64,000 nt of DNA from Streptomyces ferrugineus (GTDB lineage: Bacteria > Actinomycetota > Actinomycetes > Streptomycetales > Streptomycetaceae): contig NZ_CP063373.1 in NCBI RefSeq assembly GCF_015160855.1, forward strand, positions 7,656,001 to 7,720,000, in the 5' to 3' direction. Below, one piece after another: positions 1 through 64,000 of this stretch (position 1 is the stretch's first letter; every line of letters starts with the position of its first letter). The position numbers and the translations under genes are program-made. Under the pieces are notes generated by a model that did not search any database, was not told the DNA's origin, and was given only the letters and a program-made list of their open reading frames with translations.

Positions 1-1193
1 CCCGCCGAGGGAGGAGCGCGCGCCGCAGAACCTCCCCGGTTCCCCTGGTCGCGGTCGCCGCGGCGCTGGTTCTCACCGTCACCGCCTGCGAGTCGGGCGA
101 CGCGGAGGCGGGTGCCGACGCCGGCGCGTCCGCCGTGGCGGGAGGTGAGGGCAAGATCACGATCCCGGACGACATCAAGGACAAGCTCAAGGAACACGGG
201 ATCGACATCGACAAGTGGAAGGGCGGCGCCTGGAAGAACTGGGACCGGGACGACTGGCTGCGCGAGGCCAAGGACTACATCAACCCGATCATCGAGGGCC
301 TGTGGGACCCGGACCGTATGCGTGACGCCGAGGACCCGGACCGGGGCGTCGACGACAGTGACCTCTCCGGTGACCAGGGCGTGACCGACCCGACGCCGGA
401 GCCGGTGGACGCGCAGGCCGTGTCGCCCACGTACCACGCCAACGCCCCCGAGGCGGGCAAGGTGTTCTTCGACTCCCCCGAAGGCACGATGGTCTGCTCG
501 GCGACGGTCGTACAGGACCCGGCCAACCCCGGTAAGTCCAACATGGTGTGGACGGCGGGCCACTGCGTGCACGCCGGCAAGAGCGGCGGCTGGTACCGCA
601 ACATCGCGTTCGTGCCGTCGTACAACGACAAGGCCCTGGGGTCGAGCGCACTGGAGAGTGCCACCCGGGAGCAGGTCGCCCCGTACGGCGTCTGGTGGGC
701 CGACTGGGCGCAGACCTCGGACCAGTGGATCGACCAGGGCGGTCCGACGGGCGGCGACGGAGCCCCGTACGACTTCGCGGTGCTGCATGTGAAGCCGGAG
801 GCGGGCGGCAACGGCAAGTCGCTGGAGGAGACGGTCGGTTCGGCTCTTCCGGTGGACTTCAACGCCCCGGCCGTACCCGATCTGGACAGCATGAAGGCGA
901 TCGGCTACCCGGCCGCCGCGCCGTTCGACGGCCAGAAGCTCTACCAGTGCCAGGACCAGCCGGGCCGCCTGTCGCTCAGCGCCTCCGACCCGACCATGTA
1001 CCGCATCGGCTGCACGATGACCGGCGGTTCGTCCGGTGGCGGCTGGATCGCGGCCGGCTCGGACGGCAAGCCCGCGCTCGTGTCCAACACCTCGATCGGG
1101 CCGGTGGACGCGGGCTGGCTGGCCGGACCGCGGCTGGGCAAGGAGGCCGAGACGATCTTCGACGGGGTGAGCGAGAAGTTCGCCGGCCAGTGA
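1..1193 (+). CDS. Trypsin-like serine protease lipoprotein, 5' end outside the window
   Basis: The reading frame is already open at base 3 and runs to the TGA at 1191-1193, so the start codon lies upstream of the window. The visible N-terminus has an Arg-rich stretch, a hydrophobic Val/Ala/Leu segment and LTVTAC, a plausible lipobox, so the protein is probably a secreted lipoprotein. A Trp/Lys-rich module (IPDDIKDKLKEHGID, then KGGAWKNWD) precedes the protease domain. The S1 catalytic triad is visible as His in TAGHC, Asp in YDFAVLHVK and Ser in GGSSGGGW. The gene is a tandem paralogue of the next one. An internal GTG at 135 is possible but would discard the signal peptide. The substrate is unknown. 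Confidence 0.85.
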   Translation, partial: RRGRSARRRTSPVPLVAVAAALVLTVTACESGDAEAGADAGASAVAGGEGKITIPDDIKDKLKEHGIDIDKWKGGAWKNWDRDDWLREAKDYINPIIEGLWDPDRMRDAEDPDRGVDDSDLSGDQGVTDPTPEPVDAQAVSPTYHANAPEAGKVFFDSPEGTMVCSATVVQDPANPGKSNMVWTAGHCVHAGKSGGWYRNIAFVPSYNDKALGSSALESATREQVAPYGVWWADWAQTSDQWIDQGGPTGGDGAPYDFAVLHVKPEAGGNGKSLEETVGSALPVDFNAPAVPDLDSMKAIGYPAAAPFDGQKLYQCQDQPGRLSLSASDPTMYRIGCTMTGGSSGGGWIAAGSDGKPALVSNTSIGPVDAGWLAGPRLGKEAETIFDGVSEKFAGQ

Positions 1194-1414
1194 CGATCGC
1201 CGAAACCCGGGGGTGACGGCACCGTACGGCGGTGGGACGGTGGGGAGAAACCTTCACCGCCTCACCGCCGTTCGCTCTCAACTCCCCGGGCATAGTGGGG
1301 TGTCGCGTTCGAGGGGCCGCACAGAGCCTGAAGGCAGACGGCCACACCGCGGCTACCGCACAGCCCATGCACACGCGCACAGCAGCATCACGCTTCAACG
1401 GGGGTTATCGCACC

Positions 1415-2641
1415 ATGCGTTCCACACCTGCGCCCGCAGATCCACGCCGTCGGCGGCGCTCCGTCCTCGCCGCCACCGGGCTCGTCGCCGCGCTGGCACT
1501 GGCCGCGACCGCCTGTGGCGGCTCAGCCGCGGACTCGGCGAACGACCGGGCCGAGGCCGCCGCCTCGAAAGCCGCCGAGGCCGCCGAGGCCGCCGACGCC
1601 GCCGGTGACGGCAAGGTCGAGATTCCGGCCGCGATCGCGGACAAGCTCAAGGAGCACGGGATCGACGTCGACAAGTGGAAGGACGGCGCCTGGAAGGACT
1701 GGGACAAGGACAAGTGGCTCAGCGAGGCCAAGGACTTCGTCAACCCGGTCATCGAGGGCCTGTGGAAGCCTGACCGGATGCAGTCCGCGAAGGAGGCCAA
1801 CAAGACGGTCACCACGCAGGACACCGCCGCCGACCAGGGCGTGAGCGACCCGGAGCCGGCGCCGGTCCAGGCCACGGCCGAGAAGACGCCGTACCACGAG
1901 AACGCGGCCCCCGTGGGCAAGGTCTTCTTCGACACCCCCGACGGCCCGGCCGTCTGCTCCGGCACCGTCGTCAAGGACGTCAACCACCCCGGTAAGTCCA
2001 ACCTCGTCTGGACGGCAGGCCACTGTGTGCACGCCGGGCAGAGCGGCGGCTGGTACCGCAACATCGTCTTCGTTCCGGCCTACAACGACCTCGGCAAGTC
2101 CGAGGCGGCGCTGCGCAATGCCACGTCCACTCAGATCGCTCCCTACGGCAACTGGTGGGCCGACTGGGTCTCGACCTCCAACGAGTGGATCCAGGGCGGC
2201 TCGGAGACGGGTGGCGCGGGCGCGGCGTACGACTACGCCGTACTGCATGTGAAGCCGGAGGCCGGTGCGAAGTCGTTGGAGGAGACGACCGGCGCCCTGG
2301 ACGTCGACTTCACCGCCCCGTCCGCGACCGAGGTCGGCACGATGGGCGCCTGGGGCTACCCGGCCGCCCCGCCCTTCAACGGCCTGCGGATGTTCAAGTG
2401 CCTCGACCGCCCGGGCCGTCTCTCGCTCAGCCCGGCCCTGCCGACGATGTACCGCATCGGCTGCACCATGACCGGCGGTTCGTCGGGCGGCGGCTGGTTC
2501 CGCGTGGTGAACGGCAGGACCACGCTGGTGTCCAACACGTCGATCGGCCCGCAGGACAACACCTGGCTCGCGGGCCCGCATCTGGGCGCCGGAGCCGAGT
2601 CGCTGTACCAGAACATGAGCAGGACGTACGGCGGCCGGTGA
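1415..2641 (+). CDS. Trypsin-like serine protease lipoprotein, tandem paralogue
   Basis: A 408-residue secreted protease. The start is ATG 1415, chosen because MRSTPAPADPRRRRRS followed by a hydrophobic segment and LAATAC forms a complete lipoprotein signal, with a G-rich ribosome site about 9 nt upstream. The same frame stays open upstream without coding character. After an Ala/Glu-rich linker comes the module KLKEHGIDVDKWKDGAWKDWD shared with the upstream paralogue, then the trypsin fold with His203 (TAGHC), Asp273 (YDYAVLHVK) and Ser357 (GGSSGGGW). The two genes are clearly a local duplication and are separated by about 220 bp, so each may have its own promoter. A strong terminator follows. 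The physiological substrate cannot be inferred. Confidence 0.88.
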   Translation: MRSTPAPADPRRRRRSVLAATGLVAALALAATACGGSAADSANDRAEAAASKAAEAAEAADAAGDGKVEIPAAIADKLKEHGIDVDKWKDGAWKDWDKDKWLSEAKDFVNPVIEGLWKPDRMQSAKEANKTVTTQDTAADQGVSDPEPAPVQATAEKTPYHENAAPVGKVFFDTPDGPAVCSGTVVKDVNHPGKSNLVWTAGHCVHAGQSGGWYRNIVFVPAYNDLGKSEAALRNATSTQIAPYGNWWADWVSTSNEWIQGGSETGGAGAAYDYAVLHVKPEAGAKSLEETTGALDVDFTAPSATEVGTMGAWGYPAAPPFNGLRMFKCLDRPGRLSLSPALPTMYRIGCTMTGGSSGGGWFRVVNGRTTLVSNTSIGPQDNTWLAGPHLGAGAESLYQNMSRTYGGR

Positions 2642-2663
2642 CCCACGCACACTGACCCATGCG

Positions 2664-2699
2664 GAAGGCCCGCCCCCTGGCGACAGGGGGCGGGCCTTC
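2664..2699. terminator. Bidirectional intrinsic-type terminator hairpin
   Basis: A perfect 16-bp inverted repeat (2664-2679 and 2684-2699) with a GCGA tetraloop lies between the convergent protease gene and hflX. The stem is very GC-rich, and there is no long T run, as is common in Streptomyces. It probably terminates both strands. Confidence 0.85.
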
Positions 2700-2716
2700 G
2701 ACGGTGCTACGGCGAC

Positions 2717-4210
2717 TCAGGCGGTCGGCGCCGGAACATACGGCGCGAGATCCGCCGCCAGTTCCTCGTGCACCCGCACCTTGAGCAGCGTGCCCTCCGG
2801 GGTGTGCTCCTCGGAGATCACCTCGCCCTCGGTGTGGGCGCGGGCGACCAGCTTGCCGTGCGTGTACGGCACCAGGGCCTCGATCTCGACGGACGGCCTG
2901 GGCAGCTCGTTGTCGATCAGGGCGAGCAGTTCCTGGATGCCCTGGCCGGTGCGGGCCGAGACGGCGATGGAGCGCTTCTCGATCCGCATGAGCCGCTGAA
3001 GGGTCAGCGGGTCGGCCGCGTCCGCCTTGTTGATCACGACGATCTCCGGGACATCGACCGCGCCGACGTCCCTGATCACCTCGCGCACGGCGGCGAGCTG
3101 CTCCTCCGGGTTCGGGTGCGAGCCGTCCACCACGTGCAGGATCAGGTCGGAGTCACCGACCTCCTCCATCGTGGAGCGGAACGCCTCGACCAGGTGGTGC
3201 GGCAGGTGCCGTACAAAACCGACCGTGTCGGCCAGTGTGTACAGCCGACCGCCCGGGGTCTCGGCCCGGCGCACGGTCGGGTCGAGGGTCGCGAACAGGG
3301 CGTTCTCGACCAGCACGCCCGCGCCCGTGAGGCGGTTGAGCAGGGAGGACTTGCCGGCGTTGGTGTAGCCCGCGATGGCGACCGAGGGCACCTTGTTGCG
3401 TCGGCGCACCTGGCGCTGGATCTCGCGGCCGGTCTTCATCTCCGCGATCTCCCGGCGCATCTTCGCCATCTTCTCGCGGATCCGTCGCCGGTCCGTCTCG
3501 ATCTTGGTCTCACCGGGACCACGGGTGGCGAGGCCGCCGCCCTTGCCGCCGCCCATCTGCCGGGACAGCGACTGACCCCAGCCGCGGAGCCTCGGCAGCA
3601 TGTACTGCATCTGCGCGAGCGCGACCTGCGCCTTGCCCTCTCGGGACTTGGCGTGCTGGGCGAAGATGTCGAGGATCAGGGCCGTACGGTCGATGACCTT
3701 GACCTTGACGATGTCCTCGAGGTGGATGAGCTGGCCCGGGCTGAGCTCACCGTCGCAGATCACGGTGTCCGCGCCCGACTCGAGCACGATGTCCCGCAGC
3801 TCGTCGGCCTTGCCGGAGCCGATGTAGGTGGCCGCGTCGGGCTTGTCGCGGCGCTGGATCACGCCGTCGAGCACGAGCGCGCCCGCGGTCTCCGCGAGGG
3901 CGGCGAGCTCCGCCAGCGAGTTCTCCGCGTCCTGCGCGGTCCCCGAGGTCCAGACACCGACGAGCACGACCCGCTCCAGGCGGAGCTGGCGGTACTCGAC
4001 CTCGGTGACGTCCTCGAGCTCGGTGGAAAGGCCCACCACACGGCGCAGGGCCGCGCGGTCGGAGCGGTCGAGCTGGTCGCCGTCCCGGTCTCCGTCGATC
4101 TCGTGGCTCCAGGCGACGTCCTCTTCCATCAGGGCATCGGCCCGGCGACCGTCGGCGTAGGTGTGCGCGAAACGCTGCGTGTCCTGGGAAAAGGAAGAAG
4201 AGGAGGTCAT
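2717..4210 (-). CDS. hflX: GTPase HflX
   Basis: A 497-residue GTPase of the HflX family, which binds the 50S subunit and rescues or splits stalled ribosomes under stress. The N-terminal HflX domain carries the Gly-rich GGGKGGGLATRGPGE segment. The G domain shows G1 (GYTNAGKSS), G3 (DTVGF) and G4 (NKAD). The start is ATG 4210 (MTSSSSFSQD), preceded by AAGGAC at good spacing. The frame continues upstream to about 4333 but without family similarity. It lies downstream of the M1 peptidase gene on the same strand with a gap of about 180 bp, and converges with the protease gene across a terminator. Confidence 0.95.
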   Translation of the reverse strand: MTSSSSFSQDTQRFAHTYADGRRADALMEEDVAWSHEIDGDRDGDQLDRSDRAALRRVVGLSTELEDVTEVEYRQLRLERVVLVGVWTSGTAQDAENSLAELAALAETAGALVLDGVIQRRDKPDAATYIGSGKADELRDIVLESGADTVICDGELSPGQLIHLEDIVKVKVIDRTALILDIFAQHAKSREGKAQVALAQMQYMLPRLRGWGQSLSRQMGGGKGGGLATRGPGETKIETDRRRIREKMAKMRREIAEMKTGREIQRQVRRRNKVPSVAIAGYTNAGKSSLLNRLTGAGVLVENALFATLDPTVRRAETPGGRLYTLADTVGFVRHLPHHLVEAFRSTMEEVGDSDLILHVVDGSHPNPEEQLAAVREVIRDVGAVDVPEIVVINKADAADPLTLQRLMRIEKRSIAVSARTGQGIQELLALIDNELPRPSVEIEALVPYTHGKLVARAHTEGEVISEEHTPEGTLLKVRVHEELAADLAPYVPAPTA

Positions 4211-4338
4211 TGGGTCCTTACGTCGGTCGGGAATCCACTTACGTCGGGTCAACGCACGAGCGCCCCGGGAGATTCCCGCGGGCCGTGCCGCACCGACCCC
4301 GAAATGGTCGCACGGCACGGCCCGTCTCGTCACCGCTT

Positions 4339-4400
4339 TATTTCTTGGTCACCACCGTCATGTCACCACCGACTCGGTCACCACCGTCCTATTTCTTGGT
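4339..4400. repeat. Short direct repeats copying the 3' end of the M1 peptidase gene
   Basis: The segment TATTTCTTGGTC occurs twice (about 4339-4350 and 4390-4401), with three GTCACCACCG-like units between. Read on the minus strand, the second copy would encode a Lys-Lys-stop ending like that of the M1 peptidase. This suggests a small tandem duplication at the end of that gene. Confidence 0.6.
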
Positions 4401-5900
4401 CGCCTTCTTGACCGCCTTCGCGGGATCCACCGACTTCCACTCCGGCCGGCCGGGCATCGGCGGGGTCTTCTCGCTGTACAGCCAGGCGTGCAGGAACCCG
4501 TCGAGGTGGCGTCCGGAGACCTCCTCCGCGAGCGCGACGAAGTCCGCGGTCGAGGCGGACCCGTCCCGGTGACGGCTCACCCACAGGCGCTCGAGTCGCT
4601 CGAAGGCATGCCGCCCGATCTCCTGCCGCAGGGCGTAGAGGATCAGGGCCGCACCGTCGTAGACGTTGGGCCGGAAGATGCCGGTCTTCTTGCCCGCAGC
4701 CGGTGCCTTCGGCGCCGCGGGCGGTCCGCCGGCCGCGCGCCAGCGGTCGGAGGCGGCGTACGCGGCCTTCATCCGTGCCTCCAGCGGCCGCCCGGCCGTT
4801 TCCGCCGCGTACAGGGCCTCGTACCAGGTGGCATGTCCCTCACTGAGCCACAGGTCGGACCAGGTGCGCGGGCTGACGCTGTCGCCGAACCACTGGTGCG
4901 CCAGTTCATGCACCATGATCGACTCGACGTACCACTTCGGGAACGCGCTCTGGGTGAACAGCTCCCGCTCGAACAGCGACAGGGTCTGTGTCTCGAGCTC
5001 GAACCCGGTGGAGGCGTGGGCCATGAGCAGCCCGTACGTCTCGAACGGGTAGCGCCCGACCTTCTTCTCCATCCAGGCGATCTGCCCGGGCGTCTTCTTC
5101 AGCCACGGCTCGAGCCGCTCACGGTCGGCGCTGGGCACGACGTCCCGCACGGGCAGTCCGTGCGGACCGCTGCGGTGCACCACCTTGGAGCGGCCGATGG
5201 ACACCTGGGCGAGCTCGGTGGCCATGGGATGCCGGGTCCGGTACGTCCATGTCGTCGAGCCGCCCGCGCGTTCCACGTCCGTCGGGAGTCCGTTGGCCAC
5301 GGCGGTGTAGCCGTTGGGCGCGGTGACCCGGATGGTGAACAGCGCCTTGTCGGAGGGGTGGTCGTTGCACGGGAACACGACGTGCGCGGCGTCGGCCTGG
5401 TTGGCCATGGCCAGGCCGTCCGCGGTCCGCACCCAGCCCCCCTGCCGCTTCTCCCCGTAGACGGGGTCGCTGGTGTGCCGCACGGTGATCCGTGTCCAAC
5501 TGCCTTCGGACAGCGGCTCCGAGGGCGTGACCACGAGGTCCTCACCGGCGCTGCGGAACGCCGCGGCCTCCCCGTCGACCTCGACGGACTCGACCTTGCC
5601 GTGCGCGAAGTCCAGGTTGACGCGCTCCAGGTCCGAGGTCGTCCAGGCGTCGAGGGTGGTGACGGCCTGCAAGGGCCGGCTGTTCTTGCCGGGATAGGTG
5701 AAGGACAGGTCGTACGACGCCACGTCGTAGCCGGGGTTGCCCAGATGCGGGTAGAGACGGTCGCCGATGCCCAGCGGTGTGGCGGGGGCGCTGGCGGCGA
5801 GCAGACAGAGGGAGACGGCGGCGGAGACCATCGCGGGCACCCTCAGGCGCCGGCGGGGACGAGGAGTGCGCCGAACCTCGTTACGGGGGGTGAGCAGCAT
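4389..5900 (-). CDS. M1 family zinc metallopeptidase (aminopeptidase), exported
   Basis: A 503-residue protein starting at ATG 5900. An Arg-rich N-terminus followed by a hydrophobic segment (about residues 20-42) indicates Sec export or a membrane anchor. The gluzincin signature is complete: HELAH, then 18 residues, then Glu in SEGHATW. GFELETQTLS occupies the place of the usual exopeptidase GxMEN motif, as in several actinobacterial M1 enzymes. The C-terminus is Lys-rich (AVKKATKK). The family removes N-terminal amino acids from peptides; the substrate is not predictable here. It sits between rshA and hflX on the same strand. Confidence 0.9.
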   Translation of the reverse strand: MLLTPRNEVRRTPRPRRRLRVPAMVSAAVSLCLLAASAPATPLGIGDRLYPHLGNPGYDVASYDLSFTYPGKNSRPLQAVTTLDAWTTSDLERVNLDFAHGKVESVEVDGEAAAFRSAGEDLVVTPSEPLSEGSWTRITVRHTSDPVYGEKRQGGWVRTADGLAMANQADAAHVVFPCNDHPSDKALFTIRVTAPNGYTAVANGLPTDVERAGGSTTWTYRTRHPMATELAQVSIGRSKVVHRSGPHGLPVRDVVPSADRERLEPWLKKTPGQIAWMEKKVGRYPFETYGLLMAHASTGFELETQTLSLFERELFTQSAFPKWYVESIMVHELAHQWFGDSVSPRTWSDLWLSEGHATWYEALYAAETAGRPLEARMKAAYAASDRWRAAGGPPAAPKAPAAGKKTGIFRPNVYDGAALILYALRQEIGRHAFERLERLWVSRHRDGSASTADFVALAEEVSGRHLDGFLHAWLYSEKTPPMPGRPEWKSVDPAKAVKKATKK

Positions 5901-6015
5901 GCCCCACGGCTATCAGCACACAGTCACAGGACGTCGACGACGCGCAACCGACACACTCGAACGGGTGGGAACGAGTCGCAGCCCGGCGAATGGGCGCAAG
6001 CCGATGCGGGCGCCC

Positions 6016-8187
6016 TCACGCCCCCAGTGTCTGCGGCTGCGCCCTGCTCACGTCGTACACGCCGGCCACGTTCCGCATGGCCCGCATGAGCCCCGGAAGC
6101 AGCGTCGCGTCCGGCAGTTGGACCGTGTACGTGTGCCGCACGCGCTGCTGCGTGGGAGGCTCGACCGTCGCCGAGACGATCTCCGCGTCCTGAAGAGCCA
6201 TCGCCTCGGTGAGGTCCGCCAGGAGATGCGGGCGGACGAACGATTCGGCGACCAGCGTGACCCGGCACTCGGAGGTCTCCCCCCACCGCACGCCGACCTC
6301 GGCCCGCCCCGCACCCTTCATCCGCGCCACCGCGGCACACCCCACGCGGTGCACCGTCACCACTCCCCCGCGCACGGAGAACCCGGTGACGTCATCGGGC
6401 GGCACGGGCGTACAGCACCCGGCGAGGCGCACACTCGCCCCGGGCCGGTCGACCAGGACGTTGGCGGCGGCCCGACCGCCCGCCCCGTCCGCGGCGGACC
6501 GCACGGCCGAGCCCTCCGTCGTGGGCCCGTCCGCAGCCCCGCGGAAGGCCACCCCGGGCTCCTTGGCCTCGGAGCCGCCCGGCGCGGGGTGCGCGGCCAG
6601 CCACCGCTGGATGGCGATCCGCGCGGCCGGCGTGTGGGCGTGCTCCAGCCACTCCCTGGAGGGCTCCGAGGCCGGGTCCTGCCCCATCAGGAGCTGTACG
6701 GTGTCGCCGTCCCGCAGCACCGTGCTGAGCGTCGCGAGCCGTCCGTTGACCCGGGCCCCGATGCACGCGTGCGCGTCCTCCCCGTACTGCGCGTACGCGG
6801 CGTCCACGCAGGTCGCCCCCTCGGGAAGCCCCAGGGTGCCCCCGTCGGGCCGGAACACGGTGATCTCACGGTCCTGGGCGAGGTCCTCCCGCAGGGTGGA
6901 CCAGAAGGTGTCCGGATCCGGCGCCGCCTCCTGCCAGTCGAGGAGACGGGACAGCCAGCCGGGCCGCGTGGGGTCGGCGCGCTCGCCGTCGCCTGACACG
7001 GCCTGCTCCTCCGCCGAGGGAGCGTAGGGGTTGCCGAGCGCGACGACCCCGGCCTCGGCGACGCGGTGCATCTGGTGCGTGCGGATGAGAACTTCGGCGA
7101 CCTGTCCGTCCGCTCGGGCGACTGCGGTGTGCAGCGACTGGTACAGGTTGAACTTCGGTACCGCGATGAAATCCTTGAACTCCGAGACGACGGGCGTCAT
7201 ACAGGTGTGCAGTTCACCCAGGACGCCGTAGCAGTCCGCGTCCTCGTTCACCAGCACCAGCAGCCGCCCGAAGTCGGTGCCCCGCAGCCGTCCGCGCTTG
7301 CGGGACACCCGGTGCACGGAGACGAAGTGGCGCGGCCGAATGAGGACTTCCGCCTGGATGTCGGCCTCGCGCAGGACGCCACGGACCTCGTCGGCGATCT
7401 CCGCGAGCGGATCGTCCGCGCGGGCGGCGTTCTCGACGATCAACTCCCGGGTGTGCTCGTACTCCTCGGGATGCAGGATCGCGAAGACCAGGTCCTCCAG
7501 TTCGGTCTTGAGCGCCTGGACGCCGAGCCGCTCGGCGAGCGGGATGAGGACGTCGCGGGTCACCTTGGCGATCCGGGCCTGTTTCTCGGGCCGCATCACA
7601 CCGAGCGTGCGCATGTTGTGCAGCCGGTCGGCGAGTTTGATCGACATCACCCGGACGTCGTTGCCGGTGGCGACGAGCATCTTGCGGAAGGTCTCGGGCT
7701 CGGCGGCGGCGCCGTAGTCGACCTTCTCCAGCTTGGTGACCCCGTCCACGAGGAAGCGCACCTCCTCGCCGAACTGCTCCCGCACCTGATCGAGCGTCAC
7801 ATCGGTGTCCTCGACGGTGTCGTGGAGCAGGGACGCCGTCAAGGTGGTGGTCTCGGCGCCGAGTTCGGCGAGGATCAGGGTCACCGCGAGCGGATGTGTG
7901 ATGTACGGCTCGCCGCTCTTGCGCATCTGGCCGCGGTGCGAGGACTCGGCCAGCACATAGGCGCGGCGCAGCGGTTCGAGGTCCGCGTCGGAATGGTGGG
8001 CCCGGTGGGCGTCGACGACGTGGCCGATCGCGTCGGGCAACCCCCGGCGCGACGCGGGGCCGAGCAGCGCCGCCCGGCCGAGGCGGCGCAGGTCGATGCG
8101 GGCGCGGGCCTTCCTGCGCGGCACGGTAGGCGGCACAGGGCCTGCTACCGGGCCTGGCGTCGCGGAATTCGTGGCCTCCGCACTCAT
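6016..8187 (-). CDS. rshA: RelA/SpoT-family (p)ppGpp hydrolase/synthetase RshA
   Basis: A 723-residue RSH protein. The start is ATG 8187 (MSAEATNSAT) because GGAGGT lies 5 nt upstream; a longer frame to 8238 lacks such a site. Domains in order: HD hydrolase (about 80-235) with the intact motif HDTVED and KLADRLHNMRTL; synthetase domain (about 250-400) with TDFGRLLVLV, FKDFIAVPKFNLYQSLHT and EVLIRT; TGS (about 440-500); a Cys-containing segment GCCTPVPPDDVTGF; and a C-terminal ACT domain (about 640-715). The hydrolase residues look complete. The synthetase core keeps the Asp and Glu but departs from the usual IRV and EVQIRT. By context it corresponds to the second RSH of Streptomyces, beside the main RelA elsewhere in the genome. 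Confidence 0.93.
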   Translation of the reverse strand: MSAEATNSATPGPVAGPVPPTVPRRKARARIDLRRLGRAALLGPASRRGLPDAIGHVVDAHRAHHSDADLEPLRRAYVLAESSHRGQMRKSGEPYITHPLAVTLILAELGAETTTLTASLLHDTVEDTDVTLDQVREQFGEEVRFLVDGVTKLEKVDYGAAAEPETFRKMLVATGNDVRVMSIKLADRLHNMRTLGVMRPEKQARIAKVTRDVLIPLAERLGVQALKTELEDLVFAILHPEEYEHTRELIVENAARADDPLAEIADEVRGVLREADIQAEVLIRPRHFVSVHRVSRKRGRLRGTDFGRLLVLVNEDADCYGVLGELHTCMTPVVSEFKDFIAVPKFNLYQSLHTAVARADGQVAEVLIRTHQMHRVAEAGVVALGNPYAPSAEEQAVSGDGERADPTRPGWLSRLLDWQEAAPDPDTFWSTLREDLAQDREITVFRPDGGTLGLPEGATCVDAAYAQYGEDAHACIGARVNGRLATLSTVLRDGDTVQLLMGQDPASEPSREWLEHAHTPAARIAIQRWLAAHPAPGGSEAKEPGVAFRGAADGPTTEGSAVRSAADGAGGRAAANVLVDRPGASVRLAGCCTPVPPDDVTGFSVRGGVVTVHRVGCAAVARMKGAGRAEVGVRWGETSECRVTLVAESFVRPHLLADLTEAMALQDAEIVSATVEPPTQQRVRHTYTVQLPDATLLPGLMRAMRNVAGVYDVSRAQPQTLGA

Positions 8188-8487
8188 GGGCACCTCCGGC
8201 TGCGTGGACCGGCGGACGGGGTACCCCATGGCGGACACGGCTCAGGGGATGGCGACTTGATCCCCCGTCCGGGCCGGTGCTTGATGCTACCGAGCCCATC
8301 ACGTGCGACTGACCGCCTCTCGCTCAGCGTGAAACGGATCACCCATTCGAGCGAGGGTTTGCAGGTTTACGGTTTTGCGCCATACGACCAGCGGCAGTTC
8401 GCTTTTTCGAACCCGCACGGCGCACGGGAACCCTTGCTCCCACAACCCCGACCGGCTCACGGCTCCGCTTCCAAGCCCGCGGATCAC
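8188..8487. promoter_or_regulatory. Intergenic region upstream of rshA (no gene)
   Basis: About 300 bp between dapF and rshA, both on the minus strand. It is comparatively AT-rich near 8340-8410 and contains the inverted repeat GTTCG/CGAAC at 8397-8412. The length implies that rshA has its own promoter. I do not see a convincing protein-coding frame in it. Confidence 0.45.
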
Positions 8488-9357
8488 TCAGCGAGCGATC
8501 GTTTCCAGCCACTCCGCGTCGATCTCACCCTCGGCCACGATCACCGCGGGACCGGTCATCTCGATCTCGCCGTCGGGCCGCTCGGTGATCACGAGTGTGC
8601 CGCCGGGCACATCGACGGTGTACGTCGCGGGGACGCCGGTGACCGCCGGGTCGGCGCCGTCCCGGCGCGCGGCGGCCACGGCGACGGCGCACGCGCCCGT
8701 GCCGCACGACCGGGTCTCGCCGGCCCCGCGCTCGTGCACGCGCAGTGCGACATGCCGGGGCCCGCGGTCGATCACGAACTCCACGTTGACCCCGTCCGGG
8801 TAGGCCGAGGCCGGGCTGAACGGCGGCGGGGAGAACAGGTCGCCGGCGTGTGCGAGATCGTCCACGAAGGCGACCGCGTGCGGGTTGCCCATGTTCACGT
8901 TCCGCGCGGGCCAGCTGCGCTCGCCGACACTCACCGTGACGTCCCCTTCGGGGAGGCGGGCCTGGCCCATGCCGACGGTGATGTCACCGTCCTTGTCGAT
9001 GTGCACGGTCTTCACACCGCCGCGCGTGGCCACGGCGAGGTCGCCCTCGTCGACGTACCCGGCGCGCTGGAGGTAGCGCGCGAAGACGCGCACGCCGTTG
9101 CCGCACATCTCCGCGATCGAGCCGTCGCCGTTGCGGTAGTCCATGAACCACTCGGCCTCGGCCGCCAGGTGCTTGGCCTCGGGGTGCGCAGCGGACCGCA
9201 CGACGTGCAGCAGTCCGTCACCGCCGATGCCCGCGCGGCGGTCGCACAGGGCGGCTACGGCGGCCGGGGGCAGCTCGATGACGTTCTCCGGGTCCGGGAC
9301 GATCACGAAGTCGTTCTCGGTGCCGTGGCCCTTGAGGAAGGCGATCCGCGTACTCAT
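8488..9357 (-). CDS. dapF: Diaminopimelate epimerase DapF
   Basis: A 289-residue cytoplasmic enzyme that converts LL- to meso-diaminopimelate, for lysine synthesis and possibly cell-wall metabolism. Both catalytic cysteine motifs are visible: AEMCGNGVRVFARY in the N-terminal half and ETRSCGTGACAVA in the C-terminal half. The N-terminus KGHGTENDFV is typical. The start is ATG 9357. It lies 46 bp downstream of a small membrane-protein gene, and may be cotranscribed with it and with miaA. Confidence 0.96.
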   Translation of the reverse strand: MSTRIAFLKGHGTENDFVIVPDPENVIELPPAAVAALCDRRAGIGGDGLLHVVRSAAHPEAKHLAAEAEWFMDYRNGDGSIAEMCGNGVRVFARYLQRAGYVDEGDLAVATRGGVKTVHIDKDGDITVGMGQARLPEGDVTVSVGERSWPARNVNMGNPHAVAFVDDLAHAGDLFSPPPFSPASAYPDGVNVEFVIDRGPRHVALRVHERGAGETRSCGTGACAVAVAAARRDGADPAVTGVPATYTVDVPGGTLVITERPDGEIEMTGPAVIVAEGEIDAEWLETIAR

Positions 9358-9403
9358 TCCTCGATCGTACGGTGCCGCTATGACAGACCCGAAAGGAGAG
9401 CCC

Positions 9404-9907
9404 TCACCTCAGGCGGGCGACTCGCCACACGGCCAGCACGACGATCGCGGCGACGACCAGGACATACGCCAGCACGACCCGCCAGTCCGGCCGGCGCCCG
9501 GCGCCCCGCTGCGGCAGCCCCGGCCACGTGTAACCGACGCGGCGGGCGGCCATCATGCCCCAGCCGGCCGCGCAGGAGCAGATGAGGAGCCCCAGCATGG
9601 CGATCACGGCGCCGCTGTCGCCGAAGTCGAAGGCCAGCGGGAAGGCGAACATCAGGGAGCCGACCGCGGCCAGGCCCACGATGGGCGCGAGCTGCCAGAT
9701 GCGCAGCCGACGCTGTGGGCGCAGCTCCACCTCGACCTCCGGGCCGGATGCGTACATCTCCTCCGGCTCGGGACCGTCGTCGGTGACGCCGCCCTCGGTC
9801 TCGTCGAGACCCTCGGGGATCGGACGGTCACCGTCCGTTTCCCGCTCACCCGTGTCAGTGGTGACGTTCTCGGTGCTTTGTGCGGTGTCGCGAGGGCCGG
9901 CCTCCAT
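9404..9907 (-). CDS. Hypothetical membrane protein
   Basis: A 167-residue protein of unknown function. The first ~75 residues are acidic and polar (GLDETEGGVTDDGPEPEEM). Three hydrophobic segments follow (IWQLAPIVGLAAVGSLMFAF, GAVIAMLGLLICSCAAGWG and VVLAYVLVVAAIVVLAV), predicting three membrane helices. I prefer ATG 9907, which has GGGAGG about 10 nt upstream, over the in-frame GTG at 9937, which has no clear site. It lies between miaA and dapF on the same strand, with gaps of 108 and 46 bp. Confidence 0.75.
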   Translation of the reverse strand: MEAGPRDTAQSTENVTTDTGERETDGDRPIPEGLDETEGGVTDDGPEPEEMYASGPEVEVELRPQRRLRIWQLAPIVGLAAVGSLMFAFPLAFDFGDSGAVIAMLGLLICSCAAGWGMMAARRVGYTWPGLPQRGAGRRPDWRVVLAYVLVVAAIVVLAVWRVARLR

Positions 9908-10015
9908 CGCCACGCGCCCTCCCAACTCGGACTCCACTTGGTCGATCGAAGCTCGATGATGGCATGGCGCCGGAGGCCGGGAAGACGGCCGGAGCGTCCC
10001 GATGCCATCACGTGA

Positions 10016-10954
10016 TCAGGCTGTAACCGGTCGTTCGACCAACGCCAGTGCGAGATGCGGAAGTTCTGTGAGATCTGCCGCAGCCCCACTGAGCCAGTGC
10101 ACCCGCGGGTCGCGCCTGAACCATGAATCCTGGCGGCGCGCGAAGCGTTTGGTGGCACGGACGGTCTCGGCCCGCGCCTCTTCGAGGGTGCATTCGCCGA
10201 CGAGCGCGGCGAGCACCTGCTGGTAGCCGAGCGCGCGCGAGGCCGTACGCCCCTCGCGCAGCCCTTGCGCCTCCAGCGCGCGCACCTCGTCCACCAGTCC
10301 GGCGTCCCACATCCGGTCCACCCGCCGTGCGATGCGCTCGTCCAGCTCGGGGCGGGCCACGTCGACGCCGATCTGGACGGTGTCGTAGACCGAGTCGTGG
10401 CCGGGGAGGTTGGCGGTGAAGGGCCGGCCGGTGATCTCGATCACCTCGAGGGCCCGGACGATACGGCGCCCGTTGCTCGGCAGGATCGCCTGCGCGGCCT
10501 CGGGGTCGGCGGCGGCCAGGCGGGCGTGCAGCGCGCCGGAGCCGCGCAGTGCCAGTTCCTCCTCCAGCCGGGCCCTGACCTCGGGGTCGGTGCCGGGGAA
10601 CTCCAGGTTGTCGACGGCGCCGCGGACGTACAGCCCCGAGCCGCCGACCAGGATCGGCCAGCGGCCCGCGGCGAGGAGCGCGTCGATGCGCTCGCGCGCG
10701 AGCCGCTGGTACTCGGCGACGGACGCCGTGACCGTCACGTCCCAGATGTCCAGGAGGTGGTGCGGGACCCCCTCGCGCTCGTCGGGCGTCAGCTTGGCGG
10801 TGCCGATGTCCATCCCTCGGTAGAGCTGCATGGAGTCGGCGTTGACGACCTCGCCGCCGAGCTGGCGGGCCAGAAAGACGCCCAGATCGGACTTTCCGGC
10901 CGCGGTGGGACCGACGACGGCGATGACTCTGGGGGCGGGAGGTGCACTGCTCAC
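10016..10954 (-). CDS. miaA: tRNA dimethylallyltransferase MiaA
   Basis: A 312-residue enzyme that isopentenylates adenosine 37 of tRNAs reading UNN codons, the substrate later methylthiolated by MiaB. The P-loop GPTAAGKS lies near the N-terminus, followed by NADSMQLYRGMDIGTAK and PHHLLDIWDV, and RRQDSWFRRD near the C-terminus; all are family hallmarks. The start is GTG 10954 (SSAPPAPRVIAVVG), which gives the usual family length. The frame is open for about 700 bp further upstream, but that part is not MiaA-like. miaB lies about 1.7 kb away on the same strand, with two small plus-strand genes and a LigB-like gene between. Confidence 0.95.
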   Translation of the reverse strand: MSSAPPAPRVIAVVGPTAAGKSDLGVFLARQLGGEVVNADSMQLYRGMDIGTAKLTPDEREGVPHHLLDIWDVTVTASVAEYQRLARERIDALLAAGRWPILVGGSGLYVRGAVDNLEFPGTDPEVRARLEEELALRGSGALHARLAAADPEAAQAILPSNGRRIVRALEVIEITGRPFTANLPGHDSVYDTVQIGVDVARPELDERIARRVDRMWDAGLVDEVRALEAQGLREGRTASRALGYQQVLAALVGECTLEEARAETVRATKRFARRQDSWFRRDPRVHWLSGAAADLTELPHLALALVERPVTA

Positions 10955-11136
10955 CGACCCAGTCTCGCAAACCTCGCGGGGTGGACTCGAACGAGTTACG
11001 TGACGGCACACCCGCGGGGTCGTTGCCTGTTGCGAGGTTTTCGCCGCCGGTTTCGTGGAGGCGGCGACCCGGGGGCGCAAACGGACGCACCGGACGACGC
11101 GGGATTTCGCCCGCACGAGTAACGTATGGAGTGGAT

Positions 11137-11406
11137 ATGGGCGTTTTCGCACGGATTTTTCGGCGGTCGAAGGCCGCGGAGGAGGCGTCAACCGCCGAGG
11201 CCCAGGCCGACACACCAACGGCCGAGCCCGCGGCGGAGGAGACGGCAGAGGCTGAGGCGTCGGTCGAAGTGAACGCCGAGGACGCGGACCGGTCGGCCCC
11301 GGCGGAGTCCGTCGAGGGCGAGAGCGACGACGGAGTCGAGATCCCGAAGCAGCAGTCCGCCGACGCGGCGGCCGACAGCGAGGCCGGTGAGGGCGCCCGC
11401 ACATAG
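11137..11406 (+). CDS. Small acidic protein of unknown function
   Basis: An 89-residue protein beginning MGVFARIFRRSK, with GGAG 5 nt upstream of ATG 11137. After the basic, hydrophobic start the rest is almost entirely Ala/Glu/Asp/Ser (AEPAAEETAEAEASVEV), so it is very acidic and probably disordered. The N-terminal amphipathic stretch could touch membrane or nucleic acid, but this is inference. It precedes an antitoxin-like gene by 24 bp on the same strand, so the two probably form an operon diverging from miaA. Confidence 0.65.
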   Translation: MGVFARIFRRSKAAEEASTAEAQADTPTAEPAAEETAEAEASVEVNAEDADRSAPAESVEGESDDGVEIPKQQSADAAADSEAGEGART

Positions 11407-11430
11407 CTGCCCCGCGCGGGAAGGTGAACG

Positions 11431-11700
11431 ATGGGTCTTCTGGAGAATTTGAAAGCCAAACTCGCCCCGGCCAAGGGCAAGGTCTCCGACTTCGCACAGC
11501 GGCACGAGGACAAGGTCCAGCACGGCCTGGACAGGGCCGCCAAGGCCGTCGACGAGCGGACCAAGGGCAAGTACAGCGACAAGATCCAGACGGGCACGGG
11601 CAAGGCCAAGGGCGCCATGGACCGAATCGCGCACAAGGGCGACGGCACGGCCACCGGCGACAGCGCGCCGCCGTCGGACTCACCCCCGCCGACCACCTGA
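11431..11700 (+). CDS. MT0933/Rv0909-type antitoxin-like small protein
   Basis: An 89-residue, Lys- and Ala-rich helical protein. The pattern GLLENLKAKLAPAKGKV, then HEDKVQHGLDRAAKAVDE and TKGKYSDKIQTGTGKAKGAM matches the actinobacterial family annotated as MT0933-like antitoxin. AAGGTG lies 7 nt upstream of ATG 11431. No toxin partner is adjacent: the upstream gene is an acidic low-complexity protein. An antitoxin role is therefore doubtful, and it may act as a stress-related small protein. Confidence 0.7.
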   Translation: MGLLENLKAKLAPAKGKVSDFAQRHEDKVQHGLDRAAKAVDERTKGKYSDKIQTGTGKAKGAMDRIAHKGDGTATGDSAPPSDSPPPTT

Positions 11701-11714
11701 AACGGCATTTCGAC

Positions 11715-11750
11715 GGACGGCCGCGGAGCTTGCCGGCTCCCCGGCCGTCC
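11715..11750. terminator. Convergent terminator hairpin
   Basis: Arms GGACGGCCG (11715-11723) and CGGCCGTCC (11742-11750) pair perfectly, and an inner GGAGC/GCTCC extends the stem. It lies between the antitoxin-like gene and the LigB-like gene on the opposite strand. Confidence 0.7.
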
Positions 11751-11782
11751 GCCGTTTCCCGCGGCCTACGACCACGTCCGGC

Positions 11783-12511
11783 CTACGACCAGGTCGCGAC
11801 CAGGTACCCCACGCCGTACGGCGCGTCCTCGTACAGCAGCGCGCCCGACAGGCCCGCCTCCTCGGCGGCACCCGCGAGGACCTGCCAGGGCGCCCGCCCC
11901 GAGGCCTTCAGCTCGTACGCGAGCTCGGTGTCCAGCGTCCTGAGCGCGGCCAGGTCCGCCTGGTCCAGCGCACGCGCGATGGACGCGTCGAAGGGTGCCG
12001 CCCGCTCGTCGAGGTAGCCGGGTGCCTTGAGCGTGCGGCAGGCGCTGGCGTCGCCCATCACCAGCAGCGCCACCCGCTCGGCCCGGGCGGCGACATCCCT
12101 TCCGATCTCAATACACCGCTCGGGCGTCAGGGGTTCCCCCACCACGAGTCCCTCGATCGGGGCGTCCGACCAACCGGTCCGCTCCAGCAGCCACGCGGCC
12201 ACGGCGAGCGAGGACGGAAGCCTGCGTTCCAACGGCCCGGGGGCGTCCTTGTCGCCCCCGGGCCGTCCCAGCCGTACGTCGATGTCCACGCCGAAACCCC
12301 GGAACGACCCCCGCGCCCCCTCGGCGTACGCCCCGTGCTCGCCTTCCGCGCCGGGCCCGACGACGACGAGCAGGTCCGGCCGGGCCGCCGCGAGCAGGCC
12401 GAGCGCGTCGGTGCAGGCGGCACGCGCGGGGTCCAGCTCGGGTGCGGCGCCCGCGGCGACCGCGGGCACGAGCAGCGGGGGGCAGGGGCAGGCTGCGGCG
12501 GCGACAAGCAT
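11783..12511 (-). CDS. Class III extradiol dioxygenase subunit B-like protein
   Basis: A 242-residue protein starting at ATG 12511 (MLVAAAACPCPPLLVPAVA). The N-terminal CPCPPLLVP followed by DLLVVVGP, and the later VALLVMGDASACRT, match the actinobacterial family annotated as LigB/extradiol-dioxygenase-like. True LigB enzymes cleave catechols with a His/Glu-bound metal; I cannot confirm a full metal site here, so the activity is uncertain. It follows miaB by 104 bp on the same strand, a neighbourhood I recall as conserved in Streptomyces. Confidence 0.7.
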   Translation of the reverse strand: MLVAAAACPCPPLLVPAVAAGAAPELDPARAACTDALGLLAAARPDLLVVVGPGAEGEHGAYAEGARGSFRGFGVDIDVRLGRPGGDKDAPGPLERRLPSSLAVAAWLLERTGWSDAPIEGLVVGEPLTPERCIEIGRDVAARAERVALLVMGDASACRTLKAPGYLDERAAPFDASIARALDQADLAALRTLDTELAYELKASGRAPWQVLAGAAEEAGLSGALLYEDAPYGVGYLVATWS

Positions 12512-12615
12512 GATCCGCAGCCTACGGCCCCGTGCTCCGCACTCACGCCGCGAGGCAGTGGCGCGACTGGTGGGTACCCAGGAGTGCCTTCGCCTGCCGC
12601 AGTCCGCGTGTCCGG

Positions 12616-14142
12616 TCAGTCGACGGCGCAGCCGCCCGTGACCACCGGCAGCGGCTCGGGGACGCCGATCTTCGGCAGGCCCAGCATCACGCCCGCCGGC
12701 TTGGCCTGCTCGGCGGTGTTCCGCTTCTCCCAGGCGTCGCCCGCGCGGGTGCGGCGTACGCCCAGGACGGGTCCCTCGGCGAGGAGGTGGTGCGGGGCGG
12801 CGTAGGTGATCTCGACGGTGACCACGTCGCCGGGGCGGACCTCCTGGTCCGGCTTGGTGAAGTGGACCAGCCGGTTGTCGGGGGCGCGGCCGGACAGACG
12901 GTGGGTGGCGTCGTCCTTGCGGCCCTCGCCCTCGGCGACCATCAGCTCCAGGGTGCGGCCGACCTGCTTCTTGTTCTCCTCCCAGGAGATCTCCTCCTGG
13001 AGGGCGACAAGGCGCTCGTAGCGCGCCTGGACGACCTTCTTGGGGATCTGGTTCTCCATGATGGCTGCCGGGGTCCCGGGGCGCTTGGAGTACTGGAAGG
13101 TGAAGGCCTGCGCGAAGCGTGCCTCGCGCACGACGTGCAGGGTCTGCTCGAAGTCCTCCTCGGTCTCGCCGGGGAAGCCCACGATGATGTCGGTGGTGAT
13201 CGCGGCGTGCGGGATGGCGGCGCGGACCTTCTCGATGATCCCCAGGTAGCGCTCCTGGCGGTAGGAGCGGCGCATCGCCTTCAGGACCGTGTCCGAGCCG
13301 GACTGCAGCGGCATGTGGAGCTGCGGCATCACGTTCGGCGTCTCGGCCATCGCCGCGATCACGTCGTCCGTGAAGTCGCGCGGGTGCGGGGAGGTGAAGC
13401 GGACCCGCTCCAGGCCGTCGATGTTCCCGCAGGCCCGCAGCAGCTTGCTGAACGCCTCGCGGTCGCCGATGTCGGAGCCGTAGGCGTTGACGTTCTGGCC
13501 GAGCAGCGTGATCTCGCTGACGCCCTCGGCGACCAGGGCCTCGATCTCGGCGAGGATGTCGCCGGTGCGGCGGTCCTTCTCCTTGCCGCGCAGCGCCGGG
13601 ACGATGCAGAAGGTGCAGGTGTTGTTGCAGCCGACGGAGATCGACACCCAGGCCGCGTAGGCGCTCTCGCGCCGTGTCGGCAGGGTGGACGGGAACGCCT
13701 CCAGCGACTCGGCGATCTCGACCTGCGCCGCCTCCTGCACGCGCGCGCGTTCCAGCAGGACGGGCAGCTTGCCGATGTTGTGCGTGCCGAAGACGACGTC
13801 CACCCAGGGCGCCCGCTTCACGATGGTGTCGCGGTCCTTCTGCGCCAGGCAGCCGCCGACCGCGATCTGCATGCCGGGGCGTCCGGCCTTCTTGGGGGCG
13901 AGGTGGCCGAGGTTGCCGTACAGCTTGTTGTCGGCGTTCTCGCGGACCGCGCAGGTGTTGAAGACGACGACGTCCGCGTCGCCGTCCGACCCCTCGGGCG
14001 CGCGCACGTAACCGGCGTCTTCGAGCAGCCCGGACAATCGCTCGGAATCGTGGACGTTCATCTGGCACCCGTAGGTGCGTACCTCATACGTGAGATGTCC
14101 GCGGGCTTCCACTGCCGGGCTCCGGTCACTGCTGCTGGTCAT
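12616..14142 (-). CDS. miaB: tRNA-2-methylthio-N6-isopentenyladenosine synthase MiaB
   Basis: A 508-residue radical-SAM methylthiotransferase acting on i6A37 of tRNA, the product of MiaA. The N-terminal UPF0004 domain has its three cluster cysteines in YGCQMN, NTCAV and GGCLAQ. The radical-SAM triad is CNNTCTFC, and a TRAM domain follows (about 390-460). The start is ATG 14142 ([10 protein letters not shown]). Upstream in-frame codons to 14226 have no family similarity. The gene diverges from the flavin oxidoreductase gene across about 130 bp. Confidence 0.96.
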
Positions 14143-14270
14143 GCGTTCCAGGGTATGTGCTTCGCGGAGGGCCCTTGTCCCCGTGCTCCCGCGCGGGGTC
14201 CCGACGAGGACGTCGTGATCGCCCACCGTAAGCTCCGTTCACCTGTCGGGCAGTTGAAAGGAAGCGTCGG

Positions 14271-15863
<1,593 letters not shown>

Positions 15864-15914
15864 CGCCTGCCGGCTCCCGGAGCCCCGCCCCTTCCGTATC
15901 CCGCTCCTCGCCCG

Positions 15915-16397
15915 CTACCGCGCGGCTCCGGCCTCGCTCTCCTGCTCCTGTATGCGCCGGGTGACCTCGCCCAGTCCCTCGGCGACGGCCGCGAGCTGTC
16001 CCGGCGTGAGGACGTCGATGAGCAGCCTGCGGACCAGCGCGACATGGTCCGGCGCCGCCTGCTCCAGCATTTCCCTGCCCGCGTCGGTGAGGACGGCGTA
16101 GACCGCGCGCACATCGCTCGCGCAGGAGCGCCGGGCCACCAGCCCGGCCTTCTCGAGCTGGGTGATCTGGTACGTCAGGCCGCTCTTGGAGTTGAGCAGG
16201 GCGCTGGCGAGTTCGCTCATGCGCAGCTCGCGGTCCTTGGCGGCGTTGAGGCGCACGAGGATCTCGTACTGGAGGTGCGTGATCCCCGCGTCCTCCTTGA
16301 GCTGCTGATCCAGGCGGCGGTTAATGAGCGCTCCGGCGGCCACGAAGGCGTACCAGGCGCGCAGCTCGTCCTCATTCAGCCACTGCGGTTCGGCCAT
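15915..16397 (-). CDS. MarR-family transcriptional regulator
   Basis: A 160-residue winged-helix repressor. The fold is recognisable from ITHLQYEILVRLNAAKDREL, the recognition-helix region SGLTYQITQLEKAGLVARR, and the wing with SDVRAVYAVLTDAGREML. The start is ATG 16397. Three TTCAAA/TTTGAA palindromes lie in the 174-bp region between this gene and the divergent ribA gene, so autoregulation and control of that operon are very likely. MarR proteins usually release DNA on binding small phenolic or quinone-like ligands or on thiol oxidation. One Cys (RRSCASD) is present near the wing. Confidence 0.92.
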   Translation of the reverse strand: MAEPQWLNEDELRAWYAFVAAGALINRRLDQQLKEDAGITHLQYEILVRLNAAKDRELRMSELASALLNSKSGLTYQITQLEKAGLVARRSCASDVRAVYAVLTDAGREMLEQAAPDHVALVRRLLIDVLTPGQLAAVAEGLGEVTRRIQEQESEAGAAR

Positions 16398-16417
16398 ACG
16401 TCCAGGTTAGCGCGGTC

Positions 16418-16431
16418 GTTCAAATTCGAAC
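16418..16431. promoter_or_regulatory. MarR operator O1 (near the marR start)
   Basis: The sequence GTTCAAATTCGAAC is a near-perfect palindrome with one mismatched pair about the centre. It starts 21 bp upstream of the marR start codon and shares TTCAAA/TTYGAA arms with the two sites nearer ribA. Confidence 0.75.
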
Positions 16432-16483
16432 TTGAGCCACCTGCAGCCGCTCGATGTGACCGGCGCAACACCACATCGGGATG

Positions 16484-16496
16484 TTCAAAATTTGAA
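16484..16496. promoter_or_regulatory. MarR operator O2
   Basis: TTCAAA-A-TTTGAA: six-base arms pair perfectly around a single central base. It is the middle of three sites with the same arms in the divergent promoter region. Confidence 0.75.
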
Positions 16497-16521
16497 GCTT
16501 CGGGCTATCGTCGTCGCATCG

Positions 16522-16539
16522 AGGTTCAAATTTGAACCT
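16522..16539. promoter_or_regulatory. MarR operator O3 (upstream of ribA)
   Basis: AGGTTCAAATTTGAACCT is a perfect 18-bp palindrome centred about 41 bp upstream of the ribA start. It lies just upstream of a possible -10 TATAT at 16546, so a bound dimer would block the promoter. Confidence 0.85.
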
Positions 16540-16571
16540 GCCGGCTATATCCCGCCCTCGAAGGAGTACTC

Positions 16572-17243
16572 ATGGACGCCGCCCCTTCCACAGGCCACGC
16601 AGCATCCTCCGGCGCTTCGGTGCGCACCCGCGTAACCATCCCGCTGCGCTTCGCCGACGGTTACGAGGTCGCCGCCGAGGCCGTCACGTTCCACGGCCTG
16701 GCCGACGGCGAGGAGCATGTCGCCCTGGTCCTCGGCGATCCCACGGCGGCGCCCGCACCGCTGGTGCGGCTGCACTCCGAGTGCCTGACCGGGGACGTGT
16801 TCGGCTCGGCGCGCTGCGACTGCGGTCCGCAGCTGCGCGAGGCAGTGGAGCGCATCGCGGCCACCGGCGGCGTCCTGCTGTATCTCCGCCAGGAGGGCCG
16901 CGGCATCGGCCTGTACAACAAGCTGGACGCCTACGCCCTCCAGGACGCCGGCCTCGACACCTACCAGGCCAACACCGCGCTGGGCCTGCCCGAGGACGGC
17001 CGGGACTACACCGCCGCCGCCCAGATGCTCACCGCCCTCGGCATCGGCGACCTGGACCTGCTGACCAACAACCCGGACAAGGCCGGGCAGTTGCGCGAGC
17101 TGGGCGTCGCCGTGCGCTTCGTCCGGCCGACCGGCGTCTTCGCCACCGACAGCAACCTCCGCTATCTGCACGCCAAGGCGCAGCACACCCACCACACCAT
17201 CACGCTGCCCGAACCGGCCGGCCTCGCCGCGCTGGCCGGGTGA
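16572..17243 (+). CDS. ribA: GTP cyclohydrolase II (RibA-type, stand-alone)
   Basis: A 223-residue enzyme that opens GTP to the pyrimidine precursor of riboflavin. AAGGAG lies 6-7 nt before ATG 16572. The zinc ligands are in LHSECLTGDVFGSARCDCG. The catalytic segment LLYLRQEGRGIGLYNK follows with Tyr104, the Tyr that in canonical enzymes directs deformylation, then DTYQANTALGLPEDGRDYTAA and DLLTNNPDK. There is no fused DHBP synthase domain. It lies behind MarR operators and leads a three-gene operon rather than sitting in a riboflavin operon, so it may serve a stress-linked flavin supply. That role is inference. Confidence 0.93.
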   Translation: MDAAPSTGHAASSGASVRTRVTIPLRFADGYEVAAEAVTFHGLADGEEHVALVLGDPTAAPAPLVRLHSECLTGDVFGSARCDCGPQLREAVERIAATGGVLLYLRQEGRGIGLYNKLDAYALQDAGLDTYQANTALGLPEDGRDYTAAAQMLTALGIGDLDLLTNNPDKAGQLRELGVAVRFVRPTGVFATDSNLRYLHAKAQHTHHTITLPEPAGLAALAG

Positions 17244-17284
17244 CCCGCCCCAGCGGCACTCCCACGCCTCCCCCGGAGCACTCC

Positions 17285-17581
17285 ATGCCTTCCTCCCACG
17301 CCCGCGTCGCCACCGACGCCGCCCCGCGCTACGCCAAGCAGCTCGCCTCCCACTTCGGCCGGAAGATCCCCGTCGAGGAGAGGCCGGACGGCGGTCGGCG
17401 CCTCACCTTCCAGACCACCGACGTCGTCCTCGAACCCCAGGACGACCACCTGCTGATCCGGGTCACCGCACCCGACACGTCCTCGCTCACCGCCATCCAG
17501 GACGTCGTGGGCAGCCACCTCGAACGCTTCGGCCGGCGCAACGAACTCAGCGTCACCTGGGGCGAGCCCACGGAGGGCTGA
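17285..17581 (+). CDS. DUF2218 domain protein
   Basis: A 98-residue protein starting at ATG 17285, 41 bp after ribA. The composition and motifs (ARYAKQLASHFGRKIPVEE-like start, LTFQTTDVVLEP, DHLLIRVTA, VVGSHLERFGRR) match the DUF2218 family of small alpha/beta proteins of unknown function, often found beside MarR regulators or siderophore genes. It is the second gene of the MarR-controlled unit. The GC-rich tandem repeat that follows separates it from the quinone reductase gene. Confidence 0.85.
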   Translation: MPSSHARVATDAAPRYAKQLASHFGRKIPVEERPDGGRRLTFQTTDVVLEPQDDHLLIRVTAPDTSSLTAIQDVVGSHLERFGRRNELSVTWGEPTEG

Positions 17582-17642
17582 CCCCCGCACCGCGTACGAC
17601 ACGCACGACCTGCGGCCCGCACCGCACGCACGACCGCATCGC

Positions 17643-17681
17643 ACCGCACGACCGCACCGCACGACCACACCGCACGAACGA
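17643..17681. repeat. 13-bp tandem repeat
   Basis: Three adjacent copies of CACCGCACGACCG with one or two changes start at 17643, 17656 and 17669. Looser relatives lie in 17595-17640. It fills most of the gap between the DUF2218 and oxidoreductase genes. Confidence 0.8.
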
Positions 17682-17715
17682 CCCGAGCTCAGGCGCCCCA
17701 GAGAAAGGCACCGTC

Positions 17716-18663
17716 ATGAAGGCCGTCACCATCACCGACTTCGGCGCCGAGCCGCTCCTCACCGACCTGCCCATGCCGGAGCCGGGGCCGGGCGAGCTGC
17801 TGGTCCGGCTGCACGCCGCCGCGCTCAACCCCTTCGACTGGAAGGTCGTCGACGGAGCTCTCAAGGGCGCGGTCGAGCACGGCTTCCCGCTCGTCCTGGG
17901 CTCCGACGGCGCCGGCGTGGTCGAGCGCATCGGGCCCGGGGTGATCCACTTCCGGCCCGGCGACACCGTCTACGGCCAGTTCATGAACCTCCCGTACGGC
18001 CGCGGCTCCTACGCCGAGTACGTCCTGGCCGCCGAGAACGGGACCGTCGCCCGTATGCCCGACGACCTGCCGTTTCCGGTCGCCGCGGCCCTGCCCACCG
18101 CCAGCGTCACCGCCTACCAGGCCATCGAGGCCGCCCGCCTCGACACCGGGCACGTGATCCTGATCAACGGCGCGTCCGGCGGCGTGGGCCAGTCGGCGAT
18201 CCAGTTCGCGGCGCTCCAGGGCGCCAGGGTGCTGGCCACGGCCACCGGCGACATCGCCGGCCACCTTCGCGATCTCGGCGCCGACGAGACCATCGACTTC
18301 ACCGCCGTACCCACCGCCGAGCAGGTCCTGGCCGCCCACCCCGAGGGCATCGACTCCGTCCTGGACCTGGTCACCCAGCCCGGCGGCGACATCGACGCCC
18401 TGGCGGGTCTGCTCAAGCCCGGCGGCACCCTGGTGAGCACCAACCGGGCCGTCGACCCCGACGCCCTGGCCGCCCGCGAGATCCACGGCGTCAACCTCGT
18501 CAACGACCCCAGCCGCAAGGAACTGGAGTCCCTCGCCGCCCTCGCCGACGCGGGGAAGCTCCGCATCACGATCGACGCCGAGGTCCCCCTGGCCGACGCC
18601 CCGGCCGCCGTGGCCCGCGCCCGCGCCGGGGGCTCCCGCGGCAAGACGGTCATCCTGCTCTGA
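17716..18663 (+). CDS. NADP-dependent quinone oxidoreductase-like protein (zinc-free MDR family)
   Basis: A 315-residue medium-chain dehydrogenase/reductase. GAAAGG lies 8 nt before ATG 17716. It shows the GroES-like N-terminal domain (AAALNPFDWKVV, FPLVLGSDGAGVVE), the Rossmann motif NGASGGVGQSAIQ and a quinone-reductase style C-terminus with no structural zinc cysteines. Such enzymes reduce quinones or enones with NADPH. As the likely third gene of the MarR/ribA unit it fits a response to electrophiles or quinones, with flavin supplied by ribA. This functional link is inference. Confidence 0.88.
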   Translation: MKAVTITDFGAEPLLTDLPMPEPGPGELLVRLHAAALNPFDWKVVDGALKGAVEHGFPLVLGSDGAGVVERIGPGVIHFRPGDTVYGQFMNLPYGRGSYAEYVLAAENGTVARMPDDLPFPVAAALPTASVTAYQAIEAARLDTGHVILINGASGGVGQSAIQFAALQGARVLATATGDIAGHLRDLGADETIDFTAVPTAEQVLAAHPEGIDSVLDLVTQPGGDIDALAGLLKPGGTLVSTNRAVDPDALAAREIHGVNLVNDPSRKELESLAALADAGKLRITIDAEVPLADAPAAVARARAGGSRGKTVILL

Positions 18664-18698
18664 CGCCCTGGCCCACCGCGCTGCGACGCCCCGGCCGC

Positions 18699-19103
18699 TC
18701 AGGCCCCTTCGGCCGCCCACCCCTGGCGGCGCAGCACAGCCGACACGTCCGGTGCCTCGTAGTGCTCGCCCTTGAGGACCTTGCCGTCGGCCCGGCGGGC
18801 GACCTGGCCGTCGGGGCCCAGCTTGCTCATGTTGGAGCGGTGGATCTCGGCCAGTACGGCGTCGAGGTCGATGCCGTGCACCAGAGCCGTGCCGTAGGCG
18901 ACGTAGACGACGTCCGCCAGCTCGTGCGCGAGCTTGTCGAGCGGGCCGGTGACGGACACCTCGGCGACCTCCGCGGCCTCCTCGGCGAGCAGCTCCCCGC
19001 GGTGCGCGGCGATCTCCGGGGAGACCGCCGTCGGCGTACTGCGGGCGTCGAGCCCGAAGGCGAGGTGGAATTCACGGACCAGATCGGCGGGAGAGGAACT
19101 CAT
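18699..19103 (-). CDS. MazG-like/PRA-PH nucleotide pyrophosphohydrolase family protein
   Basis: A 134-residue all-alpha protein starting at ATG 19103. The metal-binding pattern of the MazG/HisE superfamily is visible: ELLAEEAAEVAE followed by KLAHELADVVYVAYG. The later HRSNMSKLGPDGQVARRADGK resembles actinobacterial MazG-like proteins. It probably hydrolyses a noncanonical or damaged NTP. There is no Shine-Dalgarno sequence. Instead TACAGT (19110-19115, minus strand) sits 6 nt before the ATG, so the mRNA may be leaderless. It converges with the quinone reductase gene. Confidence 0.85.
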   Translation of the reverse strand: MSSSPADLVREFHLAFGLDARSTPTAVSPEIAAHRGELLAEEAAEVAEVSVTGPLDKLAHELADVVYVAYGTALVHGIDLDAVLAEIHRSNMSKLGPDGQVARRADGKVLKGEHYEAPDVSAVLRRQGWAAEGA

Positions 19104-19223
19104 GCGGCGACTGTAGCGGCCGGGACCGGCAGTCCGACCGCGGACGGCTCCGGTTCCGCCCACCCCCCTCGCTGTGACCTCGGCCCTGGTCAGCACCGCC
19201 TTCCGGCTGGCAGGATCGCCGCC

Positions 19224-20219
19224 ATGTCCAAGGCACTCACCCGCATCGGCAGGCGCCGCGCCCTTCAGGGCGGGGTCGCCGGCTTCGTGGCCCTCGGGCT
19301 GCTGCTGTGGTGGCTGTGGCCCCTGGGCGAGGAGCCGCCGAGCGGGACGATCACGTTCAGCACCGGCACGCGCGCGGGTGTGTATCACGAGTACGGCGAG
19401 CTCCTGCGCAACGAGCTGGCCAAGGACATGCCGCAGCTCAAGGTGCGGCTGCTGCCGAGCGCCGGGTCGCAGGAGAACGTGGAGCGCGTCGCGAACGGCC
19501 AGGCCGACTTCACCATCGCCGCGGCCGACGCGGTGGACACCTTCAAGAGCGGCGGCAAGCCCGTCACCGACCGGCTGCGCGGTGTCGCCCGCCTGTACGA
19601 CGACTACGTACAGCTCGTCGTCCCGCCGGACTCGGACATCCGCTCCGTCGCGGACCTCAAGGGCAAGCGGGTGGCCATAGGGCTGCCCAACTCCGGCGTA
19701 CGGCTGATCGCCACCCGTGTGCTGGAGGCCGCCGGCATCGACCCGGAGAAGGACATCACGCCCAGGGCGGACGGCATCGACACCGGGCCCAAGCGACTGG
19801 GGCACGAGCTCGACGCCTTCTTCTGGTCGGGCGGCGTGCCGACGGACGGGCTGGCGAAGATCGCCGAGAACTCCGCGTTCCGGTTCGTGCCGATCGACGC
19901 CGATCTGGTCGCCAAGGTGCACGCCCGGGGCGACGCGGCCCACTACTACCGCGCGACCAACATGCCGGAGTCGGCCTACCCCACCGTCCAGAACGGCGAC
20001 ACGGTGGCCACGATCGCCGTCTCCAACCTGCTGGTCACCCGCAAGGACACGGACCCCCGCCTCACCGAGTGGCTCACCCGCACGGTGATCAAGAGCCGCG
20101 ACGGCATCGGCGCCCACGTCCACTCCGCCCAGCTCGTCGACCTGCGCACGGCGATCTACACCGCCCCGCTGGCCCTGCACGACGGCGCCAGGCGCTACTA
20201 CCGCTCGGTCAAGCCGTAG
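19224..20219 (+). CDS. TAXI-family TRAP transporter solute-binding protein
   Basis: A 331-residue periplasmic-type binding protein with an N-terminal membrane segment (GFVALGLLLWWLWPL) that anchors or exports it. GTITFSTGTRAGVYHEYG, LLPSAGSQENVERV and DLKGKRVAIGLPNSGV are typical of TAXI receptors. No dctQ/dctM-like membrane subunits are nearby, so it is an orphan and could serve a distant transporter or a sensing role. CAGGAT lies 7 nt before ATG 19224 with no Shine-Dalgarno sequence, consistent with a leaderless transcript. It converges with gluK across 18 bp. Confidence 0.88.
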   Translation: MSKALTRIGRRRALQGGVAGFVALGLLLWWLWPLGEEPPSGTITFSTGTRAGVYHEYGELLRNELAKDMPQLKVRLLPSAGSQENVERVANGQADFTIAAADAVDTFKSGGKPVTDRLRGVARLYDDYVQLVVPPDSDIRSVADLKGKRVAIGLPNSGVRLIATRVLEAAGIDPEKDITPRADGIDTGPKRLGHELDAFFWSGGVPTDGLAKIAENSAFRFVPIDADLVAKVHARGDAAHYYRATNMPESAYPTVQNGDTVATIAVSNLLVTRKDTDPRLTEWLTRTVIKSRDGIGAHVHSAQLVDLRTAIYTAPLALHDGARRYYRSVKP

Positions 20220-20237
20220 GAACCCTCGCCGGCCCCG

Positions 20238-21629
20238 CTACGCCGTGGGCGCCGACCTGGGCACGGTCACCGTCACCCGCAGTCCGTGCGGCTCATGATG
20301 GCCGTACTCCATCGAGCCTCCGCCCGCCGCGAGCAGCGCACGGGAGATCGACAGGCCCAGGCCCGAGCCCTTGACGTTCTGGTGGCGGCCGCTGCGCCAG
20401 AAGCGGTCGCCGATGCGGGCGAGCTCCTCGTCGGTGAGGCCGGGGCCGTTGTCGGTCACCTCGATGGTGGACGCGGTGCCGTTGAAGGCGACGGTGACCT
20501 CGACGCTCTGGTCCTTCGGAGTGAACTTGACCGCGTTGTCGATCACCGCGTCCAGCGCGCTGGAGAGCGCCACCGGATCGGCCCAGGCGGTGGTCGGCGG
20601 GCAGGTACCCACCAGCCGGACGCCCTTGGCCTCGGCGGTCGGCGCCCAGGCGGCGACACGCTCGGCGGCGAGCGCGCCGACGTCGGTGAGCCGGAGGTCG
20701 GCGGCGGTGTGCTCGGCCAGGGCGAGGTCGAGCAGATCGTCCAGGACCTGCGCCAGGCGCTTGCCCTCCGCCTGCACCGACGCGATCTCCTCGTTGCCCT
20801 CGGGCAGCTCGAAGGCGAGCAGTTCGATGCGCAGCAGCAGCGCCGCGAGCGGATTGCGCAGCTGGTGCGAGGCGTCGGCGACGAAGGCGCGCTGCTGCTC
20901 CAGCACGTCCTCGACGTTGTCCGCCATCTCGTTGAACGACCGGGCCAGCCGCCGCAGCTCCGGCGGACCACTGGCCACCGCGACCCGTGACTTCAGCCGG
21001 CCGCTCGCGATTTCATGCGTGGTGACGTCCAGTACGCGCACCGGCCTGAGCACCCAGCCGGTCAGCCTGAGGGCGGCCCCGACGGCCACCAGCATCGCGG
21101 CCGTCAGACCGGCGCCGATGATCAGCCAGCCGTGCAGGATCCGCGAGCGCATCTGCCCGGTCGGCGAGTCCGTGACGACGACCGCGACGACGTCACCGTC
21201 CCGGATCACCGGCGAGGCGACCACGAGACGGCCCCGCTGCCAGGGCCACACCTGCTCGGGGTCGTGGCTGCGCCGGCTGAGCAGGGACTCCTCGAAGGCG
21301 TCGCGCACCTCGCCGGTCTCGGGCAGGAACCAGGTCGTCGGCCCGTTGGCCAGCGGTGTGTCGTTGGGCAGGAAGACGCCGGCCCGGATGCCGTAGACGT
21401 CGTAGTAGCTCTCCAGCTCCCGGCTGAGGATGCGCAGCTCGTCACGGGAGCCGGTGGTCGGGTCGGCGGCGGGCCGGGCGATGGCCGCGAAGTACGCCGT
21501 GTCGTCGATCCGGTCGACGACGACGTTCTGCTGCTGGGCCGAGGCCAGGCTGACGCCGAGCGGGATGCCGAGCGCGAGCAGCACGGCCGCCATCAGGACG
21601 ATCAGCAGCGGGAGGAGGCGAGTGCGCAC
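20238..21629 (-). CDS. gluK: Sensor histidine kinase GluK
   Basis: A 463-residue membrane kinase starting at GTG 21629. TM1 is at residues ~8-28, followed by an extracytoplasmic sensor of about 125 residues, TM2 (WLIIGAGLTAAMLVAVGAAL) and HAMP. The HisKA phosphoacceptor motif is ADASHQLRNPLAALLLRIE. The HATPase has the N box DAVIDNAVKF, DNGPGL and GSGLGLSIS. It lies 9 bp after gluR on the same strand and beside gluABCD. In S. coelicolor the orthologous pair was named GluR-GluK and linked to glutamate sensing and uptake. The gene identity rests on this neighbourhood. Confidence 0.92.
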   Translation of the reverse strand: MRTRLLPLLIVLMAAVLLALGIPLGVSLASAQQQNVVVDRIDDTAYFAAIARPAADPTTGSRDELRILSRELESYYDVYGIRAGVFLPNDTPLANGPTTWFLPETGEVRDAFEESLLSRRSHDPEQVWPWQRGRLVVASPVIRDGDVVAVVVTDSPTGQMRSRILHGWLIIGAGLTAAMLVAVGAALRLTGWVLRPVRVLDVTTHEIASGRLKSRVAVASGPPELRRLARSFNEMADNVEDVLEQQRAFVADASHQLRNPLAALLLRIELLAFELPEGNEEIASVQAEGKRLAQVLDDLLDLALAEHTAADLRLTDVGALAAERVAAWAPTAEAKGVRLVGTCPPTTAWADPVALSSALDAVIDNAVKFTPKDQSVEVTVAFNGTASTIEVTDNGPGLTDEELARIGDRFWRSGRHQNVKGSGLGLSISRALLAAGGGSMEYGHHEPHGLRVTVTVPRSAPTA

Positions 21630-21638
21630 CCTTGCCCG

Positions 21639-22325
21639 CTACGAGCCCGGGGCGACGAGCCGGTACCCGACGCCGCGTACGGTCTCGATCAGCGCCGGCA
21701 TCCGCAGCTTGGCGCGCAGGGACGCCACATGCACCTCGAGGGTGCGCCCGGTCCCCTCCCAGCTCGTGCGCCACACCTCGCTGATGATCTGCTCCCTGCG
21801 GAAGACCACCCCGGGGCGCTGGGCCAGCAGGGCGAGGAGGTCGAACTCCTTGCGGGTGAGCTGGACGACCGAACCGTCGACGCTGACCTGCCGGGTGGGC
21901 AGCTCGATGTGCACGGCGCCCAGGCGCAGCACGCCGTCGCCGTTCGCGCCGGGGTCCTCGGGCGCGGTGCGCCGGCTGACGGCGTGAATCCGGGCGAGCA
22001 GTTCTCCGGTGTCGTACGGCTTGACCACGTAGTCGTCTGCCCCGAGGTTGAGGCCATGGATGCGGGAGCGGACGTCGGAGCGCGCGGTGACCATGATCAC
22101 CGGGGTGCTGGTGCGCTTGCGGATCTTGCCGCAGACCTCGTAACCGTCCTGGTCGGGCAGGCCGAGGTCGAGAAGGACGACGCCGAAGCCGTTGCCCTCC
22201 GGGACGAGCGCCTGCAGAGCCTCCTCGCCGCTACGCGCGTGCGTGACGTCGAAACCATGCCGTGCCAGGACCGCGGACAGCGCGGCTGCGACATGGTTGT
22301 CGTCCTCGACGAGGAGCAGTCTCAT
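21639..22325 (-). CDS. gluR: Response regulator GluR (OmpR/PhoB family)
   Basis: A 228-residue regulator starting at ATG 22325 with GGGAGG 6 nt upstream. The receiver domain has the acidic pair EDD, the phosphoacceptor Asp in LLDLGLPDQDG, Thr in MVTARSD and Lys in VVKPYD. The C-terminal winged helix contains LTRKEFDLLALLAQRPG and TLEVHVASLRAKL. It is transcribed divergently from gluA and most likely activates gluABCD from the 288-bp intergenic region. It is cotranscribed with gluK. Confidence 0.94.
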   Translation of the reverse strand: MRLLLVEDDNHVAAALSAVLARHGFDVTHARSGEEALQALVPEGNGFGVVLLDLGLPDQDGYEVCGKIRKRTSTPVIMVTARSDVRSRIHGLNLGADDYVVKPYDTGELLARIHAVSRRTAPEDPGANGDGVLRLGAVHIELPTRQVSVDGSVVQLTRKEFDLLALLAQRPGVVFRREQIISEVWRTSWEGTGRTLEVHVASLRAKLRMPALIETVRGVGYRLVAPGS

Positions 22326-22371
22326 CCCGGCCTCCCTCAGTTCACCGGCCGTACAATTCGGACAGATACCC

Positions 22372-22397
22372 AATGCGTGTGCACACGCGCGTGCACC
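22372..22397. promoter_or_regulatory. Palindromic element upstream of gluR
   Basis: GTGTGCACAC followed by GCGC and GTGCAC contains two overlapping GTGCAC palindromes 47-54 bp upstream of the gluR start codon. It may be an operator in the gluR leader; no protein can be assigned from sequence alone. Confidence 0.4.
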
Positions 22398-22504
22398 ATG
22401 GAAGTCACGCTGATGGACGAGGACGCCGTCAAGAGGGTTCCGGTTGCGGGTTGCTTCCGTTATCCAGCCGGTACGCTCCCAGCTCACAAGTGCTACGACA
22501 CGTG

Positions 22505-22520
22505 TCCGATTGCTATCGGA
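22505..22520. promoter_or_regulatory. Inverted repeat in the gluR-gluA intergenic region (candidate GluR operator)
   Basis: TCCGAT-TGCT-ATCGGA is a perfect 6-bp inverted repeat about 94 bp upstream of the gluA start. TATTAC (22571-22576) downstream is a possible -10 for gluA. Given the divergent regulator gene, this is a candidate site for GluR, but OmpR-type regulators often prefer direct repeats. Confidence 0.45.
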
Positions 22521-22613
22521 TCGTGATGCTCAGATTCCCCTCAGAACTGATGACGCAGGTCGGATACGGTTATTACTGTCCTCCGAAACCGAGGAGGACG
22601 GAGCCTGAGAGCG

Positions 22614-23390
22614 ATGACCGAAGTATCGGTGGCCAAGGAAGATGTGGCCGCGTCCGGCGACCTGGTCGTCCTGAAGAACGTCAACAAGCATTTCGGCGCG
22701 TTGCACGTGCTGCAGGACATCGACCTGACGATCGCCCGCGGTGAGGTCGTCGTGGTCATCGGACCCTCCGGGTCCGGGAAGTCCACCCTGTGCCGCACCA
22801 TCAACCGCCTCGAGACGATCGACTCCGGCGCGATCGCCATCGACGGCAAGCCGTTGCCCGCGGAAGGCAAGGAGCTGGCCCGGCTGCGCGCCGACGTCGG
22901 GATGGTCTTCCAGTCCTTCAACCTCTTCGCGCACAAGACCGTGCTCGAGAACGTGATGCTGGGCCAGATCAAGGTCCGTAAGACGGACAAGAAGAAGGCC
23001 GAGGAGAAGGCACGCGCCCTGCTGGACCGGGTGGGTGTGGGTTCCCAGGCGGACAAGTACCCCGCCCAGCTCTCCGGCGGCCAGCAGCAGCGTGTGGCCA
23101 TCGCCCGGGCGCTGGCCATGGACCCCAAGGTCATGCTCTTCGACGAGCCGACGTCGGCTCTCGACCCGGAGATGATCAACGAGGTCCTGGAGGTCATGCA
23201 GCAGCTCGCCCGCGACGGCATGACCATGATCGTCGTCACCCATGAGATGGGCTTCGCCCGTTCGGCCGCGAACCGGGTGGTCTTCATGGCGGACGGCAAG
23301 ATCGTCGAAGAGGCTGTGCCGGACCAGTTCTTCAGCAACCCGCGCAGCGACCGCGCAAAGGACTTCCTGTCCAAGATCCTGCACCACTGA
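22614..23390 (+). CDS. gluA: Glutamate ABC transporter ATP-binding protein GluA
   Basis: A 258-residue ABC ATPase of the polar amino-acid uptake family. Walker A is GPSGSGKST, the Q loop is VFQSFNLF, the signature is LSGGQQQR, Walker B is VMLFDEP and the switch His is in VVTHEMGF. The start is ATG 22614 with GAGGAGG about 15 nt upstream and a weaker GAGAG closer. It is the first gene of gluABCD and energises uptake of glutamate through GluC/GluD. It diverges from gluR. Confidence 0.95.
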
Positions 23391-23417
23391 GGGACAGATC
23401 CTGCACCACTGAGGGAC
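23374..23417 (+). repeat. 22-bp tandem duplication at the end of gluA
   Basis: The 22-bp unit ending GCACCACTGAGGGAC occurs at 23374-23395 and again at 23396-23417. A third, decayed copy (GCACCACTGACGGAC) lies at about 23426-23440. The first copy contains the gluA stop codon, so the spacer before gluB grew by duplication of the gene's last codons. Confidence 0.9.
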
Positions 23418-23523
23418 TGTGTTCCCGCACCACTGACGGACTGCGTCTCGCAGCCGACGACCTGCGTCACCCGCCGCCGCTCCTGACGGCATGCATCTCG
23501 TCTCCACACAAAGGATGTTCACC

Positions 23524-24366
23524 ATGAAGCTCCGCAAGGTCTCCGCGGCGGCCGCCGCTGCAATCGTCCTCTCCATCACCGCCACCGCCTGCGGCGGCGA
23601 CGGCGACAGCGACAGCGGGTCGGGCTCCGGTGGCGGCGACAAGATCAAGATTGGCATTAAGTACGACCAGCCGGGTCTGGGCCTGAAGGAGCCGGACGGT
23701 TCCTTCTCCGGGTTCGACGTGGATGTGGCCACGTATGTGGCGAAGGAGCTCGGCTACGACGCCGACCAGATCGAGTTCGTCGAGACCAAGACCCCCGACC
23801 GCGAGAACGCGCTGAAGCGCGGTGACGTGAAGTTCATCGCGGCCACGTACTCGATCAACGACGAGCGTAAGAAGTCGGTCGACTTCGCCGGCCCCTACCT
23901 GCTGGCCCACCAGGACCTGCTGATCAAGACCGACTCGGACATCACCGAGGCCACCGACCTCAACGGCAAGAAGCTGTGCTCGGTGACCGGCTCCACCTCG
24001 GCGCAGAACGTCAAGAACGACTTCGCACCGAAGGCCAACCTGACGGAGAGGAGCGGCTACTCGGAGTGCGTCTCCGCTCTGCAGAGCGGTGCCGTGGACG
24101 CTCTGACGACGGACGACTCGATCCTCGCCGGCTACGCCTCGCAGGAGCAGTACAAGGGCAAGTTCAAGCTCGCCGGCCTGAAACTGAGCAACGAGAACTA
24201 CGGCATCGGTGTGCAGAAGGGCGACACCGAGACTCTCAACAAGATCAACGCCGCCCTGGAGAAGATGGTCCAGGAGAAGGCCTGGGACAAGGCGGTCGCC
24301 GACAACTTCGGTCCGGCCAACTACAAGAACGAGCCCGCGCCGAAGATCGGCGTCATCGTCAAGTAG
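23524..24366 (+). CDS. gluB: Glutamate-binding lipoprotein GluB
   Basis: A 280-residue extracytoplasmic substrate-binding protein of the transporter. The start is ATG 23524 (MKLRKVSAAAAAA) with AAAGGA 9 nt upstream. The signal peptide ends in the lipobox ITATAC, followed by a Gly/Ser/Asp linker. The family-3 binding-protein motifs GFDVDVATYVAKELGYD and RGDVKFIAATYSINDERK are clear. An upstream in-frame ATG at 23491 would spoil the signal peptide. A GC-rich hairpin follows the gene and may set a high ratio of binding protein to permease. Confidence 0.95.
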   Translation: MKLRKVSAAAAAAIVLSITATACGGDGDSDSGSGSGGGDKIKIGIKYDQPGLGLKEPDGSFSGFDVDVATYVAKELGYDADQIEFVETKTPDRENALKRGDVKFIAATYSINDERKKSVDFAGPYLLAHQDLLIKTDSDITEATDLNGKKLCSVTGSTSAQNVKNDFAPKANLTERSGYSECVSALQSGAVDALTTDDSILAGYASQEQYKGKFKLAGLKLSNENYGIGVQKGDTETLNKINAALEKMVQEKAWDKAVADNFGPANYKNEPAPKIGVIVK

Positions 24367-24380
24367 CGCAAGGATCCACC

Positions 24381-24420
24381 GGCGCGCCGCCGTCCACCGC
24401 GATCAGGGCGGCGGCGCGCC
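24381..24420 (+). terminator. Intercistronic hairpin between gluB and gluC
   Basis: Arms GGCGCGCCGCC (24381-24391) and GGCGGCGCGCC (24410-24420) pair perfectly across an 18-nt loop. Its position after the binding-protein gene suggests partial termination or mRNA stabilisation rather than a full stop. Confidence 0.65.
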
Positions 24421-24462
24421 GCGCTATCCACATACGCCACCCACCCGGAAGCGCGGGAGATC

Positions 24463-25137
24463 GTGTTCGACTTTCTTTCTGACTATGACAACCCGACCCT
24501 GTTGGGTGCCTTCTGGATGACGGTGAAACTCACCTTGCTCTCCGGTATCGGCTCCCTGGTCTGGGGCACCCTCCTGGCCGCGATGCGGGTCAGCCCGGTC
24601 CCGCTCATGCGCGGCTTCGGCACGGCCTATGTGAACATCGTCCGGAACATCCCTCTGACGGTCATCATCATCTTCACGTCGCTCGGTCTCGCCGACATCT
24701 TCGGCGTGACAATGGGCGCCACCGACTTCAAGGTCCAGGGCTTCCGCCTGGCGATCCTCGGTTTCGTCGCCTACACCGCGGCCTTCGTCTGCGAAGCGAT
24801 TCGTTCCGGCATCAACACCGTGCCGATGGGGCAGGCCGAGGCGGCCCGTGCCATCGGGCTGACCTTCAGCCAAACCTTGCGGCTGATCATCCTGCCGCAG
24901 GCCTTCCGCTCGGTCATCGGCCCGCTGGCCAACGTGTTGATCGCCCTGACCAAGAACACCACCGTGGCGGCCGCGATCGGTGTGGCCGAGGCCGCCGCCC
25001 TGATGAAGACAATGATCGAGAACGAGGCTCAGACGCTGCTCATCGGCGCAGTCTTCGCCTTCGGTTTCGTGGTACTGACCCTGCCCACCGGCCTCTTCCT
25101 CGGCTGGCTGAGCAAGCGAATGGCGGTGAAGCGATGA
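24463..25137 (+). CDS. gluC: Glutamate ABC transporter permease GluC
   Basis: A 224-residue membrane permease starting at GTG 24463 with GGGAGA upstream. It has about five hydrophobic helices and the EAA-type loop EAARAIGLTFSQTLRLIILPQA, which contacts the ATPase GluA. The stop overlaps the start of gluD by 4 bp (ATGA), which indicates translational coupling. Confidence 0.93.
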   Translation: MFDFLSDYDNPTLLGAFWMTVKLTLLSGIGSLVWGTLLAAMRVSPVPLMRGFGTAYVNIVRNIPLTVIIIFTSLGLADIFGVTMGATDFKVQGFRLAILGFVAYTAAFVCEAIRSGINTVPMGQAEAARAIGLTFSQTLRLIILPQAFRSVIGPLANVLIALTKNTTVAAAIGVAEAAALMKTMIENEAQTLLIGAVFAFGFVVLTLPTGLFLGWLSKRMAVKR

Positions 25138-26036
25138 GCTCCGTTCTCTACGACGAACCGGGCCCCCGCGCCAAGCGGCGCAATGTGGTCATCTCGGTGG
25201 TCTTCTTCGTCCTGCTCGCCCTGCTCGCGTGGTTCGTCTGGGACACCATGGACGGAAAGGGGCAGCTTGAGTGGGCTCTCTGGAAGCCGTTCACAGAGTC
25301 GAACGCCTGGACGACGTACCTGTTGCCGGGGCTCGGCGACACGCTGCTGGCCGCAGCGCTGGCCATGGTGATCGCCCTTCCGCTGGGCGCGGTCTTCGGC
25401 ATCGCGCGCCTCTCCGACCACGTGTGGGTGCGGATTCCGGCCGCCTGGGTGGTCGAGTTCTTCCGGGCGATCCCGGTCCTGCTGCTGATGCTGTTCGCCA
25501 ACGAGTTCTACGACCGTTGGACGAATGTCAGTAGTGAACAGCGGCCCCTCTACGCGGTCGTCACCGGCCTGGTGCTCTACAACGCGTCCGTCCTCGCCGA
25601 GGTCGTGCGAGCCGGCATCCTCGCCCTGCCCAAGGGGCAGACGGAGGCCGCAAAGGCGATCGGCCTGCGCAAGGGCCAGACGATGAACAGCATCTTGCTG
25701 CCGCAGGCGGTCACGGCGATGCTGCCGGCCATCGTCAGCCAGCTCGTGGTCATCGTGAAGGACACGGCGCTGGGCGGCGTGATGATCGGGTTCACGGAAC
25801 TACTCAACTCGCGCAGCACCTTGGCAGCCGCCTACGCCAACGTCGTCCCAAGCTTCATCGTGGTGGCGGTCATCTACATCGTGCTGAACTTCATCCTCAC
25901 CAGCTTCGCGAGCTGGCTGGAGAAGCGGCTGCGGCGCAGCAAGAGGAGCACGGGGGCCGTGCTCAGCGCCGAGGACATGGAGGAGCTGAACCCGGCGGCG
26001 ACGGGTGGCAGCTACGGGACCGGTGCTGCGGTCTGA
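25134..26036 (+). CDS. gluD: Glutamate ABC transporter permease GluD
   Basis: A 300-residue second permease subunit. Its start overlaps the gluC stop. Hydrophobic segments include VVISVVFFVLLALLAWFVW and LVVIVKDTALGGVMIGF. The coupling loop EAAKAIGLRKGQTMNSILLPQA is present. The C-terminal ~40 residues are charged and cytoplasmic. It pairs with GluC to form the translocation channel and ends the operon before a strong terminator. Confidence 0.93.
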   Translation: MSSVLYDEPGPRAKRRNVVISVVFFVLLALLAWFVWDTMDGKGQLEWALWKPFTESNAWTTYLLPGLGDTLLAAALAMVIALPLGAVFGIARLSDHVWVRIPAAWVVEFFRAIPVLLLMLFANEFYDRWTNVSSEQRPLYAVVTGLVLYNASVLAEVVRAGILALPKGQTEAAKAIGLRKGQTMNSILLPQAVTAMLPAIVSQLVVIVKDTALGGVMIGFTELLNSRSTLAAAYANVVPSFIVVAVIYIVLNFILTSFASWLEKRLRRSKRSTGAVLSAEDMEELNPAATGGSYGTGAAV

Positions 26037-26060
26037 CCACTGGTCACATCGCTTTGGCTG

Positions 26061-26092
26061 GGAGGGCAGTGGCATGATCGCCACTGCCCTCC
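26061..26092 (+). terminator. Terminator of the gluABCD operon
   Basis: A perfect 13-bp stem, GGAGGGCAGTGGC (26061-26073) with GCCACTGCCCTCC (26080-26092), and a 6-nt loop lie 24 bp after the gluD stop. Confidence 0.85.
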
Positions 26093-26210
26093 GTCACTTG
26101 ACGCAAGCACCGGCAATGGGTTGCATACGTTCTGTGATCGTGCACCCTGCTCCAACTTTCTGTTCACTCGCGTTCCTGGGAACACCGCTGCGGGCAGGGG
26201 GCGCCGCGCC

Positions 26211-27848
26211 ATGGACCCGGTGATCATCGTCGGAGCGGGGCCCGTCGGGCTCACGCTCGCCCTGGCCCTGGCCCGTCAGGACGTGCCGTGCGTCGTCCTC
26301 GACGAGGGACCCGGCAAGGACGAACCCCGTCTCGCACGCACCGTCGTCCTGCGCGAGGACACCACCGCGCTCATGGAACGCCTGACCGGTGTGCCGCTCG
26401 GCGAGATCGGCACCCACTGGGCCGGATGGCGGTCCATGCGGCGCAAGCAGGTGATGCGCGAGGTCACCTTCGACGACGCCGACGAAGCGCCCGAGAACCT
26501 CACCAACCCCGCCCCCCTGCACATCGCCCAGCACGTCCTGACCAGCGCCCTGCGCACGGCCCTCGCCGGCGAACCGCTCGTCAAGGTCGCCGTGGACAGC
26601 CGCCTCGACGCCATCGAGCAGGAGTCCTCGGGCGTCACCGTCCACACGCGCGGTCCGAAGGGCACCTGGTGGCGCGGCAGCTACGCCATCGGCTGCGACG
26701 GCCCTCGCTCCACCGTGCGCAAGCTCATGGACATCCGCTTCCCGGGCCGTACGGCGGTGGAGCGACACGCCGTGGCCGCGCTTCGCGTGGAACTTCCGTG
26801 GGAAGGTCAGGCGTTGCTCCATCGGATGCCGCCGTGGCGGACGTCCGGGCCCTCGGGCGGAGAGGTCACCGGACGGCCGCTCCCGGAGGGGGTGTGGCGT
26901 CTGGACTGGCTGCTGCCCCCCGGCAAGGACCTGGTCACGCCGGAGCTGCTGGTGACCCACGTCCGCGAGACGCTCGCCGGCTGGTCCGACGGGCCGACAC
27001 CGCCGTACGAACTCCTCGACACCGGGGTGCACACGGTGCACCACCGCCTGGCGCGCCGCTGGCGCGTGGGCCGCGTCTTCATCGCCGGGGACGCGGCGCA
27101 CTGCCTCGGCACGCTCGGCACCCACGGGCTCGACGAGGGGTTGCGGGACGCCGACAACCTCGCCTGGAAGCTGGCGTCGGCCTGGCATCACCGGCCGCAC
27201 GAGGGGCTGCTCGACAGTTACCAGGCCGAGCGGCGCGCGGTCGTCGCCGCCCGGCTGCGCGCCGCCGACCAGGCGCTGCCGCTGCTGCGCGCGGGCGGAG
27301 GGCTGCGCTCGTACGTCCCCGGCTCCGCCCGGGGCCATGACGCACTGCTGATGGACGGGCACCTGGGGCAGGGAGCGATCGGTGCGCCGGGGACGTACGC
27401 CGACTCGCCGCTCGCGCCCGGCCGGCTGGAGGGCGAGGTTCCCGTGGACACGCCGCGTGGGGCACCGGTGATCGATGTGCGGGTCACAGCGGAGGACGGC
27501 TCCTTCGTACGGCTGCGGGACCGGCTTGGGCGCGGCGCGCTGCTGGTGCTGCTGATCGCGCCGGGAACCGGAGTGTGGGACCGCAAGCACTGGGCGACCG
27601 CCGGGGTCATGCCCCGACTGGCCGCCGCGGTGACGGCGCTGCCGTATCCGGCCGAGTTGCTGGTCGCCGAGAGCTATCCGGGTGCGGCCGCCCACTCGGT
27701 CCTGCTGGTGCGGCCCGACGGTCATCTGGTGACGGCGTTGAGCGGAGTACGGCCGGCCGATCTGTACTCGGCGGCCGAGGCCGTGCTGGGCGGGCCGGTC
27801 AAGGCTGCGGAAGAGGCGGGGGCGAGGGCGGCGGCCGGATCGCGCTGA
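26211..27848 (+). CDS. FAD-dependent aromatic monooxygenase-like protein (PHBH fold)
   Basis: A 545-residue class A flavoprotein monooxygenase. ATG 26211 is preceded by AGGGGG. The N-terminal GxGxxG is VGAGPVGLTLALAL, the DG motif is IGCDGPRSTVR, and the GD motif is GRVFIAGDAAHCLGTLG followed by GLRDADNLAWKLA. A C-terminal thioredoxin-like domain (about 420-535), typical of phenol- and resorcinol-type hydroxylases, is present but lacks a CxxC. Such enzymes hydroxylate aromatic rings with NAD(P)H and O2. The substrate is unknown. No pathway genes are adjacent. Confidence 0.87.
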   Translation: MDPVIIVGAGPVGLTLALALARQDVPCVVLDEGPGKDEPRLARTVVLREDTTALMERLTGVPLGEIGTHWAGWRSMRRKQVMREVTFDDADEAPENLTNPAPLHIAQHVLTSALRTALAGEPLVKVAVDSRLDAIEQESSGVTVHTRGPKGTWWRGSYAIGCDGPRSTVRKLMDIRFPGRTAVERHAVAALRVELPWEGQALLHRMPPWRTSGPSGGEVTGRPLPEGVWRLDWLLPPGKDLVTPELLVTHVRETLAGWSDGPTPPYELLDTGVHTVHHRLARRWRVGRVFIAGDAAHCLGTLGTHGLDEGLRDADNLAWKLASAWHHRPHEGLLDSYQAERRAVVAARLRAADQALPLLRAGGGLRSYVPGSARGHDALLMDGHLGQGAIGAPGTYADSPLAPGRLEGEVPVDTPRGAPVIDVRVTAEDGSFVRLRDRLGRGALLVLLIAPGTGVWDRKHWATAGVMPRLAAAVTALPYPAELLVAESYPGAAAHSVLLVRPDGHLVTALSGVRPADLYSAAEAVLGGPVKAAEEAGARAAAGSR

Positions 27849-27884
27849 CGCCGCCCGTCGGCCGCTGCCCCGCCGCGCGGCGCG

Positions 27885-27940
27885 CGCCGTATGCCGCACG
27901 CCGTATGCCGCACGCCGTACGCCGTACGCCGTACGCCGCC
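27885..27940. repeat. Heptad microsatellite CGCCGTA/TGCCGCA
   Basis: Eight consecutive 7-bp units: two CGCCGTA-TGCCGCA pairs, three CGCCGTA, then CGCCGCC. It lies just downstream of the monooxygenase gene, about 100 bp before the promoter of the cysteine leader. Confidence 0.9.
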
Positions 27941-28042
27941 GGATGTGGTGCGTATTTGATCATCGGGTGCTCACGTCCGAAACCGGTTCTCGCCTGGAAT
28001 TGGCACTCACCGTCACTGTGTGGTCCGCGTAGTGACAGTGAG

Positions 28043-28071
28043 TTGACCGCTCCGCACCGGCATGGTGTACT
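28043..28071 (+). promoter_or_regulatory. Promoter of the cysteine leader-dioxygenase operon
   Basis: A -35 TTGACC (28043-28048) and -10 TGTACT (28066-28071) are separated by 17 bp, a good vegetative-sigma match. Transcription should begin about 7 bp later, at or next to G28079, the first base of an in-frame GTG of the leader ORF. The mRNA would then be leaderless. Confidence 0.65.
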
Positions 28072-28078
28072 CCGGATC

Positions 28079-28165
28079 GTGACCGACACCTGTGTGCGCC
28101 TGTGGCGGAGGGTCCATATGGACCTCGTCCGCTATGCGGGCTGCGTGTGTCGCCCGTCCTGCTGA
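28079..28165 (+). CDS. Cysteine-rich leader peptide upstream of cysteine dioxygenase
   Basis: A short ORF of 28 codons from GTG 28079, or 15 codons from ATG 28118, which has GGAGGG 6 nt upstream. The final residues are AGCVCRPSC, with one Cys codon directly before the stop; the longer form has another Cys near its start. The segment HMDLVRYAGC resembles the short actinomycete peptides annotated as putative leader peptides before sulfur-metabolism genes. It ends 84 bp before a cysteine dioxygenase-family gene. The likely role is cis-acting sensing of Cys-tRNA charging, not a functional protein product. A leaderless start is favoured by promoter spacing. Confidence 0.75.
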   Translation: MTDTCVRLWRRVHMDLVRYAGCVCRPSC

Positions 28166-28243
28166 ACTCGCATCCCCCTTCTGCCGCGCGCCTCGCCCTT
28201 CGCCGGTGTTCTCGCGCGCTCTTCGCGAACTCTCTTCAGGACG
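28155..28243 (+). promoter_or_regulatory. Predicted translational switch: leader 3' end pairs with the dioxygenase Shine-Dalgarno site
   Basis: CGTCCTG (28155-28161, the last codons of the leader) is fully complementary to CAGGACG (28237-28243), which contains the ribosome site of the next gene. The adjacent GAA of the leader and TTC before the site could extend the helix across a 2-nt bulge. Ribosome occupancy on the leader would decide whether the site is masked. Confidence 0.5.
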
Positions 28244-28249
28244 GTGCCC

Positions 28250-28798
28250 GTGTCTGTCCCCCCTGCCGCCGTACCCTCGTCCGAGCCGGTCGCCACGCCG
28301 AACTCCGCTCCGACGCAGGCGGACCTCCTCGACTTCGTACGGCGCACGGCCGCCGACACCGAACTCGTCGCCTCGCTCCCGCTCGATCCCGAGGGCCGTA
28401 CCTGGGTACGCCTCGAAGGCCCGGGCGGCAGCGAGGCCTGGCTGATCGGCTGGCCGCCCGGCACGGGCACCGGCTGGCACGACCACGCCGAGTCCGTCGG
28501 GGCCTTCGTGACCGCGGCCGGCGAGCTCAGGGAGCACTCCCTCGCCGTCCGGCTGCCCGCCGACGGCTGGAAGACGCTGGAACTGACGGACGACGTGGAC
28601 CGTTCACGCCGTCTCCCGGCCGGCAAGGGCCGCTGCTTCGGCCGCCACCATGTGCACGAGGTCCTCAACGAGTCGACCGACCTGCATGCGATCTCCGTCC
28701 ACGCCTACTACCCCCCGCTGCCGCAGATCCGCCGCTTCAGCCGCAGCGGACCGATCCTGCGCCTGGAGCAGGTGGAGCGTCCGGAGGACTGGCAGTGA
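28250..28798 (+). CDS. Cysteine dioxygenase family protein
   Basis: A 182-residue cupin. The iron ligands are visible in WHDH (His77 and His79) and in GRHHVHEVLN (around residues 133-136), as in thiol dioxygenases that oxidise cysteine to cysteine sulfinate. GTG 28250 is preferred because AGGA lies 9 nt upstream; GTG 28244 is only 3 nt from it. The first ~20 residues are Pro/Ser-rich. Its stop overlaps the start of a rhodanese gene by 4 bp (GTGA). The cysteine-rich leader upstream supports cysteine as the relevant signal. Another thiol substrate such as 3-mercaptopropionate is possible. Confidence 0.88.
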   Translation: MSVPPAAVPSSEPVATPNSAPTQADLLDFVRRTAADTELVASLPLDPEGRTWVRLEGPGGSEAWLIGWPPGTGTGWHDHAESVGAFVTAAGELREHSLAVRLPADGWKTLELTDDVDRSRRLPAGKGRCFGRHHVHEVLNESTDLHAISVHAYYPPLPQIRRFSRSGPILRLEQVERPEDWQ

Positions 28799-29325
28799 GC
28801 GGGGCGGGGAACGAAGCTGTGGTGCGTGATGTGGACGAACGGCCGGTCGGCATAGACGAGTTGCTGGAGCGGGTGCGCGCGGGCTACGAGCGGATCGCGC
28901 CCCGGGCGGCGTACGAGGCCGCCCGGGGCGGCGAGGCTCTGCTGGTCGACATCCGGTACTCCGCCCTGCGCGAGCGGGACGGCCTGATCCCCGGCGCCCT
29001 CGTCGTCGAGCGCAACGAACTGGAGTGGCGGCTCGATCCACAGGGCAGCCATCGCGCCCCCGAGGCGACGAGCCACGACCTGCGGGTCGTGGTGGTCTGC
29101 AACGAGGGGTACGCATCGAGCCTGGCGGCCGAGTCGCTACGGCGGCTGGGGCTGCACCGGGCCACGGATCTGGTCGGCGGGTTCCAGGCGTGGCGGGCGG
29201 AGGGATTGCCGGTGACGCTCGGGGTGGAGGCGGAAGCCCAGGGACAGAGGCACAGGCACAGGGACGCTCCGAGGGCACGCTCAGAGGTCAGTGAAGTGGG
29301 GCGTACTCAACGATCTGAGATCTGA
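28795..29325 (+). CDS. Rhodanese-like sulfurtransferase
   Basis: A 176-residue protein starting at GTG 28795, translationally coupled to the dioxygenase. The single rhodanese domain shows LLVDIRYSALRERDGLIPGA, and the active-site Cys is in VVVCNEGYASSLAAESL, followed by the typical DLVGGFQAWRAEGLPV. The C-terminal ~35 residues are a charged tail. It probably handles persulfide or sulfite formed when cysteine is degraded. Coupling with cysteine dioxygenase defines a small sulfur-catabolic operon. Confidence 0.88.
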   Translation: MSGAGNEAVVRDVDERPVGIDELLERVRAGYERIAPRAAYEAARGGEALLVDIRYSALRERDGLIPGALVVERNELEWRLDPQGSHRAPEATSHDLRVVVVCNEGYASSLAAESLRRLGLHRATDLVGGFQAWRAEGLPVTLGVEAEAQGQRHRHRDAPRARSEVSEVGRTQRSEI

Positions 29326-29535
29326 CGACCTCCCCCTATGCCGAACCCGGGCCCCGGACGCGATGGGCGCCCCCGCGCGTCCACCGTGTCCGGGCCGGAA
29401 CCCTGCGATCGCTCGGTCGTCGTCGGCCCAGCTGTATGGCCGCCCCAGCGCATGCCCGGCATCGTGGGCCCTGAAGGTCTGAGCCGAGCCCTCCGCCCAC
29501 TCCGGACCCCACTACCAACCGGCTCAGAAAACCGC

Positions 29536-30378
29536 TCAGTACCCCTCGTCCCCGAGGAACTCCGTGTCCTCGCCCTCTTCCTCCAGTGCCTGCCGGACCA
29601 CTCTCAGGGCCATGCCCTCGGGGTAGCCCTTGCGGGCGAGCATGCCCGCGAGGCGGCGCAGGCGCTTGTCGCGGTCGAGGCCGCGCGTGGAGCGGAGCTT
29701 GCGGGCGACGAGTTCGCGTGCGGTCGCCTCCTCCTGCTCGGAGTCGAGTTGGGCGACGGCCGCGTCGATCAGTGTGGAGTCGACGCCCTTGGTGCGCAGT
29801 TCCCGGGCGAGGGCGCGTCGGGCCAGCCCTCGGCCGTGGTGCCGGGACTCCACCCAGGCGTCCGCGAACGCGCTGTCGTTGATGAGCCCGACCTCCTCGA
29901 ACCTCGACAGCACCTCCTCGGCGGCGTCGTCCGGGATCTCCCGCTTGCGCAGGGCGTCCGCGAGTTGCTTACGGGTGCGCGGGGTCCCGGTGAGCAGGCG
30001 CAGACAGATCGCCCGCGCCTGCTCCACCGGGTCCGCTGGGGGCGTCCTCTCCTCGGCCCTCGACGAGGAAGAGGCGCCTCCGTCCTCACCGGACGGCTCT
30101 GTACGGCCACGCCGTCGGCGCCCGCGTGAGCCGTCCGGGCCTCGAGCCCCACCAGCCCGACCACGACGCGAACCGCCGCCCAGGGCACCGGCGCCGTATG
30201 CCGACTCGCCCTCAGGCCACGCTCCGGCGTCGTTCCCCCAGTCCGTGTCATGGGCCGTGTCCCCTCCATGGGCGTGACCGCCCGTCCCGGAGGAGCCCTT
30301 GTCGCCCCACTCCCGTGGGGCGTCGGGGTGGGTGGCGTACTTGGCCCAGTCCGTTCGCCGCGCCTTTGAATCAGACAC
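29536..30378 (-). CDS. recX: Regulatory protein RecX
   Basis: A 280-residue RecA modulator that caps or inhibits RecA filaments. The conserved alpha-helical RecX domain occupies the C-terminal ~165 residues (AICLRLLTGTPRTRKQLADA, RFEEVGLINDSAFADAWVE, RRALARELRTKGVD). The N-terminal ~115 residues are low-complexity, Gly/Arg/Ser-rich and longer than in E. coli, as usual in Streptomyces. The start is GTG 30378, 8 bp after the recA stop, so the two genes are cotranscribed. Confidence 0.93.
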   Translation of the reverse strand: MSDSKARRTDWAKYATHPDAPREWGDKGSSGTGGHAHGGDTAHDTDWGNDAGAWPEGESAYGAGALGGGSRRGRAGGARGPDGSRGRRRRGRTEPSGEDGGASSSSRAEERTPPADPVEQARAICLRLLTGTPRTRKQLADALRKREIPDDAAEEVLSRFEEVGLINDSAFADAWVESRHHGRGLARRALARELRTKGVDSTLIDAAVAQLDSEQEEATARELVARKLRSTRGLDRDKRLRRLAGMLARKGYPEGMALRVVRQALEEEGEDTEFLGDEGY

Positions 30379-30386
30379 AGTACGGA

Positions 30387-31514
30387 TCAGCTCTTGGCGG
30401 TCGCGGCCTTGGTCTTGGCCGCCTTGGCCGCAGCCGGCGCGGGCACCGCCTTCGCGGCACCGTCCGGGGTGGCGGTGACCGCGGCGTCCGCGCCCGGTTC
30501 GGCGGCGGGCTCCTCCGGCCGTACGCCGACGCCCAGCTTCTCCTTGATCTTCTTCTCGATCTCGTTGGCCAGGTCGGGGTTGTCCTTGAGGAAGTTGCGC
30601 GCGTTCTCCTTGCCCTGGCCGAGTTGGTCGCCCTCGTACGTGTACCAGGCGCCGGCCTTGCGGACGAAGCCGTGCTCCACGCCCATGTCGATCAGGCCGC
30701 CCTCACGGCTGATGCCCTGGCCGTAGAGGATGTCGAACTCGGCCTGCTTGAAGGGCGGCGCGACCTTGTTCTTGACGACCTTGCAGCGGGTGCGGTTGCC
30801 GACCGCCTCCGTGCCGTCCTTCAGGGTCTCGATGCGGCGGATGTCGATACGCACCGAGGCGTAGAACTTCAGCGCCCGGCCACCGGTCGTGGTCTCCGGC
30901 GAGCCGAACATCACGCCGATCTTCTCGCGGAGCTGGTTGATGAAGATCGCGGTGGTCTTGGACTGGTTGAGCGCGCTGGTGATCTTCCGCAGGGCCTGGC
31001 TCATCAGACGGGCCTGCAGACCGACGTGGCTGTCGCCCATCTCGCCCTCGATCTCCGCGCGCGGGACGAGCGCGGCGACGGAGTCGATGACGATGAGGTC
31101 GAGGGCGCCGGAGCGGACCAGCATGTCCACGATCTCCAGGGCCTGCTCGCCGTTGTCCGGCTGGGAGAGGATCAGGTTGTCGATGTCGACGCCGAGCTTC
31201 TTCGCGTACTCGGGGTCGAGGGCGTGCTCCGCGTCCACGAAGGCGACCTGGCCGCCGGCCTTCTGGGCGTTGGCCACCGCGTGCAGGGTCAGGGTCGTCT
31301 TACCCGAGGACTCGGGGCCGTAGATCTCGACGACGCGGCCGCGCGGCAGGCCGCCGACGCCAAGGGCGACGTCGAGCGCGGTCGACCCGGTCGGGATGAC
31401 CTCGATGGGCTCCTTCGACCGCTCGCCCATGCGCATGACCGCGCCTTTGCCGAATTGCCGTTCAATCTGTGCGAGCGCGGCGTCGAGGGCCTTCTCGCGG
31501 TCGGTTCCTGCCAT
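30387..31514 (-). CDS. recA: Recombinase RecA
   Basis: A 375-residue DNA recombinase and LexA co-protease. The start is ATG 31514 ([18 protein letters not shown]) with GGTGGAA upstream. Walker A is GPESSGKT, Walker B is [12 protein letters not shown], and the L2 region is [17 protein letters not shown]. The C-terminal tail after residue ~330 is an Ala/Lys/Pro-rich extension ([12 protein letters not shown]) typical of Streptomyces. The promoter carries an SOS box. recX follows directly. Confidence 0.98.
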
Positions 31515-31603
31515 GGGTTCCACCCGATTTGCTTGAGTCGATCGCTTCACGTCAAAGACGCTAACGCCTGCCACTGACAATGCGCCCCGACGCCCGTCCG
31601 GCC

Positions 31604-31612
31604 TGTGGATAA
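31604..31612 (-). promoter_or_regulatory. Consensus DnaA-box-like 9-mer in the recA leader
   Basis: TTATCCACA on the minus strand matches the classical DnaA box exactly. It lies within the predicted ~150-nt 5' untranslated region of recA. A single 9-mer can occur by chance, although an AT-rich one is less likely here than its length suggests. Confidence 0.35.
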
Positions 31613-31674
31613 CTGGGGCACTTCTCCATCGAAACCATGGCGAAATGCCTACCGAGCGCCTCGCCGGCACCTCC

Positions 31675-31704
31675 ATCAGAATGGATGTTCGATTTTCGTG
31701 TCAA
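31675..31704 (-). promoter_or_regulatory. recA promoter with LexA/SOS box
   Basis: On the minus strand a perfect -35 TTGACA (31704-31699) is followed after 18 nt by TCTGAT (31680-31675). The spacer holds TCGAAC-ATCC-ATTCTG (31692-31677), whose left half matches the actinobacterial SOS consensus TCGAAC-N4-GTTCGA and whose right half keeps TTC. LexA binding would cover the -10. The transcript leader before the recA ATG would be about 150 nt. Confidence 0.8.
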
Positions 31705-31825
31705 GCGCACCACGCGACACCAGCGGCTTCTGACCGCGCCGCGGTGGCCCGGGGCCTGTCGGCCCCGGATACGGTCCGCGATGGGCACGTGAATTGCCTA
31801 CGCCTATGCTGCGGCAGCGGCTCCC

Positions 31826-32285
31826 ACTCGCTCCAACAGCGGCTGGAGTGCCCCGGGGCACGCGGTAGCCGGTCGGCACTGTGCCGGGTTCCAGGAGCGC
31901 CTGCTCGGGTGGGTCGACGTCGCGCGCTCCGCAAAGGATCACGTTCTCGGTCCTGAGTCCTTCACCCTGAGTCCGTCGCCGAGGCGCGACCGCGTCGGGG
32001 CGCTGTCCGGCGACGACCGGCTGGGTCGCCGGAGCCACCGCGCACCGGCTCAGCGCGGTGACCGGTGTCCCGCCGTCACGGAAGATCTGCTCGTACTGCT
32101 GCTTACTGCTGCTCCATCGCCCGGAGCGCGGGCTCGGGCGCTCCGACCACGACCGGGGCGGCCTTGAGACGGGATGCCAGTTCGGCGGCGGTCATCCACG
32201 AGCCCTGCACCGCGCGGTCGTTGTGATCACCGGCGCGAGCGGCGAAGTGCGGCACGTTGACCGTATGCCCGGGATCGCCTCGCAA
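31826..32285 (-). pseudogene. Degraded arginase/agmatinase-family gene
   Basis: Two pieces in different frames read like one arginase-family protein. The upstream piece (32285-32106) has TVNVPHFAARAGDHNDRAV and a stop just after MEQQ. The second piece (from about 32096 down to 31826) reads QYEQIFRDGGTPVTALSRC, RPDAVAP, then RTENVILCGARDVDPPEQ and GTPAAVGAS. A short repeat CAGCAG-TAAG-CAGCAG marks the frameshift. The metal-binding Asp-rich block expected after RPDAV is missing, and the C-terminal half is gone. With a frameshift, an internal deletion and a truncation the gene cannot be functional. It separates recA from the GyrI-like gene. Confidence 0.7.
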
Positions 32286-32370
32286 ATGGGGCGCGGTACG
32301 TGGTCGTACAACTGCGTGCGCGCCGCGCCACCCCGCTGCCGGAGTTCGATCAGGACCGGACGCCTGCCTC

Positions 32371-32871
32371 CTACGGCAGCTCCGTCACCGGCCAGTTGAG
32401 TTCGGTGCGCAGGTCACGCGGGTCCATGTCCGGCGTGGGCTGCGTGACGTACGTCTCCCACCTGTCCTCCGCGGCTGCAAGACCCCGCGCCCGCATCCAG
32501 GAGCCCAACCGGTCCCAGGAGGGCCCGAGACCGTCGAAGGACCCGAAGTGCGTCAGCCGCGCGACCCGGCCGCCGGGCAGGGAGCCGGCCACGACGCCCT
32601 GCTCCGGCCGCACCGCCCGATCCGTGACGAACCCGACCTCCAGGTCCAGGGTCTCTCCCGGCGGCCCGTGGTAGAGGCCGAAGGCCGGACTCAGCACCGC
32701 GATCCGCTGCGCCTCGATGGCCCGGGCCAGGGCGCCGAAGGAGGCGTCGAAGAAGTCGCGCAACTCGGCCATCGGCACGACACCGCGGACGACAGCCGTC
32801 GTCGCCGGGTCCAGAACCACGAGCCCCGGCTCGGAGGCAGGGGCCTCGTCCTGCGATCCGCCCGCGGTCAC
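32371..32871 (-). CDS. GyrI-like small-molecule-binding domain protein
   Basis: A 166-residue protein. The start is GTG 32871, overlapping the stop of the upstream gene by 4 bp (GTGA), with GGGAGGG 7 nt before it. The fold resembles the effector-binding domain of AraC/BmrR/GyrI proteins: FFDASFGALARAIEAQRI, GPAFGLYHGPPG-like, DLEVGFVTDRAVR, VARLTHFGSFDGLGPSWDRL and TELNWPV. With no DNA-binding part, such stand-alone domains bind or hydrolyse hydrophobic small molecules. It is coupled to the AI-2E-type membrane protein. Confidence 0.8.
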   Translation of the reverse strand: MTAGGSQDEAPASEPGLVVLDPATTAVVRGVVPMAELRDFFDASFGALARAIEAQRIAVLSPAFGLYHGPPGETLDLEVGFVTDRAVRPEQGVVAGSLPGGRVARLTHFGSFDGLGPSWDRLGSWMRARGLAAAEDRWETYVTQPTPDMDPRDLRTELNWPVTELP

Positions 32872-34157
32872 TCGGAGCCCTCCCCGGAGCCCGCCGCCTC
32901 CGGCAGGGGCTGCTGCCCCGGCTTGCGTATCCACAGCTCACGCGCGCGTGAGAACAGGTTGCGCCCCGTTCCCCGCTCGCGGTGCCCATGGACGCGAGGG
33001 TCGTCCGTGACGTCGTAGCGCTTCACATAGGCACCCAGGAACGCCTGCAACGTGGCGACCGCCGGGATGGCGATCAGCGCGCCCACCGCGCCGAGGAGGG
33101 CGGTGCCGGCGATGACCGAGCCGAAGGCGACCGCGGGGTGGATGTCGACGGTCTTGGCGGTCAGCTTGGGCTGCAGCACATAGTTCTCGAACTGCTGGTA
33201 GACCACGACGAAGATCAGCACCCACAGCGCGTACCAGGGATCGACGGTGAACGCGATCAGCATGGGCAAGGCGCCCGCGAGATACGTGCCGATGGTAGGG
33301 ATGAACTGCGACACGAGTCCGACCCATACGGCGAGCACGGGCGCGTACGGCACGTCCAGGCTCTCCAGCAGGATGTAGTGGGCCACGCCGGAGATGAGCG
33401 CCATCAGGCCGCGCGAGTACAGATAGCCGCCGGTCTTGTTGACGGCGATCTCCCAGGCACGCAGCACCTCGGCCTGCCTGTTGGGTGGCAGTACGGAGCA
33501 CAGGGCGCGGCGCAGCCGGGGGCCGTCCGCGGCGAAGTAGAACGAGAACAGCGTGATCGTCAGCAGCTGGAAGAGCCCACCGAGGACCTGCGCCGACACG
33601 TCGAGGACGCCGGTGGCGCTGTTCTGCACGTAGTTGCGCAGCCAGTCGGACCGGAGCAGGCCTTCCTGGACGTCCACGCGTCGCAGCTCGGTGTGGAAGT
33701 GCGCGTTGATCCAGTTGATGACGGAGTCGAGGTAGTCCGGGAAGTCCTCGACGATCTTGATGATCTGGCCGGCGAGCATGGACCCCATCAGGGTCACGAA
33801 CCCGGCCGACGCGATGATCACGGCGAGGAAGACGGTGGCGGTGGCCAGTCCCCGGCGCATGCCGCGCGAGGCCATCCAGCTCACCGCGGGCTCGATGGCG
33901 AGGGCCAGGAAGAACGCGATGAGGATGTTGATCAGCAGCCCGGTCAGCTGGTGAAAGGCCCAGCTGCCCAGCTGGAACACACCGACGAGCGCCAGCGCGA
34001 GCAGCATGGCGCGCGGCAGCCAGCGCGGCATGCGGGCGTTCGACCCGGCGTCGCCCGTGCCCGGAGGCGAGCTGGGCGGCGTCGTGCCGAACGGGGATCC
34101 TTGCCGGGGCAGCTGCCCGGTCTCGTCAGTGCGTGCCACGGAGCAAGTCTCGCCCAC
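32868..34157 (-). CDS. AI-2E family transporter (UPF0118) membrane protein
   Basis: A 429-residue polytopic protein with about eight hydrophobic segments (WLPRAMLLALALVGVFQLG, LLINILIAFFLALAIEPAVS, LLTITLFSFYFAADG and others) and the family motif SQFIPTIGTYLAGALP. PerM/TqsA-type proteins export varied solutes or ions; substrate specificity is not predictable. The start may be GTG 34157 or GTG 34139, and neither has a strong ribosome site. The N-terminal ~45 residues are Pro/Gly-rich, and the C-terminal ~50 are charged and cytoplasmic. Confidence 0.87.
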   Translation of the reverse strand: MGETCSVARTDETGQLPRQGSPFGTTPPSSPPGTGDAGSNARMPRWLPRAMLLALALVGVFQLGSWAFHQLTGLLINILIAFFLALAIEPAVSWMASRGMRRGLATATVFLAVIIASAGFVTLMGSMLAGQIIKIVEDFPDYLDSVINWINAHFHTELRRVDVQEGLLRSDWLRNYVQNSATGVLDVSAQVLGGLFQLLTITLFSFYFAADGPRLRRALCSVLPPNRQAEVLRAWEIAVNKTGGYLYSRGLMALISGVAHYILLESLDVPYAPVLAVWVGLVSQFIPTIGTYLAGALPMLIAFTVDPWYALWVLIFVVVYQQFENYVLQPKLTAKTVDIHPAVAFGSVIAGTALLGAVGALIAIPAVATLQAFLGAYVKRYDVTDDPRVHGHRERGTGRNLFSRARELWIRKPGQQPLPEAAGSGEGSE

Positions 34158-34199
34158 GCCGCTGACAATCGGCTGCGGTCCTTCGATCTTCGTGCCCTG

Positions 34200-34394
34200 T
34201 CAGCGTCTCTCCCCCGGAACGTTCATGACGGCACACACCACACGCCATACCTCCTTGGCCTCCCAGCCGGCTTCGAGCGCCTCGTGCACCGTACGCCCGC
34301 CGAGTTCCGCCATCACATGGTCGCGAGCGAAGGTGTCGGCGTACCCCGGACCGAAGTGTTCCGCCATCCGCTGCCAGAAGACCGTCAACCGCAT
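34200..34394 (-). CDS. DUF3046 protein
   Basis: A 64-residue protein, MRLTVFWQRMAEHFGPGYAD followed by RDHVMAELGGRTVHEALEAG and VWRVVCAVMNVP. This is the actinobacterial DUF3046 family, almost always found near recA/recX. The function is unknown. The start is ATG 34394. It diverges from the next gene across 80 bp. Confidence 0.88.
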   Translation of the reverse strand: MRLTVFWQRMAEHFGPGYADTFARDHVMAELGGRTVHEALEAGWEAKEVWRVVCAVMNVPGERR

Positions 34395-34474
34395 GCGTCC
34401 AGTATCCCGCCCCTGAGAGTGGGCCTGTGCCGGGTCCGCTTGCCGAGACCGCTTTCCGCCCTACGGTCTGACGC

Positions 34475-35419
34475 ATGCCCGAAACAGGAGCTTCCCCACT
34501 CCCCCCGCCGTCCTTGTCGCACTCCCCGCTGTTCTGCGCCGAGCAGTTCGTCTGGCTCACCGCGCGCGTGCTGGAGCAGCGCCTCTTCGCGTACCACTTC
34601 CTGAACGGCGCCGCCGCCCCGGTGGAGACCGCGCTGGACGCCTACCGCAACGAGGACGGCGGGTACGGCCACGCGCTGGAGCCGGATCTGCGCGGCCCGG
34701 TCAGCCGGCCGCTGCACGCCGGTCACGCGCTGCGCGTCCTGGACGCCATCGGGCGCTGCGGCGGACAGCGCGTGGACCGCGTGTGCCGCTATCTGACGTC
34801 GGTCTCCACCCCGGACGGCGCTCTCCCGGTGACCCATGGCGGCCGGGACGGCTATCCCACGGCCCCCTTCATTCCGCTCGTCGAGGACCCGCCCAGCTCG
34901 CTCCTGGCCACCGGGCCGGTGGTCGGCTTACTGCATCGCAACGAGGTGTGGCACGCCTGGCTGTTCCGGGCCACGGACTTCTGCTGGCAGGCGGTCGAGT
35001 CGTTGGAGAAGTCCCATCCCCACGAGATCGAGGCCGCCGTGGCCTTCCTGGACTCCGCTCCCGACCGCCCGCGCGCGGAGGCGGCCGCCGACCGCTTGGG
35101 CCGCCTGGTGCGCGAGCAGCGCCTGGCCGCCCTGGAACCGGACGACCTCGACGCGTACCCGCTCTCCCCCGGCTACGCCCCCGCCGAACACCACTTCCCG
35201 CACGACTACGCGCGGACACCGCACTCCCTCGCGCGCGCATGGTTCACGGACGACGAGATGAGCCGCTCCCTGGACCAGCTGGCCGGCGAACAGCAGGAGG
35301 ACGGCGGCTGGCCGATCCGCCGGCGTCAGTGGGCGCCGAGCGTCCCCCTGGAGGCCCGCCCCATGGTGACCATTCAGGCACTGCACACCCTGAGGGCATA
35401 CGGCCGCCACATCGGCTGA
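34475..35419 (+). CDS. Conserved protein with prenyltransferase/terpene-cyclase-like alpha-toroid repeats
   Basis: A 314-residue protein. Repeat-like blocks such as RNEDGGYGHALEPDL, STPDGALPV and EQQEDGGWPIRRRQW resemble the QW-type (alpha/alpha)6 barrel repeats of the squalene cyclase/prenyltransferase superfamily. No DxDD or other catalytic motif is evident, so an enzymatic function is not assigned. There is no Shine-Dalgarno sequence. TTGCCG (34440-34445), a 16-nt spacer and TACGGT (34462-34467) place the predicted transcription start exactly at ATG 34475, so the mRNA is probably leaderless. Confidence 0.75.
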   Translation: MPETGASPLPPPSLSHSPLFCAEQFVWLTARVLEQRLFAYHFLNGAAAPVETALDAYRNEDGGYGHALEPDLRGPVSRPLHAGHALRVLDAIGRCGGQRVDRVCRYLTSVSTPDGALPVTHGGRDGYPTAPFIPLVEDPPSSLLATGPVVGLLHRNEVWHAWLFRATDFCWQAVESLEKSHPHEIEAAVAFLDSAPDRPRAEAAADRLGRLVREQRLAALEPDDLDAYPLSPGYAPAEHHFPHDYARTPHSLARAWFTDDEMSRSLDQLAGEQQEDGGWPIRRRQWAPSVPLEARPMVTIQALHTLRAYGRHIG

Positions 35420-35425
35420 GCCGTC

Positions 35426-35734
35426 TCACCCGCCCATGGCCCGCACTCCCGCCGTCACCACCACGGCCGCCGCGACGACGAGTAGAAACGGAGCCCGCAG
35501 GACGAGCGCCAAGGCAGCCGCAGCGACTCCGGCCGCCCTCGCGTCCAGCACCAGCGCCTGCCCGTCGCCGAACGTCTGCTGAGCCGTCAGAGCGGCAAGA
35601 AGCGCGACGGGCAACAGCGCGGCGAGACGCCGTACGAGGGGTCTCTCCAGAGCCCCCTCGGGCACGAGCAGCCCGACAAGCTTGACGGCGTAGCAGCCGA
35701 CGACCGTGAGGCCGATGGCGATCCAGGTACTCAT
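35426..35734 (-). CDS. azlD: AzlD-type branched-chain amino-acid exporter subunit
   Basis: A 102-residue membrane protein with about four hydrophobic helices (MSTWIAIGLTVVGCYAVKL, LLPVALLAALTAQQTF and others), matching the small AzlD subunit. Its ATG 35734 overlaps the azlC stop by 4 bp (ATGA), so the two are translated together. AzlCD pairs export branched-chain amino acids or analogues. The stop is close to that of the convergent upstream-numbered gene. Confidence 0.88.
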   Translation of the reverse strand: MSTWIAIGLTVVGCYAVKLVGLLVPEGALERPLVRRLAALLPVALLAALTAQQTFGDGQALVLDARAAGVAAAALALVLRAPFLLVVAAAVVVTAGVRAMGG

Positions 35735-36453
35735 CGCACGCTCCCCCGCACGTGTCGTCCCCGCGCCCAGAGCACGACGGGTGCCGCGAGGGCGGCCACC
35801 AGCACGGGCACCCCGGCGGGCAGCACGGGCAGCAGCCCGAGTCCCAGCACCACGGCCAGTCCGGCGGCGGCACGCTCGGTGGCGGACTTCACCATCGGCG
35901 CGAGCAGGGCGAGGAACACAGCGGGTCCGGCAGCGTCGAGCCCCCAGGCGTCGGTGTCGCCGATGGCCTCGGCCCCCAGCGCGCCCAGCAGTGTCGTGAG
36001 ATTCCACAGCACATACAGACTCAGGCCGGTCACCGCGAACCCGATCCGGGCACTGCGTCGCGTGGGCTGCGCCAACGCGACGGCAGTCGTCTCATCGATC
36101 ACCCACTGCGCGGCGAACGGCCGCACCGCGCGCGTGAGACGCAGCACCTCCGACAGCCGCAGCCCGTAGAAGGCGTTACGCACTCCGAGGAAGAAGGCCC
36201 CCGCGGCCGCGGTGAACGGACTGCCGCCGGCCGCAAGCGCCCCCACCAGCGCGAACTGCGACGCGCCCGTGAACACCAGCAGGCTGAGCACACAGGTCTG
36301 CACGAGCGTGAGCCCGCTGCCCGCCGACGTCACCCCGAAGGCGAACCCGGACAACCCGACGGCGCCCCCGACCCCCAGGGCGTCCCGCACCACTACGGCA
36401 TCAGGCTTGTCCCCGTCCACATCGGGGTCTGCGAGAGTTCTCTGTTCTGCCAC
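35731..36453 (-). CDS. azlC: AzlC-type branched-chain amino-acid exporter subunit
   Basis: A 240-residue membrane protein with the AzlC motifs GFAFGVTSAGSG, LVFTGASQFALVGALAAGG, FFLGVRNAFYGLRLSE and WVIDETTAVALAQ. GTG 36453 is taken as the start; TTG 36471 would add six residues. It forms a two-gene unit with azlD. An AraC-type regulator gene follows upstream on the same strand, 22 bp away, and probably controls the exporter. Confidence 0.88.
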   Translation of the reverse strand: MAEQRTLADPDVDGDKPDAVVVRDALGVGGAVGLSGFAFGVTSAGSGLTLVQTCVLSLLVFTGASQFALVGALAAGGSPFTAAAGAFFLGVRNAFYGLRLSEVLRLTRAVRPFAAQWVIDETTAVALAQPTRRSARIGFAVTGLSLYVLWNLTTLLGALGAEAIGDTDAWGLDAAGPAVFLALLAPMVKSATERAAAGLAVVLGLGLLPVLPAGVPVLVAALAAPVVLWARGRHVRGSVR

Positions 36454-36475
36454 GCCCGAGACGCTAGGCAACCCA

Positions 36476-37342
36476 CTACCGCGGGTCTTGTACGTTCTTG
36501 CGCTCCCGCTGATAGGCTCCCGGCGGCACGCCCACGATCCGGGTGAAGTGCCGGTTCAGATGCGGCTGATCGGTGAACCCCACGGCCACGGCCGCCTCGG
36601 CCGGCGAGATCCCCGTGTCCAACAACCGCCGAGCCCGCCGTACGCGCGCATCGGTGAGCCAGGCATGCGGCGGCATCCCGTACACATCCCGGAAGGCACG
36701 CAACAGGGCAAACGGACTCGCCCCAAGATCGGCAGCCAGCTTCTCCAGACTCGGCGGCGCGGCCATCCGGCCTTCGAGCACCTCACGCGCGCGTGCCGCC
36801 ACCCGAGCCCCCGCCGTCCGTACCTCCCGCTGCGGCAGCGCACCACCGTTCAACCGCAGCAGCCGCGTCACGGCAACCCGGAGCAGCGTGTCGGCGGCCA
36901 GCGCATTGCCCTCGTCAGCCGCCCGCAGCACCTGATGCACCAGCCCCACCGCGTAGGCATCGTCGAGCACCGGCCGGACAAATCCCGGCGTACCCCGAAG
37001 AGCCGTGGTCTCGGCGGCGATCTCGCCCACCACCTCCGGCGACGGGTAGACGGCCCCGTACCGCCATCCCTCGGGAACGCCCGCCCGCCCCGTGTGCGCC
37101 GTGTCCGGATTGACCAGCGCGAGGGCACCGGCCCCCGCGTACACATCGGTCCCTCGATGCTGAAAGACCTCCGCGCCGTCGGCGATGGCGGCGATCACGA
37201 AGTGCTCGTGGGTGTGCCGCACAAACGTCTTCTGTATGTACCGGGCCCGCAGCAGATCAACCCCGGGCAGGTCGGCATACCGCCAGTGCCGCGCCCGCTC
37301 GCCTGAACCTGCCACGGATCCATTGTCGGCCTGCGCGGGCAT
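36476..37342 (-). CDS. AraC-family transcriptional regulator
   Basis: A 288-residue regulator. The N-terminal cupin-type ligand domain shows FVRHTHEHFVIAAIADGAEV and LALVNPDTAHTGRAG. The C-terminal double HTH shows LEKLAADLGASPFALLRAFR and DTGISPAEAAVAVGFTDQPH, then LNRHFTRIVGVPPGAYQRE. ATG 37342 is taken as the start; GTG 37315 is an alternative. It lies directly upstream of azlCD, so it probably senses an amino acid or toxic analogue and activates the exporter. It diverges from lhr. Confidence 0.9.
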   Translation of the reverse strand: MPAQADNGSVAGSGERARHWRYADLPGVDLLRARYIQKTFVRHTHEHFVIAAIADGAEVFQHRGTDVYAGAGALALVNPDTAHTGRAGVPEGWRYGAVYPSPEVVGEIAAETTALRGTPGFVRPVLDDAYAVGLVHQVLRAADEGNALAADTLLRVAVTRLLRLNGGALPQREVRTAGARVAARAREVLEGRMAAPPSLEKLAADLGASPFALLRAFRDVYGMPPHAWLTDARVRRARRLLDTGISPAEAAVAVGFTDQPHLNRHFTRIVGVPPGAYQRERKNVQDPR

Positions 37343-37456
37343 CCCCCCGCGGACAGGTAGCCGCAGTGCCGGGCCGCCCGCAGGCACCTCGGCCCGACCA
37401 GCAGCCCGTTTCCCCAGCTCAGCCGCATTGTCAGTCCCCGGGTGCAGGATGGACGC

Positions 37457-40400
37457 ATGGTCAGCAATCCGCACCGAGCCCTCGCCGGCTTCTCCCCCGC
37501 GACCCGAGGCTGGTTCACGGGCGCCTTCTCCGCGCCCACCGCAGCCCAGGCCGGCGCGTGGCAAGCCATCCAAGAGGGCTCGGACGTGCTGGTCGTAGCC
37601 CCCACCGGCTCCGGCAAGACGCTCGCCGCGTTCCTCGCGGCCCTGGACCAGCTGGCCTCCACACCCCCGCCGGCCGACCCCAAGAAGCGCTGCCGTGTCC
37701 TTTACGTCTCTCCGCTCAAGGCCCTCGCCGTGGACGTGGAGCGCAACCTCCGCAGCCCGCTGACCGGCATCCGCCAGGAGTCGGTTCGCATGGGCCTCCC
37801 CGAGCCCGAGGTGAAGGTCGGCATCCGCTCGGGCGACACCCCCGCCGCAGAGCGCCGAGCACTGTCCACGCGCCCCCCGGACATCCTCATCACCACCCCC
37901 GAGTCCCTCTTCCTGATGCTGACGTCGGCCACCCGCGAGGCTCTGACCGGCATCGAGACGGTGATCCTGGACGAGGTCCACGCGGTCGCGGGCACCAAGC
38001 GCGGAGCCCATCTCGCGCTCACCCTGGAGCGCCTGGACGAGCTCCTGCCGAAGCCGGCCCGCCGCATCGGCCTCTCCGCGACCGTCCGCCCGGTCGACGA
38101 GATCGCCCGCTACCTCTCTCCCCGCCGCAAGGTGGAGATCGTCCAGCCGAAGTCGGGCAAGGAGTTCGACCTCTCGGTCGTGGTCCCCGTGGAGGACCTC
38201 GCCGAACTCGGTGGCTCCCCGGTGGCCGACGGCTCCGAAGGCGCGGAGCGCCCCTCGATCTGGCCGCACGTCGAGGAGCGGATCACCGACCTCGTCCAGT
38301 CCCACCGCTCCACCATCGTCTTCGCCAACTCCCGCCGCCTCGCGGAGCGTCTCTGCAACCGCCTCAACGAGATCGCCTACGAGCGCGCCACCGGCGAACC
38401 CCTCGACGAACACCACGCCCCGGCCGAACTCATGGGCGGCTCCGGCGCGGCCCAGGGCGCACCCCCGGTCATCGCCCGCGCCCACCACGGCTCGGTGTCC
38501 AAGGAACAGCGCGCCCTGGTCGAGGAGGACCTCAAGGCCGGCCGCCTCCCCGCGGTCGTGGCCACCTCCAGCCTCGAGCTGGGCATCGACATGGGCGCGG
38601 TGGACCTGGTGGTCCAGGTCGAGTCACCCCCCTCCGTGGCCTCCGGCCTCCAGCGCGTGGGCCGTGCCGGCCACCAGGTCGGTGCCGTCTCCACCGGCGT
38701 GGTCTTCCCGAAGTACCGCGGCGACCTGGTGCAGGCGGCGGTGGTCACCGAGCGCATGCGCACCGGCGCCATCGAGTCCCTCAGGGTCCCCGCCAACCCC
38801 CTGGACGTCCTGGCCCAGCAGCTCGTCGCGATGACGGCGATGGACACCTGGCAGTTCGACGACCTCCTCACCACCGTCCGCCGAGCCGCGCCCTTCGCCT
38901 CCCTCCCCGAATCCGCCTTCACCGCGGTCCTCGACATGCTCGCCGGCCGCTATCCGTCCGACGCCTTCGCTGAGCTGCGCCCGCGCGTCGTCTGGGACCG
39001 AGTCGCCGGCACGATCACCGGCCGCCCCGGCGCACAGCGCCTCGCCGTCACCTCCGGCGGCACCATCCCCGACCGGGGCCTCTTCGGGGTCTTCCTCGCC
39101 GGATCCGATCCCAAGAAGGGCGGCGGCAGGGTCGGCGAACTCGACGAGGAGATGGTCTACGAGTCCCGCGTCGGCGACGTCTTCACGCTCGGCACCAGTT
39201 CCTGGCGCATCGAGGACATCACGCGCGACCGGGTCCTGGTCTCCCCGGCTCCGGGTGTACCGGGCCGCCTCCCCTTCTGGAAGGGCGACCAGCTGGGCCG
39301 GCCGCTCGAACTGGGCCGCGCGGTGGGCGCGTTCCTGCGCGAGGTCGGCTCGCTGCCCAAGGACGACGCCCGCCTGCGCCTGGTCACCGCCGGCCTGGAC
39401 GCCTGGGCGGCCGACAACGTCCTGTCGTACCTGGACGAGCAGCGCGAGGCCTGCGGCCATGTCCCGGACGACCGCACGATCGTCGTGGAACGCTTCCGCG
39501 ACGAGCTCGGCGACTGGCGCGTCGTCGTGCACTCCCCCTTCGGCGCCCAGGTACACGCCCCCTGGGCCCTCGCCCTCGGCGCGAAGCTCTCCGAACGGTA
39601 CGGCATGGACGCGCAGGTCATGCACGCCGACGACGGCATCGTGCTGCGCCTGCCGGACGCCGACCTCATGGGCCTGGACCTGCTGGACCAGGAGCCGCGG
39701 AAGGCGGGCACGGAGTACGACGCCGACCAGGCGCCCGTCGGCGCGGCGGACGTCGTCTTCGACAAGGGCGACGTCGATCAGCTCGTCACCGACCAGGTCG
39801 GCAGCTCGGCCCTCTTCGCCTCCCGCTTCCGCGAGTGCGCCGCCCGCGCGCTGCTGCTGCCGCGCCGCAACCCCGGCAAGCGCACCCCGCTGTGGCAACA
39901 GCGCCAGCGCGCCGCCCAACTGCTGGAGGTGGCGAGCGAGTTCGGCTCGTTCCCGATCGTGCTGGAGGCGGTCCGCGAGTGCCTCCAGGACGTCTTCGAC
40001 GTCCCGGGGCTGACCGAGCTCATGGGGGACCTGGAGGCGCGCAAGGTGCGCCTCGTCGAGGTCACCACCCCCGAGCCGTCCCCCTTCGCGCGTTCCCTCC
40101 TCTTCGGCTACGTCGCCCAGTTCCTGTACGAGGGAGACTCGCCGCTCGCCGAGCGCCGCGCCGCCGCCCTGTCGCTGGACTCCCGGCTGCTGGCCGAGCT
40201 GCTCGGCCAGGCGGAGCTGCGCGAGCTCCTCGACGCGGAGGTACTGACCGAGCTCGAGCGAGAGCTCCAGTGGCTCACCGAGGACCGCCGGGTCAAGGAC
40301 GTCGAGGGCGTCGCGGACGTCCTGCGCCTCCTCGGCCCGCTCACGGACGCCGAACTGGCCGAGCGGGGCGCCGAAGCGCACTGGGCCCGGGAGCTGGCCG

Positions 40401-42391
40401 CCGCCCGCCGCGCCATCAAGGTCCGTATCGCCGGCACCGACCACTGGGCGGCGATCGAGGACGCGGGCCGCCTGCGCGACGCGCTCGGCACGGCCCTGCC
40501 GGTCGGCGTGCCCGAAGCCTTCACCGAGCCGGTCAAGGACCCGCTCGGCGACCTCCTCGCCCGCTACGCCCGCACCCACGGCCCGTTCACATCGGCCACG
40601 GCTGCGGCCCGCTTCGGCCTGGGTGTGGCGATCACGGACGGCGCCCTCCAGAGGCTGGCGGCGAGCGGGCGGGTCGTACAGGGCGAGTTCCACCCGGCGG
40701 GCATCGGCCAGGAGTGGTGCGACGCGGCGGTCCTGCGCCGTCTGCGCCGCCGCTCTCTCGCCGCGCTGCGGCACGAACTGGAGCCGGTGTCACCGGCCGC
40801 GCTCGCCCAGTTCCTGCCGCAGTGGCAGCACATCGGCAAGGGCCATGGGCTGCGCGGCATCGACGGGCTGGTGCGCGCCATCGAGCAGTTGCAGGGCGCG
40901 TCCGTGCCCGCGTCCGCGCTGGAGAAGCTGGTCCTGCCCTCCCGGGTCGCCAACTACACGCCCGCGATGCTCGACGAACTCACCTCGGCCGGAGAGGTCG
41001 TCTGGGCCGGCGCGGGCTCACTCCCCGGCAAGGACGGCTGGGTGTCCCTCTACATGGCGGACGCGGCCCCTCTGCTCCTGCCGCAGCCCCACCCGCTGGA
41101 GCCGACGGCGCTGCACCAGTCCGTCCTGGACGCCCTGTCCGGCGGCTACGGCCTGTTCTTCCGCCAGATCGCCGACCAGGTCCGTGCCACCACCCACCCC
41201 GACGCCACCGACCCGCAACTCGCCGACGCCCTCTGGGAACTGGCCTGGTCGGGCCGCCTCACGAACGACACGCTGGCCCCCATGCGCTCCCTGCTCGGCT
41301 CGGGCCGCACCGCCGGCTCCACGGCCCACCGCGCCAAGCGCACCATCCCCCGAGGACGCTACGGCTCCCTCACGGCCGCCGCCCGCCCCGCCTCCCGTAC
41401 CGGCCCACCGACCGTCGCCGGCCGCTGGTCGCTGCTCCCGGCCCACGAACCCGACCTCACCGTCCGCGCCCACGCCCTCGCCCGCACGCTCCTCGACCGC
41501 CACGGCGTGGTGACCCGGGGAGCGGTCGCCGCGGAGGGCGTCGAGGGCGGCTTCTCGGCGACGTACCGCATCCTGTCCGCCTTCGAGGACAGCGGCCAGG
41601 CGCGGCGCGGCTACGTGGTCGAGGGCCTCGGCGCCGCCCAGTTCGCGATGGACGGCGCGGTGGACCGCCTCCGCGCGGTGTCCAACGCCCGCGACCGGGG
41701 CGACGGCCTGCCCGGCCCGGGCACCCACGGCACCCCCGAAGACTTCGGCACACCCGACCCCTACGACACCCCCACCACTCACGACTACCCGAACACCGCC
41801 CCCGCCTACGACATCCCCGCCCTCGACCACGACTTCCTGGACGCCCACCTCGGCCCGAGCGAATGGGTCTCCCCCCGGGACCTCGCCCCCCAGGACGACC
41901 ACCGCACCCCACCGGGCAGCCGCCGGTCCGACGGCGGCGCACCCTACGGCACAGGCCCCGGCTCGGGCCCCGCCGCCCACCGCACCCGCCCCACACCGGA
42001 CACCCGAGCCGTCGTCCTCGCCGCCGCCGACCCGGCGAACGCATACGGCGCCGCCCTGGCCTGGCCCGAGCCCCCCACCGGCGCCGGCCACAAGCCCGGC
42101 CGCAAGGCAGGCTCCCTCGTGGTCCTCGTCGACGGCGAGCTGACCCTCTACATGGAGCGCGGCGGCAAGACCCTGCTGGCCTGGCCCTCGGCCCCGGACA
42201 CGGAGCCCGCCGACGACCCCCGCCTGCACACGGCAGCGGAAGCCCTCGCCGCGGCCGCCCGCGCAGGCTCCCTCGGCACGGTCACGGTGGAGCGCGTGAA
42301 CGGCGCCCAGGCACTCACGTCCCCCATGGGCACCCTCCTGGAAGGAGCGGGCTTCATCGCGACGCCCAGAGGCCTACGCCTACGCGCCTGA
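37457..42391 (+). CDS. lhr: Large ATP-dependent helicase Lhr
   Basis: A 1,644-residue superfamily-2 helicase. Walker A is APTGSGKT (about 46-53), motif II is DEVH (about 171), SAT is in GLSATVRP, and motif VI is QRVGRAGH. The Lhr-specific central and C-terminal domains follow, including the winged-helix and DUF4011-like WD parts found in Mycobacterium Lhr, a DNA-repair helicase that moves 3'-5' on single strands. Residues ~1425-1530 form a Pro/Asp/Thr-rich low-complexity insert before the last domain. The start is ATG 37457; CAGGAT 6 nt before it fits a leaderless start. The neighbouring DNA glycosylase gene supports a repair role. Confidence 0.93.
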   Translation: MVSNPHRALAGFSPATRGWFTGAFSAPTAAQAGAWQAIQEGSDVLVVAPTGSGKTLAAFLAALDQLASTPPPADPKKRCRVLYVSPLKALAVDVERNLRSPLTGIRQESVRMGLPEPEVKVGIRSGDTPAAERRALSTRPPDILITTPESLFLMLTSATREALTGIETVILDEVHAVAGTKRGAHLALTLERLDELLPKPARRIGLSATVRPVDEIARYLSPRRKVEIVQPKSGKEFDLSVVVPVEDLAELGGSPVADGSEGAERPSIWPHVEERITDLVQSHRSTIVFANSRRLAERLCNRLNEIAYERATGEPLDEHHAPAELMGGSGAAQGAPPVIARAHHGSVSKEQRALVEEDLKAGRLPAVVATSSLELGIDMGAVDLVVQVESPPSVASGLQRVGRAGHQVGAVSTGVVFPKYRGDLVQAAVVTERMRTGAIESLRVPANPLDVLAQQLVAMTAMDTWQFDDLLTTVRRAAPFASLPESAFTAVLDMLAGRYPSDAFAELRPRVVWDRVAGTITGRPGAQRLAVTSGGTIPDRGLFGVFLAGSDPKKGGGRVGELDEEMVYESRVGDVFTLGTSSWRIEDITRDRVLVSPAPGVPGRLPFWKGDQLGRPLELGRAVGAFLREVGSLPKDDARLRLVTAGLDAWAADNVLSYLDEQREACGHVPDDRTIVVERFRDELGDWRVVVHSPFGAQVHAPWALALGAKLSERYGMDAQVMHADDGIVLRLPDADLMGLDLLDQEPRKAGTEYDADQAPVGAADVVFDKGDVDQLVTDQVGSSALFASRFRECAARALLLPRRNPGKRTPLWQQRQRAAQLLEVASEFGSFPIVLEAVRECLQDVFDVPGLTELMGDLEARKVRLVEVTTPEPSPFARSLLFGYVAQFLYEGDSPLAERRAAALSLDSRLLAELLGQAELRELLDAEVLTELERELQWLTEDRRVKDVEGVADVLRLLGPLTDAELAERGAEAHWARELAAARRAIKVRIAGTDHWAAIEDAGRLRDALGTALPVGVPEAFTEPVKDPLGDLLARYARTHGPFTSATAAARFGLGVAITDGALQRLAASGRVVQGEFHPAGIGQEWCDAAVLRRLRRRSLAALRHELEPVSPAALAQFLPQWQHIGKGHGLRGIDGLVRAIEQLQGASVPASALEKLVLPSRVANYTPAMLDELTSAGEVVWAGAGSLPGKDGWVSLYMADAAPLLLPQPHPLEPTALHQSVLDALSGGYGLFFRQIADQVRATTHPDATDPQLADALWELAWSGRLTNDTLAPMRSLLGSGRTAGSTAHRAKRTIPRGRYGSLTAAARPASRTGPPTVAGRWSLLPAHEPDLTVRAHALARTLLDRHGVVTRGAVAAEGVEGGFSATYRILSAFEDSGQARRGYVVEGLGAAQFAMDGAVDRLRAVSNARDRGDGLPGPGTHGTPEDFGTPDPYDTPTTHDYPNTAPAYDIPALDHDFLDAHLGPSEWVSPRDLAPQDDHRTPPGSRRSDGGAPYGTGPGSGPAAHRTRPTPDTRAVVLAAADPANAYGAALAWPEPPTGAGHKPGRKAGSLVVLVDGELTLYMERGGKTLLAWPSAPDTEPADDPRLHTAAEALAAAARAGSLGTVTVERVNGAQALTSPMGTLLEGAGFIATPRGLRLRA

Positions 42392-42448
42392 CCCCACCCC
42401 ACACCCCGCCGCCCCTCACACATCTCCGCCCCATGCCACCCTTGACCC

Positions 42449-43327
42449 ATGCCCGAAGGAGACACGGTCTGGCAGACTGCGAAGCGGCTCCACACCGCCC
42501 TCGCGGGAAACACCCTGACCCGCACCGACTTCCGGGTCCCCAAGTACGCCACGGTCGACCTCACGGGCCGCACCGTCCTGGACGTCACCCCGCGCGGCAA
42601 ACACCTCCTCACCCGCATCGAAGGCGGCCTGACCCTCCACTCGCACCTCGGTATGGAGGGCTCCTGGAAGGTGTACGCCGACCAGCAGCGCTGGACAGGC
42701 GGTCCCGCGCACCAGATCCGTGTGATCCTCACAACCGCCCCCGGCGCACAGGCCCCCGACGCCCCTCCCGCCCGCACAGCCGTCGGCTATCGCCTCCCCG
42801 TCCTCGACCTGCTGCGCACCAGTGAGGAACACAACGCGGTCGGCCACCTCGGCCCCGACCTGCTGGGCCCCGACTGGGACCCCGACCGCGCCCTCGCCAA
42901 CCTCCTCACGGACCCGGCCCGCCCCATCGGCGAGGCCCTGCTGGACCAGCGCCACCTCGCCGGCATCGGCAATGTCTACAAGAGCGAGCTCTGCTTCCTG
43001 CTCCGCGTCACCCCCTGGCTCCCCATCGGGGCCCTCCCCGCCGAGCACACCGCGCAACTGCCCGTCCTGGCCAAGAAGCTCCTGGAAGCCAACCGCGACC
43101 GCCCGGTCCGCAGCACGACGGGCCGCCGCGGCCAGGACCTCTTCGTGTACGGCCGCGCCCGCCGCCCCTGCCTGCGCTGCACCACCCCGATCCGCGCGGC
43201 CGACCAGGGCGACGGCTCCCGCGAGCGGCCCACCTACTGGTGCCCGGCCTGCCAGGCGGGCCCGGCCCCGAGCCCCGCGCCCGGCACCGCCTCACACCGC
43301 AGAACCCAGCACCGTACGACCAATTGA
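42449..43327 (+). CDS. Endonuclease VIII-like DNA glycosylase (Fpg/Nei family, Nei2 type)
   Basis: A 292-residue base-excision repair enzyme. The mature N-terminus PEGDTVW supplies the catalytic Pro and Glu of the Nei/Nei2 branch. The H2TH region contains LLDQRHLAGIGNVYKSE. A C-terminal zinc finger, CLRCTTPIRAAD and YWCPAC, is present, with a disordered tail after it. It removes oxidised pyrimidines and nicks the strand. It lies 57 bp after lhr on the same strand and may be cotranscribed, as in other actinobacteria that pair these repair genes. Confidence 0.93.
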   Translation: MPEGDTVWQTAKRLHTALAGNTLTRTDFRVPKYATVDLTGRTVLDVTPRGKHLLTRIEGGLTLHSHLGMEGSWKVYADQQRWTGGPAHQIRVILTTAPGAQAPDAPPARTAVGYRLPVLDLLRTSEEHNAVGHLGPDLLGPDWDPDRALANLLTDPARPIGEALLDQRHLAGIGNVYKSELCFLLRVTPWLPIGALPAEHTAQLPVLAKKLLEANRDRPVRSTTGRRGQDLFVYGRARRPCLRCTTPIRAADQGDGSRERPTYWCPACQAGPAPSPAPGTASHRRTQHRTTN

Positions 43328-43359
43328 CGACCCATCAGAAACCCTCGTACCGTCCCTTC

Positions 43360-44124
43360 ATGGCCGTCAAGGCGTACGACCTCACCGGACGCACCGCATT
43401 CGTCACCGGCGCCGCCAGCGGTATCGGCCGCGCCTCGGCCGTCCTCCTCGCCGAGGCCGGCGCCACCGTGCACTGCGCCGACCGTGACGCACAGGGCCTG
43501 CACGACACGGCGACCGCCATCAAGGCGAGCGGCGGCACCGCCCGCACCCACCACCTCGACGTCACCGACCGCGAGCAGCTCCGCCAGGCCGTCGCCTCCT
43601 GCGAGTGTCTGGACGTACTGGCAGCGGTCGCCGGGATCATGCACAGCAGCCCGGTGCTGGAGACGAGGGACGAGGACCTGGACCGAGTCCTGAACGTCAA
43701 TTTCAAGGGCGTGCTGTACGCCTGCCAGGAGGCGGCCCGCGCGATGCTCGCGCAGCGCATCCGGGGCAGCATCGTCACCATGGCCTCCGGCGCCGTGGAC
43801 ACCGGAGGCCCCGGCCTGCTCTGCTACGGCGCGGCCAAGGCGGCCGTCGTGCAGTTGACGAAGACGCTGGCGACGGAGATGGGCCCGCACGGCATCCGCG
43901 TCAACGCGGTCGCCCCGGGCTGGATCCGCACCCCCATGACCGACCGCCACGAGACCGCTGAGCAGACCCGTACCGAGGCCCTGATGGCCCGGATGTCACC
44001 GCTGGGCCGGGTCGGCGAGCCTGCGGACATCGCACACGCGGTGCTTCACCTGGCGTCCGACGCGTCGTCCTTCACCACGGGGCAGATCCTGCGTCCGAAC
44101 GGCGGTGTGGCGATGCCTTGGTAG
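43360..44124 (+). CDS. Short-chain dehydrogenase/reductase (SDR)
   Basis: A 254-residue classical SDR with cofactor motif TGAASGIGRAS, the conserved LAAVAGI in place of NNAG, Ser in VTMASGAV and the catalytic YGAAK. The C-terminal motif APGWIRTPM is typical. The start is ATG 43360. Asp in HCADRD after beta-2 suggests NAD(H) use. Substrate unknown. Its last 53 bp overlap the end of the convergent small membrane-protein gene. Confidence 0.9.
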   Translation: MAVKAYDLTGRTAFVTGAASGIGRASAVLLAEAGATVHCADRDAQGLHDTATAIKASGGTARTHHLDVTDREQLRQAVASCECLDVLAAVAGIMHSSPVLETRDEDLDRVLNVNFKGVLYACQEAARAMLAQRIRGSIVTMASGAVDTGGPGLLCYGAAKAAVVQLTKTLATEMGPHGIRVNAVAPGWIRTPMTDRHETAEQTRTEALMARMSPLGRVGEPADIAHAVLHLASDASSFTTGQILRPNGGVAMPW

Positions 44125-44368
44125 CCGGCACCAGCCGTCCGCCCCGCCCCGCCCGCCAGGCCTCCGCCCACCGCCGTGGATCGACGGCTCCCTCGGCGCG
44201 CGCCTTCGGCACACAGTGCACCGGCAACAGGCTCAGCCCCCACCCTCCGGCGGCGACGGCCGCCTCCAGCGCCCCCGCGTCCGGCACCAGCGCGAGCCGC
44301 AGCACGGCCCACCACCACAGCGCCCCGAGCCCGAGAGCCACCCCCCAGCGCGCTATCGGCCGTGCCAT
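44072..44368 (-). CDS. Small membrane protein of unknown function
   Basis: A 98-residue protein with a strong ribosome site (GGAGGTG, 6 nt before ATG 44368). MARPIARWGVALGLGALWWW begins a hydrophobic segment, and a second weaker one is GWGLSLLPVHCVP. The C-terminal half is polar and basic. I recall similar short proteins in Streptomyces but no assigned function. It overlaps the 3' end of the SDR gene on the opposite strand by 53 bp. Confidence 0.65.
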   Translation of the reverse strand: MARPIARWGVALGLGALWWWAVLRLALVPDAGALEAAVAAGGWGLSLLPVHCVPKARAEGAVDPRRWAEAWRAGRGGRLVPATKASPHRRSDAGSAPW

Positions 44369-44643
44369 CCGCTCACCTCCAGCCCGAGGCTAGGCCGCCC
44401 GTTCACCGGCCGGGAGGGCGCACCGACGACACACGGAGCGCGAACGGACGCTTTCACCGCGTGTCAGGCACCGTCACACCCTCCACGATGACCGCCGGGC
44501 CATCCACCGGCAAACGGACACCGCGCGGCCCCACACAGCACGAAACCCCGACCGCACTCCCCCAGATCTCCCTGGAGAAGCCCTGGCCGGGGCCTCACAC
44601 AACTCCTCAGCGCACGGTCACTCCACGCGCAGCGGCGGCACCG

Positions 44644-45024
44644 TCACGCGGCGACCACGTCCACCGCCTCGGAAGGCGCCTTGATGGTCACCCGTTCCGG
44701 TGGCACACCGGTCACCGACACGGAACCCAGCATCGGACGGACCGACGTGGGTACAGGCTCGCTGGGTGTGGCCGCAGCAGACTGGGCCAGCTCGGCGAGG
44801 GCGAGCTCGTCGCTCACTTCCCGCATGAGCTCGGACATCCGTACGTCCAACGCGTCGCAGATCGCGGCGAGCAGCTCGGAGGAAGCCTCCTTCTGCCCCC
44901 GCTCCACCTCGGAGAGATAGCCGAGTGAGACTCGGGCGGACGAGGAGACTTCGCGCAGAGTACGGCCCTGGCGCTGGCGCTGCCGACGCAGCACGTCACC
45001 CAGCAGGCGACGGAGCAGAATCAT
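44644..45024 (-). CDS. clgR: XRE-family regulator ClgR (Clp/Lon gene activator)
   Basis: A 126-residue regulator with AGGAGGGAG before ATG 45024. The HTH is [22 protein letters not shown]. The strong similarity of [20 protein letters not shown] and [16 protein letters not shown] to ClgR, and its place after cinA, identify it. ClgR activates clp and lon protease genes and is itself a Clp substrate. The C-terminus ends in Val-Val-Ala-Ala, and terminal alanines are known to mark Streptomyces ClgR for degradation. It is the last gene of the rimO-pgsA-cinA-clgR set. Confidence 0.9.
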
Positions 45025-45133
45025 CGGTGGCTCCCTCCTCGGACCGCGTAGCCGCATCCTTCACGCCCCACCGTACCGCCTTGCGCCGCGGCCGTGCGGG
45101 GAGCGATGTCGTGTTCACTCAGGGCTGCAAACA

Positions 45134-45679
45134 TCAAAACCCCCCGTTCTGTTCCGTATCCTGTGCCCGCTCATTCCCAATGTGTTCGCCCGCAAGCTCC
45201 CTCAGGAGCAGTGCGAGTACGCTCCGTACACTCTCCATACGAATTTCCGCGCGGCTGCCGTTCAACCGCAGGGCCTCCACTTTTCCGCCACCGGCGGAAC
45301 CGGCGCCAGGGCCGAAGGGCCCATCCACGGCCACGAAAACGGTCCCCACTGGCTGCCCGTCCTGCATTTCGGGCCCTGCGACGCCGGTCGTGGCGATGCC
45401 CCAATCGGCCCCGAGCGCCTTTCGTACACCGGCCGCCATTTGGGCTGCGACCTGCGGGTTCACCGCTCCGTGCCGCTCCAGCAAAGTGGCGTCGACGCCC
45501 AGCAGCCCGTGCTTCAGGTCGGTGGCGTAGGCGGTCACCGAGCCACGGAAGGCCTTCGAGGCCCCCGGGGCGGTTGTGATTTCCGCCGCAACCAGTCCAC
45601 CGGTCAGCGACTCGGCGACAGCGAGCGTCTCACCCTTCACTGTGAGTAGTCGCACCACGTCGGCGGCCGGGGAATTCAC
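45134..45679 (-). CDS. cinA: CinA C-terminal domain protein (NMN amidase family)
   Basis: A 181-residue protein with only the CinA C-terminal domain: ETLAVAESLTGGLVAAEIT, FRGSVTAYATDLKHGLLGV and GIATTGVAGPEMQDGQPVGT. This domain deamidates nicotinamide mononucleotide in several bacteria. GTG 45679 overlaps the pgsA stop by 4 bp (GTGA), showing translational coupling. The N-terminal COG1058 half found in long CinA proteins is absent. Confidence 0.9.
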   Translation of the reverse strand: MNSPAADVVRLLTVKGETLAVAESLTGGLVAAEITTAPGASKAFRGSVTAYATDLKHGLLGVDATLLERHGAVNPQVAAQMAAGVRKALGADWGIATTGVAGPEMQDGQPVGTVFVAVDGPFGPGAGSAGGGKVEALRLNGSRAEIRMESVRSVLALLLRELAGEHIGNERAQDTEQNGGF

Positions 45680-46455
45680 GCTTCCGTCTCCTCCAGGGCG
45701 GCCTTGCGCTCCGCGATTCCGCGCCTGCGCAGCACAATGGCTTGTCTCACATAGTCGAGCCCGGTCACCACGGTCAGGATGACCGCCGCAGCCATCACCC
45801 AGAACCTCAGAGTGGCCAGCCACCCCGTCAGCGCCAGGATGTACATCCCGACGGCCACGCCCTGCGTGAGGGTCTTGAGCTTGCCGCCCCGGCTCGCCGG
45901 AATGACGCCGTACCGGATGACAATGAAACGCAGAAGCGTGATCCCGAGTTCCCGGCCGAGGATGACGCCCGTCACCCACCACGGCAGATCGCCCAGTGCC
46001 GACAGACAGATCAGCGCCGCCCCCATGATCGCCTTGTCGGCGATGGGGTCGGCGATCTTCCCGAAGTCGGTGACGAGGTTGTAGGTGCGCGCCAGGTGAC
46101 CGTCGAACAGGTCCGTGATCATGGCGACGGCGAAGGCCGCCCAGGCGAACGAGCGCCACGCAGGGTCGTATCCGCCGTCGGCCAGCATCAGCGCGACGAA
46201 CGCGGGCACGAGGACCAGCCGGAGCATGGTCAGGAGGTTGGCGATGTTCCAGACGCTGGCCTGGTTGACGGCCGCGGCCGCGATCTTCCCGCCGCGCGGG
46301 GATTTCGCACCGCCCTGGGCACCGGTCTCCGCGCCGCCCGCGTGCGAACCGCCGGCTTTGGGCGACCCGGCCTTGGACGAGCCCACCGCGCTCGCCTTGC
46401 CCGTCGCGCCCGCCTGGGAGGGACCACCCGCGGCGGACGCCGGAACTCCGGTCAT
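45676..46455 (-). CDS. pgsA: CDP-diacylglycerol-glycerol-3-phosphate 3-phosphatidyltransferase PgsA
   Basis: A 259-residue membrane enzyme that makes phosphatidylglycerol phosphate. The CDP-alcohol phosphotransferase signature is complete: DLFDGHLAR, eight residues, then G with KIADPIADK. Hydrophobic helices flank it. The first ~60 residues are an Ala/Gly/Ser/Lys-rich extension not found in E. coli. ATG 46455 overlaps the rimO stop by 4 bp (ATGA). Confidence 0.92.
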
Positions 46456-47933
46456 CTGTCCGCCTCCTCACTACATGCGAGCGTGCCCACCAGCGGCTCG
46501 GCCACCAGGTCGACGCCCTCCGTACCGACCACCTTCGCCTCGACCATACGACCGACGCTCAGTCCTTCGCCGCTCGTGAGCAGCACCTGCCCGTCGGTCT
46601 CCGGCGCCTGGTGCGTGCCGCGACCGTAGGCGCCGTCCGCCGAGTCCCCGGAGCCGACCGACTCGACGAGCACGTGCACGGTCTCCCCGACGCGCTCCTC
46701 GGCCCGCTGCGAGACGAGTTCCTCGGCCAGCCGGGAGACACGTGCCAGCCGCTCGGCGACGACGTCCTCGTCGAGCTTGGTGTCGTACGTCGCGGCCTCG
46801 GTGCCCTCCTCGTCGGAGTAGCCGAACACGCCGATGGCGTCCAGCCTCGCGTGGTTCAGGAAGCGCTCCAGCTCGGCGAGGTCGGCCTCGGTCTCGCCGG
46901 GGAAGCCGACGATGAAGTTGGAGCGCACCCCGGCCTGGGGGGCCTTGCCGCGGATGGTGTCGAGCAGCTCCAGGAAGCGGTCGGTGTCGCCGAAGCGGCG
47001 CATCGCGCGCAGCACGTCGGGCGCGGAGTGCTGGAAGGACAGGTCGAAGTACGGGGCGACCTTCGGCGTCGAGGTCAGCACGTCGATCAGGCCGGGGCGC
47101 ATCTCGGCCGGCTGGAGGTAGCTGACGCGGATCCGCTCGATGCCGTCGACCTCGGCGAGCTCGGGCAGGAGGGACTCCAGCAGGCGGATGTCGCCCAGGT
47201 CCTTGCCGTACGACGTGTTGTTCTCGGAGACCAGCATGATCTCCTTGACGCCCTGTTCGGCCAGCCACCGCGTCTCGTTCAGCACATCGCTGGGTCGGCG
47301 CGAGATGAAGGAGCCGCGGAAGGACGGGATGGCGCAGAAGGAGCAGCGCCGGTCGCAGCCCGAGGCGAGCTTCACCGAGGCGACCGGGGAACCGTCGAGA
47401 CGGCGGCGCAGCGGTGCGCGGGGCCCGGAGGCCGGAGCGAGCCCGTCCGGAAGATCGACGGGGGCGTGCCCGGGCAGCGCGACCTCGGCCGCGGACTCCT
47501 GGCGCTCGGCCGGGCTGATCGGCAGCAGCTTGCGGCGGTCGCGCGGGGTGTGCGAGGCGTGGATGCCGCCGTTCAGGATGGTCTGGAGGCGGTCGGAGAT
47601 GTCGGCGTAGTCGTCGAAGCCGAGCACGCCGTCGGCCTCGGGGAGGGCCTCGGCGAGCTCCTTGCCGTACCGCTCGGCCATGCAGCCCACCGCCACCACG
47701 GCCTGGGTTCTTCCATGATCCTTGAGGTCGTTCGCCTCCAGGAGCGCGTCGACGGAGTCCTTCTTGGCGGCCTCGACGAAGCCACAGGTGTTGACGACGG
47801 TGACGTCCGCGTTCGCGGCGTCCTCCACGAGGTCCCAGCCGTCCGCCTCCAAGCGGCCTGCGAGCTCCTCCGAGTCCACCTCGTTACGGGCGCAGCCAAG
47901 AGTGACGAGTGCGACGGTACGGCGTTCAGGCAT
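46452..47933 (-). CDS. rimO: Ribosomal protein S12 methylthiotransferase RimO
   Basis: A 493-residue radical-SAM enzyme, paralogue of MiaB, that methylthiolates an Asp of ribosomal protein S12. The N-terminal cluster Cys are in [23 protein letters not shown] and VGCMAERYG. The radical-SAM motif is [13 protein letters not shown] domain ends the protein. The RimO-specific NTCGF(V) and CARN distinguish it from MiaB. The start is ATG 47933 with no Shine-Dalgarno sequence. TAGTGT lies 7 nt upstream (47946-47941), so this may be a leaderless promoter separate from the upstream gene. Confidence 0.95.
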
Positions 47934-47972
47934 GGGCTCAACACTACTTTGTCTCACTGACAGCCCACGTCG

Positions 47973-48002
47973 ACGGGGTTGGCCGATCTTGGCCAACCCC
48001 GT
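47973..48002 (-). terminator. Terminator after the RodZ-like gene
   Basis: ACGGGGTTGGCC (47973-47984) pairs perfectly with GGCCAACCCCGT (47991-48002) across a 6-nt loop. It lies 26 bp after the RodZ-like stop and upstream of the rimO promoter region. Confidence 0.8.
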
Positions 48003-48027
48003 CCGCAGCTCACCCCTTCGGCCGGAC

Positions 48028-48879
48028 TTATCCGGCCTGCGGGTCGCCCTTGGTGTAGGTGAGGTGCTCCACGGCACCCGACTGCCAGTCGTTCTCGATC
48101 TTCTTGCCGTTGACGTACAGGTCGACCACGCTCGCGTTACCGAGGACGAGGTTGATCTTCTCGCTGTCCTGGAAGGTCTTGGAGTCGCCCTCCTTGAGGA
48201 GGCCGTCGAAGAGCAGCCGGCCGTTGTGATCTTTCGCCGAGATCCAGCACTCGTCGTCGGCGGCGCTGACGTCGACGGCACTGACCCGGACGGTCACCTT
48301 GTCCTGCGGGACGGCGGCGATGGCGCTGTCGGACGGCTCCGGCTTCGGGTCCTTGGGCTTGTCGGTCTTCGGAGTGGGTGTCGTCTTGTCGGCCGTCGGC
48401 GTCGAGCCGCCCTCGGCGACGGCGGTCTTCCCGCCTGAGTCGTCGCCCTTGAACGCGGTGAACCCGACGAACCCGATCACCGCGACGATCGCCGCGACCA
48501 TGGCCGCGGTCCAGTTCGGCCCGCGCCGCTCGGGACGGATGCGCTCCGCCTCGAACAGCGGGGCCGCCGGGGTCGGCGCCGGTCGTCCGCCGTGCGAGTC
48601 GTCGTACTGGGCGAGCAGCGGGGCGGGATCGAGGTGGACGGCCTTGGCCAGGGTCCGGATGTGACCACGGGCGTACACGTCACCGCCGCAGGCGGCGAAG
48701 TTGTCCGCCTCGATGGCATGCACGATGGCGATACGGACCCGGGTGGCGTTGGTGACGTCGTCGACGGTCAGCCCGGCATCGATACGCGCCTGCTTCAGGG
48801 CTCGGCCGATCGAGGGACGGGATTCGTCGGAAACGTCTTCGAACGGACGCTCGTCTTCAGGGGAGTTGCCGATGGACAC
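48028..48879 (-). CDS. RodZ-like protein: HTH, one membrane helix, DUF4115
   Basis: A 283-residue protein starting at GTG 48879. The N-terminal helix-turn-helix ([20 protein letters not shown], then [17 protein letters not shown]) is of the XRE/RodZ type. A single transmembrane helix ([21 protein letters not shown]) follows, then a Thr/Pro/Lys linker and a C-terminal DUF4115 domain ([20 protein letters not shown]). This architecture is that of RodZ, a cytoskeleton-associated morphogenesis protein. Whether it acts with MreB here is not shown by context. It lies 280 bp downstream of ftsK on the same strand. Confidence 0.87.
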
Positions 48880-49159
48880 GGGGGCGCCTTTCGAGCGTTT
48901 AAGCCACCTGTGCTGGAGGTTCAGTCTAGGGGGGTGACGAAAGGGTGGGGCAACCGGGCGGTGGGACTTTATACGCCATCAGAATGGCCGGACACGCTGA
49001 TGGTGGGGTCGGTGCTTGTCGTTTCGCTCAACTTGACGTACGTCGAAGGGAAACGGTTGCTCAATGATCCCTTACAGGTGAGTCACGATCAGACATCGGC
49101 TCATCCCGCACCCGCCCGCGAGGCGACCACTGCGTCCGGTTTCCCGCTCCGGACTCGTG

Positions 49160-51898
49160 TTAAGCCTCCCCGCGGATCACGGCGAGCACTCCGTCCAGCT
49201 CATCAGGTTTCACAAGAACGTCACGAGCCTTGGACCCTTCGCTCGGCCCGACGATCCCGCGGGACTCCATGAGGTCCATCAGCCGCCCCGCCTTGGCGAA
49301 CCCGACCCGCAGCTTGCGCTGGAGCATGGACGTCGACCCGAACTGCGTGGAGACCACCAGCTCCGCGGCCTGGCACAGCAGGTCGAGGTCGTCGCCGATC
49401 TCCTCGTCGATCTCCTTCTTCTGCTTGGTGCCCACGGTGACGTCGTCCCGGAAGACGGGCGCCATCTGGTCCTTGCAGTGCTGGACGACCGCCGCGACCT
49501 CCTCCTCGGTCACGAACGCGCCCTGCATACGCACCGGCTTGTTCGCGCCCATCGGCAGGAACAGCCCGTCGCCCTTGCCGATCAGCTTCTCGGCACCGGG
49601 CTGGTCGAGGATGACGCGCGAGTCCGCGAGCGAGGACGTGGCGAAGGCGAGCCGTGAGGGGACGTTCGCCTTGATGAGACCGGTGACGACGTCGACCGAC
49701 GGCCGCTGGGTCGCGAGCACCAGGTGGATGCCGGCCGCGCGCGCGAGCTGCGTGATGCGCACGATCGCGTCCTCGACGTCACGCGGCGCGACCATCATCA
49801 GGTCGGCGAGCTCGTCCACGATCACCAGCAGATACGGGTACGGCTGAAGCTCGCGCTCACTGCCCTCCGGCGCCTTCACCTTGCCGTTGCGGACGGCCTC
49901 GTTGAAGTCGTCGATGTGCCGGTAGCCGTACGCCGCCAGGTCGTCGTAGCGAAGATCCATCTCCCGTACGACCCACTGGAGCGCCTCGGCGGCCCGCTTC
50001 GGGTTGGTGATGATCGGCGTGATCAGGTGCGGGATGCCCTCGTAGGCGGTCAGCTCGACGCGCTTGGGGTCGACCAGGACCATGCGGACGTCCTCCGGGG
50101 TCGCACGCATCATGATCGAAGTGATCAAGCAGTTAATGCACGACGACTTACCGGAACCGGTCGCACCGGCAACCAGTACATGCGGCATCTTCGCGATGTT
50201 GGCCATCACATAGCCGCCCTCGACGTCCTTGCCGAGCGCAACCAGCATCGGGTGCTCGTCCTCGGCGGCGGCCGCGAGGCGCAGCACATCACCGAGGTTG
50301 ACCATCTCGCGGTCGGTGTTGGGGATCTCGATGCCGACCGCGGACTTGCCGGGGATCGGGCTGATGATCCGCACGTCCGGGCTGGCGACGGCGTAGGCGA
50401 TGTTCTTGGTCAGCGCGGTGATCCGCTCGACCTTCACGGCCGGCCCGAGCTCGACCTCGTAGCGCGTGACCGTCGGCCCGCGCGTGAAGCCGGTGACGCG
50501 GGCATCGACCTTGAACTCGGTGAAGACGGTGGTGAGCGACTCGACGATGGCGTCGTTGGCGGCGCTGCGCGACTTGCCCGGCCCACCGCGCTCGAGGAGG
50601 TCGAGCGACGGCAGGGAGTAGGTGATGTCGCCGGAGAGCTGGAGCTGTTCGGCGCGCGGTGGCAGGTCCCGCGTCCCGTCGGGCGCGGCCTTCGTGAGAT
50701 CCGGAACCTCGGACTTGGTCAGGTCCGGGACGTCGGACTTCGGGAGCTTCTCCTGCTTGGGCCGCGCGGCCGGGACGGGCGTCGGGACCGGTGTGGTCTC
50801 CTCGCGGTCGCCCACGCTGACGCCCTGGGTCAGGTCGGCGACGATCGGCGAGGGCGGCATCCCGTGCATGACGGCACCGTCGAGGGCGGCAGCGGCGGCC
50901 GCCGCGACGTCCACAGCGTCCATGGGACGGTCCATCTCGGGCTGCGGCACCGCGGAGCGCCTCGGACGCCCGCGACGCCGCGAGAGGGCCTCCTGCTCGG
51001 CGCTGTCGGGGTCGTACGGCTCGCGCGCCGCACTCCGCTTGCGGCCGCGCGACGCGGGCAGCGCCTCGCGCCACTGGTCGTCGTAGCGCTGGTCGTCGTC
51101 GGTGTACTCGTCCTCCTCTTCGGGGTCGGGGAGGATGCCGAGCTTGATGCCCAACTGCCGCAGCCGCTGCGGGACGGCGTTGACCGGGGTCGCCGTGACG
51201 ACCAGCAGGCCGAAGATCGTGAGCAGCACGAGCAGCGGTACGGCGAGGACCTCGCCCATGGTGTACGTCAGCGGGGTCGCCGCGCCCCAGCCGATCAGCC
51301 CGCCGGCGTCCCTTATGGCCTGCATGCCGTCGCTGCGGGCGGGCGCGCCCACGGCGATGTGGACCTGGCCTAGGACGCCGATGACGAGCGCGGACAGACC
51401 GATGACGATACGGCCGTTGGCCTCGGGCTTCTCGGGGTGCCGGATGAACCGTACGGCGATGACCGCCAGCAGTATCGGCACGAGAAGGTCGAGCCGACCG
51501 AAGGCGCCGGTGACGATGATCTCGACGAGGTCGCCGACGGGGCCGCGCAGGTTGGACCAGGTGCCGGCGGCGACGATCAGCGCGAGGCCGAGCAGCAACA
51601 GCGCGACGCCGTCCTTGCGGTGGGCGGGGTCGAGGTTCTTCGCGCCCTGCCCTATCCCGCGGAACACCGCGCCGACCGCGTGCGCGAGCCCGAGCCAGAC
51701 GGCGCGCACGAGCCGGTAGATGCCCCCGGTGGGGTTCGGGGCGGGCTTCGGCGGCGCGGCTTTCTTCGCCGCGGCCTTCTTGGCCGGCGCCTTTTTCGCG
51801 GGGGCTTTCTTGGCGGCGGCCTTCTTCGCCGGAGCCTTCGCCGAAGCGGCCGCCTTCTTCGCGGGCGGCTTCTTGGCTGCGGAGGAACGTGAGGCCAT
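49160..51898 (-). CDS. ftsK: DNA translocase FtsK/SpoIIIE
   Basis: A 912-residue septal DNA pump. The first ~45 residues are a Lys/Ala-rich tail (AKKAPAKKAAAKK-like), followed by four membrane helices (e.g. GVALLLLGLALIVAAGTW) and a Pro/Asp-rich linker. The motor domain has Walker A GATGSGKSS (about 580) and Walker B LLVIVDELADLMM. The C-terminal gamma winged helix is SMLQRKLRVGFAKAGRLMDLME. ATG 51898 lacks a Shine-Dalgarno sequence, and TAACCT lies 7 nt upstream, which fits a leaderless start. It clears chromosomes from sporulation septa. Confidence 0.96.
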   Translation of the reverse strand: MASRSSAAKKPPAKKAAASAKAPAKKAAAKKAPAKKAPAKKAAAKKAAPPKPAPNPTGGIYRLVRAVWLGLAHAVGAVFRGIGQGAKNLDPAHRKDGVALLLLGLALIVAAGTWSNLRGPVGDLVEIIVTGAFGRLDLLVPILLAVIAVRFIRHPEKPEANGRIVIGLSALVIGVLGQVHIAVGAPARSDGMQAIRDAGGLIGWGAATPLTYTMGEVLAVPLLVLLTIFGLLVVTATPVNAVPQRLRQLGIKLGILPDPEEEDEYTDDDQRYDDQWREALPASRGRKRSAAREPYDPDSAEQEALSRRRGRPRRSAVPQPEMDRPMDAVDVAAAAAAALDGAVMHGMPPSPIVADLTQGVSVGDREETTPVPTPVPAARPKQEKLPKSDVPDLTKSEVPDLTKAAPDGTRDLPPRAEQLQLSGDITYSLPSLDLLERGGPGKSRSAANDAIVESLTTVFTEFKVDARVTGFTRGPTVTRYEVELGPAVKVERITALTKNIAYAVASPDVRIISPIPGKSAVGIEIPNTDREMVNLGDVLRLAAAAEDEHPMLVALGKDVEGGYVMANIAKMPHVLVAGATGSGKSSCINCLITSIMMRATPEDVRMVLVDPKRVELTAYEGIPHLITPIITNPKRAAEALQWVVREMDLRYDDLAAYGYRHIDDFNEAVRNGKVKAPEGSERELQPYPYLLVIVDELADLMMVAPRDVEDAIVRITQLARAAGIHLVLATQRPSVDVVTGLIKANVPSRLAFATSSLADSRVILDQPGAEKLIGKGDGLFLPMGANKPVRMQGAFVTEEEVAAVVQHCKDQMAPVFRDDVTVGTKQKKEIDEEIGDDLDLLCQAAELVVSTQFGSTSMLQRKLRVGFAKAGRLMDLMESRGIVGPSEGSKARDVLVKPDELDGVLAVIRGEA

Positions 51899-52057
51899 GG
51901 ATGTGAGGTTACCGGTGGAGAAGACAGTGGACACGTGTGCCCACTGCTTCACCCGTTCGTGTCGCCGTCGTGGGGGCTGCAAACTGACGCCGGTTCACGG
52001 ACCGGTCGAAGACCGGACGATCCGGCGCCACCACCGGCAACCGCAGCCTTCGCGAGG

Positions 52058-52738
52058 TCAGTTCTGCGACGGCACCGACGAGGTGCTCCCGGTGCCCGGT
52101 TCCAGGGCGTCCAGCGCCCGCCGCAACCCCGTGAGTTTGCGTTCGAGATGGGCCGCAGTGGCCACCGCGGCCGCGTCCGCCGACTCGTCGTCCAGTTGTT
52201 TCGACAGCGCCTCGGCCTGCTCCTCGACCGCGGCGAGCCGCGCCGAGAGCTCGGCCAGCAGCCCGGCCGGCTCCTTGGAGTCGCCGCCCGCGGCCTTGCC
52301 GCCGCCCTCCAACTGGAGCCGCAGCAGCGACGCCTGCTCACGCAGCTGGCAGTTCTTCATGTACAGCTCGACGAACACGGACACCTTCGCCCGCAGCACC
52401 CACGGGTCGAACGGCTTGGAGATGTAGTCCACCGCGCCCGCCGCGTAGCCGCGGAAGGTGTGATGCGGGCCGTGGTTGATCGCGGTGAGGAAGATGATCG
52501 GGATGTCCCTGGTCCGTTCTCGCCGCTTGATGTGCGCGGCGGTTTCGAAACCGTCCATTCCCGGCATCTGGACGTCCAGCAGAATGACCGCGAAGTCGTC
52601 CGTCAGCAGTGCTTTGAGCGCTTCCTCCCCAGACGATGCCCGCACCAGGGTCTGATCGAGCGCAGAGAGGATCGCCTCCAGCGCCAGCAGATTCTCCGGC
52701 CGGTCATCGACCAGGAGGATCTTGGCCTTCTGCACCAT
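52058..52738 (-). CDS. osaB: Response regulator OsaB
   Basis: A 226-residue regulator with GGAGGG 7 nt before ATG 52738. The receiver domain has the acidic pair VDDRP, Asp in ILLDVQMPGMDG, Thr in IFLTAINHG and Lys in YISKPFD. The C-terminus is a coiled coil (LREQASLLRLQLEGGG, LSARLAAVEEQAEALSKQL) with no DNA-binding domain. Downstream of the hybrid kinase osaA, it matches OsaB, which in S. coelicolor is needed for osmoadaptation and aerial growth. It probably acts through protein-protein contact. Confidence 0.88.
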   Translation of the reverse strand: MVQKAKILLVDDRPENLLALEAILSALDQTLVRASSGEEALKALLTDDFAVILLDVQMPGMDGFETAAHIKRRERTRDIPIIFLTAINHGPHHTFRGYAAGAVDYISKPFDPWVLRAKVSVFVELYMKNCQLREQASLLRLQLEGGGKAAGGDSKEPAGLLAELSARLAAVEEQAEALSKQLDDESADAAAVATAAHLERKLTGLRRALDALEPGTGSTSSVPSQN

Positions 52739-52982
52739 GGCCCGCCCTCCTCGCCCCGGCAGTGCACCGGGCTCCGCCCCAGGGGACGACTCCCTTACGC
52801 CGCCCGCCCTCGTGCCGGTCATGGTAGCCGCACCCCGCCTGTCGCCACACCCTGTCACCGCGATGTCACTGTGCACGTAGCAGAAACGCAGCAGGAGACC
52901 AGAAGGTTCCCCGAATCCCGCACTTCTACACGGCTTCGAGCACACTGAGTCAGCGACTCCGTGTGAACACTGTCGGCTGCTG

Positions 52983-55900
52983 TCACTGGTCCCTCATCCA
53001 CTGGTTCATCACCGCCAGGAGATGATCCGGATCGACCGGCTTCGTCACGTAGTCCGAAGCGCCCGACTCGATCGCCTTCTCGCGGTCGCCCTTCATCGCC
53101 TTGGCGGTCAGCGCGATGATCGGGAGCCCGGCGAACTGCGGCATCCTGCGGATCGCCGTCGTCGTCGCGTACCCGTCCATCTCCGGCATCATGATGTCCA
53201 TCAGGACGACCGCCACGTCGTCGTGCTGCTCCAGCACCTCGATGCCCTCACGGCCGTTCTCGGCGTACAGCACGGACAGGCCGTGCTGCTCCAGGACGCT
53301 GGTCAACGCGAACACATTGCGGATGTCGTCGTCGACGATCAGCACCTTCTCGCCGCCGAACCGGATGCCCCGGCGTGACTGCGGTGCCGTGTCCTGCGCG
53401 GCCGGCGCCGACCACTGCTCCTGCTGCGCCGGACGCTGCTCCAGCTCGTTGGCGGCCCTGCGGCGGCGCCTGAAGAGCGCGGCGGCGCCGTTCTGCGTCT
53501 CCCGGTAGGACCGCACCTCGGCCGGCGTCTCGATCGCCCCGTCCGAGATCTCCGCCAGCTCCGCCAGGTCGGCCGCCGAGGCCACCAGGGCGCCCGCGTC
53601 GAGGGGCGGCAACTGCTGCTGGTAGCCGTGCGGAGGCAGTTCGCTCGGGTGCAACGGCAAATACAGCGTGAACGTCGATCCGCGCCCCGGCTCGCTCTGC
53701 GCGTGGATCTCCCCGCCGAGCAACTGCGCGATCTCCCGCGAGATCGACAGCCCCAGACCGGTACCGCCGTACTTGCGGCTGGTCGTGCCGTCCGCCTGCT
53801 TGAACGCCTCGAAGATCACCCTCATCTTGCTGGCCGCGATCCCGATGCCGGTGTCGGTCACGGAGAACGCGATCAGCGGCGCGTCCGCCTCGGTGAGCGA
53901 ACCGGCCTCCAGCAGCTGCTCCCGGATCTTCTGCGGCACGTCCATGCCGGCGGGCCGGATGACCAGCTCCACAGACCCGGAGTCGGTGAACTTCACGGCG
54001 TTGGACAGCAGATTCCGCAACACCTGCAGCAGCCGCTGCTCGTCGGTGTGCAGCGTGGCCGGCAGCTCAGGCGAGACCCGCACGGACAGGTCGAGGCCCT
54101 TCTCCGCGGTCAGCGGGCGGAAGGTGGCCTCCACGTAGTCCACGAGCTGCACGAGCGCGATGCGCGTCGGGGAGACGTCCATCTTGCCCGCCTCGACCTT
54201 CGACAGGTCCAGGATGTCGTTGATCAGCTGGAGCAGGTCGGAACCGGCGCCGTGGATGGTCTCGGCGAACTCGACCTGCTTCGGCGAGAGGTTCCCCTCG
54301 GCGTTGTCGGCGAGCAGCTTGGCCAGGATCAGCAGCGAGTTCAGCGGCGTACGCAACTCGTGCGACATGTTGGCGAGGAACTCGCTCTTGTAGCGCATCG
54401 ATACGGCCAACTGCTCGGCGCGCTCCTCCAGGACCTGCCGCGCCTCCTCGATCTCGGTGTTCTTCACCTCGATGTCGCGGTTCTGCTGGGCCAGCAGCTC
54501 GGCCTTCTCCTCCAGCTCGGCGTTGGACGCCTGGAGGGCCTTCTGCCGGTTCTCCAACTCGGCCGACCGCTCACGCAGTTGCTCGGTCAGCTCCTGCGAC
54601 TGCTTCAGCAGCACCTCGGTCTTGGTGTTGACGGAGATGGTGTTGACGCTGGTCGCGATCATCTCGGCGATCTGGTTGAGGAAATCCTTCTGGATCTGCG
54701 TGAAGGGAGTGAAGGAGGCCAGCTCGATGACGCCGAGCACCTGGCCCTCGAAGAGCACCGGAAGGACGATCACTTGCGCGGGAGGCGCCTCGCCGAGCCC
54801 GGAGGAGATCTTCAGATAGCCGCTGGGCGCGTTCTCCACCAGGATCGTGCGCTTCTCCATGGCGGCCGTCCCGATCAGCCCCTCCCCGGGCCGGAACGAG
54901 GTCGGCATGGACCCCATCGAATAGGCGTACGACCCCAGCATCCGCAGCTCGTACTGGTCCTCGCCCTCGGCGCTCGTGTCCTTGCCGTCGACCAGCGGCA
55001 TCGCCAGGAAGAACGCGCCGTGCTGCGCGGAGACGACCGGCGTCAGCTCGCTCATGATCAGCGAGGCCACGTCCTCCAGGTCCCGGCGGCCCTGCATCAG
55101 CGCCGAGATACGGGCGAGGTTGCCCTTGAGCCAGTCCTGCTCCTTGTTGGCGATCGTGGTGTCGCGCAGGTTGGCGATCATCTTGTTGATGTAGTCCTGA
55201 AGCTCCTGGATCTCGCCGGACGCGTCGACGTCGATCTTCAGGTTCAGGTCGCCACGGGTCACCGCGGTCGCCACGCGTGCGATGGCGCGTACCTGCCGGG
55301 TGAGGTTTCCTGCCATCTCGTTCACGGACTCGGTGAGGTCGCGCCAGGTTCCGTCGACGTCACGCACGCGTGCCTGGCCGCCGAGCTGTCCCTCGGTGCC
55401 CACCTCGCGGGCGACTCGGGTGACCTCCTCGGCGAAGGACGACAGCTGGTCGACCATGGTGTTGATCGTCGTCTTGAGCTCGAGGATCTCACCGCGGGCA
55501 TCGATGTCGATCTTCTTGGTCAGGTCACCCTTGGCGATGGCGGTGGTGACCATGGCGATGTTGCGGACCTGGCCGGTCAGGTTGGACGCCATCTGGTTCA
55601 CGGACTCGGTGAGGTCCTTCCACGTACCGGCCACACCGGGTACGTGCGCCTGACCGCCGAGGATCCCGTCCGTGCCCACCTCACGGGCCACCTTGGTGAC
55701 CTGGTCGGCGAACGAACTCAGCGTCTTCACCATGGTGTTGAAGGTGTCGGCGAGCTGCGCCACCTCACCTCGCGCCTCGATCGTCACCGTCCGCGTCAGG
55801 TCGCCGTTGGCGACGGCCGCCGCGACCTGGGAGATGTTGCGCACCTGCATGGTCAGGTTCTTGGCCATCAGGTTGACGTTGTCGCTGAGGTCCTTCCAGA

Positions 55901-58469
55901 TGCCGACGACGCCGGCCACATGCGCCTGGCCGCCCAGAATGCCCTCGGTGCCCACCTCGCGGGCCACCCGGGTCACCTGCTCGGCGAAGCTGGAGAGCTG
56001 GTCGACCATCGTGTTGACGGTCGTGACGAGCTCGAGGATCTCGCCCTTGGCGTCGACGGTGATCTTCTTGGACAGGTCGCCCTTGGCGACCGCGGTGGTG
56101 ACCTCGGCGATGTTGCGGACCTGACTGGTCAGGTTGTTCGCCATGAAGTTCACGGACTGGGTGAGGTCCTTCCAGGTGCCGGAGACGCCCTGCACCTCGG
56201 CCTGACCGCCGAGCTGGCCCTCCGTACCCACCTCACGGGCGACCCTGGTGACCTCCTCCGCGAACGACGACAGCTGGTCCACCATCGTGTTCAGCGTGTT
56301 CTTCAGCTCCAGGATCTCGCCGCGGGCATCGACGGTGATCTTCTGCGACAGGTCACCGCGCGCCACCGCGGTGGCGACCTGGGCGATGTTGCGCACCTGG
56401 GCGGTGAGGTTTCCTGCCATTCCGTTCACGGAGTCGGTCAGGTCCCGCCACACCCCGGCCACACCGGGCACCTGCGCCTGACCGCCCAGGCGGCCCTCGG
56501 TGCCCACCTCGCGGGCGACCCGGGTCACCTGGTCGGCGAAGCCGGAGAGCTGGTCGACCATCGTGTTGATGGTGTTCTTCAGCTCCAGGATCTCGCCGCG
56601 CGCGTCGACGTCGATCTTCTGCGACAGGTCACCCCGGGCCACCGCGGTCGTGACCTGGGCGATGTTCCGAACCTGAGCGGTAAGGTTTCCTGCCATTCCG
56701 TTGACGGAGTCGGTGAGCTCCTTCCACGTACCGGCAACACCCGGTACGACCGCCTGACCGCCCAGACGGCCCTCGGTGCCCACGTCCCGGGCCATCCGCG
56801 TGACCTGGTCGGCGAAGGACGACAGCTGGTCCACCATCGTGTTCACGGTGTTCTTCAGCTGGAGCATCTCGCCGGAGACGTCCACGGTGACCTTCTGCGA
56901 CAGATCACCGTTGGCCACCGCCGTCGTCACCTGGGCGATGTTCCTCACCTGTCCGGTGAGGTTGCGGAACGCGGTGTTGACGGAGTCCGTCAGGTCCTTC
57001 CAGGTCCCGGCCGCTCCCGGAACCTGTGCCTGGCCGCCCAGCTCACCCTCTACACCGACCTCACGCGCGACACGCGTCACCTCGGCACCGAACGACGACA
57101 GCTGGTCGACCATGCCGTTGACGGTGTTCTTCAGCTCCAGCATCTCGCCGGCCACGTCGACCGTGACCTTCTGCGACAGATCACCGTTGGCCACCGCCGT
57201 CGTCACTGCGGCGATGTCCCTCACCTGAATGGTCAGATTCCGGAAAACGGTGTTGACGGAGTCCGTCAGGTCCTTCCACGTCCCCGCCGCACCGGGCACA
57301 TTCGCCTGGCCGCCCAGCTGCCCCTCGGCGCCGACCTCGTTGGCCACGCGGGTGACCTCGTCCGCGAAGATCCGCAGCGTCTCGGTCATCTGGTTGATCG
57401 TGTCCGCGAGCTGAGCCACCTCGCCCCGTGCCGACACGGTCACCTTCTGCGACAGGTCACCACTGGCGACCGCGGTCGTCACCTGGGCGATACCGCGCAC
57501 CTGCGCCGTCAGGTTGCCGGCCATGAGGTTCACCGAATCGGTGAGGTCCTTCCACACACCGGCCACGCCCGGCACCTGGGCCTGGCCGCCGAGCTCGCCC
57601 TCGGTGCCCACCTCGCGCGCGACTCGCGTCACCTCCGAGGAGAAGGACGACAGCTGGTCCACCATCGTGTTGACGGTGTTCTTCAGCTCCAGCATCTCGC
57701 CGGCCACATGAACCGTGACCTTCCGGGACAGATCACCCTTGGCGACCGCCGTGGTCACCAGCGCGATGTCCCTCACCTGGGCCGTCAGCCGGTACGCCAT
57801 CGTGTTGACGGAGTCCGTCAGGTCCTTCCAGGAACCCGACATGCCACGCACGCGCGCCTGCCCGCCGAGCTTGCCCTCGGTGCCCACCTCGCTGGCCACA
57901 CGCGTGACCTCGTCGGTGAACGTCGACAGCTGATCGACAAGGTTGTTCACAGTCCGCCCGACCTTGAGGAACTCTCCCCGCAGTGGATGCCCGGTCCCGT
58001 CCTGGGCCTGCGTACGCAGCTCCATGCGCGGCGAGAGATCACCCTCGGCCACCGCGGACAGCACCCGGCCGACCTCGGACACCGGCCGTACGAGGTCGTC
58101 GACCAGCGCGTTGGAGTTGTCCACGGCCGCGGCCCAGGAGCCCTCGCAGGCGCCCGTCTCCAGCCGTTCCGTGAGCTTGCCCTCACGTCCGACCATGCGC
58201 CGCACACGCGCCAGCTCACCCGTGAGGTGGAGATTCCTGTCGGCCACTTCGTTGAAGACGGCGGCGATCTCCGACATCACGCCGTCCCCGGACACCGTGA
58301 GCCGCTTCCGGAAGTTCCCGTCGCGCATCGCCACCAGGGCCGCCAGCAGCCGGTTCAGGGCAGCCGTGTCCACCGCAGTGGTGCTGCCGCGCGTCTTGCG
58401 CTCGTTACTCAGGGACTGTCCGCCTTTCGCGCGCGTCTTAGTGCCCCGCGTCGCTGCGCCAGACTCCAC
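52983..58469 (-). CDS. osaA: Hybrid sensor histidine kinase OsaA with tandem HAMP array
   Basis: A 1,828-residue cytoplasmic kinase with no clear membrane segment. GTG 58469 has GGGAGGG upstream. From about residue 35 to 1120 it is a run of HAMP-type units, twelve with a GDL/GNF element (e.g. [10 protein letters not shown]), alternating with LGGQA.VPG.AGTW elements; the period is 92 residues (276 bp). A GAF domain (about 1140-1300) and a long coiled coil follow, then HisKA ([11 protein letters not shown], about 1370), HATPase ([23 protein letters not shown]) and a C-terminal receiver ([12 protein letters not shown], about 1757). It presumably phosphorylates OsaB or transfers through its own receiver. 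Location and domain order identify OsaA. Confidence 0.9.
55360..58380 (-). repeat. 276-bp tandem repeat array encoding HAMP units
   Basis: The LGGQA-coding landmark recurs at about 55371, 55650, 55926, 56202, 56478, 56754, 57030, 57306, 57582 and 57858, a spacing of 276 bp except one of 279. Neighbouring units are highly similar at DNA level. The most upstream units (58000-58380) are more diverged. Confidence 0.9.
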
Positions 58470-58847
58470 TGTGTCCCTCCCGCAGGGGTCGACCGTTACT
58501 GCTGTGCTCGGGTTCTACTGCTGCGCGTACCCGTTACTGCTGGGTATTCCTGCCGGATATACCAGGCCACACCACGTGCTGCTGCCCGCGGTACGCGAAT
58601 GACACTCAGCCTGCCCGGACCTTCACAAGAAGCTTGCCCAGTGTTTCACCCCTGCTGAACCCGGCCATAACAGTTCGGCAGCTTCGCACATCGTCCGCAC
58701 ACCCTCCGGGCGGAAACACTGCAGACCGGCATCCGCATGGACCGCGAAGGTAAGTAACCTTGCATGCGGCTGTCCAGCCGCGCCGGTCCCGTCCGGCCTG
58801 GGCGGTGACAGGAGGAGCACGAACGGGCATCGGAGGGGCAGCCGGAC
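58470..58847. promoter_or_regulatory. Divergent osaA-osaC intergenic region with 19-bp phased repeats
   Basis: A 378-bp gap between divergent genes. Near osaA, the octamer TACTGCTG recurs at 58497, 58516 and 58535, exactly 19 bp apart, each followed by different sequence. Between the second and third copies the minus strand reads GGGTAC (58532-58527), which resembles the -10 of SigB-type promoters, with GAAT 13 nt before it. Nearer osaC there is an inverted repeat AAGGT-AAGTA-ACCTT (58747-58761), and GGAGGGG lies before the osaC ATG. No gene is evident in the gap. Confidence 0.6.
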
Positions 58848-61592
58848 ATGACCACCGGACTGATCCCGGGGGGACCATCCCCGGACAGGCCGACGGGCGC
58901 GCAGATGCCGCACCAGCGGCGCGAGCCCGACGGCCACGGAGCCCTGCATGTCGACAACCGGACGAGGAGTTCTGTGATCACCGCGCGCGCGGCAGCCAGC
59001 TTCGATCCCGTCGGGCGATCGGTCGCGAGCGCCCGCTCCTTCGTCCGGGACACCCTCCAGGGCTGGGGCTTCGCCGACATCGTCGACGACGCCGTCGTCC
59101 TCACCAGTGAACTGGTGACCAACGCCGTCGTGCACGCCGGCACCTCCGCGGACGTTCTGTGTCTGCGCAGTGACGATGGTGTGCGGATCGAGGTGGCCGA
59201 CCGGTATCCCGAGCGTGAGATCCCTCTCCAGGGCTCGCCCGTCAACATGGGCAGCCCGGACCGCGAAGGCGGCCGCGGCCTCCAGCTGTGCGCGGCCCTG
59301 GCCGGCCGCTGGGGCGTCGAGTACACGCCCACGCACAAACAGGTCTGGTTCCAACTCGATCTCCCCGAACGCGCGGTGGGCACCCGCGCCGCGGGCCCGT
59401 CCCTGCCCTCCGACCTCCTCCCGCTCGCCGACGGCCGCGTCCGCGTCGCGGTGGTCCAGATCGACCGTACGGGCGCCATCTCGTCCTGGAACGAGGACGC
59501 GGAGGACCTCTTCGGATACGCGGCCGAGCAGGTCACCGGCAAGCCCCTGACCGACCTCGCGGCCTGGCCGCACACCCCGGGCACCAGCACCGGCATCGCG
59601 GAGGCACTCCGACTCTCCCGCTGGGAGGGCAGCTACGGCATCCGGGGCGCCAACGGCCGCGTCACACCGGTGTACGCCTCCCACCTCCGCGTCCGCGACA
59701 CGGGCGGCGAACCCTCCACGGTCTGCCTCCTGGTCCGCGACCACGAACGCGCGGTCCTGCAGACCCCGTTGCGCGTCCCCGCCTCCGACACCGCCACCGA
59801 ATCCCAGAGCGCCGACCCCTTCGAGGTGTTCATCGGCTCGCCCGCCCCGGACGACCTCGACGGCCTCCTGCAGCGCACCGTGGAGCGCGCCCGCGACATG
59901 CTCGACGGCGACTCCGCCTTCCTGCTCCTCGCGACCGACGACGAGACGGAGCTGGAGGTCCGCGCCTCCACCGGCCTGCCCTCCGCCCGCCAGCGCTTCG
60001 CGCGCGTGCCCGTCGAAGCGGGCCCCGGCCGCTACGGCTCGGCCCGTATGCCGGCGGTCCACGAGGACCTCACCATGGTCCCCGGCGCCGTACCCCTGCT
60101 GCGGGGCACCGGCATGCGCTCGGTCGTCACGGTCCCCCTGAAGGTCGAGGGCCGCCTCACCGGCTCCCTCGGCGTCGCCGCCGAGGCCCCCGGCAGATAC
60201 TCCAACGAAGAGGCGCTGCGCCTGCAGTTCGCCGCCGACCGCATCGCGCTGGCGGTCGAGTCGGCCCGCCTGGGCGAACTCGAACGTCTCCGCCGAGGCT
60301 CCCTCAGCTTCCTGGTCGAGGCCTCCGACCTGCTCGCCGGCACCCTGGACCGCGACCAGACCCTGGCCCTGATGGCCCAGATGACGGTCCCGACCCTGGC
60401 CACCTGGTGCGCGGTCTACACAATCGCCGACCAGGCATCAGAGCCGTATCTGTCGTACGTCCTGCATGAGGACGAGGAACTCATCGACGGCATTAAGTCG
60501 TTGCTGTCGAAGATCCCCCCACCGGACCCGGTACCCACCCCCGGCGCCCGCGTCTGGTCGGCCCCCGCCGAGTCGGCCCACCAGGCGGCCCTGCGCACGT
60601 CCATGCGCAGCCTGGGCCTGGGCGAGCCGATCGGCCGCATCAGCGCGGGCATCGGCCCCACCCTGGCCACGGCCTCCGCGGTGGGCGGAGAGACGGTCGT
60701 ACTGCCCCTGGTGGCCCGCAACCGGGTCATCGGCATGTTGACGCTGGGCAAGCCGACGGACGAACACTTCCGCCAGGAGATCCTGGAGCTGGCGGAGGAC
60801 CTCTCCCGCAGGGCCGCCCTGGCCCTGGACAACGCCCGCCTCTACTCCGAGCGCACGGCCATCAGCCAGTCCCTCCAGCGCAGCCTCCTGCCGCCCGAGC
60901 TCCCCGAGATCGGCGGCGTCGAGGTCGAGGTCATCTACCGCGCGGCGGGCGAGGGCAACGAGGTCGGCGGCGACTTTTACGACCTCTTCCCGATCAGCGA
61001 CGGTGCGTACGGCTTCGCCATCGGCGATGTCTGCGGTACGGGCCCGAACGCGGCGGCGGTCACGGGCCTCGCCCGGCACGCCCTGCGCCTCCTGGCGCGC
61101 GAGGGCCTCAGCGGCCCGGCGGTCCTGGAGCGCCTGAACTCCGCGATCCTCGACGAGGGCGCCCGCAGCCGCTTCCTGACGCTCCTCTACGGCGAGTTGA
61201 GGCCGCAGGAGGACGGCAGCGCCGAGCTGAAGGTGGTCTGCGCCGGTCACCCGCTCCCACTGCGCCTGCGCCAGGACGGCACGGTCGAGCCGGCGGCCGA
61301 ACCCCAGCCCCTGCTAGGCGTCATGGACGACCTGGAGCTCTATGAGCAGACGGTCACCCTCGACCCCGGCGATGTCCTGCTGTGCGTCACGGACGGCGTC
61401 ACCGAGCGCCGTGAAGGCAGCCGCATGCTGGGCGACGACGGTCTCACCGATGTCCTCACCACCTGCACCGGCCTCACGGCAGGCGCGGTGGCGGCCCGCA
61501 TCATGCGTGCGGTCGAACGCTTCGCCTCTGACGCCCCGTCCGACGACATGGCGATCCTGGCGATGCGCGTGCCGGGCATCCACAAGGACTGA
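58848..61592 (+). CDS. osaC: OsaC: anti-sigma kinase-like / PAS / GAF / PP2C phosphatase regulator
   Basis: A 914-residue cytoplasmic regulator starting at ATG 58848 with GGAGGGG upstream. Domain order: RsbW-type HATPase (DDAVVLTSELVTNAVVHAG about 80-98, GGRGLQLCAAL); PAS (AISSWNEDAEDLFGYAAEQV); two GAF-like regions (about 340-480 and 490-650); and PP2C/SpoIIE phosphatase (NEVGGDFYDLF about 705, VCGTGPNAAA, CVTDGVTERR, DDMAILAM). In S. coelicolor OsaC modulates SigB after osmotic stress. It is divergent from osaA and followed by a terminator. Confidence 0.92.
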   Translation: MTTGLIPGGPSPDRPTGAQMPHQRREPDGHGALHVDNRTRSSVITARAAASFDPVGRSVASARSFVRDTLQGWGFADIVDDAVVLTSELVTNAVVHAGTSADVLCLRSDDGVRIEVADRYPEREIPLQGSPVNMGSPDREGGRGLQLCAALAGRWGVEYTPTHKQVWFQLDLPERAVGTRAAGPSLPSDLLPLADGRVRVAVVQIDRTGAISSWNEDAEDLFGYAAEQVTGKPLTDLAAWPHTPGTSTGIAEALRLSRWEGSYGIRGANGRVTPVYASHLRVRDTGGEPSTVCLLVRDHERAVLQTPLRVPASDTATESQSADPFEVFIGSPAPDDLDGLLQRTVERARDMLDGDSAFLLLATDDETELEVRASTGLPSARQRFARVPVEAGPGRYGSARMPAVHEDLTMVPGAVPLLRGTGMRSVVTVPLKVEGRLTGSLGVAAEAPGRYSNEEALRLQFAADRIALAVESARLGELERLRRGSLSFLVEASDLLAGTLDRDQTLALMAQMTVPTLATWCAVYTIADQASEPYLSYVLHEDEELIDGIKSLLSKIPPPDPVPTPGARVWSAPAESAHQAALRTSMRSLGLGEPIGRISAGIGPTLATASAVGGETVVLPLVARNRVIGMLTLGKPTDEHFRQEILELAEDLSRRAALALDNARLYSERTAISQSLQRSLLPPELPEIGGVEVEVIYRAAGEGNEVGGDFYDLFPISDGAYGFAIGDVCGTGPNAAAVTGLARHALRLLAREGLSGPAVLERLNSAILDEGARSRFLTLLYGELRPQEDGSAELKVVCAGHPLPLRLRQDGTVEPAAEPQPLLGVMDDLELYEQTVTLDPGDVLLCVTDGVTERREGSRMLGDDGLTDVLTTCTGLTAGAVAARIMRAVERFASDAPSDDMAILAMRVPGIHKD

Positions 61593-61618
61593 GAGGGAGT
61601 CAGGGAGAAGAGCATGAG

Positions 61619-61648
61619 AAAGGCCCCGCCCATTCGGGCGGGGCCTTT
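61619..61648 (+). terminator. osaC terminator
   Basis: AAAGGCCCCGCC (61619-61630) pairs perfectly with GGCGGGGCCTTT (61637-61648), with a 6-nt loop and a short T-rich end, 26 bp after the osaC stop. Confidence 0.85.
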
Positions 61649-61656
61649 CTGTGCGG

Positions 61657-61729
61657 AGCCCCCAAACGGAATCGAACCGTTGACCTTCTCCTTACCATGG
61701 AGACGCTCTGCCGACTGAGCTATAGGGGC
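61657..61729 (-). tRNA. tRNA-Thr(GGT)
   Basis: Read on the minus strand, the acceptor stem GCCCCTA pairs with TGGGGGC, the D stem is GCTC/GAGC, the anticodon stem TCTCC/GGAGA encloses the loop ATGGTAA with anticodon GGT (reads ACC), and the T arm is AACGG-TTCGATT-CCGTT. CCA is not encoded. It lies between osaC and the DegT-like gene. Confidence 0.93.
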
Positions 61730-61805
61730 CTGCTGCCTGTGCGAAGTTTCCCGCGCGGCAACGGAATAGATCATACCCTGAACGCGCCCGCGCTCCCAAA
61801 TTCGC

Positions 61806-62483
61806 TCAGAAGGCGGGCTGGAGCAGTCCTCCGAGCGCGTTGCAGGCGGACACGACCCGCTGCATGTCCCGCTTCGTCAGAGAGGCGTCGACCGGCAGCG
61901 CCAACGTTTCGTCGGCGGCCCGCTCGGTCTCCGGCAGCGACACACACCTCCGGAACTCAGGCAGCCGATGCACGGGCGTCTTCACCGGCACCCGGCACTC
62001 AACTCCCCTGGAGCGCACGGCCCGAGCGAACGCGTCACGATCCGGCCGACCATTCCCCGGCACCCGCACGACGTACTGCTGATAGGTGTGCCCGTCACCC
62101 CCATCGGGAGTAAGCACACCCTTCAACTTCGCATCGAGATACGAGGCCCGCTGCCTGCGCTGCGCGATCTCGTCGTACGGAACCTCGGACTCACCCTGCT
62201 CAAGCACCAACAGCCCGTGCCGCTGCCCGATTTCGTGCAATCGCGCGATATCGGCCGACCGACCGAATCGGTGTACGGCCACCACGGCCGCCGTGCGCTG
62301 GGTGACGACAGCCTCGACAGCGACGACGTCCAGGCAGTACGTCACCGGATCTATGTCGGCGAACACCGGCCGCGCTCCGGCCAGGACCACGGCCTCGGCG
62401 ACTTCGATGTTCCCGAAGGCCGGTACGACAACCTCGTCACCGACTCCGACGCCGGCGGCCCTGAGCATTGCAGCAGTACCCAT
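61806..62483 (-). CDS. Shortened DegT/DnrJ/EryC1 aminotransferase-like protein lacking the PLP-lysine region
   Basis: A 225-residue protein; full members have about 370. GTAAMLRAAGVGVGDEVVVP, ARPVFADIDPVTYCLD and VAVHRFGRSADIARL clearly match the N-terminal half of DegT sugar aminotransferases, and YQQYVVRVPG, RGVECRVPVKTPVHRLPEFR and LALPVDASL match the C-terminal half. The middle (the Phe-Ser-x-x-Lys block and flanks, about 100 residues) is absent: LVLEQGESEVPYDEIAQRR runs straight into the late helix. The first ~40 residues of the family are also missing. The start ATG 62483 has no good ribosome site. The frame is open, so it may be a degenerate gene or a non-catalytic protein. Confidence 0.7.
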   Translation of the reverse strand: MGTAAMLRAAGVGVGDEVVVPAFGNIEVAEAVVLAGARPVFADIDPVTYCLDVVAVEAVVTQRTAAVVAVHRFGRSADIARLHEIGQRHGLLVLEQGESEVPYDEIAQRRQRASYLDAKLKGVLTPDGGDGHTYQQYVVRVPGNGRPDRDAFARAVRSRGVECRVPVKTPVHRLPEFRRCVSLPETERAADETLALPVDASLTKRDMQRVVSACNALGGLLQPAF

Positions 62484-62535
62484 ATGGGCGATGCTGGTTG
62501 CGCAACGTGAACTTCAGGTGACGCACAACAAAAAA

Positions 62536-62571
62536 GGGTTGGACCCGGAACCGAAGTTCCGGGTCCAACCC
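62536..62571 (-). terminator. rrn operon terminator
   Basis: A perfect 16-bp stem (62536-62551 with 62556-62571) and a CGAA loop are followed on the minus strand by a run of T residues (complement of 62529-62535). It lies 12 bp after the 5S gene. Confidence 0.93.
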
Positions 62572-62582
62572 TATTAAAAGGA

Positions 62583-62701
62583 GTTCGGCGGCGTCCTACT
62601 CTCCCACAGGGTCCCCCCTGCAGTACCATCGGCGCTGTAAGGCTTAGCTTCCGGGTTCGGAATGTAACCGGGCGTTTCCCTCACGCTATAACCACCGAAA
62701 C
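62583..62701 (-). rRNA. rrf: 5S ribosomal RNA
   Basis: On the minus strand the sequence starts GTTTCGGTGGTTATAGCGTG and contains CCCGGTTACATTCCGAACCC, then GGGAGAGTAGGACGCCGCCG near the 3' end. About 119 nt, the expected length for a Streptomyces 5S. It follows the 23S gene by about 70 bp. Confidence 0.95.
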
Positions 62702-62773
62702 ACTATGAAACTGTCGACCGGACGATGACACGGTCGTTGTCTCAGAACCAACACAGTGGACGCGAGCCTCTAT

Positions 62774-64000
<1,227 letters not shown>

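Follow-up and report, generated by a model that had tools for sequence, protein, structure and literature searches.

A short ORF with several cysteine codons precedes a cysteine dioxygenase (CDO) family gene of Streptomyces ferrugineus. The question raised by this locus is whether ribosomes on the ORF control the CDO gene and, if so, with which sign they would respond to cysteine. The initial annotation had proposed that ribosomes finishing the leader when cysteine is plentiful free the CDO start and that slow translation leaves it masked, a polarity opposite to that of biosynthetic attenuators. The window, by which we mean the whole analysed stretch of 64,000 nt, comes from a 9.96-Mb chromosome in one contig. 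Computation showed that peptide and RNA are conserved, that the CDO ribosome site is masked and then released in single-sequence folds, and that one UGU codon is invariant. The CDO leader falls into a catalogued leader family, within which it probably has an RNA switch of its own.

The leader ORF, its promoter and the downstream genes

The gene arrangement given in the initial annotation, a 28-codon ORF with its own promoter ahead of CDO and rhodanese genes, was confirmed (Table 1). The leader peptide, VTDTCVRLWRRVHMDLVRYAGCVCRPSC, is read from GTG 28079 to TGA 28165, with TGCTGA at its end. Since the promoter lies 7 nt upstream of this GTG, transcription would start at the GTG or adjoining it. 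No promoter was reported at 28043-28071 by a strict sigma-70 consensus scan, the rule of which needs A at the second position of the -10 element and so misses TGTACT. The layout recurs among relatives: a -35/-10 search fitted 181 of 186 CDO upstream sequences. Among those that fit, TTGACC is present in 163, the spacer is 17 nt long in 144 and 18 nt long in the other 37, and the -10 element ends 7 nt from the start codon in 167. The CDO start was picked by its spacing from the Shine-Dalgarno sequence (SD), and a second in-frame GTG is present at 28244. Beyond the rhodanese gene, recX- and recA-like genes (recognised from translations) lie on the opposite strand. The best 80 of 466 CDO relatives in the genome collection were all from Streptomyces.

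A Trp-type transcription attenuator was rejected, as a consensus scan found no intrinsic terminator ahead of CDO in 27950-28400. Within 27850-28400, an Rfam search up to E 1 returned neither a riboswitch nor any other known RNA family. The internal ATG preceded by GGAGGG, to which the initial annotation had drawn attention, is present in the window, but 23 of 89 unique cores have another codon in place of the ATG, namely CTG, GTG or, in four of them, CTC. An internal start is therefore not a conserved feature and was rejected.

Table 1. Positions of features at the CDO leader locus, numbered within the window
Feature	Position	Strand	Basis
Leader promoter, TTGACC (-35, 28043-28048), 17 nt, TGTACT (-10, 28066-28071)	28043..28071	+	Sequence reading
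Leader ORF, 28 codons, GTG start, probably leaderless	28079..28165	+	ORF translation; NF042934
HP1 hairpin, codons W9-Y19; outer UGGCGGA/UCCGCUA, inner GGGUCC/GGACCU	28103..28134	+	RNAalifold; synonymous recoding
Internal GGAGGG (28107-28112) ... ATG (28118) within HP1	28107..28120	+	ATG not conserved as start
HP2 hairpin	28136..28162	+	GCGGG 28136-28140 with CCUGC 28158-28162 or CCCGU 28153-28157
Cys22 codon TGC; a ribosome stalled here is predicted to leave the SD masked, as at no later conserved Cys codon	28142..28144	+	Folding; Cys in 186/189
Cys24 codon UGU, invariant, proposed switch codon	28148..28150	+	Cys in 189/189; first SD-opening Cys codon in folds
Anti-SD CCGUCCUG, 5' arm of P1, codons P26-S27-C28	28154..28161	+	Single-sequence folds; absent from RNAalifold consensus
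P2 5' arm UCGC, just past the leader stop (UUCGC in many relatives)	28168..28171	+	Arm swapping
Predicted spacer hairpin region P3, GCGCG...CGCGC	28172..28224	+	G+C blocks in alignment; predicted window fold
P2 3' arm GCGA (within GCGAA)	28225..28228	+	Arm swapping
CDO SD CAGGACGG, 3' arm of P1	28237..28244	+	Same 8-mer in 182/189
CDO family gene (start GTG 28250)	28250..28798	+	PF05995, 4.4e-49
Rhodanese-domain gene, overlapping the CDO stop	28795..29325	+	PF00581, 6.9e-13

The leader belongs to a catalogued family

The leader passed the cut-off of the NCBIfam model NF042934 ('putative leader peptide', cis_reg_atten) with 37.1 bits against 27 (E 1.6e-9), so that its existence is already catalogued. 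Against NF042933 (Ms5788A) it scored 17.9 bits, below the cut-off of 45. Nine NF042934 matches at E 0.001 or better were found in the S. ferrugineus genome, eight of them above the cut-off. According to the translations of neighbouring genes, other NF042934 leaders of this genome precede a cysO-cysM-like pair, a sulfonate-type transporter, a sulfite reductase and a sulfurtransferase; the sulfurtransferase leader is also the single NF042933 match of the genome (E up to 1e-4). Of 79 genomes in a class-wide sample, 64 were matched by NF042934 at E up to 0.001 and 57 by NF042933 at E up to 1e-4, and none of 14 control genomes was matched by either model at these thresholds. From the NF042934 members seen we drew our own description of a motif near the C-terminus, [HA]-x-D-L-x-R-x-[AS]-x-x-x-C, which is present in the CDO leader as HMDLVRYAGCVC, with G at the ninth position.

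Conservation of the leader and of the UGU codon

The comparison comprised 191 CDO upstream sequences, namely the window, 80 named contigs and 110 of 119 matching genomes; S. ferrugineus is counted twice among them, and overlap between the sets was left in. The leader was present in all 191, 189 being found by pattern and two by ORF reading, the latter diverged and from another genus. The start codon was GTG in 130 and ATG in 52 of 187 leaders, the other five having been mis-set by the pattern. The cysteine codons to which the initial annotation had assigned the regulatory role are conserved across Streptomyces: Cys was kept at C24 in 189/189 leaders, at C22 in 186/189 and at C28 in 172/189. 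The Cys ahead of Trp (C5 in the window leader) was found in only 104 of 187.

Particular codons are kept as well. Among unique cores, C22 is TGC in 81 of the 86 that have Cys there, R10 is CGG in 89/89, R11 is AGG in 78 of 81 with Arg, H13 is CAT in 70/89 and S27 is TCC in 85 of 88 with Ser. The shares of TGT, AGG and CAT for their amino acids in 27 ORFs of the window are 14%, 6% and 16%, respectively. The fixation in the leader of codons that are rare in the window indicates that the RNA is constrained beyond the peptide.

Cys24 is UGU in 189/189 CDO leaders and TGT in 89/89 unique cores. The same holds widely in the family. Among 97 leader tails drawn from 15 genomes (those with DNA among 131 matches, CDO leaders and at least one duplicate leader included), 93 have TGT for the twelfth residue counted from the H/A of the motif, and the four exceptions are two TGC, one AGT and one AGC. 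Of the 78 unique non-CDO tails, 74 have TGT at this switch position. Elsewhere in the 97 tails Cys is encoded by 81 TGC versus 19 TGT, and in the 27 window ORFs by 87 TGC versus 14 TGT. Unique class-wide tails, taken from the best 40 class-sample loci by score and including some from Streptomyces, have TGT at the switch position in 33/33, their other Cys codons being 63 TGC versus 12 TGT. As the flanking bases differ between leaders, an effect of the codon itself is the simplest reading, and base pairing as the cause of UGU was set aside by eye on the same ground. A single tRNA-Cys would read UGU by wobble.

The second CDO-like gene of the genome (L238), near a WhiB-like gene, has another kind of Cys-rich ORF ahead of it, with RCSCCCPSC as its C-terminus. 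Its leader was found with a permissive pattern in 28 of the 30 loci given, of 58 matching genomes. These leaders contain 117 TGT versus 28 TGC codons and end in TGT-TGA in 28/28. Both Streptomyces CDO genes thus stand behind Cys leaders with unusually frequent UGU. SD masking was not seen at the second CDO in the 4 of 30 loci where the start could be placed.

RNA architecture of the leader region

The initial annotation had pointed out that CGTCCTG in the last leader codons (28155-28161) is exactly complementary to CAGGACG at the CDO ribosome site (28237-28243). This complementarity is real and extends to 8 bp (CCGTCCTG/CAGGACGG), referred to as P1. Synonymous recoding (200 trials on 87 unique cores, shared descent ignored) served as the null. 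The fraction of P1 pairs formed was 0.930, compared with a recoded mean of 0.793 and maximum of 0.825. For HP1 it was 0.99 against 0.72 (outer) and 0.80 (inner), and for the two forms of HP2 it was 0.963 against 0.736 (GCGGG/CCUGC) and 0.913 against 0.647 (GCGGG/CCCGU). Observed pairing of HP1, P1 and both GCGGG hairpins exceeded every recoding trial, so these pairs are kept more strictly than the peptide sequence calls for. Because P1 and its competitors share bases, this null cannot choose between them.

The RNAalifold consensus of 105 non-redundant sequences contained HP1, the hairpin of GCGGG (A20-G21) with CCUGC, and three long-range pairs that join the 5' part of the leader with the SD region. 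P1 was missing from it, the competing GCGGG/CCUGC hairpin standing there instead. This form of HP2 is the choice of RNAalifold, and the CCCGU form was read from the alignment; both are mutually exclusive with P1 and hold both conserved Cys codons in the loop.

The alignment also revealed P2, a helix that joins the bases following the leader stop to those ahead of the SD. Arms were swapped between loci, with clade structure uncorrected. For P2, own arms paired better and 1 of 200 shuffles was as low; for P1, own arms beat all 200 shuffles by a small gap (-12.78 versus -12.72 kcal/mol). A control pairing gave 27/200. Both arms of P2 are changed in distant clades, from UUCGC/GCGAA to UGAUC-CGC/GCG-AUCA.

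P1 has eight pairs in 143 of 187 loci, seven in 25, six in 15 and five in 4, and almost all of the 44 loci with fewer than eight are without a compensating change of the SD. Three Streptomyces loci have the SD AGGAACGG together with the leader sequence CCTTCCTG, and four other loci with CCTTCCTG keep CAGGACGG. Strict covariation of CGTCCTG and CAGGACG was thus not found within Streptomyces, where the SD hardly varies and the test is accordingly weak. One compensatory case was seen by eye outside the genus: in L369 the pair reads CCCGUCCG/CGGACGGG, with U-A changed to G-C and pairing kept. The other CDO locus of that genus, L370, showed no such 8-bp pair by eye.

Ribosome position and exposure of the SD

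The RNA downstream of a ribosome was folded with the ribosome at successive codons, its leading edge being set 13 nt from the A-site. Folding 105 sequences singly gave the leader tail as the partner of the SD in free RNA, with a mean probability of 0.89. The mean unpaired probability of the SD was 0.05 with no ribosome and at four A-site places up to C22. It rose to 0.24 with the A-site at C24 and was 0.26 for R25, C28 and the stop. When 36 sequences were folded codon by codon, it stayed at 0.04-0.07 over the stretch that begins 19 codons ahead of the stop and ends with C22, reached 0.21 at V23 and lay at 0.26-0.28 for C24 and all later codons. A test of other leading edges, also on 36 sequences, kept C22 closed (at most 0.05) and C24 open (at least 0.18) for +9 to +14; at +15 nt or more C22 opened too. 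Even in the released state, the modelled SD is no more than 24-28% unpaired.

Of 14 real leaders 57% had the SD masked to 0.1 or below, compared with 23% of 350 recoded trials, which indicates that chance would account for some of the masking. In 78 paralogous (non-CDO) leaders, with start sites set by rule and a tail zone wider than for CDO, pairing of the SD with the tail averaged 0.10 and exceeded 0.5 in seven. Their means showed no step in SD exposure along the leader, although in three loci of one class (L213, L228, L264) exposure rises at the Cys codon. SD masking as a family-wide device was therefore not borne out, and the low pairing in paralogues suggests that, among the leaders of this family, the SD-masking switch is mostly peculiar to CDO.

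The idea of the initial annotation that the leader tail masks the CDO ribosome site is in part upheld: the prediction that the last leader codons mask the SD is supported by single-sequence folds and by conservation of the pair, but the pair is absent from the consensus fold.

A proposed translational switch and its alternatives

We propose, with about an even chance of being right, that the leader is a translational switch in which the SD is masked until a ribosome reaches V23/Cys24, and that cysteine shortage raises CDO expression. The mRNA would start at the leader GTG. With no ribosome, or with one stopped anywhere up to Cys22, CCGUCCUG would pair with the SD CAGGACGG, forming the base of a longer stem, and CDO would be off. 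A ribosome at V23/Cys24 (UGU) or beyond would cover the anti-SD and free the ribosome site. As only a translating ribosome would cover the anti-SD, CDO would need leader translation. Cys24 is presumably always UGU because tRNA-Cys would read it slowly, by wobble; scarce Cys-tRNA would then hold ribosomes at Cys24, and CDO would probably rise with the biosynthetic sulfur genes.

Geometry alone is mixed on the sign, since starvation at C24 or C28 would open the SD and starvation at C22 would keep it closed. The invariant rare codon, C24, sits on the SD-opening side. The opposite sign, that of the initial annotation, would have ribosomes pass C22 and crowd the end of the leader when cysteine is ample, and stall at C5 or C22 with CDO masked during shortage. 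The folds agree with it in so far as a stall at C22 or before is predicted to keep the SD masked, C22 is Cys in 186 of 189 leaders, and CDO is a catabolic enzyme; its premise that slow translation masks the SD is not borne out at C24, where, as at C28, a stall would open it. The rare codon is fixed at C24, whereas C22 is mostly TGC (81/86 unique cores).

A starved ribosome would meet Cys22 first, with the SD still masked, which counts against induction by starvation. Induction of a cysteine-degrading enzyme by cysteine shortage would also be odd physiology.

Published expression data, all of them mRNA levels and taken here from parts of the papers cited, bear on the sign. SCO5772, a putative cysteine dioxygenase (PMC3087709), appears by annotation to be the S. 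coelicolor counterpart of the window CDO. RNA-seq of S. coelicolor 2 h after 0.15 mM H2O2 showed SCO5772 up 8.0-fold and SCO3035 up 6.5-fold (PMC4991794, Table 1), and ssuABC, cysNDCHI, cysA and cysM rose alongside. In strain KK grown on feathers, two CDO genes and the sulfate-reduction genes were up at 96 h; at 24-48 h the sulfate genes fell with CDO basal, and cysM was unchanged (PMC12763843). Strain SCUT-3 on cysteine-rich feather raised cdo1 50.2-fold and cdo2 8.3-fold (PMC7181669); this would fit induction by ample cysteine if either gene has the leader. The joint rise of CDO with biosynthetic sulfur genes, under peroxide and at one time point in strain KK, speaks against such induction. 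Together with the predicted opening at C24, it goes against a polarity opposite to that of biosynthetic attenuators. A CDO response of the same sign as cysteine biosynthesis is thus the more likely, and we regard the sign of the initial annotation as unlikely.

An arrest peptide would read the same data differently. H-x-D-L-x-R, about 6-11 residues ahead of C24, could cause a cysteine- or thiol-responsive pause at UGU or at the stop, much as TnaC responds to tryptophan, and the pause would open the SD. The spacing [HA]-x-D-L-x-R...C recurs across genes and genomes with different codons and is not demanded by the counting of Cys codons alone. The pausing is nevertheless conjectural, and so is the likeness to TnaC. 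The same residues of the CDO leader also form HP1, so that peptide and RNA constraints are mixed, and the search patterns contained the motif and were hence blind to leaders that do not have it. We judge this mechanism to be improbable.

The leader may also sense no cysteine at all. It would then merely couple translation, or a C-rich, G-poor spacer (mean C 0.46, G 0.24) would act via Rho, with control exerted at the promoter by SenR, GlnR or others. The region 27950-28400, in which no intrinsic terminator was found, fits with this. The H2O2 response was lost in an hbpS-senS-senR mutant (PMC4991794), so the rise of SCO5772 need not run via the leader and a transcription regulator may explain it; the word leader is absent from the parts of that paper's text considered here. 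SCO5772 also stands in a table of glnR-mutant effects (PMC3087709). The invariant UGU, the conserved Cys codons and the occurrence of the family ahead of several sulfur genes would be left unexplained, and this account seems quite unlikely, slightly more so than the two before it.

Returning to the proposed switch, a broader and tentative extension is that actinomycete sulfur-gene leaders share a pause device, responsive to cysteine supply, made of [HA]-x-D-L-x-R and, at a set distance beyond it, an obligatory UGU. The CDO leader would wire this device to an SD-masking stem that opens on arrival of the ribosome at the UGU, so that CDO follows the same signal as cysteine synthesis; we think this possible, though rather less than evenly likely. 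If it were true, ribosomes at a single type of codon would read out both the making and the breaking of cysteine in Streptomyces, a possible reason for the rise of CDO with cysteine synthesis under peroxide. A change of UGU to UGC, which keeps the amino acid, would distinguish sensing of decoding speed from sensing of amino-acid identity alone, and the predicted threshold, closed at C22 and open at C24, offers a yardstick for ribosome position. The fixed UGU codon and the design of the SD switch seem to be new; in the literature searched, mostly without subscription papers, no published report of this CDO leader or of the fixed UGU was recognised.

Comparison with known systems

The CDO leader has its motif and length in common with the other NF042934 leaders, several of which also stand ahead of sulfur genes. 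It is the CDO type in which HP1 and P1 were observed; in most of the other leaders examined, the tail is not paired with the downstream SD.

In the translation attenuation of ErmC and cat, ribosome position on the leader unmasks a sequestered SD and the inducer is an antibiotic. Unmasking of the SD by ribosome position would be common to both systems, with Cys-tRNA presumably in the place of the inducer in the CDO leader. TnaC is a leader peptide that controls tryptophan breakdown via Rho and a nascent-chain ligand site. Like TnaC, the CDO leader precedes a breakdown gene for the amino acid in its codons; Rho and the ligand site are features of TnaC.

Attenuators of S. lividans are short, mostly leaderless ORFs rich in one amino acid (PMC8079986). 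As far as that paper was covered, its Table 4 contains no cysteine leader, though the metL peptide is Cys-rich. The CDO leader differs from these attenuators in that no terminator was found in 27950-28400.

Polycysteine leaderless attenuators precede sulfur genes in mycobacteria (Canestrari et al. 2020, as cited in PMC9031893, PMC9094748 and PMC13236596) and are termed translation attenuation in a paper citing that work. The CDO leader resembles them as a uORF with Cys codons, probably leaderless given its conserved promoter spacing, and with sulfur genes downstream. It is unlike them in that its Cys codons are not contiguous (C22-V-C24) and its target is catabolic.

Cysteine codons of the leader ORFs

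At motif position 12 of the actinomycete sulfur leaders, counted from the H or A of [HA]-x-D-L-x-R, the Cys codon was UGU in all 33 unique class-wide tails from the 40 best-scoring loci (L299-L338). A further Cys two codons 5' of this UGU was frequent in the class-wide tails and was mostly encoded by TGC.

The second cysteine dioxygenase (CDO) gene of Streptomyces has a poly-Cys leader ORF of its own. As detected with a permissive pattern, leaders of the RCSCCCPSC type, ending TGT TGA, were present at 28 of 30 second-CDO loci (L339-L368, drawn from 58 matching genomes), and their Cys codons were TGT in 117 cases versus TGC in 28. This leader was absent from the matches to NF042934 ('putative leader peptide') listed for the S. 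ferrugineus genome (E up to 10; 150 of 343 candidates scored). In three further families of actinomycetes (L378-L380), a permissive pattern likewise picked up small Cys-rich ORFs directly 5' of the CDO relatives, the candidate tails being GRCCRCC, MRCRCCA and SCCRCRPS.

Features located at the leader ORFs and in the flanking DNA
Feature	Position	Strand	Remarks
Second-CDO poly-Cys leader ORF	L238:2033-2131	-	RCSCCCPSC type, terminal TGT TGA
Counterpart of position-12 UGU	window 28148-28150		
GCCGTAYGCC-like repeat run	window 27860-27945		between upstream gene and leader promoter; by eye

CDO ribosome site and flanking repeats

At window 28237-28244 the ribosome site of CDO reads CAGGACGG, and this 8-mer was identical in 182 of 189 loci. 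This uniformity exceeds what masking by the leader end alone requires, because the leader arm is more variable. Repeated GCCGTAYGCC-like units (tatgccgcacgccgta...) were noticed by eye in the window.

Comparison with other leaders

HIDLxRVAGALC-class leaders may form a second class working like the CDO leader, because in three of them (L213, L228 and L264) the predicted accessibility of the Shine-Dalgarno sequence rises once a ribosome is at their Cys codon. Table 4 of PMC8079986 describes the metL leader of S. lividans, which precedes metNIQ, as methionine-dependent; the peptide given there ends in ARCMCRRMCAF and is therefore cysteine-rich as well, and in Table 1 of PMC4991794 metN is up together with cys genes.
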